NCBI GenBank assembly: GCA_945881915.1
Contig: CAMCVW010000035.1
Location: 1-34,297, forward strand
From: Thermoflexus hugenholtzii JAD2
GTDB lineage: Bacteria > Chloroflexota > Chloroflexia > Chloroflexales > Roseiflexaceae
Direction: 5' to 3'
Length of the DNA: 34,297 nt
A program made the position numbers and the translations under genes. The notes beneath the pieces were generated by a model. It was not told the origin of the DNA and searched no databases. It saw only the letters and a list, made by a program, of their open reading frames with translations. Positions 1-34,297 of the stretch are shown one piece after another. Within the stretch, counting starts at the first letter, position 1, and each line of letters starts with the position of its first letter.

Positions 1-2250
1 CTCGATACGCTCGGTGATTTGCGCTGGCGAGACGCCGAGGCGATTGGCAATTCCGCGCATCGCGTCGAACTGCTCTTCGACCCACTGCTCGGCACCGAGG
101 CCGGTGACGGCTTCGATCCGGCGTACTCCGCCGGCGACGCTTGCTTCGGACACGATGCGGACCAGCCCAATCTCGCCGGTGCGGCTGACGTGCGTGCCGC
201 CGCAGAGTTCTTGTGAGTCGCGGCTGACATAGCTGGGCTCACCGACATTGCTACCCGAAGTGGCATGCACCAGACGTACCCGATCGCCGTACTTTTCACC
301 GAACAATGCGATAGCACCTTTTTCGAGGGCGTCTTGGTAGGGCATCTCGGCCCAGGTGACGGACTGATCGGCCCGCACCCATGTATTGACGCGGCGCTCG
401 ATGTCGCGTTGCTGCTCGACGCTGACCGATTTGTTGTGCGTGAAGTCGAAGCGCAAGCGCTCGGGCGAGACGAACGAACCAGCCTGGGCGGCGTGTTCAC
501 CAAGTACATCACGCAATGCACGTTGCAACAAATGCGTTGCCGTATGATTGCGTTGGATGTGGCCACGACGGACACCGTCGACCACTGCGTGTGCGACCGA
601 TCCACGGGCGATAGAACCACTGGTGACCACACCAATATGAACGATGACGCCGGGAATGGGTCGCTGCGTGTCGGTAATCTGAACGGTCCCACTGTCGGTG
701 GTCAGTGTACCGGCATCGCCCACTTGACCACCCGATTCGGCATAGAACGGTGTCGTGTCGAGGACAATCTGGACTTCGGTGCCGACGACTGCGTCGTGTT
801 TGACGTCGTCCGCACTGACGATGGCCGTGATGGTACCGTTGCCCTCGAGCTGCGTATAGCCAATGAACGTGGATGGACTCAGGTTGAGCTCTGCCCATAC
901 TTCGGTGTCGGCGCCACGTTTGAAGTTTGCACTGGCACGGGAGCGGCCACGTTGCGCCGCCATGGCGGTGTCGTAGGCGGCGACGTCGACGGTCATGCCG
1001 TGTTGGGTGGCTATTTTTTCGGTCAAATCGAGGGGGAAGCCGTCGGTGTCTTTGAGCTTGAATGCTTCCTCACCAGGAATAATCTGGCTGCCTTTGGTTT
1101 TCACCTGACCAATAACGGCATCGAGCTTCACCAACCCGCTCGACAAGGTACGTAAAAACTGTGCTTCTTCGGCCTCGACCGTCTCGAGGATGAACGCACC
1201 ACGGCTTTTGAGCTCGGGGTAGGCGGTGCCCATCAATGCGATGAGTTTGGCCACCACATGGGTAAAAAACGGCTTGTCGAAGCCAATGAGCCGCCCTTGA
1301 TAGACCGCCCGGCGTAAGATGCGCCGCAACACATACGAGCGTCCGGTGTTGCCGGGCAACACGCCATCGGCAATCAAGAAGGCGACGGAGCGGCTGTGGT
1401 CGGCGACTGCGCGGTATGGGGCATAATCGGCGCGATAGTCGGCTTCGGTTTTGTTCCCCATTTGCTTGATCGTATCGATGAGCGAGACGAACAAATCCGT
1501 GTCGTAGGTGTTTTTCACACCTTGCATGACCATGGCGATGCGCTCGAGGCCCATGCCGGTGTCGACTGACGGCCGGGGCAGCGGTTGCATGGTGCTGCGC
1601 TCGAACTGCATGAACACGTTGTTCCAGATTTCGACATAATCGGGATCGTCGCTATTCACCCCTTCGGCCGACATCTTCGAGAGGTCTTCGCCGAGGTAGA
1701 CGGTGATTTCGGAACAGGGTCCGCACGGACCGGTATCGGCCATGACCCAGAAGTTGTCTTTTTCGCCAAAACGGAGGACGCGATCCGGGCTTGCACCTGC
1801 TTTGACCCACATCGCAGCGGCGTCCTCGTCGGCAGGGACCTGCTCGTTCCCTTGGTAGACCGTGAACCAGAGGCGTTCGACGGGGAGTTCGAAGACTTTG
1901 GTCAAAAGCTCCCACGCCATGGGGATTGCTTCGGCCTTGAAGTAGTCGCCGAACGAGAAGTTGCCCAACATTTCGAAAAATGTATGATGGCGCGGCGATG
2001 GGCCGACCTCTTCGAGGTCGTTGTGCTTCCCCGATACGCGCAGACATTTTTGGGCAGTGGTGGCCCTGGTGTAAGGCCGTTGTTCCAGCCCGAGAAAGGT
2101 ATCTTTGAATTGCACCATGCCCGAATTGGCGAACATCAGCGTCGGGTCATTGCCGGGAATGAGCGAAGAACTCGGCACAATTGTATGTCCACGTTCCGCA
2201 AAGAACGAGAGGTAGGCCTGGCGAATCTGGTCACTCGTCAACTTTTTCAT
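1..2250 (-). CDS. alaS: Alanine--tRNA ligase (3' end beyond window)
   Basis: Charges tRNA-Ala with alanine in the cytoplasm and hydrolyses mischarged product through its editing domain. The minus-strand frame is open from an ATG at 2250 to the left edge (750 codons). The N-terminus reads MKKLTSDQIRQAYLSFFAER, followed by the class II catalytic core with RHHTFFEMLGNFSFGDYFK. The editing-domain zinc/active-site signature HTATHLL is at about residue 565 and CGGTH at about 681. AlaS proteins are usually near 880 residues, so roughly 130 C-terminal residues (the C-Ala domain) lie outside the window. The start is supported by a GGAG five bases upstream and a good promoter further up. Longer plus-strand frames across this region are antisense shadows. 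Identification is very secure. Confidence 0.97.
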   Translation of the reverse strand, partial: MKKLTSDQIRQAYLSFFAERGHTIVPSSSLIPGNDPTLMFANSGMVQFKDTFLGLEQRPYTRATTAQKCLRVSGKHNDLEEVGPSPRHHTFFEMLGNFSFGDYFKAEAIPMAWELLTKVFELPVERLWFTVYQGNEQVPADEDAAAMWVKAGASPDRVLRFGEKDNFWVMADTGPCGPCSEITVYLGEDLSKMSAEGVNSDDPDYVEIWNNVFMQFERSTMQPLPRPSVDTGMGLERIAMVMQGVKNTYDTDLFVSLIDTIKQMGNKTEADYRADYAPYRAVADHSRSVAFLIADGVLPGNTGRSYVLRRILRRAVYQGRLIGFDKPFFTHVVAKLIALMGTAYPELKSRGAFILETVEAEEAQFLRTLSSGLVKLDAVIGQVKTKGSQIIPGEEAFKLKDTDGFPLDLTEKIATQHGMTVDVAAYDTAMAAQRGRSRASANFKRGADTEVWAELNLSPSTFIGYTQLEGNGTITAIVSADDVKHDAVVGTEVQIVLDTTPFYAESGGQVGDAGTLTTDSGTVQITDTQRPIPGVIVHIGVVTSGSIARGSVAHAVVDGVRRGHIQRNHTATHLLQRALRDVLGEHAAQAGSFVSPERLRFDFTHNKSVSVEQQRDIERRVNTWVRADQSVTWAEMPYQDALEKGAIALFGEKYGDRVRLVHATSGSNVGEPSYVSRDSQELCGGTHVSRTGEIGLVRIVSEASVAGGVRRIEAVTGLGAEQWVEEQFDAMRGIANRLGVSPAQITERIE

Positions 2251-2261
2251 CTTGGCTCCGG

Positions 2262-2290
2262 TTGACACACTGCGGTAGGTGTGTTATCAA
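2262..2290 (+). promoter_or_regulatory. Putative promoter for the zinc-ribbon protein gene
   Basis: TTGACA (2262-2267) is followed after 17 bases by TATCAA (2285-2290). The -35 is perfect and the -10 matches at four of six positions. It faces the gene starting at 2379 and interleaves with the opposing alaS promoter, so the two transcription units may interfere with each other. Confidence 0.45.
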
Positions 2291-2307
2291 ATCTATACAC
2301 GTTCTGT

Positions 2308-2337
2308 ATTGTAGCCGACGCATCGCAGAGGCGTCAA
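2308..2337 (-). promoter_or_regulatory. Sigma-70-type promoter for alaS
   Basis: On the minus strand, TTGACG (2337-2332) and TACAAT (2313-2308) are separated by 18 bases, each one mismatch from consensus. The predicted transcript would have a leader of about 50 bases before the alaS ATG at 2250. No T-box or other riboswitch signature is visible in that short leader. Confidence 0.65.
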
Positions 2338-2378
2338 CAATCCATGCGACGAGCAATCGTGCGTGGACTGAGGGTTTT

Positions 2379-3035
2379 ATGCAGCAGGCGCTGCTCCGCG
2401 ACGCACGTCAGTGCGCAGTCTGTACCAACACCACCACATATACCTGCGTGAATCCCAGAGCACACATCGAAGGCATCGATATCGACAGCCGTCCATACGA
2501 GCTGAGTATCATCGCCTTGCCCTACTGGGTACAGCAGTGTGGTACCTGTCGGCACTGTGGCGTAGATGTCCGCACCGTCCATCCGGATGCACGTGCCATC
2601 GTCAAAACGACCGCGTATTTAGCTATTTTGAATGACACGGGATACCCGTTTTTGGCACGTGAATACTTAGCCGCTGCACATTTGTGCCGGATGACCGAGC
2701 GTTATGCCGAAGCGGGTTGGCATGCGTTGCGCGCGGCCTGGAAGTGCGAAGACATGCTCCATCCGATGGCAGGTTTTTGCCGTACCAGCGCACTACAGGC
2801 GTTCGAACTGGCCCTGCAGCACGAACAATCGGTCGGAGTAAATGCGTTCGAAAGCGCGCTCATCATCGGCGATGTCTGGCGCCGGAACGGCGACAATGCG
2901 ACAGCCGCGCGTTTTTGCCAACAAGCACAACTCATGGCAGAACACGCCTCGCAACGGGTGGTCACACAACAACTCAGCGACGCAATCGCCACCTCGCAGC
3001 GGGGTCGCATCCAACGATCGGTCATCACCAATTGA
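2379..3035 (+). CDS. Zinc-ribbon protein with helical (TPR-like) C-terminus, DUF2225-like
   Basis: A 218-residue protein of unknown function. Two cysteine clusters, C12-x2-C15 and C54-x2-C57-x2-C60, suggest a zinc-binding ribbon. The rest (about 75-200) is alanine-rich and helical with a TPR-like look (FLAREYLAAAHLCRMTERYA and later helices). This arrangement recalls DUF2225 proteins, but the family was not verified. The frame stays open upstream to 2181, but the ATG at 2379 is chosen because GAGG lies five bases ahead of it and an upstream start would overlap alaS and precede the likely promoter. The 3' end overlaps the convergent glycosidase-like gene by 11 bases. No signal peptide, so probably cytoplasmic. 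Confidence 0.75.
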   Translation: MQQALLRDARQCAVCTNTTTYTCVNPRAHIEGIDIDSRPYELSIIALPYWVQQCGTCRHCGVDVRTVHPDARAIVKTTAYLAILNDTGYPFLAREYLAAAHLCRMTERYAEAGWHALRAAWKCEDMLHPMAGFCRTSALQAFELALQHEQSVGVNAFESALIIGDVWRRNGDNATAARFCQQAQLMAEHASQRVVTQQLSDAIATSQRGRIQRSVITN

Positions 3036-4932
3036 TGACGATGGTCGCTTCGGGGGTCGTGACGTCGACGATGGCGACCCGGCCCTCGCGGCGTTCGACG
3101 ATGCGCACGGCTCCATTCGGTGAACTGACCACGCCGCTGCATCCCGGTGCTTGGAGTGGAATGGGAACGGCGACTTGGTAGCTCTCCGCACCAGTCACTT
3201 CAACCGACGCCCAACAGGTATCGTGATGCCAACGGTACGCGACATATCCTGAGCCAGCAGCATAGCGCACCGTGGCAGCTGCATCCGTCAGACCGGCGTA
3301 ATACCATTGTGGTGATACCCGTGCCGCGCGCAGATTGTCGCTTTGGTCCACTACACCGACGGCACCTTCGATGAAGGCATTCAGCATCGTCGCAGCGCCC
3401 CAGCCATCGGTGCTGAGCGTATCAGGAGTACCGACACCTTCTGCGCCATCTGGTGCGTACCACAAGAAGCTGCGGCCGCGGCTCAACATCCCCAACCAGT
3501 AATAATCAAGTGTGGCAAAGCCATAGGTAGAGCGGCCCATCCGGAATGCGCCACGAGCCAGTTCACCACCGACCATGGGCATGATGCCGCCATTAACGTA
3601 GTTCCCAGGAATTTCTCCCGATCGTCCGCCCAGACCAATCGAGCCGACCGGAAATGGCGGATCGATGGAGTACCATTCTGCAAAAACACCGGCTCTCCGG
3701 CGACTGATGTACGTGTCCAAAATCGCATCACTCTGGGCGTCATCGAGGACACCGCGATTGAGTGCGTATGCGTTCGAGAGACTGAGCTGTTGCTCCATGT
3801 CGAGCCCCGGGATTGCATGCGGCTGATCAAAGACAAAATGGCGGTAAAACTGCCCATTCCAGGTCAGCGCATTGAGCCGCTGGATGATGCCGTCGGCGAC
3901 GGAACGCCAGACTGCGGCCAATGCAGGGTCGCCGACGCGTTCTTCGATAGTTGCCAACATCCGCAACGACTGTGCCATGCCGGTGTTGTCACCGTGGAAG
4001 ATACCCCAACGGGTGAAGTCGTCTATTTCGTGCCGAGGAACTTGCGCCCATGCCACCTCAAAATCCCAGGTATCGATGGTGAATGGCCGACGGATAAGTC
4101 CTTTCGATGCATCCCAACGCAGTGGGTTTTGGAGGCTGTAATTCACTGCGCGACGCATCCCGGTCAAGTGATTGCGGGCAAAATCATCCCCCGCCCCGAC
4201 CTGCCAGGCTTGGTAGATCCCTTGAATGAACAAATACTCCACATCGGATTCGACCGGCGTTCGGTACGGCACGTCGGTATACAGCGCACGTGCTAGGTAG
4301 TCAGGGAAGCTCCCGTCCTCTGCTTGGAGTGCCGCAAATGCGTTGAGGGTGCTCACCAGTTCGCCGTCGAAGTAGCGTGCCCCGCGCATCTGATAGACGT
4401 GATCGCGCAACCAGATCAGTGGACTATCGGGCGACCGATAGCCATGCACGATGCTCCCATCGGCTGCCGGTAAATCGAGGATGGCGCCGCGCATGATGGT
4501 CGTGGCAGCCGGAATGAACTGATCGTAGCGTTCGACGCCGGTGTGGACTTCGGTGCTGGGACTGAGATTATAGAGCGCGGGATTGGTGGCTACGATTGCT
4601 CCTTCGGGAGTGCCGTTGGGCATCCAGACGATTCCTGCCGATACGCCAGCCGCACCGCGGGGGGATACGCTGGCGCAGCCGGCTCCGCCGACGAGGTCAA
4701 TCGGAGCGGTCGCTACGGTGCGCATTTTGGCGTCATTGATGATGAGGCTGGCAGCACCACTCGGACCATTGGGGATGGCGACACAGACGGACAATGGGAG
4801 AAAAGGGGAGACAGGACCTGTACTGTAGATATATGGTGTTGGCGCGACTGGCTCGTCGGCATACGCCAGTTGGCCACTTCCCAAGCCCAGTAAGACAATT
4901 ATGAGGCTCAACAGGCCTGGTAGACGCATCAT
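3025..4932 (-). CDS. Secreted six-hairpin glycosidase-like protein
   Basis: About 635 residues. The N-terminus MMRLPGLLSLIIVLLGLGSG followed by QLAYA-DEP is a typical signal peptide with an AxA cleavage site, so the protein is exported. The middle, with segments such as WLRDHVYQMRGARYFDG, DTWDFEVAW, FHGDNTGMAQSLRMLATIEE, NALTWNGQFYRHF and GNYVNGGIMPMVGGELARGA, resembles the (alpha/alpha)6 barrel of six-hairpin glycosidases (GH15/63/65/94-like folds). The C-terminal 100 residues look beta-rich. The CAZy family and substrate cannot be assigned. An in-frame ATG at 4965 would add 11 residues; I prefer 4932 because it begins the signal peptide, but neither start has a clear Shine-Dalgarno sequence. 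The gene stands alone on the minus strand. Confidence 0.7.
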   Translation of the reverse strand: MMRLPGLLSLIIVLLGLGSGQLAYADEPVAPTPYIYSTGPVSPFLPLSVCVAIPNGPSGAASLIINDAKMRTVATAPIDLVGGAGCASVSPRGAAGVSAGIVWMPNGTPEGAIVATNPALYNLSPSTEVHTGVERYDQFIPAATTIMRGAILDLPAADGSIVHGYRSPDSPLIWLRDHVYQMRGARYFDGELVSTLNAFAALQAEDGSFPDYLARALYTDVPYRTPVESDVEYLFIQGIYQAWQVGAGDDFARNHLTGMRRAVNYSLQNPLRWDASKGLIRRPFTIDTWDFEVAWAQVPRHEIDDFTRWGIFHGDNTGMAQSLRMLATIEERVGDPALAAVWRSVADGIIQRLNALTWNGQFYRHFVFDQPHAIPGLDMEQQLSLSNAYALNRGVLDDAQSDAILDTYISRRRAGVFAEWYSIDPPFPVGSIGLGGRSGEIPGNYVNGGIMPMVGGELARGAFRMGRSTYGFATLDYYWLGMLSRGRSFLWYAPDGAEGVGTPDTLSTDGWGAATMLNAFIEGAVGVVDQSDNLRAARVSPQWYYAGLTDAAATVRYAAGSGYVAYRWHHDTCWASVEVTGAESYQVAVPIPLQAPGCSGVVSSPNGAVRIVERREGRVAIVDVTTPEATIVINW

Positions 4933-4965
4933 GGGGTACTCGCTGACATAGGTGTAACAACTCAT

Positions 4966-5237
4966 TCTACGGCGTTCTGTGCGTTCTTTCGCTGATAATA
5001 CGATGACAATAGGAATTATGAATTAGGAATTAGGAATTAGGAATTGAATGCGTGTTCCTGCTTCGGTTGCGTCGATTGAGGTGCAGACGATGACAGGGAT
5101 CAGGTAGGCAATGGAACAATATTGATGTAATCACCTGTAGGTGTGTGTTTTATCGGTACAACAACGAGTTCCTCTGTATTCTCTGCTGCACTGCGCCACT
5201 GCGTGATAGCGCCTATTAGACAATAACAACACCCTAC
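4966..5237. other. Gene-free spacer upstream of the T-box leader
   Basis: This stretch has no convincing coding frame. It holds a five-unit heptamer array (annotated separately) and otherwise AT-rich sequence with no clear hairpin terminator. It separates the minus-strand glycosidase-like gene from the promoter of the trp transcription unit. Confidence 0.6.
5013..5047 (+). repeat. Heptamer tandem array, 5 units
   Basis: Five consecutive 7-base units read GAATTAT, GAATTAG (three times) and GAATTGA. The same heptamer family occurs at 10745-10849 and, on the opposite strand, at 10885-10919 and 33529-33556. It lies in a non-coding spacer. Confidence 0.85.
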
Positions 5238-5266
5238 TTGACATCCCTTTCTCAGCCCGCTATCAT
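5238..5266 (+). promoter_or_regulatory. Strong sigma-70-type promoter for the T-box/trpS-trpE-trpG unit
   Basis: A perfect TTGACA (5238-5243) and TATCAT (5261-5266) are spaced by exactly 17 bases. Predicted transcription starts near 5273, immediately ahead of the first conserved T-box leader bases. Confidence 0.85.
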
Positions 5267-5278
5267 GTCAATATTGCA

Positions 5279-5554
5279 ATGAAGAGGAAGAGTAACTTCT
5301 CAACACGACCCCCCAGAGAGCCGACGGTTGGTGCAAAGTCGGTGGTGTCGCGAGGTGTGAATGGGCCTTGGAGCAGCGGCACGAAGGGCATGCGCCTGTG
5401 TAGTACCCGCCGGAGTCTGCCACCGTTATCACGGCAGGAGATGTACCCGACACGGGCAGCATCGACAAGAGCGTCAGCAATGACGAATGCGGGGTGGCAC
5501 CGCGGATGATTCATCCGTCCCCTTCCTTTCACACAAGGGAGTGGCGGTTTTTTT
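5279..5554 (+). promoter_or_regulatory. T-box riboswitch, tryptophan-specific
   Basis: The leader senses uncharged tRNA-Trp and controls termination before trpS. The 5' end has the typical GAAGAGGA/AGTAAC bases. Distal Stem I shows AGAGAGCC (from 5315) and GGTGCAAAG (about 5330). The likely specifier codon is TGG at 5362-5364, in the context GAA-TGG-GCC. The T-box proper, GGGGTGGCACCGCGG, is at 5491-5505. Its TGGC (5495-5498) would pair with an NCCA end whose discriminator is G, as in bacterial tRNA-Trp. Antiterminator helices are visible: GGGG 5491-5494 with CCCC 5519-5522, and CGGATG 5503-5508 with CATCCG 5512-5517. The competing terminator pairs 5515-5527 with 5536-5547 and ends in seven T. 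The two folds exclude each other. Confidence 0.93.
5515..5554 (+). terminator. Regulated terminator of the T-box leader
   Basis: An imperfect hairpin (CCGTCCCCTT against AAGGGAGTGGCGG) is followed by TTTTTTT. Its 5' arm shares bases 5515-5522 with the antiterminator, so binding of uncharged tRNA would prevent it from forming. Confidence 0.8.
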
Positions 5555-5586
5555 ATACCCTTTTTTGAGCGTCGAGGAGCACCCCC

Positions 5587-6600
5587 ATGGCACAAAAGCG
5601 CATCCTGACCGGTGATCGTCCCACCGGCAAATACCACCTCGGGCATTACGTCGGCTCGATCGCCAACCGCCTGCGCCTGCAGAGCGAGTACGAATGCTAC
5701 TTCATCATCGCCGACCTGCACACGCTGACCACCAAGCCCAACAAGGCCGAAATCCAAATGGTCGAGCAGAACATCCGCGACATGATTATCGACCAGCTCG
5801 CCTGTGGCCTCGACCCCGAGAAGGTGACGTTTTATGTCCAGTCGTCGGTCAAAGAAATCTATCAGATCAACTTGATCTTCGAGATGCTCGTCTCGGTCGC
5901 CCGGCTCAGTCGCCTGCCGTCCATCAAAGACATGGCCAAGGCCGCCCAGATCGACGACGAACAGTTACCCCTCGGCTTGCTGGGCTACCCCGTCCTGCAG
6001 GCGGCCGACATTCTGATGCCGCGCGCGCACCTCGTGCCGGTCGGCAAAGACAACGAAGCGCATGTGGAGATTACGCGTGAAATCGCGCGTCGCTTCAACT
6101 TCCTCTACGGTGAAGTCTTTCCCGAGCCAGATGTGCTCGTGCCCGAAGGCGGCACACTTATCGGCACCGACGGCCAAGCCAAGATGTCCAAGAGCCTCAA
6201 CAATACGATTTTGCTGTCGGACGACGCCAAAACGGTCGAGACCAAGGTGCGTGCCATGTACACCGACCCGGCCCGCATCCGCGCCGACATCCCCGGCAAG
6301 GTCGAGGGCAACCCGGTATTCATCTACCACGATATCTTTAACCCGGACAAACCCGAAGTGAACGACCTCAAGGACCGCTACCGGACGGGCAATGTGGGGG
6401 ATGTCGAGGTCAAAAAGAAGCTGGCCATCGCCATCAACAACTTCCTCGAACCGATGCGGGAACGCCGGGCTGTCTACGAAGCAAAACCCAAGCTCGTCGA
6501 CGAGATTCTGCAGGCCGGCAACGCCAAAACACGCAAAATCGCTCAAGAAACCGTGCGCATGATGGACGACGCCATGGGCTTGTTGTACTTCAAGGACTAA
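5587..6600 (+). CDS. trpS: Tryptophan--tRNA ligase
   Basis: Activates tryptophan and transfers it to tRNA-Trp. The 337-residue protein has the usual TrpS length, with the class I signature as HLGH (residues 17-20, after GDRPTGKY) and KMSKS at 199-203. The core segment [17 protein letters not shown] is characteristic of the family. The ATG at 5587 follows GAGGAG with a short spacer and lies 32 bases after the T-box terminator. It is the first gene of the unit, so aminoacylation capacity and anthranilate synthesis should be induced together when charged tRNA-Trp falls. Identification is secure. Confidence 0.97.
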
Positions 6601-6666
6601 TGACCCCGTAGCGCCATGGAATCGCTCTGTTGCGTTGCCTCTGCCCCGTGTGTGAAAGGCGTTTGT

Positions 6667-8166
6667 ATGCAATTCATTCCGTCACTGACCGAGATGCAGG
6701 CCTTGACCAGCCAAGGCAACCTGTGCCCGCTCTACACCGAGATCGCTGCCGACCTCGAAACGCCCGTGTCGGCGTACCTCAAGACCGCCCAAGGCCCATG
6801 GACGTTTCTGCTGGAGTCGGTCGAAGGTGGCCAACACCTGGCGCGCTATTCGTTCATCGGCACTGAGCCGTACCTGACCCTACGCATGAGCGAGGGCAAA
6901 GCGCACGCCGTCCAAGCCGGTTACAAGCAGACCATTGCATACGATGACCCACTCGAACTTTTGCAGTCGTATTTGTCTGATTACCGGCCGGTGCGCCTGC
7001 CCGACCTACCCCGCTTTGTGGGGGGTGCAGTAGGGTATATGGCATACGAGACGGTCTGCCACTTCGAGCGCGTGCCCCGTCCGGCGCACGCCGACTACGA
7101 CATGCCCGACGCGATGTGGCAGTTCGTCGACACGTTGCTGGTGTTCGACCATGTGCGCCATCGCATCAAAGTCATCAGCCACGTGCATTTGGATGCGGTT
7201 GATTTGGCAGCGGAGTACGATCGGGTGACGGCGAAAATTCGCACCATCGTGGCCCGCTTGCGACAACCGCTGCCCGCCGGCATGGCGTTGCAAGAGGGCG
7301 AAGCGGGCGAGAAAATCGTCCCCACCTCGAATGTGTCGCTCGGTGAGTACGTCGAACGCGTATTACATGCCAAGGAATATATTGCGGCGGGTGATGTCTT
7401 TCAGGTGGTGCCATCGCAGCGCTTTTCGCGTCCGGTGAAAACTGACCCGTTCACGGTCTACCGGGCCTTGCGGACGGTCAACCCCTCGCCCTACATGTTT
7501 TATGTGACGGGGCCGGATGGCATCCTGGTGGGTGCGTCGCCGGAGTTACTGGTGCGTGTCGAAGAGGGCATTGTGACGACGCACCCGATTGCAGGTACCG
7601 TGCCCCGCGGCAAAACGCCAGAGGAAGACGAGGCGCTGTCGCATCAGCTGTTGAATGACGAAAAAGAAAGAGCCGAACATCTGATGCTGGTCGACCTGGG
7701 GCGCAACGACATCGGCAGGGTCAGCAAGCCGGGGACGGTCAAGGTGCCGCGCTTCATGCAGGTCGAAAAATTCTCGCACGTGCAACATTTGGTCAGCCAT
7801 GTGACGGGCGAACTGCGCGACGACATGCGCGGCATCGATGCGCTGCGGGCCTGCTTCCCCGCAGGGACCGTGTCGGGCGCCCCCAAAATCCGCGCCATGC
7901 AGATCATTGCTGAGTTGGAACAATCGCGGCGCGGCGTCTATGCCGGCGCGGTCGGCCATTTGGGATTTAATGGCGACCTCGACACCTGTATTGCATTGCG
8001 CACCATTGTGATTGTCAATGGCATCGCCTATGTCCAAGCCGGTGGTGGGGTGGTTGCCGATAGTGATCCCGAGATGGAGTATCGCGAGAGTTGCAACAAA
8101 GCGGCTGCGCCGTTGCGGGCCCTCGAGCTGGCAGATCGGTTCACAACCGAGGGAGGGCTGGAATGA
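6667..8166 (+). CDS. trpE: Anthranilate synthase component I
   Basis: Converts chorismate to anthranilate using ammonia supplied by TrpG, the committed step of tryptophan synthesis. The protein has 499 residues. Near the N-terminus, the LLESVEGGQHLARYSFIG segment corresponds to the tryptophan feedback site of TrpE. The chorismate-binding domain has FQVVPSQRFSR, PIAGTVPRGKTPEEDEAL, HLMLVDLGRNDIGRVS and GTVSGAPKIRAMQIIAELE. An upstream in-frame ATG at 6616 exists, but 6667 is preferred because AAGG precedes it and the sequence from there aligns with the family start. It lies 66 bases after trpS, and its stop overlaps the start of trpG. Confidence 0.97.
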   Translation: MQFIPSLTEMQALTSQGNLCPLYTEIAADLETPVSAYLKTAQGPWTFLLESVEGGQHLARYSFIGTEPYLTLRMSEGKAHAVQAGYKQTIAYDDPLELLQSYLSDYRPVRLPDLPRFVGGAVGYMAYETVCHFERVPRPAHADYDMPDAMWQFVDTLLVFDHVRHRIKVISHVHLDAVDLAAEYDRVTAKIRTIVARLRQPLPAGMALQEGEAGEKIVPTSNVSLGEYVERVLHAKEYIAAGDVFQVVPSQRFSRPVKTDPFTVYRALRTVNPSPYMFYVTGPDGILVGASPELLVRVEEGIVTTHPIAGTVPRGKTPEEDEALSHQLLNDEKERAEHLMLVDLGRNDIGRVSKPGTVKVPRFMQVEKFSHVQHLVSHVTGELRDDMRGIDALRACFPAGTVSGAPKIRAMQIIAELEQSRRGVYAGAVGHLGFNGDLDTCIALRTIVIVNGIAYVQAGGGVVADSDPEMEYRESCNKAAAPLRALELADRFTTEGGLE

Positions 8167-8726
8167 TACTACTCATCGACAATTACGATTCGTTCACCTA
8201 CAACCTGGTGCAGTACTTGAGCGAATTAGGCGCAGATGTGGTGGTCAAACGCAACGATCAGATTACCGTCGCCGAGGCTGCCGCGATGCGGCCCGAGCGC
8301 ATCGTGGTGTCGCCGGGACCGTGTACCCCGACCGAGGCCGGGATTAGCATCGAGATTATCAAAACGCTCGGGCCGACCATTCCCACGTTGGGCGTGTGCT
8401 TGGGGCATCAGTCGATTGGGGCTGCGTTCGGCGGGATTGTCGAACGTGCGCCGGTTGTCATGCACGGCAAACGTTCGGCGATGAATCATGACGGCAAAGG
8501 GTTGTTTGCGGGGTTGCCACAACACTTCATGGCGACACGCTACCACTCATTGATTGTGCGCAAGGATGGATTGCCCAAGGATTTGATCAGCACCGCCTGG
8601 ACCGATGACGATATCATCATGGGGCTCAAGCATGCGACATACCCCATCTATGGGTTGCAGTTCCATCCGGAGTCGATTATGACCGAGCATGGGCATGCGA
8701 TGTTACAAAACTTCCTCGACGCATAG
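8163..8726 (+). CDS. trpG: Anthranilate synthase component II (glutamine amidotransferase)
   Basis: Hydrolyses glutamine and passes ammonia to TrpE; in some bacteria the same subunit also serves PabB. The 187 residues start MILLIDNYDSFTYNLVQYL. The class I amidotransferase triad is complete: Cys79 in GVCLGHQ, and His168 and Glu170 in QFHPES. Its ATG overlaps the trpE TGA (ATGA), so translational coupling is likely. The frame is open upstream into trpE, but that extension is not homologous to TrpG. No trpD, C, F, B or A gene follows, so the rest of the pathway must be elsewhere. A para-aminobenzoate role (pabA) cannot be excluded, but trpE adjacency and the Trp T-box favour trpG. Confidence 0.95.
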   Translation: MILLIDNYDSFTYNLVQYLSELGADVVVKRNDQITVAEAAAMRPERIVVSPGPCTPTEAGISIEIIKTLGPTIPTLGVCLGHQSIGAAFGGIVERAPVVMHGKRSAMNHDGKGLFAGLPQHFMATRYHSLIVRKDGLPKDLISTAWTDDDIIMGLKHATYPIYGLQFHPESIMTEHGHAMLQNFLDA

Positions 8727-8735
8727 GAACAACCA

Positions 8736-9266
8736 ATGCCGCACATATCTGTCATCTCGGATGCCGAACTCACCGCAGCCCAACGCACAGAAATCCGTGC
8801 GCTGCTCGATGCAGCATTCGACGGTGATTTCTCGGACGACGATGCAGACCACGCCGCCCGCGGGCTGCGGGTGCTGGTGTACGCAGATGAAGAGATTATT
8901 GGTCATGCGGCACTGATTGCTCGTTCGATGACCATCGACGGGCGCGCGCACTCCGTCGGCTATCTCGAGGGGGTCGCGGTGATGCCCGCGCTCCAGGGGA
9001 AAGGGGTCGGGCGGGCGCTCCTCGAACATACATCGCTACTGACAAAAGAGCGCTACGTGATTGCCATGCTCTCGACCGGCGAACACGCTTTTTATGAAAA
9101 ATTCGGCTGGCAGCGATTTCACGGTCAAAGTTATGTCGATGAAAACGGCGTCATTTTGCGTACATCTGACGAAGACGCCGGCCTGATGGTGCTCGCCGAA
9201 CATCTGTCATGGAACGTTGCCGGCTGTCAGATTGTGTGCGATTGGCGCATCGGTGACGTGTGGTAA
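8736..9266 (+). CDS. GNAT acetyltransferase, AAC(2')-I-like
   Basis: A 176-residue GNAT protein. It looks like the mycobacterial aminoglycoside 2'-N-acetyltransferases (AAC(2')-I, about 180 residues). YLEGVAVMPALQGKGVGRALL gives the acetyl-CoA loop (QGKGVG), the early GDFSDDD resembles their GDFTETD region, RTSDEDAGLMVL resembles RTPDDDGTVFVL, and the protein ends CDWRIGDVW, almost the CDWRAGDVW ending of that family. In AAC(2')-Ic the acidic residues and the C-terminal Trp carboxylate contact the drug (recalled, not checked). It begins nine bases after trpG and probably shares the T-box transcript. True activity could be on another amine; resistance is not shown by sequence alone. Confidence 0.8.
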   Translation: MPHISVISDAELTAAQRTEIRALLDAAFDGDFSDDDADHAARGLRVLVYADEEIIGHAALIARSMTIDGRAHSVGYLEGVAVMPALQGKGVGRALLEHTSLLTKERYVIAMLSTGEHAFYEKFGWQRFHGQSYVDENGVILRTSDEDAGLMVLAEHLSWNVAGCQIVCDWRIGDVW

Positions 9267-9285
9267 CTCCCATCCGAAACAATCC

Positions 9286-9327
9286 CGTAGGGCCGAGGCA
9301 TGCTTCTGCCCATCAAATAACCCTACG
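9286..9327. repeat. Degenerate palindromic element between convergent genes
   Basis: Outer arms CGTAGGG (9286-9292) and CCCTACG (9321-9327) are perfect complements. Inside is a near-palindrome, GAGGCATGCTTC, flanked by GGGC and GCCC. It overlaps the stop of the DUF1059 gene. The bases resemble widespread GTAGGG...CCCTAC palindromic repeats of environmental bacteria, but this copy is imperfect. It might also act as a weak terminator. Confidence 0.4.
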
Positions 9328-9559
9328 CGTGTGGCAACGAATCAAAGAGCTGCTTTTTGTCGTCCATCCAGGCGATCATGGCGCTGGGATTGGCCATGAC
9401 GACCGTCATGGCCTCCATGGCGGCGAGATGATCTGCGTCTTGGGCGGCATACATGGCACGGGCGTGGGATTGGGATTGGGCGGCCATCTCGTCGAACGTC
9501 TCGGCATGGAACGCTTGGTCGCAGGCACCACCGAGTTGGCGGCAGGTCATGGTTTTCAT
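9323..9559 (-). CDS. DUF1059 family small protein
   Basis: A 78-residue protein starting MKTMTCRQLGGACDQAFHAE, the usual opening of DUF1059 proteins, which keep a CxxLGGxCD motif and a later His (QSHARAMY), possibly a metal site. No function is established for the family. The start is supported by AAGGA eight bases upstream. Its tail is more alanine- and methionine-rich than I remember for typical members. It converges with the acetyltransferase gene and diverges from deoC. Confidence 0.8.
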   Translation of the reverse strand: MKTMTCRQLGGACDQAFHAETFDEMAAQSQSHARAMYAAQDADHLAAMEAMTVVMANPSAMIAWMDDKKQLFDSLPHA

Positions 9560-9614
9560 TTGGAAAATCCTTCACAGATAGCCTCTTTTTGACGGAGCGC
9601 CTGGTGTGGGGAAG

Positions 9615-9738
9615 CGTGGCGCGGTCTTGCGTGCGCCACGGTCAGCACTGACTCGTCGGATACCAATTGCCTGCCATGAGCGGGAGGCGCCGAGCGCTGC
9701 TCGGCAATCTGCACAGCAGGCTGGCGTCCAGCCCTGCT
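9615..9738. other. Cluster of three hairpins upstream of deoC
   Basis: Three inverted repeats follow one another: CGTGGCGC/GCGCCACG (9615-9640, 10-base loop), GCCGAGC/GCTCGGC (9689-9705, 3-base loop) and AGCAGGCTGG/CCAGCCCTGCT (9715-9738, 3-base loop with one bulge). The last is followed by GCTTTTC on the plus strand, a weak terminator look. A TATAAT at 9750-9755, without a convincing -35, could start the deoC transcript just after them. Confidence 0.5.
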
Positions 9739-9786
9739 GCTTTTCTCACTATAATACACAAAACAACACAACGGTGAGGAGTCTGC

Positions 9787-10743
9787 ATGACCCATCATCC
9801 ACGCCCAGAAGCAACTGCGCTCGACCTCAGTTGGGTGCACGCCACGACCATCAATCGCAGTGCGGTCGAACGGCGCTGTACCTCACACGTCGCACGGCGT
9901 AGTGTCAAACAAGACTATCAACTCGCTTGGCTGTTGCGAGCGATTACCTGCATCGATTTGACGACGTTGGCGGGTGACGACACGGTGGGGACGGTGCAGA
10001 GGCTGTGCGCCAAAGCGCGCCAGCCGGTCCGCCACGATCTGCTCGATGCGCTTGGTATGACGACGCAGACGATTCACGTTGGTGCGGTATGTGTCTACCA
10101 CGAGATGGTATCGACGGCGGTGGCTGCACTCGCGGGGAGCGGCATACCGGTAGCTGCGGTATCGACGGGCTTTCCGGCGGGATTGAGCCCGTTCGAGACG
10201 CGCGTGCGTGAAATCGAGCTGTCGGTGGCAGCGGGAGCGAACGAGATTGACATCGTCATCTCGCGCCGGCATGTGCTCGAGGGCAATTGGCAGGCGTTGT
10301 ATGACGAAATCAAAACCTTCCGGGCAGCCTGTGGTGATGCCCATATGAAAACCATTCTCGCCACCGGTGACATGGGCACATTGACCGATGTGGCGCGGAC
10401 ATCGCTGGTGTGCATGATGGCCGGCGCGGATGTCATCAAGACGTCGACGGGCAAAGAGCCGACCAATGCGACGCTGCCGGTGAGTCTGGTGATGTTGCGG
10501 GCGATTCGCGAATTCCATCAGCGCACAGGCCAGATTGTCGGCTTCAAACCTGCCGGCGGCATCCGGACTGCCAAACAAGCACTTGATTGGTTGCTGTTGG
10601 TCGACGACGAGTTAGGCCGCGAATGGCTGGATGCGAGTCGGTTTCGCTTTGGCGCGAGTGCACTGTTGGGTGACATCGAACGGCAACTCGAGCATGGCAT
10701 CACGGGGCGGTATTCGGCAGCCAATCGACATGCACAGCAGTAG
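9787..10743 (+). CDS. deoC: Deoxyribose-phosphate aldolase
   Basis: Cleaves 2-deoxyribose 5-phosphate to glyceraldehyde 3-phosphate and acetaldehyde in deoxynucleoside catabolism. The 318-residue protein is the longer DeoC type. The Schiff-base lysine is K218 in DVIKTSTGKEPTN, and the second active-site lysine is K254 in GFKPAGGIRT. The N-terminal 70 residues form the extension expected of the long form. GAGGAG lies six bases before the ATG. A double aldehyde dehydrogenase follows at 10933 after a repeat-filled spacer, a pairing that makes sense because it could oxidise the acetaldehyde. The stop codon abuts the heptamer array. Confidence 0.95.
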   Translation: MTHHPRPEATALDLSWVHATTINRSAVERRCTSHVARRSVKQDYQLAWLLRAITCIDLTTLAGDDTVGTVQRLCAKARQPVRHDLLDALGMTTQTIHVGAVCVYHEMVSTAVAALAGSGIPVAAVSTGFPAGLSPFETRVREIELSVAAGANEIDIVISRRHVLEGNWQALYDEIKTFRAACGDAHMKTILATGDMGTLTDVARTSLVCMMAGADVIKTSTGKEPTNATLPVSLVMLRAIREFHQRTGQIVGFKPAGGIRTAKQALDWLLLVDDELGREWLDASRFRFGASALLGDIERQLEHGITGRYSAANRHAQQ

Positions 10744-10744
10744 T

Positions 10745-10849
10745 GAATTATGAATTATGAATTATGAATTATGAATTATGAATTATGAATTATGGATTAT
10801 GGATTATGGATTGCGAATGATGAATGACGAATGATGAATGATGAATTGT
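10745..10849 (+). repeat. Heptamer tandem array, 15 units
   Basis: Seven exact GAATTAT units are followed by GGATTAT (twice), GGATTGC, GAATGAT, GAATGAC, GAATGAT (twice) and GAATTGT, all in strict 7-base register. It begins one base after the deoC stop codon. The exact units are at the deoC end and variants accumulate towards the aldehyde dehydrogenase gene, as expected for slippage-driven expansion at one side. Confidence 0.95.
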
Positions 10850-10884
10850 ATGGGCATCTGACCTAGGTTTTTTCCTTCCACTCC

Positions 10885-10919
10885 TCAATTCCTAATTCCT
10901 AATTCCTAATTATTATTCG
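10885..10919 (-). repeat. Heptamer tandem array in inverted orientation, 5 units
   Basis: Read on the minus strand the units are CGAATAA, TAATTAG, GAATTAG (twice) and GAATTGA. They face the 15-unit array 35 bases upstream and could pair with it in a long, AT-rich stem. The aldehyde dehydrogenase Shine-Dalgarno sequence GGAGG begins four bases later. Confidence 0.85.
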
Positions 10920-10932
10920 CCCTGGAGGTTTC

Positions 10933-13296
10933 ATGGTGACAGATATATTCAACGCGATGAGCATAGGGAGCGCACCCGAAAGTGCAGCCCAGGCCAACGA
11001 ATGGCTCGATGGACACAATCGTTCATTTGGGATGTACATTGGTGGGGCATGGGTGCACAACGAGGCAGCGGGACGCTTCGACAGCATCAACCCGAGCACG
11101 GGGAAGGTACTTGCGTCGTTGACGCAGGCCTCGATAGCCGATGTGGACACTGCCGTAGCAGCAGCGCGAGCTGCATTCCCACGTTGGTCTGCCACGCCGG
11201 GGCACATTCGGGCGCGGTACTTGTACGCTATTGCACGCCAGATCCAGAAGCACGCTCGTTTATTCGCGGTGCTCGAGACGCTGGACAACGGCAAACCCAT
11301 CCGCGAAAGCCGCGACATCGACATCCCGCTGGTGATTCGCCATTTCTATCACCATGCTGGCTGGGCACAGATTGCCGACACGGAGTTTGCGGGGTATGCG
11401 CCGGTCGGGGTGTGTGCGCAGATTATCCCGTGGAACTTCCCTTTGCTCATGCTGGCCTGGAAGATCGCCCCAGCCCTAGCCGCCGGCAATACCGTGGTGC
11501 TCAAACCGGCCGAATGGACGTCACTGACGGCGTTGTTGTTCGCCGAAATCTGCCACGACATCGGCTTGCCAGCAGGGGTGGTTAACATCATCACCGGCGA
11601 CGGCTCTGTCGGCTCGGTCTTGGCGCATCATCCCGATGTGAACAAAATCGCCTTTACGGGGTCGACGGCCGTGGGTCGGCGTCTGCGCGAGGGTTCTGCT
11701 GGCAGCGGCAAGGCGTTGTCGCTCGAATTGGGCGGCAAATCACCGTTTATTGTGTTTGGTGATGCCGATTTGGATGCAGCGGTCGAAGGCGTCGTCGACG
11801 CGGTCTGGTTTAATCAGGGCCAGGTGTGTTGTGCGGGGACGCGGTTGCTGTTGGATGAGCGGATCGCCCACGACTTCACCATGCGCTTGACACGCCGCCT
11901 CCACACCTTGCGGGTGGGTGATCCGATGGACAAGACGATCGACATGGGGGCGATTATTTCGGAGCGACAGCTCGAACGAATTCGGCATTATGTCGAACTG
12001 GGCGTCGCCGAAGGTGCGGTCTGTCATCAGCCGTCACTGAATGTGAGCGAACAGGGTTTTTATTATCCACCGACCCTGCTGACCAATGTGCATCCGGCGG
12101 CGACGGTGGCGCAAGAAGAGATTTTTGGCCCCGTCATAGTGAGTATGACGTTCCGGACCCCGGCCGAAGCAGTCAGCTTGGCTAACAACACCCGCTATGG
12201 CCTAGCCGGCAGTGTCTGGTCACAGAACATCGACGTCGCCCTGGATGTGGCCAAGCAGATCAAAGCGGGCGTCATCTGGGTCAACTGCACCAACCAATTC
12301 GACGCGGCGGCGGGCTTTGGTGGCTACCGCGAGAGTGGCTACGGCCGCGAAGGTGGACGCGAGGGCATGTACGAATACCTCAAGGCAGTAGCGCAACCGA
12401 TTATCATGCCCACGCCGACCTTTGCGTTCCAGAGCGCAGACGCACACAGCGGCCCCGAGATTGACCGCACCACCAAGCTGTACATCGCCGGCAAACAGGC
12501 CCGTCCTGACAGTGGCTACAGCCGCTTGATGCGCACGCCGGATGGCGACGTCATCGGCGAAGCCGGCGACGGCAACCGCAAAGACATCCGCAACGCGGTC
12601 GAAGGTGCACGTGCTGCAGCAGGGAGTTGGGCCGGGACGGCTGCGCACGGCAAAGCCCAGATTTTGTTTTACATCGCCGAAAATCTGAGCATGCGAGCGG
12701 CCGAATTCGCCCAGCGTATCGCCACCGAACAAGGCATCGCTATCGATGCCGCCGCCGGGCAAGTAGAATCTGCCTTGCAGCTCTGGTTCAGTGCCGCTGC
12801 CTGGTGCGACAAATACGACGGCGCGGTGCATCACACCCCCAACCGGACAGTGGTCATGGCCATCCCCGAGCCGATGGGGGTGCTGGGGATTGTCGCACCG
12901 GAACGTGACGCATTTGTCGGCGCAACGGCATTATTGGCGCCGGCCATTGCGATGGGGAATACCGTGGTGTTGGTGACGAGTGAGCAGATGCCCTTGTCGG
13001 TGTTGGAGTTGTTGACGGTGCTCGACACGAGCGACGTTCCTCCCGGCGTGGTCAACCTCATCAGTGGTAATCGCGCTGCACTGACCAAGACACTGGCTGA
13101 ACACAGCGATGTCGACGGCATCTGGGCAGTGGCCGACGCGGCCACGCGCAGCATGATCGAGCGCAGTAGCATCCATAATCTCAAACGCGTCTGGGCGCTT
13201 GCTGACGAAAACGATGCCTGGCGTGGGTTGCCGGCGACGGAGTTCTTACGGCAGGCCACCCAGTGGAAGAATATCTGGCTCCCGTACGGGGCGTGA
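10933..13296 (+). CDS. Double-domain aldehyde dehydrogenase (ALDH16-type)
   Basis: A 787-residue protein with two tandem ALDH domains. Domain 1 (about 20-500) is complete: IIPWNFPLLML, FTGSTAVGRRL, the general-base Glu in LELGGKSP, and the nucleophile C299 in NQGQVCCAGTR. Domain 2 (about 510-787) has an NAD-domain-like portion (MAIPEPMGVLGIVAPE, AIAMGNTVVLV) but no GQxC nucleophile and ends early. This matches the ALDH16 architecture, in which bacterial members keep the catalytic Cys in the first domain and a degenerate second domain. With DeoC it could oxidise acetaldehyde to acetate, though its substrate is not shown. GGAGG lies four bases before the ATG; a GTG one codon later is an alternative start. 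Confidence 0.92.
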   Translation: MVTDIFNAMSIGSAPESAAQANEWLDGHNRSFGMYIGGAWVHNEAAGRFDSINPSTGKVLASLTQASIADVDTAVAAARAAFPRWSATPGHIRARYLYAIARQIQKHARLFAVLETLDNGKPIRESRDIDIPLVIRHFYHHAGWAQIADTEFAGYAPVGVCAQIIPWNFPLLMLAWKIAPALAAGNTVVLKPAEWTSLTALLFAEICHDIGLPAGVVNIITGDGSVGSVLAHHPDVNKIAFTGSTAVGRRLREGSAGSGKALSLELGGKSPFIVFGDADLDAAVEGVVDAVWFNQGQVCCAGTRLLLDERIAHDFTMRLTRRLHTLRVGDPMDKTIDMGAIISERQLERIRHYVELGVAEGAVCHQPSLNVSEQGFYYPPTLLTNVHPAATVAQEEIFGPVIVSMTFRTPAEAVSLANNTRYGLAGSVWSQNIDVALDVAKQIKAGVIWVNCTNQFDAAAGFGGYRESGYGREGGREGMYEYLKAVAQPIIMPTPTFAFQSADAHSGPEIDRTTKLYIAGKQARPDSGYSRLMRTPDGDVIGEAGDGNRKDIRNAVEGARAAAGSWAGTAAHGKAQILFYIAENLSMRAAEFAQRIATEQGIAIDAAAGQVESALQLWFSAAAWCDKYDGAVHHTPNRTVVMAIPEPMGVLGIVAPERDAFVGATALLAPAIAMGNTVVLVTSEQMPLSVLELLTVLDTSDVPPGVVNLISGNRAALTKTLAEHSDVDGIWAVADAATRSMIERSSIHNLKRVWALADENDAWRGLPATEFLRQATQWKNIWLPYGA

Positions 13297-13302
13297 TTGG
13301 GC

Positions 13303-13327
13303 CGTCCCGAGCATCACACCGGTGTGC
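13303..13327. repeat. Imperfect partial copy of the downstream palindrome
   Basis: CCGTCCCGAGCATCACAC matches the left arm of the 40-bp palindrome at 13331 with one change, then runs into CACACCGGTGTG, itself a 12-bp perfect palindrome. It starts seven bases after the aldehyde dehydrogenase stop. Confidence 0.7.
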
Positions 13328-13330
13328 ATT

Positions 13331-13370
13331 CCGTCCCGAGCGTCACACAGCTGTGTGACGCTCGGGACGG
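13331..13370. repeat. Perfect 40-bp palindrome
   Basis: The left half CCGTCCCGAGCGTCACACAG is followed directly by its exact reverse complement, without a spacer. In RNA it would form a very stable hairpin, and it may terminate or stabilise the aldehyde dehydrogenase mRNA, but no T-run follows. It could equally be a repeat element of the REP type. Confidence 0.9.
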
Positions 13371-13380
13371 GGTTCGCTCG

Positions 13381-13398
13381 GGCTTATTGCAATAAGCC
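13381..13398. promoter_or_regulatory. 18-bp palindrome, possible operator
   Basis: GGCTTATTG is followed by its exact reverse complement CAATAAGCC. A TATACT at 13412-13417 lies downstream, so the centre of the palindrome (TTGCAA, 13387-13392) would sit at the -35 position with a 19-base spacer. This suggests a repressor site over the promoter of the SDR-glcD-glcE genes. The size and TTGCAA centre would suit a LacI/GntR-class regulator, but none is encoded nearby. Confidence 0.45.
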
Positions 13399-13445
13399 TT
13401 ACTCTATCCCGTATACTTATTCATATTCATACCAAAGGACCCCAC

Positions 13446-14270
13446 ATGCAACACATCGCCGTCACCGGCGGTTCCGGCAAAGCCGGCCGCGCCACCATCC
13501 GAGAACTGCTGTCCCACGGCTACACCGTGCGCAACATCGATATTAACGCCCCTGCGGAGCGATTGTCCCCCTTCCAAAAAACCGATTTGACCGAACTCGG
13601 CGAGACCATCGAGGCCATGCACGGCTGCGACGCCGTCATTCACTTGGCCGCCAATCCTGACCCAACCGGCCGCACCGAAGAAGTCATGTTCCGCCACAAC
13701 ACCGGCAGTACCTACAACGTCTTCCGCGCGGCCCAATTGCTGGGCATGCCACGTGTGGTCTGGGCCTCGTCCGAGACCGCCCTCGGCTTGCCGTTTGAAC
13801 GCCGGCCACCGCCGTCGGTCCCCGTCGACGAGACGTACAGCGCTCCCGAGAGTAGCTATGCGCTGTCGAAGCTCGTGTCCGAAGAAATGGCTCGCCAATT
13901 CGCCAGCTGGTCTGGTGCCACTTACGTCGGCATGCGCTTCACCAATATCATGGAACAGCACGACTACGCGCGCTTCGCCACATGGCAAGACGACCCGACC
14001 CAGCGCCAGTGGAATTTTTGGGCGTATGTCGATGCCCGCGACGTCGCCCAGGCCTGCCGCAAAAGCCTGGTCGCCCCGCTGACCGGCGCAGAAGTATTCG
14101 TCATCGCCGCCGCAGACACGTGCATGAACCGCACCAATGCGGAACTCATGGCGGCGTACTTCCCTGCCGTCACCATCGCCCCCGGCACGGGGAGCCACGA
14201 CAGCCTGTTGTCGATTGCCAAAGCGCGCCGCCTGCTCGGCTACGAGCCACAGCACAGCTGGCGTTCGTAA
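13446..14270 (+). CDS. NAD-dependent epimerase/dehydratase family protein, uronate dehydrogenase-like
   Basis: A 274-residue extended SDR protein. The nucleotide-binding motif is TGGSGKAG (residues 8-15), the catalytic YxxxK is in SSYALSK, and HLAANPDP follows strand 4. The short length and missing C-terminal substrate lobe resemble uronate dehydrogenases and related sugar-lactone-forming enzymes rather than nucleotide-sugar epimerases. AAAGGA precedes the ATG. It is followed 19 bases later by glcD, so it may produce or process a sugar acid related to 2-hydroxyacid oxidation. Substrate unknown. Confidence 0.75.
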   Translation: MQHIAVTGGSGKAGRATIRELLSHGYTVRNIDINAPAERLSPFQKTDLTELGETIEAMHGCDAVIHLAANPDPTGRTEEVMFRHNTGSTYNVFRAAQLLGMPRVVWASSETALGLPFERRPPPSVPVDETYSAPESSYALSKLVSEEMARQFASWSGATYVGMRFTNIMEQHDYARFATWQDDPTQRQWNFWAYVDARDVAQACRKSLVAPLTGAEVFVIAAADTCMNRTNAELMAAYFPAVTIAPGTGSHDSLLSIAKARRLLGYEPQHSWRS

Positions 14271-14289
14271 CGCCGCAGGGAGGTCACCG

Positions 14290-15756
14290 ATGCCCCAGAC
14301 CATTGCACCCGAATTCGCCACACTGATTGCTGATTTGGGCCGTGCCATCGGCCCCAAATACGTGCTGTGGCGCGTCGAAGAACTGATGATGTACGAGTTC
14401 GATGGCAGTGCCCTCGATTTGGCGCGGCCCGACATCGTCGTCGTTCCGGCCTCGACGGCGGAAATAGCCGCGGTGGTCAAAATCGCCGCGGCCGCCGGAT
14501 TCCCCATCGTCCCGCGTGGCGGTGGCACGGGGTTGTCGGGTGGATCGGTGCCCGCTGCCGGTGGAGTGGTCGTCGCGACCAGTCGCATGCAAAAAGTCCT
14601 GCACGTGGATCCCGTCGCCCGCACCGCCATCGTGCAACCGGGCCTGATTAATACCGAACTCAGCGAATACACGCTGCCGTGGAATCTGCACTTCGCGCCG
14701 GATCCCTCATCCCAAAAGGCCTCGACCATCGGCGGGAACAGCGCCGAAAACGCCGGTGGCCCGCACTGCCTCAAATACGGGATCACCACCAATCACGTGC
14801 TGGCCGCCACAATGGTGCTTGCTGATGGCAGCATATTGCACATCGACACCACCGCCCCCGACCGGCCCGGCTATGATTTGCTCGGCGTCATCGTCGGCAG
14901 CGAGGGCACATTGGGTATGGTGACCGAGATAACGGTGCGCCTGACGCCCAATCCCGAGGGCGTCAAAACGTTTTTGGCCATTTTCGACGACCTCGACAGC
15001 GCATCTGACACGGTATCGGCAATCATTGCCCAGGGCGTCATCCCGGCCGCGCTCGAAATGCTCGAGGGCCAAGGCATCGCGCTCGTCGAACAATCTGTCC
15101 ATGCCGGCTACCCGCTCGACGCGCAGGCCGTGTTGTTGATCGAAATAGACGGCACCGACGAAGAAATCGAAGACCAAACAGCCCGCATCGAATACATCTG
15201 CAGCCACTTTGAAGCCCGCGAATTGCGTGCCGCCAAAGACGAAGAGCAACGCAAAAAGCTCTGGGCCGGCCGCAAAGGTGCCTTGGCAGCCTGTGCCCGC
15301 CTGGCACCGCATTACCACATCCAAGACGGCGTGGTGCCCCGCTCACGCTTGACCGAGGTACTCCAATTGACCCGCGAAGTGGCCAAGCGCCAACGCGTGC
15401 ACATCGTGAATATCTTCCATGCCGGCGATGGGAATCTGCATCCGTTGATTTTGTTCGACATCCGCGAGCCGGGCATCATCGACCGGGCGATTGCCGCCAG
15501 CGAAGAAATCATGCGCGAATGCATCCGCGTCGGTGGCTCGATAAGCGGCGAGCACGGTATTGGGATTGAAAAACGCGATTACATGAGTTTGCTGTTTAAC
15601 GAAGACGATTTGTGGGCGATGCGTCAAATGCGGGCGTGCTTCGATGCAGTCGGCGTCATGAATCCCTGCAAACTCATCCCCACCGGCGCGTCGTGCGGAG
15701 ACATCAAACACGCCCGTGGCGCAGCTAAAGCCCTCGCCGCCGGCGCGTGGATCTAG
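14290..15756 (+). CDS. glcD: Glycolate oxidase FAD-binding subunit GlcD-like
   Basis: A 488-residue FAD-linked oxidase of the vanillyl-alcohol-oxidase fold, expected to oxidise glycolate or D-lactate-type 2-hydroxyacids. FAD-binding motifs are PRGGGTGLSGG and ENAGGPHCLKYG. The C-terminal domain has the HAGDGNLHP metal/substrate motif and GEHGIGIEKRDYM. The ATG at 14290 follows GGAGG by six bases. An upstream open extension overlaps the SDR gene and is not part of the family. glcE follows nine bases later. Without GlcF, the electron partner is unclear. D-lactate dehydrogenase is the main alternative, but the GlcE neighbour favours a glycolate oxidase-type complex. Confidence 0.9.
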   Translation: MPQTIAPEFATLIADLGRAIGPKYVLWRVEELMMYEFDGSALDLARPDIVVVPASTAEIAAVVKIAAAAGFPIVPRGGGTGLSGGSVPAAGGVVVATSRMQKVLHVDPVARTAIVQPGLINTELSEYTLPWNLHFAPDPSSQKASTIGGNSAENAGGPHCLKYGITTNHVLAATMVLADGSILHIDTTAPDRPGYDLLGVIVGSEGTLGMVTEITVRLTPNPEGVKTFLAIFDDLDSASDTVSAIIAQGVIPAALEMLEGQGIALVEQSVHAGYPLDAQAVLLIEIDGTDEEIEDQTARIEYICSHFEARELRAAKDEEQRKKLWAGRKGALAACARLAPHYHIQDGVVPRSRLTEVLQLTREVAKRQRVHIVNIFHAGDGNLHPLILFDIREPGIIDRAIAASEEIMRECIRVGGSISGEHGIGIEKRDYMSLLFNEDDLWAMRQMRACFDAVGVMNPCKLIPTGASCGDIKHARGAAKALAAGAWI

Positions 15757-15765
15757 GAGCAGCAG

Positions 15766-16878
15766 ATGTATCGACCCAGTACCATCCAAGAACTCGCCAA
15801 CCAAATACGCGACCACCGCGGGCCGCTCCTGCCACTCGGCAGCGGGAGCCATCAGGTGCTCGGTAACCCGGCGGTCGTCGACAGCACCATCATCGACACG
15901 ACCAAACTCAGCGTCGTCAGCGACTACATCCCATCGGATTTGACGATTACCGTCGGCGCTGGGATAACCCTCGGCGCGTTGCAGGAACTGCTCAAACCCA
16001 ATAATCAATGGCTGCCGTGGGACGCGCCGCAGCACCACAGCGCCACCATCGGAGGTTTGCTGGCAGCAGGTCTGAGCGGTCCGCTACGCCATAGTGCCGG
16101 CACGCCACGCGACTGGGTATTGGGGATGCACACGGTATCCGGCGATGGGCGCATCCTCAAGAGCGGCGGCAAGGTGGTCAAAAACGTCGCCGGCTACGAC
16201 GTGCACAAACTGCACATCGGTGCGTTGGGTACCTTGGGAGTTATTGCAGAAGTGTCCTTTAAAATAGCCCCGCTGCCCAACGCCGACCAGAGTTTGGCGT
16301 TTGTGTGCCGCGACCTGCTGCATGCCTATACGTTGGCGTATCAGCTCCGTGAACGGCCGTTCAATCCGGCGGCACTGCTGATCCACGCCGACACAAACCG
16401 CGTGGTGACACTCCTCGCACGCTGGACCGGTGTGGCAGCCATGGTGGCCCGGCAAGTAGCCCATGCGCGGCAGCAGGCTGCGACCTACGACGACTACGAG
16501 ACGCGCGCCTGGGAACCATTGCTCAACGCCCCGTTTGGCAACAGCCAACACACCCAACTGCGCATCGGTATCCCGCCACAGCACGTGGCAGCGGTCATCC
16601 CGCTGCTCCAATCACTCATCGGTGAAGCGGGCGCGCTGCACCTGCTGCCCACAGTAGGCCTTGTTCGACTTTTGGATGCTACAGCGGTAGACGTCGTGGC
16701 GCTCAGAGCGAAGCTTTTGCCATACACCGGCTACGTCGTGGTCGAATCAGGGAATCACCCCAACCGCTGGGGACCAGCCCCCGAAGGTTTTGCAATCATG
16801 GAACAACTCAAGCGCAGCTGGGATCCCGACCACAAACTCAATCCCGGACGCAGTTTTATCGCGCGTCTCACCTCGTAG
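15766..16878 (+). CDS. glcE: Glycolate oxidase FAD-binding subunit GlcE-like
   Basis: The 370-residue second FAD-binding subunit. It has the short GlcE pattern: GSGSHQVLG near the N-terminus, HHSATIGGLLAAGLSGPLRH, and GGKVVKNVAGYDVHKLHIGALGTLGVIAEVSFK, which is very close to the family consensus. The C-terminal end, DPDHKLNPGR, is the usual ending. GAGCAG precedes the ATG. The next gene, 18 bases later, is the potassium channel subunit ktrB, so the Fe-S subunit GlcF that normally completes GlcDEF is missing from this locus. Confidence 0.9.
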   Translation: MYRPSTIQELANQIRDHRGPLLPLGSGSHQVLGNPAVVDSTIIDTTKLSVVSDYIPSDLTITVGAGITLGALQELLKPNNQWLPWDAPQHHSATIGGLLAAGLSGPLRHSAGTPRDWVLGMHTVSGDGRILKSGGKVVKNVAGYDVHKLHIGALGTLGVIAEVSFKIAPLPNADQSLAFVCRDLLHAYTLAYQLRERPFNPAALLIHADTNRVVTLLARWTGVAAMVARQVAHARQQAATYDDYETRAWEPLLNAPFGNSQHTQLRIGIPPQHVAAVIPLLQSLIGEAGALHLLPTVGLVRLLDATAVDVVALRAKLLPYTGYVVVESGNHPNRWGPAPEGFAIMEQLKRSWDPDHKLNPGRSFIARLTS

Positions 16879-16896
16879 CGGACTGACAGCACCTGC

Positions 16897-18234
16897 ATGA
16901 CAAACGCACGATTTTCAATCCGTAGGCTGACTCCTCCGCAGTTGTTATTGGGGGTCTATCTTTTGGGTCTGAGTCTCGGGACTGGGTTTTTTCACTTGCC
17001 GCAGGCTACCCTGGACGGGCGTGGGTTACCCCTGCTCGATGCACTTTTTATGGCGACCTCGGCCCTGTGTGTGACGGGACTGGCCGTCGTCGATCCGGGG
17101 AGCGTGCTCAGCCGTTTTGGGCAGGTCGTGCTGATGAGCCTCATCCAAATCGGTGGCATTGGGCTGATGACGATTGCGACATTCATGGCAGTCTTGCTGG
17201 GCAAACGCATCTCCATCCGCAATCGGGCTATCCTGAAGGAGTCACTCAACCACCATTCCGTCGAAGGGACCATTACCCTGGTCAGCACCATTATGGTGAG
17301 CGCATTGGTGGTGCAGGGCGTTGGTGGCGTGATTTTGTCGGTGATTTTTACCAGACACATGCCTGTTGACGATGCGTTATTCTATGGTCTCTTCCACGCC
17401 GTATCGGCATTTAACAACGCAGGGTTTGACCTGTTCGGCAATAGTCTCATCAATTTTCGTCATGATATCGTGCTCCAGTTGACCGTCATCACGCTGTTTG
17501 TGGTCGGTGGGTTGGGTTTTCTCGTACTCCTCAACATCGTGCAACAGCGCGGCAGCTGGCGAAAACTCTCGCTCCATAGCAAACTCGTCCTCTGTATGAC
17601 GGCAATCCTATGCGTCATAGGTACTTTTGCAACGCTCGCCGTCGAATATCGCGCACCGGCGTTCGCCGATTTATCCCCTGCAGAACGCCTGCTCGCCAGT
17701 TTTTTCAATAGTATGGCAACCCGCAGCGCCGGGATGAACACCATTCCGCTGCTCGAATTGCATCAGGGGACGATGCTGTTGTTCGTGGTGTTGATGTTTG
17801 TCGGTTCGTCACCGAGTTCCACCGGCGGCGGGGTCAAGTCGATTACTGTTGCGACGAGCTTCCTCATGCTGGTGGCACTTTTTCGTGGCAAAAGAGAGAT
17901 ATCTGTGTTCCGCAGAAGCATTCCCAACGATGTCGTTTTGCGCTCGTTTGTGGTGCTGGTATTGGCGATTTCGGCGATTTTCGTGGCGACATTTTTGTTG
18001 ACAATCACCGAAAACATCTCTGTACTCACGGCGTTATTCGAAGTCGTCTCGGCATTTGGGACGGTCGGATTGTCATTAGGATTGACCCCACAGCTTTCGG
18101 ACGCAGGGCGTCTCATCATCATCGTCATGATGACGATTGGGCGCCTCGGGCCGCTGACGATCTTTTATGCGCTTGCACAGCGACTCACTCCTATGGATGT
18201 GCGCCACCCCGAAGAACCCATCATTATCGGTTAG
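16897..18234 (+). CDS. ktrB: Potassium uptake membrane subunit KtrB (TrkH/Ktr family)
   Basis: A 445-residue integral membrane protein with four repeated M1-P-M2 units. The four pore loops are recognisable: ATSALCVTGLAVVD, AFNNAGFDLFG, MATRSAGMNT and SAFGTVGLSLG, the conserved filter glycine being in each. Length and the absence of the long TrkH N-terminal region favour KtrB. It imports K+ with Na+ or H+ coupling, gated by the KtrA ring. ktrA follows nine bases later. The start has no strong Shine-Dalgarno sequence, but the ATG fits the family N-terminus. Confidence 0.93.
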   Translation: MTNARFSIRRLTPPQLLLGVYLLGLSLGTGFFHLPQATLDGRGLPLLDALFMATSALCVTGLAVVDPGSVLSRFGQVVLMSLIQIGGIGLMTIATFMAVLLGKRISIRNRAILKESLNHHSVEGTITLVSTIMVSALVVQGVGGVILSVIFTRHMPVDDALFYGLFHAVSAFNNAGFDLFGNSLINFRHDIVLQLTVITLFVVGGLGFLVLLNIVQQRGSWRKLSLHSKLVLCMTAILCVIGTFATLAVEYRAPAFADLSPAERLLASFFNSMATRSAGMNTIPLLELHQGTMLLFVVLMFVGSSPSSTGGGVKSITVATSFLMLVALFRGKREISVFRRSIPNDVVLRSFVVLVLAISAIFVATFLLTITENISVLTALFEVVSAFGTVGLSLGLTPQLSDAGRLIIIVMMTIGRLGPLTIFYALAQRLTPMDVRHPEEPIIIG

Positions 18235-18243
18235 GAAGGTACC

Positions 18244-18888
18244 ATGACGTCGCAAATCGCTGTAATCGGCCTCGGTCTGTTTGGTTCTGCAGTCGCAACC
18301 ACATTGGCCGAGCAAGGTCATCATGTGTTGGGAATCGACATTGACGAAAAAGCAGCCAGCGCGCTGATGCGTGTCTTGTCTGAAGTGGTCACGGTCACCG
18401 AGGTGAACGAGGCAATCCTGCAGTCTTTGAGCATCACCGAATACGACGCGGTGGTCATTGGCATAACGGACATCGAAGCGAGTCTGACCATTGCGCAGAT
18501 GCTCCGTGATTTGGGAGTCACTCACATTGTCTGTAAGGCAAAAAGTGCTCTCCATGGCAAAATTCTGCAGCGCATCGGCGTCGATCGGGTGATTTACCCT
18601 GAACGCGACATGGGCATACGCGTCGCGCAGAACCTCGTCGCGAAATCAATCACCGGATCGATTGTATTGAGTGCCCAACAGCACATCGTGACCGCACCGG
18701 CACCAGCCTCGTGTATCGGCCATCCCGTGGGGACAATCCAATGGCAGACCGAGACGAAGATATCTGTGCTGGCAATCCAGCGTGGTGCAGAAGTTATCGC
18801 CCATCCCGTTGCGACGTTCGTCATGAATGAAGGCGATATGCTCGTCCTGTTGGGAACGAGTGCCGATATCGCAACGCTCCTGAAGTGA
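18244..18888 (+). CDS. ktrA: Potassium uptake regulatory subunit KtrA (RCK domain)
   Basis: A 214-residue cytoplasmic regulator. The RCK_N Rossmann fold has GLGLFGSAVATTLAEQGHHVLGID, ending in the acidic residues that hold ATP/ADP or NAD(H), and an RCK_C domain occupies about 135-214 (PVGTIQWQTETKISVLAI, NEGDMLVLLG). It assembles as an octameric ring under KtrB and opens the pore on ATP binding. It is translated after ktrB with a GGAAGGT Shine-Dalgarno sequence and a nine-base gap. Confidence 0.93.
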   Translation: MTSQIAVIGLGLFGSAVATTLAEQGHHVLGIDIDEKAASALMRVLSEVVTVTEVNEAILQSLSITEYDAVVIGITDIEASLTIAQMLRDLGVTHIVCKAKSALHGKILQRIGVDRVIYPERDMGIRVAQNLVAKSITGSIVLSAQQHIVTAPAPASCIGHPVGTIQWQTETKISVLAIQRGAEVIAHPVATFVMNEGDMLVLLGTSADIATLLK

Positions 18889-18910
18889 GCACATGCACCA
18901 CAGACGCTGG

Positions 18911-18919
18911 TGCTATAAT
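18911..18919 (+). promoter_or_regulatory. Extended -10 promoter for the nucleotide-sugar dehydrogenase gene
   Basis: TGCTATAAT contains a perfect TATAAT with the upstream TG of an extended -10 element. No good -35 is visible at 17 bases. It lies 31 bases before the ATG at 18950. Confidence 0.65.
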
Positions 18920-18949
18920 TCGAGGTAACCGACCGTTACTGGAGTGGAC

Positions 18950-20236
18950 ATGAGTCAGGCAACCCCCTTAGCAAATCTGCGCCAACGTATCACCGACCGC
19001 CAGGCACGCATCGGCATCATCGGCGTGGGATATGTGGGCTTGCCATTGGCGATTGTCTTTGCCGAAGCGGGGTTCCGCGTGACGGGCTTTGACCTCAGCG
19101 CCGAACGCGCCGCAACCATCAACAGCGGCGTGAGCTATATCGACGATATCTCGTCCGAGACCGTCGCACATTACGTCAACGCCGGCCTGCTCGATGCCAC
19201 CGCAGATATGAGTCGCCTGCACGAAATGGACGCCATCAGCGTCTGTGTGCCCACGCCACTGAGCAAAACCCGCGATCCCGATATGTCAGCCGTGCTGACG
19301 TCGGCCGAAAACATCGCCCAACACCTGCGCGCCGGTCAGCTCATCGTGCTCGAGAGCACGACATACCCCGGCACCACGCGTGAGATATTTTTGCCGCGCA
19401 TCCAAGAACGTGGCTTTACCGTGGGCAAAGACGTCTTTTTGGCGTTTTCGCCGGAACGGGTCGACCCAGGTCGGACCGACTGGACCACCAAAAACACCCC
19501 CAAAGTCATGGGCGGCATCACGCCCGATTGTCTCGAAGCTGGCAAGGCGTTGTATGGCTCGACCATGAGCACGATTGTGCCGGTCAGCAGCCCCGAAGCC
19601 GCCGAGATGGCAAAGTTACTCGAAAATACCTTCCGCGCAGTCAACATCGGGCTCGTCAACGAAGTCCTGCTGATGTGCGATCGCCTAGGGCTCAACGCCT
19701 GGGAGGTCATCGAAGCGGCCGCCACCAAGCCGTTCGGCTTCATGAAGTTCACCCCCGGGCCTGGTCTGGGTGGCCACTGTATCCCCATCGATCCGTTGTA
19801 CCTGTCGTGGAAGCTCAAATCGCTCGACTACACCGCCCGCTTCATCGAATTGGCCAGCGAGGTCAACACTTCGATGCCGCGCTATTGGGTCCAAAAAGTC
19901 GCCGATGCGCTCAACGAGCAGTCCAAAGCGGTCCGTGGCAGCAAAATCCTGGTACTCGGCGTCGCTTACAAAAAAGACGTCTCGGACGTGCGCGAATCAC
20001 CGGCGCTGGATATCATCCATCTGCTGCGCGAGAAGGGCGCCCACGTCGCATTCCACGATCCGCATGTCGAAAGCATACGCCTCGACGGGGATCGCATCTA
20101 CGGCGTCAAAGACCTTGATGCTGCCCTGGCGACCCACGATTGTGTGATTGTGGCGACGGATCATTCCAGCTATGATTGGCAGGCAATCAAAAAAGGCAGC
20201 CGCTTAATCATCGATACACGCAACGCGATTCGTTGA
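18950..20236 (+). CDS. Nucleotide-sugar dehydrogenase (WbpA/UDP-N-acetylhexosamine 6-dehydrogenase-like)
   Basis: A 428-residue UDP-glucose/UDP-mannose dehydrogenase family protein that makes a UDP-hexuronic acid for surface polysaccharide. The N-terminal Rossmann motif is GVGYVGLPLAIVFAEAG, followed by AFSPERVDPG and ENTFRAVNIGLVNE. The catalytic Cys277 is in GLGGHCIPIDPLYL, and the C-terminal domain has GVAYKKDVSDVRESPALDI. SPERVDPG and GGHCIPIDP match the UDP-GlcNAc/UDP-ManNAc dehydrogenase group better than UDP-glucose dehydrogenase. A GTG two codons upstream is possible, but GGAG is best spaced for 18950. No other glycan genes adjoin it. Confidence 0.88.
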   Translation: MSQATPLANLRQRITDRQARIGIIGVGYVGLPLAIVFAEAGFRVTGFDLSAERAATINSGVSYIDDISSETVAHYVNAGLLDATADMSRLHEMDAISVCVPTPLSKTRDPDMSAVLTSAENIAQHLRAGQLIVLESTTYPGTTREIFLPRIQERGFTVGKDVFLAFSPERVDPGRTDWTTKNTPKVMGGITPDCLEAGKALYGSTMSTIVPVSSPEAAEMAKLLENTFRAVNIGLVNEVLLMCDRLGLNAWEVIEAAATKPFGFMKFTPGPGLGGHCIPIDPLYLSWKLKSLDYTARFIELASEVNTSMPRYWVQKVADALNEQSKAVRGSKILVLGVAYKKDVSDVRESPALDIIHLLREKGAHVAFHDPHVESIRLDGDRIYGVKDLDAALATHDCVIVATDHSSYDWQAIKKGSRLIIDTRNAIR

Positions 20237-20315
20237 CCAAAACCACAAACCCTTACCCCTGGCGACCGCGTTCCGCAGCAAACAATGCAGTTTGCTATGC
20301 CAATGGAGGCAAGGA

Positions 20316-21299
20316 GTGAACGACACATTAACGGCGATTGCCGGGATCAGGGTGGGCCATATCGATGACCATACAACCGTTACCGGCTGTACGGTCATTT
20401 TGTTGCCGCCGCACACGACCGCCAGCGTCGATGTACGCGGTGGTGCGCCAGGCACGCGCGAGACGGACCTTTTAGCACCTGAATGCACCGTGCAACACAT
20501 TCACGCGATTTGCCTCGCGGGCGGCAGTGCCTATGGTCTGGCTGCGGCCGACGGCGTGATGCGCTATCTGCGTGAACAGAACGTCGGCTTTGATGTGGGC
20601 GTCGGCAAAGTCCCAATCGTCCCCGCTGCGGTTATCTTTGATTTGACCTGTGGTGACCCACTGGCCCACGCAACTGCAGATATGGGCTACACCGCAGCCG
20701 CAGCTGCCACTGCGGAACCGGTCATCGAAGGCAATGCAGGGGCAGGCTACGGCGCCACAGTGGGCAAAATACGCGGTGCAGAGTCGTGGATGAAGGGCGG
20801 CGTCGGCAGCACGGCGATTACCCTCCCCGACGGCACCTGTGTGGCGGCCTTGGTCGTGAACAACGCCTTTGGGGATATCTACAACATCCAGAGTGGTGCT
20901 ATTTTGGCGGGCGCACGCTCACCAGACGGCACATTCCTCGATACCACGGCGTTCCTGCGAGGAGGCACACGCATCCCCGATTTCGCCGGTGGCAATACCA
21001 CCCTGGTGGTCGTCGCCACTGACGCCACGCTGACCAAAAGCGAATGCCGGAAACTAGCTCAGATGGCCCAAGACGGTATGGCCCGGGCCATCCGACCGGT
21101 ACATACGCCATATGATGGTGATGTGATTTTTGTGGTGTCGACCAATGACCGACCGGCGCTGCCGATGATGCAATTGGGCACCGCTGCTGCAGACATCGTC
21201 GCAGTGGCAATTGCCCGCAGCGTGCAGTGTGCGACATCGCTGCCGGGAATCCCGGCGATGTCCGACCTTTCTCTCGCGGATGCAAGGAGTGCCGTATGA
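20316..21299 (+). CDS. P1 family peptidase (DmpA/NylC-type N-terminal nucleophile hydrolase)
   Basis: A 327-residue member of the P1 family, which includes aminopeptidase DmpA, beta-peptidyl aminopeptidase BapA and nylon-oligomer hydrolase NylC. These proteins cleave themselves to expose a nucleophile. Here the likely cleavage is Asn-Thr in GGNTTLVVVATDATLTK, as in NylC. Other family segments are GIRVGHIDD, CLAGGSAYGLAAADGV and VVNNAFGDI. I choose GTG at 20316 because GGAGG and AAGGA lie just ahead; an ATG at 20292 gives eight extra non-homologous residues. The stop overlaps the next gene's ATG, so co-translation with the M20 peptidase is likely. Confidence 0.85.
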   Translation: MNDTLTAIAGIRVGHIDDHTTVTGCTVILLPPHTTASVDVRGGAPGTRETDLLAPECTVQHIHAICLAGGSAYGLAAADGVMRYLREQNVGFDVGVGKVPIVPAAVIFDLTCGDPLAHATADMGYTAAAAATAEPVIEGNAGAGYGATVGKIRGAESWMKGGVGSTAITLPDGTCVAALVVNNAFGDIYNIQSGAILAGARSPDGTFLDTTAFLRGGTRIPDFAGGNTTLVVVATDATLTKSECRKLAQMAQDGMARAIRPVHTPYDGDVIFVVSTNDRPALPMMQLGTAAADIVAVAIARSVQCATSLPGIPAMSDLSLADARSAV

Positions 21300-22525
21300 C
21301 CACTGTTGCGTCCGCACTCCAACACCTCGACTCTGCCGGTATGCGTGATTTTTTGACGCGCTTCGTCCAAATCCCCAGCGTCTATCTGCCCGATACCGCC
21401 GGCGCAAACGAGTCTGCCGCGGCAACCTTAGTAGCCGATGTATTGACCGAATGGGGGCTAAATCCGACGGTCTGGGAGGTCCAACCCGGCCGCCCCAACA
21501 TCGTCGCCGAGTTGCGTGGCAGCCACGGCGATGGACCCATCCTGTTGATGGAAGGGCACACCGACGTCGTCACCCCGGGCAATCTGGCAAACTGGACCTA
21601 TCCCCCCTTCGCCGCGACTATCGTCGGCGATCGCATGTACGGCCGCGGCACTGCCGATATGAAGGGTGGGGTGGCAGCCATGTTGTACGCGGTGCGCGCC
21701 CTCCAGCTGGCCGGCAGTCCCTTTGCCGGCACGATTCGCCTGCTCATCCCGGTCGACGAAGAAGGCTTGATGATCGGCATCAAAGACATCGTCGCCCGCG
21801 GATATGCAACGGGTGCGGCCGCAGCCATCATCTGCGAGCCCGAGGAGCACGAGGTCTGCACCGCCCAAAAAGGTGCCCTGCGGCTCAAACTGCATTCCAT
21901 CGGCCGCGTGGCCCATGGTGCCATGCCCGACGAAGGAGTCAATGCGCTGACCCCGTTGATTCGTCTGCTCAACCCCATCCTTGATCTGCAAGCGGAATTG
22001 CGGGCGACACACGGCGAACATCCCCTCTTGGGTAAGATATACATCAGCCCAACAGTCCTGCGTGCACCCATCGGCGGTGATGCTAGTCAGGTCAATGTAT
22101 TGCCCGACAGCGCCGACGTCTACCTCGATATCCGCACCATCCCGGGGGTGAATCACCAGCACATCGTCGCAACCATCCAAGGGTATATCGATGTCCTGTG
22201 CCAAACGCACCCCAGCTACCAGGTGCAGCTGACCATCATCGACGACCGACCCTCGACCGAGATACCCACGTCGCATCCACTGGTCCAGGCCTTGCGCGCG
22301 GCGCACCAAGCGATCTACGGTGTCGTACCAGCCTACGGCGGCGTGCCTGGATCGACCGATGGCACGATTATTACCCGCGACAGCGGCGTGCCGGTGGTGG
22401 TCTACGGTCCCGGTCACAAGCGCATCCCCCACCAACCCGACGAATTCGTCGACCTGTCCGAGGTAGATAATGCGGCGCGGGTGTATATTCATGCAATACT
22501 GCAGTTTCTTTCAACCAATGTATAG
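21296..22525 (+). CDS. M20 family metallopeptidase (ArgE/DapE/CPG2 type)
   Basis: A 409-residue zinc amidohydrolase or peptidase. The di-zinc motifs are all present: GHTDVV (His/Asp), YGRGTADMKGG (bridging Asp), DEEG (general-base Glu pair), and a late GGVPGSTDGTI segment with the final metal ligand region. The dimerisation domain sits at about 190-300. It may be ArgE, DapE or a general dipeptidase; the sequence does not decide. The ATG overlaps the stop of the P1 peptidase gene, and AGGAG lies upstream. Together the two enzymes could degrade peptides or amide compounds. Confidence 0.87.
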   Translation: MTTVASALQHLDSAGMRDFLTRFVQIPSVYLPDTAGANESAAATLVADVLTEWGLNPTVWEVQPGRPNIVAELRGSHGDGPILLMEGHTDVVTPGNLANWTYPPFAATIVGDRMYGRGTADMKGGVAAMLYAVRALQLAGSPFAGTIRLLIPVDEEGLMIGIKDIVARGYATGAAAAIICEPEEHEVCTAQKGALRLKLHSIGRVAHGAMPDEGVNALTPLIRLLNPILDLQAELRATHGEHPLLGKIYISPTVLRAPIGGDASQVNVLPDSADVYLDIRTIPGVNHQHIVATIQGYIDVLCQTHPSYQVQLTIIDDRPSTEIPTSHPLVQALRAAHQAIYGVVPAYGGVPGSTDGTIITRDSGVPVVVYGPGHKRIPHQPDEFVDLSEVDNAARVYIHAILQFLSTNV

Positions 22526-22537
22526 AGAGGATCCCTC

Positions 22538-23383
22538 ATGACCAAAGTCACTATCCCCTTCATCCAAGGCCTCAAAGGGAAACGAACCTTCGCCATGCTG
22601 ACTGCGTACGATGCACCATTTGCGCGCCTCGTCGATGAATCCGGGGTCGAGATGATCCTCGTCGGCGATTCACTGGGCATGGTCATGCTCGGCTACAACG
22701 GCACGGCGCCGGTCACCATGGACGAAATGGTGATGCACGCACGATCCGTCGGACGCACCGCCAAACGCTGCCTGATTGTGGGCGACATGCCCTTCCTGTC
22801 CTACCAAGCAGACCACGCCGAAGCCATCCGTAACGCCGGTCGCCTCGTCAAAGAAGCCGGTGTGGATTGTGTCAAACTCGAAGGCACTGCCAAACAAGCC
22901 CCCGTCGCCAAAGCCATCGTCGACGCCGGCATCGCCGTCATCGGCCACATCGGTCTGACCCCACAGACCGCCGCATCGTTGGGCGGCATCAACGTCATCG
23001 GCGGGCAGAGCTACGAGCACGCCAAACGCATCGTCGACGACGCGTTGGCAATGCAGGCTGCCGGCTGCTGGTGTGTCTTGATGGAGGCAGTGCCTGCCGA
23101 TCTGGCCGCCTACATCACCAGCATCTTGACCGTGCCCACCATTGGCATCGGCGGCGGACGTGGTTGTGACGGTCAAGTGCTGGTCACCCACGAGATGTTC
23201 GGCATGTTTGCCGGTTTTGGATTGCCGTTCGGCAAAATCTATGCCGACGCCGGTGCGTTCATCAAAAAAGGCATGCAACAGTACCACCAAGACGTCCTCA
23301 ATGGCTCATTCCCTGGCGCCGAAAACAGCTTCCCCATTGATGCGGCCATGATTGAACGCCTCAAAAAAGAACAGAAAGCCTAG
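22538..23383 (+). CDS. panB: 3-methyl-2-oxobutanoate hydroxymethyltransferase
   Basis: Makes ketopantoate from alpha-ketoisovalerate and methylene-tetrahydrofolate, the first step of pantothenate/CoA synthesis. The 281 residues include MLTAYDAPFARL, the metal-binding GDSLGMVMLGY, GDMPFLSY, VKLEG, HIGLTPQ and the terminal GIGGGRGCDGQVLVTHEM region, all hallmarks of PanB. AGGAT precedes the ATG. panE follows after seven bases, so both ketopantoate steps are coupled. Confidence 0.96.
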   Translation: MTKVTIPFIQGLKGKRTFAMLTAYDAPFARLVDESGVEMILVGDSLGMVMLGYNGTAPVTMDEMVMHARSVGRTAKRCLIVGDMPFLSYQADHAEAIRNAGRLVKEAGVDCVKLEGTAKQAPVAKAIVDAGIAVIGHIGLTPQTAASLGGINVIGGQSYEHAKRIVDDALAMQAAGCWCVLMEAVPADLAAYITSILTVPTIGIGGGRGCDGQVLVTHEMFGMFAGFGLPFGKIYADAGAFIKKGMQQYHQDVLNGSFPGAENSFPIDAAMIERLKKEQKA

Positions 23384-23390
23384 GTCGCGC

Positions 23391-24314
23391 ATGCGCATCG
23401 CCATCATCGGCGCCGGTGCCATGGGCTCGTTGGTCGCGTCATACCTGGCGCCGACCAATGAGGTCTGGATGCTCGACAGCTGGCGTGACCACATCGACGC
23501 CATCACCAGCAATGGTCTCATGCGGACCATCGATGACACCACCGTCGTCACCACGCCACACGCCACCACTGACGTCACGAGCATTCCCACCTGCGATGTT
23601 GCCATCGTCCTGGTCAAATACCACCAGACCGCCTGGGCGGGTCAACAGGCACTCCAAGTGATTGGCCATAGCGGTGTCTGCGTGACCCTCCAGAACGGCG
23701 TCGGCAATGGTGATATTTTGGCGACGGTGATCCCACCTGCACGGGTGTGTGTCGGGGTGACTTCGTTGGGTGCGACCCTGGCCGGTCCCGGAGTGGTACG
23801 ACATGCGGGCATGGGCGTGACGGTTTTTGCCAATGCCCAAAACACTGCTACGATGAACGCCGTAGCTGCTGCATTTCAGACCAGCGGGCTCCCTGCCAGC
23901 ACGCAACGCGACGTCGCATCGATTGTCTGGGGCAAACTCATCGTGAATGTAGGCATCAATGCACTGACGGGCATCTTGCGCGTCGCCAACGGTGCACTCA
24001 CGCGCAACGACGACGCCCTGCACATCCTCACCGAGGCAGTCACCGAAGCTGTCACGGTCGCGCATGCCGAAGGCATCACCCTGCCATATCACGACCCGCT
24101 CGCACATGTGTTGCAGGTCGCTACTGCAACAGCAACAAATAGATCTTCCACCCTCTCAGACGTCCTGCGCGGCAGCCCGAGCGAGATCCCCACCATCAAT
24201 GGGGCGATTGTGCGAGCAGCAGCACGCCATGGAATCCCCGTGCCCGTCAACACGCTGCTCTGCTCCCTGATGGCCAGCATCGATGCAACCCACCACGAAC
24301 AAATTCACCCATAA
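23391..24314 (+). CDS. panE: 2-dehydropantoate 2-reductase
   Basis: NADPH-dependent reduction of ketopantoate to pantoate. The 307-residue protein starts MRIAIIGAGAMGSLVASYL (nucleotide-binding GxGAMG). It has VKYHQT and VTLQNGVGNGD in the cofactor domain, and the catalytic lysine in KLIVNVGINALTGIL. C-terminal SEIPTINGAIVRAAARHGIPVPVN is the substrate-domain signature. The frame is open upstream into panB, but the ATG at 23391 is the family start. panC and panD are not in the window. Confidence 0.95.
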   Translation: MRIAIIGAGAMGSLVASYLAPTNEVWMLDSWRDHIDAITSNGLMRTIDDTTVVTTPHATTDVTSIPTCDVAIVLVKYHQTAWAGQQALQVIGHSGVCVTLQNGVGNGDILATVIPPARVCVGVTSLGATLAGPGVVRHAGMGVTVFANAQNTATMNAVAAAFQTSGLPASTQRDVASIVWGKLIVNVGINALTGILRVANGALTRNDDALHILTEAVTEAVTVAHAEGITLPYHDPLAHVLQVATATATNRSSTLSDVLRGSPSEIPTINGAIVRAAARHGIPVPVNTLLCSLMASIDATHHEQIHP

Positions 24315-24341
24315 CACGCCTCCAAAACGAAGGACACGTCC

Positions 24342-26897
24342 ATGAGCCGCACCGCGCGCACGCCAGTACACACCTACGACAGCACCCACTTGCGCAACAT
24401 CGCCATGCCCATCGGCGGCATCGGCACGGGCACCATCTCGCTGGGCGGGCGTGGTGATTTGCGTGATTGGGAGGTGGGCAATCGGCCCGCCAAAGGATTC
24501 CGCCCCGATACGGCCTTCATGGCGGTGCGCATCCAAGCGCCGGGGTCTGACCCCATCGTCAAAGCGCTCGAGGGACCGCTCGAACTCTCCGACTACCAAG
24601 GGGCATTCGGCGCGACCGTCGCGCATCACGGCCTACCCCGCTTCCGCCATGCCTCATTCGATGCGAGTTACCCCTTTGCAACGGTCCACCTGAGCGACCC
24701 CGACGTGCCGGTGACGGTAACGCTCGATGCGTATAATCCACTCACGCCGCCCAATGCCGACGACAGTGGCATACCGATTGCCATTTTGACCTATACCTTT
24801 ACCAATACCAGTGCAGACTCGCTTCAGCTGGATTTTGTGGCAGCCCTACAAAACTTCATCGGCAGTTCGCCGGTCAACGGCGCCTATGGTTCGGCAATCG
24901 TCAACGACTTCTTTTCGCAGACCGAGGCTGAGAAAACCGCCCAGCGCAACACCATCGCCGAGCGCACTGCCCCACGTCTACACGGGCTCGCCTATGCACC
25001 CGCACCTGCCTTGGCCGGCAGCGAATTCGAAGGCACGCTGGCGCTGGCATTGCTCGATGCAGCCGATGTGACGACGCGGACGGGCTGGGCGGACTACACC
25101 TGGGGCGATTCGTTGCTGGATTTTTGGGATGACTTCCGTGCCGACGGTCGCCTCGAACCGCGCCTATCCGCCGCACTCAAACCCATCGGCTCGATTGCCC
25201 AGCACCAGACGTTGGCGCCGCATGGGACGGCGACGGTCACCCTGCTGCTCAGTTGGCACTTCCCGCAGCGGATGGCCTGGCGCTCCGAAGAATACGGCGC
25301 GATGCACTTCGGCGAATACACCGACACCGTGGTAGGCAACTACTACACGACCCAATACGCCGACGCCTGGGACGTCCTGACCAAAACAGCCCCACGGCTG
25401 GCAGATTTGACCCAGCGCACCCACGAATTCGTCGATGCGCTTACCAGCGCCACCTTACCCGCACCGTTGATCGAGGCGGCGTTGTTCAATCTGAGTACGC
25501 TCCGCAGTCAGACGACCTTCCGCACCGCCGACGGTCGGTTCTATGGTTGGGAGGGCAACGACAACACCCGTGGATCGTGCTTCGGATCGTGTACGCATGT
25601 GTGGAACTACGAGCAGGCCACGCCGTTTTTGTTTGGCCCACTCGCCAAAATCATGCGCGAGAATGAGTTCTTGCACGCCACCCGCGACGATGGGTTCATG
25701 AGCTTCCGCATCGGTTTGCCGCTGGCCAACGCCCAAGCCTGGCCCACCGCAGCCGCCGACGGGCAGATGGGGACGATTGTCAAACTGTTCCGCGAGTGGC
25801 GTTTGAGCGGCGACACCGGCTGGCTGGCGCGCCTGTATCCCAAGGCCAAAGCGGCGTTGTCGTTTGCCTGGATCCCCAACGGCTGGGACGGCGACCGTGA
25901 CGGCGTGATGGAAGGTTGCCAGCACAACACCATGGACGTCGAGTATTTCGGCCCCAATCCGCAGATGCAGTTCTGGTACCTGGCAGCCCTGCGTGCCGCC
26001 GAAGAAATGGCCCGGGCTGTCGACGACAAAGATTTCGCCCGCGAATGCTGGCGCCTCTACAAGGCCGGCCGCGACTGGACTCAGGAGCATCTCTTCAACG
26101 GCGACTACTACCGCCACGAAATCCGGCCGCCGGGCGACGCCGCCAACATCGCCCCCGGCATCCGCCACATGGTGATGGGTGCGTCTGACCTCAGCAACCC
26201 CGAGCTCCAGCTCGGCGACGGCTGCTTGGTCGACCAGCTCGTCGGTCAATACCTGGCATCCATCAGTGGGATTGGCAACCTGACCGCTGCCACTCAACTC
26301 AAAACGACGCTCCAGAGCATCTACACGCACAACCGCAAGGTGGGCTTCGAAGATCACTTCAACCACATGCGCAGTTTTGTGCTGGGCGACGAAACAGCCC
26401 TGCTGATGGCGTCGTACCCGCGCGGCAATCGCCCCAAGCGGCCATTCCCCTACTTCAACGAGGTCATGACCGGCTTCGAATACGCCGCTGCCGGCAGCAT
26501 GATCTATGCCGGCTTGCGTGATGAAGCAGTCCAGGTGGTCAGCGATATCCGTGCCCGCTACGACGGCGCCCGCCGCAACCCATTTGACGAGGCCGAGTGT
26601 GGACACCACTACTCGCGCGCCATGGCCAGCTTTGGCTTGCTGATGGCCTGGACGGGCCAGATGTACGACGCCACCAAGGGCGAGCTGATGTTCGACCAGC
26701 GGGCCCCCAACAGCAGCATCTTTTGGGCGACGGGACATGCCTGGGGTACGCTCGATTATCGCCGCAATGAGTACGTGTTGACGATCTATGCCGGAGAACT
26801 GCAGCTGTCGCGGCTGGTCATCGGTGACGACGAAATCTGCGCCTACGGCGTCATCCAAACCATGGGGCGCAGTGCGCATGCGTATCAAAAACGTTGA
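24342..26897 (+). CDS. GH116 family glycosidase (GBA2-type)
   Basis: An 851-residue protein with the two-domain GH116 layout: a beta-sandwich N-terminal domain (GGIGTGTISLGGRGDLRDWEV at about 27-48) and a C-terminal (alpha/alpha)6 catalytic domain (about 370-840). Active-site candidates are the Glu of CTHVWNYEQ (about 417-425) and the Asp of GCQHNTMDVEYFG (about 526-538); assignments are by recall of family alignments. Other conserved pieces are EVMTGFEYAAAG and ECGHHYSRAMASFGL. Known members are beta-glucosidases, beta-xylosidases or glucosylceramidases. No signal peptide is visible, so it is probably cytoplasmic. AAGGA precedes the ATG by eight bases; the CE2-like esterase gene follows 18 bases later. 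A long antisense frame across this gene is treated as spurious. Confidence 0.88.
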   Translation: MSRTARTPVHTYDSTHLRNIAMPIGGIGTGTISLGGRGDLRDWEVGNRPAKGFRPDTAFMAVRIQAPGSDPIVKALEGPLELSDYQGAFGATVAHHGLPRFRHASFDASYPFATVHLSDPDVPVTVTLDAYNPLTPPNADDSGIPIAILTYTFTNTSADSLQLDFVAALQNFIGSSPVNGAYGSAIVNDFFSQTEAEKTAQRNTIAERTAPRLHGLAYAPAPALAGSEFEGTLALALLDAADVTTRTGWADYTWGDSLLDFWDDFRADGRLEPRLSAALKPIGSIAQHQTLAPHGTATVTLLLSWHFPQRMAWRSEEYGAMHFGEYTDTVVGNYYTTQYADAWDVLTKTAPRLADLTQRTHEFVDALTSATLPAPLIEAALFNLSTLRSQTTFRTADGRFYGWEGNDNTRGSCFGSCTHVWNYEQATPFLFGPLAKIMRENEFLHATRDDGFMSFRIGLPLANAQAWPTAAADGQMGTIVKLFREWRLSGDTGWLARLYPKAKAALSFAWIPNGWDGDRDGVMEGCQHNTMDVEYFGPNPQMQFWYLAALRAAEEMARAVDDKDFARECWRLYKAGRDWTQEHLFNGDYYRHEIRPPGDAANIAPGIRHMVMGASDLSNPELQLGDGCLVDQLVGQYLASISGIGNLTAATQLKTTLQSIYTHNRKVGFEDHFNHMRSFVLGDETALLMASYPRGNRPKRPFPYFNEVMTGFEYAAAGSMIYAGLRDEAVQVVSDIRARYDGARRNPFDEAECGHHYSRAMASFGLLMAWTGQMYDATKGELMFDQRAPNSSIFWATGHAWGTLDYRRNEYVLTIYAGELQLSRLVIGDDEICAYGVIQTMGRSAHAYQKR

Positions 26898-26915
26898 ACA
26901 ACTGGAGGGACTTCC

Positions 26916-28424
26916 ATGGGCACGCGCCGCCGCATCATCCTGACCGCCGGAATCCTCGCGCTCGGAGGAATCGCTGTGGCGCTGTACCGGCGGCTCTTCC
27001 CTATGGACCCACCGAAAACCACCACCGTCGCTCCAGATCACTCCGACCTGCGCTACACGGGACGCTGGGACAGGACGAATCCCGCCCTGCCCAGCGTCGG
27101 CTGGCAGGGGGCGCAGATTGCGTTTGTGTTCGAAGGGACTGCGGTCACCGCCCGCCTGCGCACCACCTCGAGTATCGACTATCTGCTCTTCATCATCGAC
27201 GGCATCGTCCAACCCGAGCGCCTGCGCATCAGTGCCGATGATGCACCCATCGTGATTGCTGATGGATTGGCAAACGCCAGCCATCGCATCCAGATTATCA
27301 AAGAAACCGCACAGGGCGGCGATATGCAGTTCGGTGGGTTGACCGTGTCAGGCACCATCGTGGCCGACGAGACACCCGCACTGCGCCGGCATATCGTTTT
27401 TTATGGCGATTCGAACCTGGCCGGCGAATCCATGCTCCACGAAGAAAACAACGGCGACATCACAACCATGGGCTGTCACCATACCTATGCCGGCATCGCG
27501 GCACGCATGTGCGATGCCAGCTATGAAAATGTTTCGTACGGTGGCGCAACCATCGGCTCGATCCACAGCATATATAGCCAGATGAGCCAGCAGAACCCCG
27601 CACCCTGGGATGCCCAGCGTACGCCTGCCGATGCCGTGGTGATTGACCTCGGTTCCAACGATGTCGATAAAGGCGAAGTCGCCATCCGCGTAGCGTATCA
27701 TGCCTTCCTTAATGACATCCGCAACACCTACGCGCAGGCGCACATCGTGCTCTACAACTCATACGGCTGGTCGTTTGCCGAGCCTGCCAATTACAGTGCG
27801 GCTGTGGTCGCCGAGCGTACCGATGCACAGATGAGCGCGGCGCGGTTCCCCTGGTTCTTCGAACAATGGCATGGCTGTGAGTACGATCACGCCGGGATGG
27901 CGACGATACTTGCGCAGCATCTGGCAACCACCCTCGGCTGGGACATTCAATCCGCTGATGTCATGAACGGCTACGGCCAAAACGGGAATGTCGCCAACGG
28001 GAGCTTTGCCGAGTCTGCCCCGTTCGGTGGTTTTGGGTGGCGCTATGGCCTCAAACCAGAGGTGAAACGCATCACCAATGCTTTGGGTGTCGACGGTTAT
28101 CACTACGTGCGGCTTGCGGCTGGTGCACGCATCCACCAGCCCAATCCCGCCAGCAATGGGGCGACCATCAGCGTGACGGTGGCGGCGCGCAGTGCGGATG
28201 GGGGGAGTCTGGTGACGACGGTTGACTTCCGCAACCAAGAAATGTACAGCGAGCCCTTGTCCGCAGAATCACAGACCCATGCATTGACCGCAGAATGGCA
28301 GACGTTCACGATGACGGTGCAAGCGCCTGCGCAGACCGCCACGCCGGTGTTCCACACACGGCTGACGTTTGTCTCGATCGGCGGGACTGTTGATATCGAT
28401 GCGGTGCAGATGACCACGGGGTAA
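26916..28424 (+). CDS. CE2-like SGNH acetylxylan esterase with C-terminal module
   Basis: A 502-residue membrane-anchored or exported esterase. An N-terminal helix (residues 5-25) follows the basic MGTRRR. Residues about 45-150 form a jelly-roll domain like that of CE2 esterases. The SGNH domain follows, with G164-D165-S166, GSNDV at about 246 and the Asp/His pair in YDHAGM at about 322. Residues about 350-502 look like a carbohydrate-binding beta-sandwich (GQNGNVANGSFAE at its start). CE2 enzymes remove acetyl groups from plant polysaccharides, which would fit the upstream GH116 gene. Strong GGAGG upstream of the ATG. Confidence 0.78.
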   Translation: MGTRRRIILTAGILALGGIAVALYRRLFPMDPPKTTTVAPDHSDLRYTGRWDRTNPALPSVGWQGAQIAFVFEGTAVTARLRTTSSIDYLLFIIDGIVQPERLRISADDAPIVIADGLANASHRIQIIKETAQGGDMQFGGLTVSGTIVADETPALRRHIVFYGDSNLAGESMLHEENNGDITTMGCHHTYAGIAARMCDASYENVSYGGATIGSIHSIYSQMSQQNPAPWDAQRTPADAVVIDLGSNDVDKGEVAIRVAYHAFLNDIRNTYAQAHIVLYNSYGWSFAEPANYSAAVVAERTDAQMSAARFPWFFEQWHGCEYDHAGMATILAQHLATTLGWDIQSADVMNGYGQNGNVANGSFAESAPFGGFGWRYGLKPEVKRITNALGVDGYHYVRLAAGARIHQPNPASNGATISVTVAARSADGGSLVTTVDFRNQEMYSEPLSAESQTHALTAEWQTFTMTVQAPAQTATPVFHTRLTFVSIGGTVDIDAVQMTTG

Positions 28425-28483
28425 GGGATTTCATCTGCTACCCACGGGCGACGTGTCGGCGCAGCCGGAGTTTCGCTGTGAGA

Positions 28484-28512
28484 AGATTGCACGGCGCCTG
28501 TGGCGCCATGCA
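28484..28512 (+). repeat. 29-bp direct repeat, copy 1
   Basis: The unit is AGATTGCACGGCGCC followed by TGTGGCGCCATGCA. It contains TGCA(C)GGCGCC facing GGCGCC(A)TGCA with a three-base centre, a nearly perfect hairpin. An identical copy lies at 28636-28664 in the same orientation. Confidence 0.92.
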
Positions 28513-28528
28513 ATGAATCCCCCCTCCC

Positions 28529-28628
28529 CGTCATTCCATGCCGGGTAGCTACAACCGGCGTGGAATCTTCTCCCTCTCCCGTCATTCCATGCCGGGTGGC
28601 TACAGCCGTCGTGGAATCTTTTTCCTGT
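28529..28628. repeat. Two tandem hairpin units of 51-bp period (GTCATTCC...GGAAT type)
   Basis: Each unit begins CGTCATTCCATGCCGGGT and closes with the complementary CGTGGAATCTT, giving hairpins at 28533-28566 and 28584-28617. The copies differ at a few positions. The ends resemble GTCATTCC/GGAAT mobile repeats found in many bacteria, such as Neisseria dRS3. They lie between the two copies of the 29-bp direct repeat, in the gap between the convergent esterase and PhyH genes. Confidence 0.8.
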
Positions 28629-28635
28629 GTCAAAA

Positions 28636-28664
28636 AGATTGCACGGCGCCTGTGGCGCCATGCA
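28636..28664 (+). repeat. 29-bp direct repeat, copy 2
   Basis: Identical to the copy at 28484-28512, 152 bases downstream in the same orientation. The two copies bracket the tandem hairpins. Confidence 0.92.
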
Positions 28665-28685
28665 CTGACGGAGTGAGGAGGAGCC

Positions 28686-29579
28686 CTACGCGTGCTCCGG
28701 CACTTCTGCCAGCCAATCCTCGAGGGTGGCGACGCGTTCGGGGTACGCTTTTGAACGTGCCAAAAACCCAGCCCCATATTGCGGCATCGGATCCTGCGAC
28801 GTAGGCTGGTAGCGCAAATCGACGCTCCAGCGCACATGATCCGAATTATTCCCCGTACTCATATGGACACAGCGGTCATTGAACAAAATCGCCGAACCCG
28901 CCGGTACCGGCAACGCCACCGCAGATCGTTTTGCTTGGCTGATCACCGCCTCGTCGACCTCGAGGTAGCCGGTGCCCGAGTAGGTCTCTTGGTGGAACGC
29001 CATCACTTTCGTTTTGTGGGTGCGTGGCCACACCTGCAGGCAGCCGTTCTCCAGCGTCGCATCGACCAATGGAATCCATACGGTTATCACCGGATTGGCG
29101 TTGGCATCGGGCCAGTAGCTTTTGTCCTGATGCCAGGGTACCGCTCCGGCGGCCACTTTGGGTACTTTGGGGCGGACATTGTAGACGGGGTTAGAGAATA
29201 TTTCGGGGCCAATCAGCGATTCCACGGCATTCAGAATTTTCGGATTGGACATCAGCACAAAATACCCCGGAATACGATCGCGCCAGCTCCGCCCGTATTG
29301 CAAAAAGTCGACATCGGTGAGGTGTGCAAACAGGGCTCCCAAGCGCTTTTCAAACGGAATATCTGTATATAATGAATCAACGAGACCATCGCGGAACAAT
29401 TGGGTCGCAATCTCGTCTACTTTTTGTGCCATAGCGGCACGTGCCGGTTGTAACTCCACTGCACTGAGCAGACGCGGCAACACCGCATACCCCTCGCGAT
29501 CATAGAACGCAATCGTTTCGGCATCGAGTGTGCCTGCTTCGGTCGTGGTGTGGAACGGCAATGGGGTGCGGTAGGTCAT
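28686..29579 (-). CDS. Phytanoyl-CoA dioxygenase (PhyH) family protein
   Basis: A 297-residue Fe(II)/2-oxoglutarate oxygenase. The metal ligands are visible: H150 and D152 in PWHQDKSYW and H239 in RCVHMSTGNN, with R250 in WSVDLRYQ probably binding 2-oxoglutarate. Other PhyH features are FYDREGYAVLPRLLS and NGCLQVWPRTHK. The substrate is unknown; the family hydroxylates many small molecules. I chose the ATG at 29579 because GGAG lies six bases before it; an ATG 15 bases upstream is also in frame. It diverges from the YHYH-PEBP gene over an 81-base spacer. Confidence 0.88.
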   Translation of the reverse strand: MTYRTPLPFHTTTEAGTLDAETIAFYDREGYAVLPRLLSAVELQPARAAMAQKVDEIATQLFRDGLVDSLYTDIPFEKRLGALFAHLTDVDFLQYGRSWRDRIPGYFVLMSNPKILNAVESLIGPEIFSNPVYNVRPKVPKVAAGAVPWHQDKSYWPDANANPVITVWIPLVDATLENGCLQVWPRTHKTKVMAFHQETYSGTGYLEVDEAVISQAKRSAVALPVPAGSAILFNDRCVHMSTGNNSDHVRWSVDLRYQPTSQDPMPQYGAGFLARSKAYPERVATLEDWLAEVPEHA

Positions 29580-29660
29580 CGTCGACTCCTGCATATATCT
29601 GGCGCATCGAATGTTTGTCGTATCGTATCACAGAGCGACACCACACAAAGGAATACGCCG

Positions 29661-31301
29661 ATGACCATGTCACGTCGTGAATTGAACCGCCTGCTGGTCT
29701 ATGGATTCGGCAGTGCCCTACTCGCCGCCTGCGGAAGCGCAGGCATCGTCGCCGTAGATGAACTACGGGGCAAAGCCAAGGCCACCGCCACCAAACCAAA
29801 GACTGCCAACCGTACCAAAACGCGCACACGCACGCGTACGCTGGCAGCCACCGGCACCCTCGTGCCGACTAACATCCTGAGTCCGACGGTGACTGCCCAA
29901 GCACTCGCAAACCTCGGCTTTGATGTATTCCCCGACCTGGTCAGTACACGCCGCGACAGCACCTACCTGTATGTCGAATCACGCGGCTTGCCCAGTCACA
30001 ATATGATGGTGGGCATCACCGGCTGGCAACGCCAAGTGCCCCTCGCACAACCCTACTACGGCAGCAAAGCCTGGCAGATACCGCTGAATCCCGCGCCCGC
30101 CGTCACCCCAGTCTCTGCAGCAAATGCCCTCTACCGCGGTGCTATTGCCTTGGCGGTCAACGGTGTGCCGATTTTCAATGCGCTCAACAACCGCGGCGAC
30201 GATGCATACCTCGCCGGCGAACTCGACCAGTGGGGCGGCCACTCCGGCAAAGCCGACGACTACCATTACCACATCGCACCCTTGCATCTGCAAGCGCTGA
30301 TTGGCGCCGATAAACCCATAGCCTACGCCCTCGATGGCTATGCGATCTATGGCGTCCTCGAAGTCGACGGCAGCGAACCGCGGGGGCTCGACACCTTCAA
30401 TGGCCACATCGGCCCCAACGGCGTCTATCATTACCATGCATCAATGACATACCCCTACATCAATGGCGGGATGTACGGCAACGTCACCGTCACTGACGAC
30501 CAAATCGAGCCACAGCCGGCCCTCAAACCGGTTCGCCCGCCACAAGACCCGCTCGCAGGAGCAGTCATTACGGGTTTTGAACGCGCCAACGCCAGCCAGT
30601 TCCAGCTGACCTATACCCTCGCAGGCAAGACCTACACCATTGCCTATACCCAAAATAGCGACGCGGTGGCTTTTCAATTCAACGACCAAGACGGCGTCAG
30701 TGCGGTGTCGTACCCTGTCCAAGCCGATCAAGTGCCGGCAACCCCGCTGCCCAGCAGCAGTGCCAAAACCGCCACACCCGGAGCCAGCACCGCCACCCCA
30801 GCAGCTCCGAGTGCAACGACTGCTGCCAAAACCGCGACACCAGCTGCCACCGGCGTCTTTACGCTAAGCAGTTCGGTCGTCGCCAATGGCGGCGCGCTGC
30901 CTGCCGCCTACACCTGTGATGGCGCATCCCAATCGCCGCCACTCGCCTGGAGCAATGCTCCTGCCGGCACGCAGAGCTATGCGCTGTCGATGCACCACAT
31001 TGCGCCGGATGCGACACACTACTACTGGACGGTCTACAACATTCCTGCCACTGTCAGCGCAATCCCGGCCAACGACAAAAGCATCGGCACGTATGGCGCC
31101 AACAGCGTCAACCCCACTCTGGCCTATGCAGCGCCCTGTTCGAAAGGGCCTGGCCTCAAAAACTACACCATCACGGTCTACGCACTCTCGGCAGCCCCGA
31201 GCATTGCGTCAGGCACCACGGTGACCCGTGATGTCCTCTTGGCCGCGATTGCCGATCGCACACTGGCATCGTCGGCACTCAACATCACGTATTCCCGCTA
31301 G
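29661..31301 (+). CDS. Lipoprotein with YHYH and PEBP (YbhB/YbcL) domains
   Basis: A 546-residue fusion. The N-terminus has a lipobox, LLAAC with Cys24, so it is a surface lipoprotein. A basic Thr/Lys/Arg-rich linker (about 38-70) leads to a YHYH domain with two YHYH motifs at 201-204 and 256-259, joined by DGYAIYG and GHIGPNG. A Ser/Thr/Ala/Pro linker (361-397) leads to a PEBP-family domain (398-546): LPAAYTCDGASQSPPLAW, YYWTVYNIP, CSKGPGLKNYTITVYAL. The frame is open upstream, but 29661 has AAAGGA and starts just before the signal. The YHYH function is unknown and PEBP proteins bind small ligands, so any role is conjecture. Confidence 0.85.
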   Translation: MTMSRRELNRLLVYGFGSALLAACGSAGIVAVDELRGKAKATATKPKTANRTKTRTRTRTLAATGTLVPTNILSPTVTAQALANLGFDVFPDLVSTRRDSTYLYVESRGLPSHNMMVGITGWQRQVPLAQPYYGSKAWQIPLNPAPAVTPVSAANALYRGAIALAVNGVPIFNALNNRGDDAYLAGELDQWGGHSGKADDYHYHIAPLHLQALIGADKPIAYALDGYAIYGVLEVDGSEPRGLDTFNGHIGPNGVYHYHASMTYPYINGGMYGNVTVTDDQIEPQPALKPVRPPQDPLAGAVITGFERANASQFQLTYTLAGKTYTIAYTQNSDAVAFQFNDQDGVSAVSYPVQADQVPATPLPSSSAKTATPGASTATPAAPSATTAAKTATPAATGVFTLSSSVVANGGALPAAYTCDGASQSPPLAWSNAPAGTQSYALSMHHIAPDATHYYWTVYNIPATVSAIPANDKSIGTYGANSVNPTLAYAAPCSKGPGLKNYTITVYALSAAPSIASGTTVTRDVLLAAIADRTLASSALNITYSR

Positions 31302-31312
31302 GACGGACAGAA

Positions 31313-31341
31313 GTCCCCCTGCCCGAGAGGGGGACACTTTT
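31313..31341 (+). terminator. Rho-independent terminator after the YHYH-PEBP gene
   Basis: GTCCCCCT and AGGGGGAC form a perfect 8-bp stem around a 7-base loop, followed by ACTTTT. It starts 12 bases after the stop codon. Confidence 0.75.
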
Positions 31342-31381
31342 CAGCCACCTGAATCTCGCCGTCCGGCGCCGAGGAGCATTC

Positions 31382-32491
31382 ATGAGCACAACAAACCCAG
31401 CACTGCACAACGTACTGACCGCAGCCATCCAACGCGCCATCGCCAGTGGCTACGAAGAAGGCGTCCAACTCTGTGTCTACCAACACGGGCAGCGTGTAGT
31501 AGACCTGTGTATGGGGACGCGTGACAGCGCCGGAACCCCATTACAACCAGACAATCTGTCGTTCGTCTGGTCAACCAGCAAGGGCATCACCGCCACCGCT
31601 ATCCACATCCTCGCCGAACGCAGCCAGCTCCAATACGACGACGCAATCGCCGATTATTGGCCGGCGTTCGCGCGCAACGGCAAAGAAGCCATCTCGATTC
31701 GTCACCTGATGAGTCACACCGCCGGCATCTATTCCAATCCCGTGCTCAACAGCTACGAAGAACTCCGCGACTACGAGACGGTCTGTACCGCGATAACCGC
31801 GATGACCCCACTGCATCAACCCGGTCAATCGCACATCTATCACCCCCTCACTTACGGCTGGCCCTTGGCCAAGGTGGTCGAAGCAGTCACCGGTATGCCG
31901 TTCGGTGCGTTCATCCAGACCGAGATCTGTGCCCCGCTCGGACTGACCGATTTGTTCATCGGCTTGCCCGCTGCCCGCCAAGCAGATGTCGCCCGCACCA
32001 GCATCGACGTCGATCCGGCCATCCTGCAGGCCACTCCCGACAATCCCCTCCCCGACCCATCCATCATGGCCAACGATCCCGCCATCTGGGCCACCTGCAT
32101 GCCCGCCGCCAACATGCTCGCCAGCGCGCGTGCTGTGGCACGCGTCTATGCCGCGTTGCTCCCCGGCGGCGTCGATGGCGTGTCGTTGCTGTCACAACGC
32201 CAGGTCGCCAATGCCACCCGCGCCCAGTATTGGGGGGTCGATGCCGAGACACAGGCCGAAACAGGGCATTCCCTCGGGTTCGCCCTCGGTCGCGCCAACC
32301 CGCACTACGGCGCACTGCCCACCGCCTACGGGCACTGTGGCTACGGCGGCAGTACTGGCTTTGCCGATCCGCAGTACAACCTGGCGTTTGCTATGACCAA
32401 AACGCGTATGAACCTACACCCCGAAGCGCCGTCACTCAAACGTGAACTCGCCGCCATCATCCGCAGTCACCTGCGTCCGGTCAACGCATAG
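31382..32491 (+). CDS. Serine hydrolase, class C beta-lactamase-like (EstB type)
   Basis: A 369-residue protein of the beta-lactamase/esterase fold. The nucleophile motif STSK is at 64-67 and the second motif is Y153 in YHPLTYGWPLAK, the YHxxTxG variant usual in family VIII esterases and lactonases. The third lactamase motif is not obvious but may be HCGYGGS near the C-terminus. This pattern favours an esterase or transesterase over true beta-lactam hydrolysis. No signal peptide. GGAG precedes the ATG by six bases. Confidence 0.87.
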   Translation: MSTTNPALHNVLTAAIQRAIASGYEEGVQLCVYQHGQRVVDLCMGTRDSAGTPLQPDNLSFVWSTSKGITATAIHILAERSQLQYDDAIADYWPAFARNGKEAISIRHLMSHTAGIYSNPVLNSYEELRDYETVCTAITAMTPLHQPGQSHIYHPLTYGWPLAKVVEAVTGMPFGAFIQTEICAPLGLTDLFIGLPAARQADVARTSIDVDPAILQATPDNPLPDPSIMANDPAIWATCMPAANMLASARAVARVYAALLPGGVDGVSLLSQRQVANATRAQYWGVDAETQAETGHSLGFALGRANPHYGALPTAYGHCGYGGSTGFADPQYNLAFAMTKTRMNLHPEAPSLKRELAAIIRSHLRPVNA

Positions 32492-32509
32492 GACGATTCT
32501 TTTTTCTCT

Positions 32510-32543
32510 ATAAAACGCCCCCCGTGCGATTGCACGGGGGGCG
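32510..32543 (-). terminator. Terminator for the toroid-protein gene
   Basis: A perfect 12-bp stem, CGCCCCCCGTGC with GCACGGGGGGCG, encloses a GATT loop (32516-32543). On the minus strand it is followed by TTTTATAG. It sits between the convergent hydrolase and toroid-protein genes and may stop both. Confidence 0.8.
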
Positions 32544-32557
32544 CTGCGTTCCTACAA

Positions 32558-33475
32558 TTATTCCACTATGCCAAATCGACGCAGGGTCAGCAGTGCTTCG
32601 ACCGTCAGCTTGCCGGTCCAGTGGGCCCGGGCAATCTGCCACTGTTCGGGGTATTGACCCCACTGCCAGGTCGGTTGGATGCAGCCATCCTGTACCAGCG
32701 TCTCGACGAGCTTGTCACACTGCGCGGTGACCGCTTCGGCGAGCAGATCAAACCACGGATCATTCGGCGACTCGACTACCAGCAACGGCGTGGGTACATA
32801 CTGCGTGCGCCATACTGTGGGGTCGGTGTTGATGGTGCCGGCGATGGTGCGGCGCAGATCGGGCAGCAGGCGCTCCTGCCACTCGGCCGGCGCTACCCGG
32901 TACCAGCGCGTATAACAGGCGAGGACGTGTTCTTCCATCTGATCGGGTTGGGCGGCCAAGCGTGTCGCGGCTTGTTCGGCGATGGCATCCAGCAAAAACG
33001 GATTCATGCTGGTCTGGTAGTGCTGGAAGTAGCCCAAAATCTCGACCGTCGGATTTTCGGTCAAGGCATCAATCGCACTCACTCCCGAATGTCCGCGATG
33101 CCACCACGGTGCATGCGGTGCATCGTCGACGGCGGCAGCCGTGGCAATCCAGCCCAGGCGGCTGATATCGACCTGTCCAGCCAGATAAGCCATGGCATGC
33201 TGTACCGCGGGGTGCTCCAACGGTAGCCCGATGCGCATGGCATACTGCAGCCCAATAGTGGTCGACAGCGGGCCAGATGCGGGCGTCCACATGTCGGGCT
33301 CGATCCCGTGCGCATAGCCGCCATCGGGGTTCTGGTATGTCGCCAGTGCGGCAACCACGGCATCAATATGCGTTGGGTCATCGCTCCACGCGAGGAGTGC
33401 TTGATCCAGTGGGCGGGCGTTGGTGCTGATGGCGGTGCGTATCCGTGCGAGAGAATCGGCGTTGAATATTTCCAT
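32558..33475 (-). CDS. Terpenoid cyclase/prenyltransferase-like alpha-toroid protein
   Basis: A 305-residue protein of unknown function. NPDGGYAHGIEPD resembles the QxxDGGF/W repeats of squalene cyclases and prenyltransferases, and several helical segments follow, so an (alpha/alpha) toroid is likely. The catalytic DxDD motif of squalene-hopene cyclases is not seen, making a true cyclase doubtful. No signal peptide. The start is well supported by GAGGAG four bases ahead of the ATG. It is a single-gene unit with its own terminator. Confidence 0.75.
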   Translation of the reverse strand: MEIFNADSLARIRTAISTNARPLDQALLAWSDDPTHIDAVVAALATYQNPDGGYAHGIEPDMWTPASGPLSTTIGLQYAMRIGLPLEHPAVQHAMAYLAGQVDISRLGWIATAAAVDDAPHAPWWHRGHSGVSAIDALTENPTVEILGYFQHYQTSMNPFLLDAIAEQAATRLAAQPDQMEEHVLACYTRWYRVAPAEWQERLLPDLRRTIAGTINTDPTVWRTQYVPTPLLVVESPNDPWFDLLAEAVTAQCDKLVETLVQDGCIQPTWQWGQYPEQWQIARAHWTGKLTVEALLTLRRFGIVE

Positions 33476-33528
33476 GTCGCTCCTCGTATGTAAGAGAAAT
33501 CAGAAGTCAGTGCGTAACTACAACGCAC

Positions 33529-33556
33529 AAAATCCATAATTCCTCATTCATAATTC
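33529..33556 (-). repeat. Heptamer tandem array, 4 units, near the IS end
   Basis: Read on the minus strand the units are GAATTAT, GAATGAG, GAATTAT and GGATTTT. They match the family at 5013 and 10745 and lie 15 bases from the transposase stop codon. Confidence 0.75.
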
Positions 33557-33571
33557 CCCATTGGCAGATTG

Positions 33572-34297
33572 TCACTTCAACTGCGACAACGCTGTAAGAA
33601 ATAACTCACTCGTCGATCGCCACTGATGACATTTCCGAGGACGGTAATTAATCAGCGCGACAGCTGATGAAAGCTGCTGGTTTGAGACGGTGGTAAAATC
33701 CGTTTCCTTTGGGTAAAACTCGCGCAACAGCCCATTGTGATTCTCGATGCTGCCACGTTGCCAGGACGAATAGGGGTCAGCAAAGTATAGCTTGATCTGC
33801 AGTGCTTTGGTGATTGAGGTATACGTCGCAAATTCCTTGCCACGATCGACGCTGAGCGAACGAACTGCCCCAGCGGGCAAGGTGTCTACGAAAGTCTGTA
33901 TCGCAATATTCATCGCTGCTGCGGTTCGGTTTGGCGTCTGAATAGCGTAGAATTGCCTTGTCTGGCGCTCCAGGAACGTCGCCACACATGCACCACGAAC
34001 CCCTCGAGGCGAGACGACCGTGTCAGCTTCCCAATGGCCAAACTCGCTGCGATTCTTGACTTCCGGCGGACGATTATGAATCGACTCGCCGGTCGCAGCA
34101 ATGACCTCGCGCACGCTCGAACCGCTGCGCATGCCTTTCTGGCGTAGGACACGCGTGGTGAGCGTGTTTTTTTGCCCAGCACGGTAGTAAAAAAGCTTGC
34201 CGGCATAGAGCCATCGGTAGATGGTCTTACATGATGTCATTGGGATGCCGTGAAGCCAGCAGTACCCGTCGATTTGTTCTGGCGACCACGTACAACG
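33572..34297 (-). CDS. IS30-family transposase (5' part beyond window)
   Basis: The frame is open from a TGA at 33572-33574 to the right edge (242 codons), beyond the internal ATG at 34240. The DDE catalytic residues are visible: D in FGHWEADTV, D in SVDRGKEFA and E in WQRGSIENHNGLLREFYPK. The upstream part reads WSPEQIDGYCWLHGIPM and TIYRWLYAGK, typical IS30 sequence. The N-terminal helix-turn-helix, start codon and far inverted repeat are outside the window. The near end of the element should lie at about 33560-33571 but cannot be fixed from one side. No frameshift is seen. Confidence 0.93.
   Translation of the reverse strand, partial: RCTWSPEQIDGYCWLHGIPMTSCKTIYRWLYAGKLFYYRAGQKNTLTTRVLRQKGMRSGSSVREVIAATGESIHNRPPEVKNRSEFGHWEADTVVSPRGVRGACVATFLERQTRQFYAIQTPNRTAAAMNIAIQTFVDTLPAGAVRSLSVDRGKEFATYTSITKALQIKLYFADPYSSWQRGSIENHNGLLREFYPKETDFTTVSNQQLSSAVALINYRPRKCHQWRSTSELFLTALSQLK

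Follow-up and report, generated by a model that had tools for sequence, protein, structure and literature searches.

A perfect 40-bp palindrome at a gene end in a Roseiflexaceae genome as a candidate REP-like repeat

In the part of PMC3733652 that we consulted, REPs are described as small palindromes that lie mostly downstream of genes and in most cases carry an unpaired GTAG or CGTC tag. The same part of that source links GTAG REPs to RAYTs, which are thought to move them, reports that CGTC repeats were not found beside transposase genes, lists a GTAG-23 family in T. roseum, and names five phyla for CGTC repeats from which Chloroflexi are absent. REP copy number is usually greater than 100 per genome, according to the section consulted of PMC2817692. 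The literature that we searched yielded no report of palindromic repeats in Roseiflexaceae. We take both T. roseum and the Roseiflexaceae lineage studied here to belong to the phylum Chloroflexota, and REPs in Chloroflexota as such are thus not new.

The window, by which we mean the whole stretch of 34,297 nucleotides that was analysed, is contig C35 of genome G000 (3.09 Mb in 63 contigs). We place this genome in a Roseiflexaceae lineage because the records of two congeneric relatives that have the core name them as Roseiflexaceae MAGs; the name of one MAG hints at a lake, and a freshwater habitat is only a guess. The features around the palindrome, called A here, are as follows.

10933–13296, + strand: upstream gene, aldehyde dehydrogenase family (Pfam Aldedh)
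13302–13326, + strand: A', a half-copy of A in direct repeat (left arm and apex, without the matching right arm)
13331–13370, no strand assigned: palindrome A, a spacer-free perfect inverted repeat of 40 bp (20 + 20 bp arms) with locus-specific outer arms
13342–13359: conserved core of palindrome A, GTCACACAGCTGTGTGAC
13380–13399, no strand assigned: slightly decayed copy of palindrome B, GGGCTTATTGCAATAAGCCT, from a 48-copy family
13446–14270, + strand: downstream co-directional gene, NAD-dependent epimerase/dehydratase

Palindrome A lies 34 bases beyond the stop codon of the aldehyde dehydrogenase gene and 75 bases before the start of the epimerase gene. An earlier note on this DNA had described a 40-bp inverted repeat with no spacer and no mismatch, and we found exactly that at 13331–13370. 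The degenerate partial copy that it placed upstream is also present: 13302–13326 matches 13331–13355 at 88%, with a start-to-start offset of 29 bases and a gap of 4 bases, and A' occurs in diverged form at the orthologous place in G007. As RNA, the stem of A comprises 21 bp, being extended by a G-U pair. The predicted RNA fold of 13297–13400 is far below that of shuffled sequences (z –7.7), and the DNA fold of the 40-mer gives z –9.2 against shuffles, as befits the short hairpin-forming palindromes (~20–40 bp) that characterize REPs. No terminator-like site or T-run was found on either strand of 12900–13900, in agreement with the same note, and the GC-rich hairpin plus T-run of a canonical intrinsic terminator is thus missing there. 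Rfam searches of the window at the gathering threshold gave no match for A and only one match elsewhere, a T-box leader at 5270–5525 (110.8 bits). This T-box is located upstream of a gene for a class I W/Y-type aminoacyl-tRNA synthetase and a gene for anthranilate synthase component I, a context that suggests tryptophan control.

Palindromes of this kind are rare by chance, as had been proposed. Twenty stretches of G000 (397,073 bases; five chosen for known family B, with C5 also holding a listed B site) contained 22 spacer-free perfect palindromes with arms of at least 10 bp, five of them in contig C1 (160 kb), which was taken regardless of B. Three first-order Markov copies of the same bases gave four 9-bp arms and none longer.

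We favor the reading, at a probability of roughly 0.6, that A is a dispersed extragenic REP-like repeat that serves as a two-way transcript-end hairpin, has spread in the manner of RAYT-moved elements, and has been perfected largely by copying of one arm onto the other. The suggestion of a REP-like element in the earlier note holds insofar as A is dispersed, extragenic, present in several copies and downstream of genes in a genome with RAYT-type genes; it falls short in that A has no unpaired GTAG or CGTC tag and is low in copy number. As we discuss below, observations on copies, position, RAYT genes and arm covariation bear on this reading and on its alternatives.

First, the search of the genome and its relatives that the earlier note had proposed located the core GTCACACAGCTGTGTGAC at about four loci in the draft of G000 and family A in 5 of 11 genus genomes; with the core at several loci, a single-copy terminator is ruled out. 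Apart from the window, DNA and pattern searches of G000 placed copies in C24, C51 and C58, and a weaker one in C6. Across the genus, sites with at most two mismatches numbered 16, compared to 4 for a reversed control, and two of the five carrier genomes are MAGs that are 60% and 72% complete. At this threshold G000 has 5 sites, and the drafts seen have at most 5, a low copy number for a REP. Among 84,980 species genomes, the exact 18-mer core occurred in eight stretches in all. Four of these belong to two Roseiflexaceae MAGs of this genus; the remaining four come from Nocardia (two stretches, two species) and from a single Bacteroides (two stretches), and are few enough to be chance. A phage origin was also considered and set aside on a search limited to viral contigs, in which the exact core had 0 matches. 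Within the collections searched, nearly all occurrences of family A fall in a single sub-group of this Roseiflexaceae genus. Given its few copies, diverse arms and the half-copies beside palindromes, A may be an old, declining family.

Two further families share A's build as perfect palindromes. Family B, with a TTGCAA centre, has 48 copies in G000 (0 control matches) and occurs in 7 of 11 genus genomes, in one of them by a single weak site; family E (CCACGGCATGCCGTGG) has 12 copies in G000 (1 control match) and occurs in 6 of 11 genus genomes. Other hairpins were seen as well. The RAYT gene of G005:C53 is flanked on either side by the short palindrome GAGGCATGCCTC, which is also present at the pnp-side junction in G005 and G010, relatives without A, B or E. 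A long hairpin with the core GTCGGGGCGAAA...TTTCGCCCCGAC stands at the 3' end of two RAYT genes (G006:C531, 1461–1502; G007:C88, 105–150) and may be the terminator of these genes or another repeat family. The palindrome beside the C27-type RAYT genes (ACCGGTGTTGCC...) was tried as a RAYT-linked family and set aside; no genome has more than one copy, a T-rich run comes after it, and we read it as the ordinary terminator of the upstream gene. Within the window, four clustered hairpin repeats occupy 28480–28670 between convergent GDSL/CE2 esterase and PhyH genes, two having the sequence CGTCATTCCATGCCGGGTrGCTACArCCGkCGTGGAATCT and two being of another type and facing the other way. Judged by eye, these repeats look like true CGTC-tagged REPs, with the tag outside the stem and a stem that starts AT; their pattern had no further match in 40 other stretches.

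Second, wherever the neighbors of an A copy could be read, the copy comes after a stop codon, and frequently it stands between genes that converge. In G000, A alone is found at three convergent and two co-directional junctions, and convergent A junctions include pnp/2OG oxygenase, enolase/folD and CoA-transferase/multicopper oxidase. The gene before the G001:C21 copy, guessed from its C-terminus to be GroEL, actually encodes a PhyH protein. A survey of position in G000 covered 40 rows, namely 6 of A (one of which, C1:6301, was a false match and was dropped), 30 of 48 of B and 4 of 12 of E; for 9 of the 40 rows, one side of the stretch lacked a called gene. None of the 40 lies inside a called gene, and one overlaps a gene end by 15 bases. 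Counted once per junction, the copies occupy 9 convergent, 13 co-directional and 1 divergent junctions, compared to a background of 34, 125 and 41, which corresponds to an excess of convergent (p 0.0098) and a lack of divergent junctions (p 0.035). The test took in 39 of the 65 copies of A, B and E known from G000, and 30 of the 39 could be classified. Gene calls came from an in-house codon-usage script, which overlooked two RAYT genes (C24 and C60); a convergent call for the C60 copy of E, due to the overlooked RAYT gene, was corrected before junctions were counted. A, B and E together are therefore extragenic with the 3'-end and convergent bias of REPs.

Orthologous junctions differ in the palindromes that they carry. 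Both genes of the pnp/2OG-oxygenase junction were seen in 8 of 11 genomes, and A was present in 5 of these 8 (G000, G001, G004, G006 and G007), with B added in G001 and G007. The same junction has GAGGCATGCCTC palindromes and a stretch of N in G010, and ordinary-looking terminator hairpins in G009 and G003; in G005, GAGGCATGCCTC palindromes come after the oxygenase gene on a contig that stops short of pnp, in G008 a contig end interrupts the junction, and G002 gave no match. The CoA-transferase/multicopper-oxidase junction carries A in G001, and a RAYT gene plus E in G000 and G006. The junction between an SDR gene and the C24-type RAYT gene carries A with tandem repeats in G000 and B in G007. 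In sum, what an orthologous gene junction holds may be A, B, E, a RAYT gene or an ordinary terminator. No clean empty site or insertion boundary with a target duplication was seen at the junctions compared. For the window locus, only G007 among the close epimerase homologue loci shows the same upstream neighbor; G010, G005, G002 and G003 do not in the stretches viewed.

Third, RAYT genes are present and some have such palindromes beside them. Protein and NCBIfam searches found four in G000 (44.6–60.1 bits), and a Pfam Y1_Tnp search of this genome for RAYTs gave no match. The protein encoded by G000:C24:40617–41150 (178 aa) scores 60.1 bits (E 2.2e-16) with NCBIfam REP_Tyr_transpos, for which the curated cut-off is 80, and 18.8 bits with Pfam Y1_Tnp (cut-off 23); all six RAYT proteins tested (41.3–60.1 bits) score under the NCBIfam cut-off of 80. 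The Y...NP motif occurs in 16 of 16 aligned proteins and an HUH motif (HVH, HIH or HFH) in 14 of 16, with HVQ in those of C24 and C80. These two HVQ proteins (G000:C24:40617–41150 and G007:C80:723–1256) are 97% identical and have Y...NP intact. Because HVQ replaces the HUH motif, activity of the C24 RAYT appears doubtful.

Upstream of the C24 RAYT start, B lies at about 40 bp and A at about 165 bp, and this is the only locus with A beside a RAYT gene; in G007, the ortholog of this RAYT gene has B twice and lacks A. E is found upstream of the C60 RAYT gene and of its G006 counterpart, and on both sides of the RAYT gene of G008:C116. The six carrier genomes contain 17 RAYT matches. A, B or E stands no more than 300 bp away from 5 of these, which represent three distinct loci, and is missing at that distance from the other 12, one of which (G007:C98) reaches a contig edge. 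Palindromes of like build thus stand beside two of the four RAYT genes of G000. For A, B or E at most 300 bp upstream, the comparison is 2 of 4 RAYT genes with 0 of 213 genes of C1 and C5 (Fisher p 2.6e-4), where the C1 and C5 stretches amount to 280 kb and hold only three such palindromes.

Finally, the arms of A change together. We aligned 15 copies without gaps around the centre, omitting the 18-base sites G000:C6 and G007:C6 and adding G007:C29. In each arm, the innermost nine bases (GTCACACAG) are almost invariant, and the outer arms differ in sequence between loci and retain complementarity, with pairing in 97.8% of 270 cells. The covariation score was 0.517. Shuffles averaged 0.126, with none of 500 reaching 0.517, and slid partners gave 0.085 at most. 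Double-sided changes affected 10 of 18 pairs (7.5 in shuffles; 6 of 500 as high), and further pair types numbered 20 (14.3 in shuffles; 1 of 500 as high); the shuffle control ignores the kinship of A copies, and these values are counts rather than probabilities. The 49 double-sided cells comprise 42 purine/pyrimidine flips, some of which are symmetric one-base insertions in both arms (CGTCCAGAG versus CGTCCATGAG) that the ungapped alignment displays as substitutions, and 7 transition-type changes; 3 cells are one-sided and 6 unpaired. Among the pnp-junction orthologs, pairs 2, 10 and 11 differ on both sides between genomes, as judged by eye. Within the inner 17 pairs, the apical pair 2 is unpaired most often (4 of 16 copies), followed by pair 8 (2 copies) and pair 9 (1 copy), a pattern that fits a hairpin loop better than a duplex operator. 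The many flips and few one-sided cells fit joint arm copying better than stepwise G-U intermediates, and the alignment favors joint copying of the arms, as might occur in template switching, over slow compensation.

Some further sequence features adjoin the palindromes. Half-units in direct orientation stand next to intact palindromes at 13302–13326 of the window, in G001:C336, in G006:C622 (218–295) and in G000:C60 (near 2700–2770), in both the A and E families; they are possibly footprints of template switching or of incomplete transposition. At G000:C24 (1540–1675) and G006:C622 (345–420), which are unrelated loci, short tandem repeats built from GGGACG / GGACGTTTC run on directly from A's outer right arm.

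The palindrome had been called hard to maintain, a claim that needs a qualifier, as template switching is described in the part consulted of PMC8794818 as creating, fixing and maintaining paired stems. This activity leads to the alternative that fares best. If template switching, as quasi-palindrome correction, perfected any hairpin, then the perfect arms might reflect pure mutation bias with no selection for function. The described ability to create and maintain stems speaks for this possibility, as do the 42 of 49 double-sided changes that are flips unable to pass through G-U, the paucity of one-sided cells, and the direct half-copies that adjoin palindromes in the window, G001:C336 and G006:C622. 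However, mutation bias leaves unexplained the conserved inner core, the position at gene ends, and the exchange of hairpins at a given junction. It probably accounts for the perfection of the arms but not for the presence of the palindrome, and as a complete explanation we consider it possible and rather doubtful.

A second alternative is that A is only a bidirectional terminator lacking a T-run, which was copied a few times, is neither mobile nor a REP, and has nothing to do with RAYTs. I-shaped or U-tract-less intrinsic terminators have a strong gene-end hairpin without a T-run, as A does. The location of A after stop codons and at convergent junctions, its low copy number, and the ordinary terminator-like hairpins that take its place at the pnp junction of G009 and G003 are all in keeping with this proposal. 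The lack of a T-run weakens an intrinsic-termination reading for A. Moreover, termination has no need of near-identical inner cores at unrelated loci, B and E have the same build and are multi-copy families with RAYT-adjacent copies, and A, B, E and RAYT genes interchange at orthologous junctions. To our knowledge, I-shaped or U-tract-less terminators have not been described with a core conserved across loci or beside transposase genes. We regard termination as the whole explanation as unlikely. The earlier note's view that a simple terminator is not the obvious explanation stands in that the element is multi-copy, and is to be tempered in that A likely functions in termination despite having no T-run.

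A third alternative, that A is an operator bound as a duplex by a dimeric protein, with TCACACAGCTGTGTGA as its core, would suit the nearly invariant, dyad-symmetric inner 18 bp and is nevertheless highly improbable, as A copies lie downstream of genes and not at promoters and the apical pair tolerates mismatch at the would-be hairpin loop; the protein-binding site suggested in the earlier note is likewise disfavored by outer arms that vary in sequence yet keep their complementarity.

The preferred reading of A as a REP-like repeat can be cast as a mechanism. An RNA hairpin would form at the end of the upstream transcript, here that of the aldehyde dehydrogenase gene, and by virtue of its symmetry could serve either strand, as a T-run-less barrier to transcription or as a protector of 3' ends. 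Copies may spread as single-stranded hairpins handled by RAYT-type HUH nucleases, and A was probably mobilized by a RAYT that is now lost or acts in trans. Template switching during replication would copy one arm onto the other and, together with selection for the hairpin, could produce perfect arms. We also propose, more tentatively, that RAYT-linked perfect palindromes are interchangeable gene-end modules, such that palindromes of the A, B and E types and, in relatives that lack these, of the GAGGCATGCCTC type enter shared 3' junctions and supplant the hairpin already there in its termination or 3'-end role, and template switching continually re-perfects the arms, leaving a locus-private stem around a shared core read by the mobilizing enzyme. 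Orthologous junctions provide a natural series in which hairpins of different families replace each other, and a fixed core with locus-private, jointly changing arms is a testable case of hairpin selection versus template-switch copying.

How does A compare with described systems? Like GTAG REP/RAYT REPtrons (PMC3733652, part consulted), the palindromes studied here are short, extragenic and predominantly downstream of genes at convergent or co-directional junctions; some family copies stand beside RAYT genes, and there are several families per genome. Unlike GTAG REPs, A has a nearly perfect stem, is low-copy, and is linked to a RAYT at one locus. None of the 15 aligned A copies has an unpaired GTAG or GTGG at either end; in other genera, a GTAG start was seen in some palindromes that adjoin RAYT genes. 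Like CGTC REPs as described in the same part of PMC3733652, A is extragenic and biased to gene ends, and several copies start CGTC at the outer end. Unlike in those REPs, which have an unpaired CGTC, an 8–9 bp stem beginning AT and a CCA tail, this outer CGTC is base-paired in the stem and is missing from several copies (for example G000:C58, G001:C336 and G001:C295), the stem is about 18–20 bp, and A has neither an AT-AT stem start nor a CCA tail. The TIRs of TIRYTs and the atypical structures of TnpA-Y1 subclass 2.6 (PMC3733652 and PMC6006769, parts consulted) are similar in that the repeats have no tag, are in some cases self-complementary, adjoin RAYT-like genes and recur elsewhere in the genome. 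TIRs differ in being described as flanking RAYT genes, whereas B here is only upstream and E is on both sides at one locus. Both large described REP groups bear an unpaired tag at one end (PMC3733652, part consulted); if our reading is true, the occurrence next to RAYTs of palindromes that are untagged and paired throughout would suggest that such a tag can be dispensed with. Palindrome A is neither a GTAG nor a CGTC REP and departs from both in tag and copy number, and yet it works like a REP.
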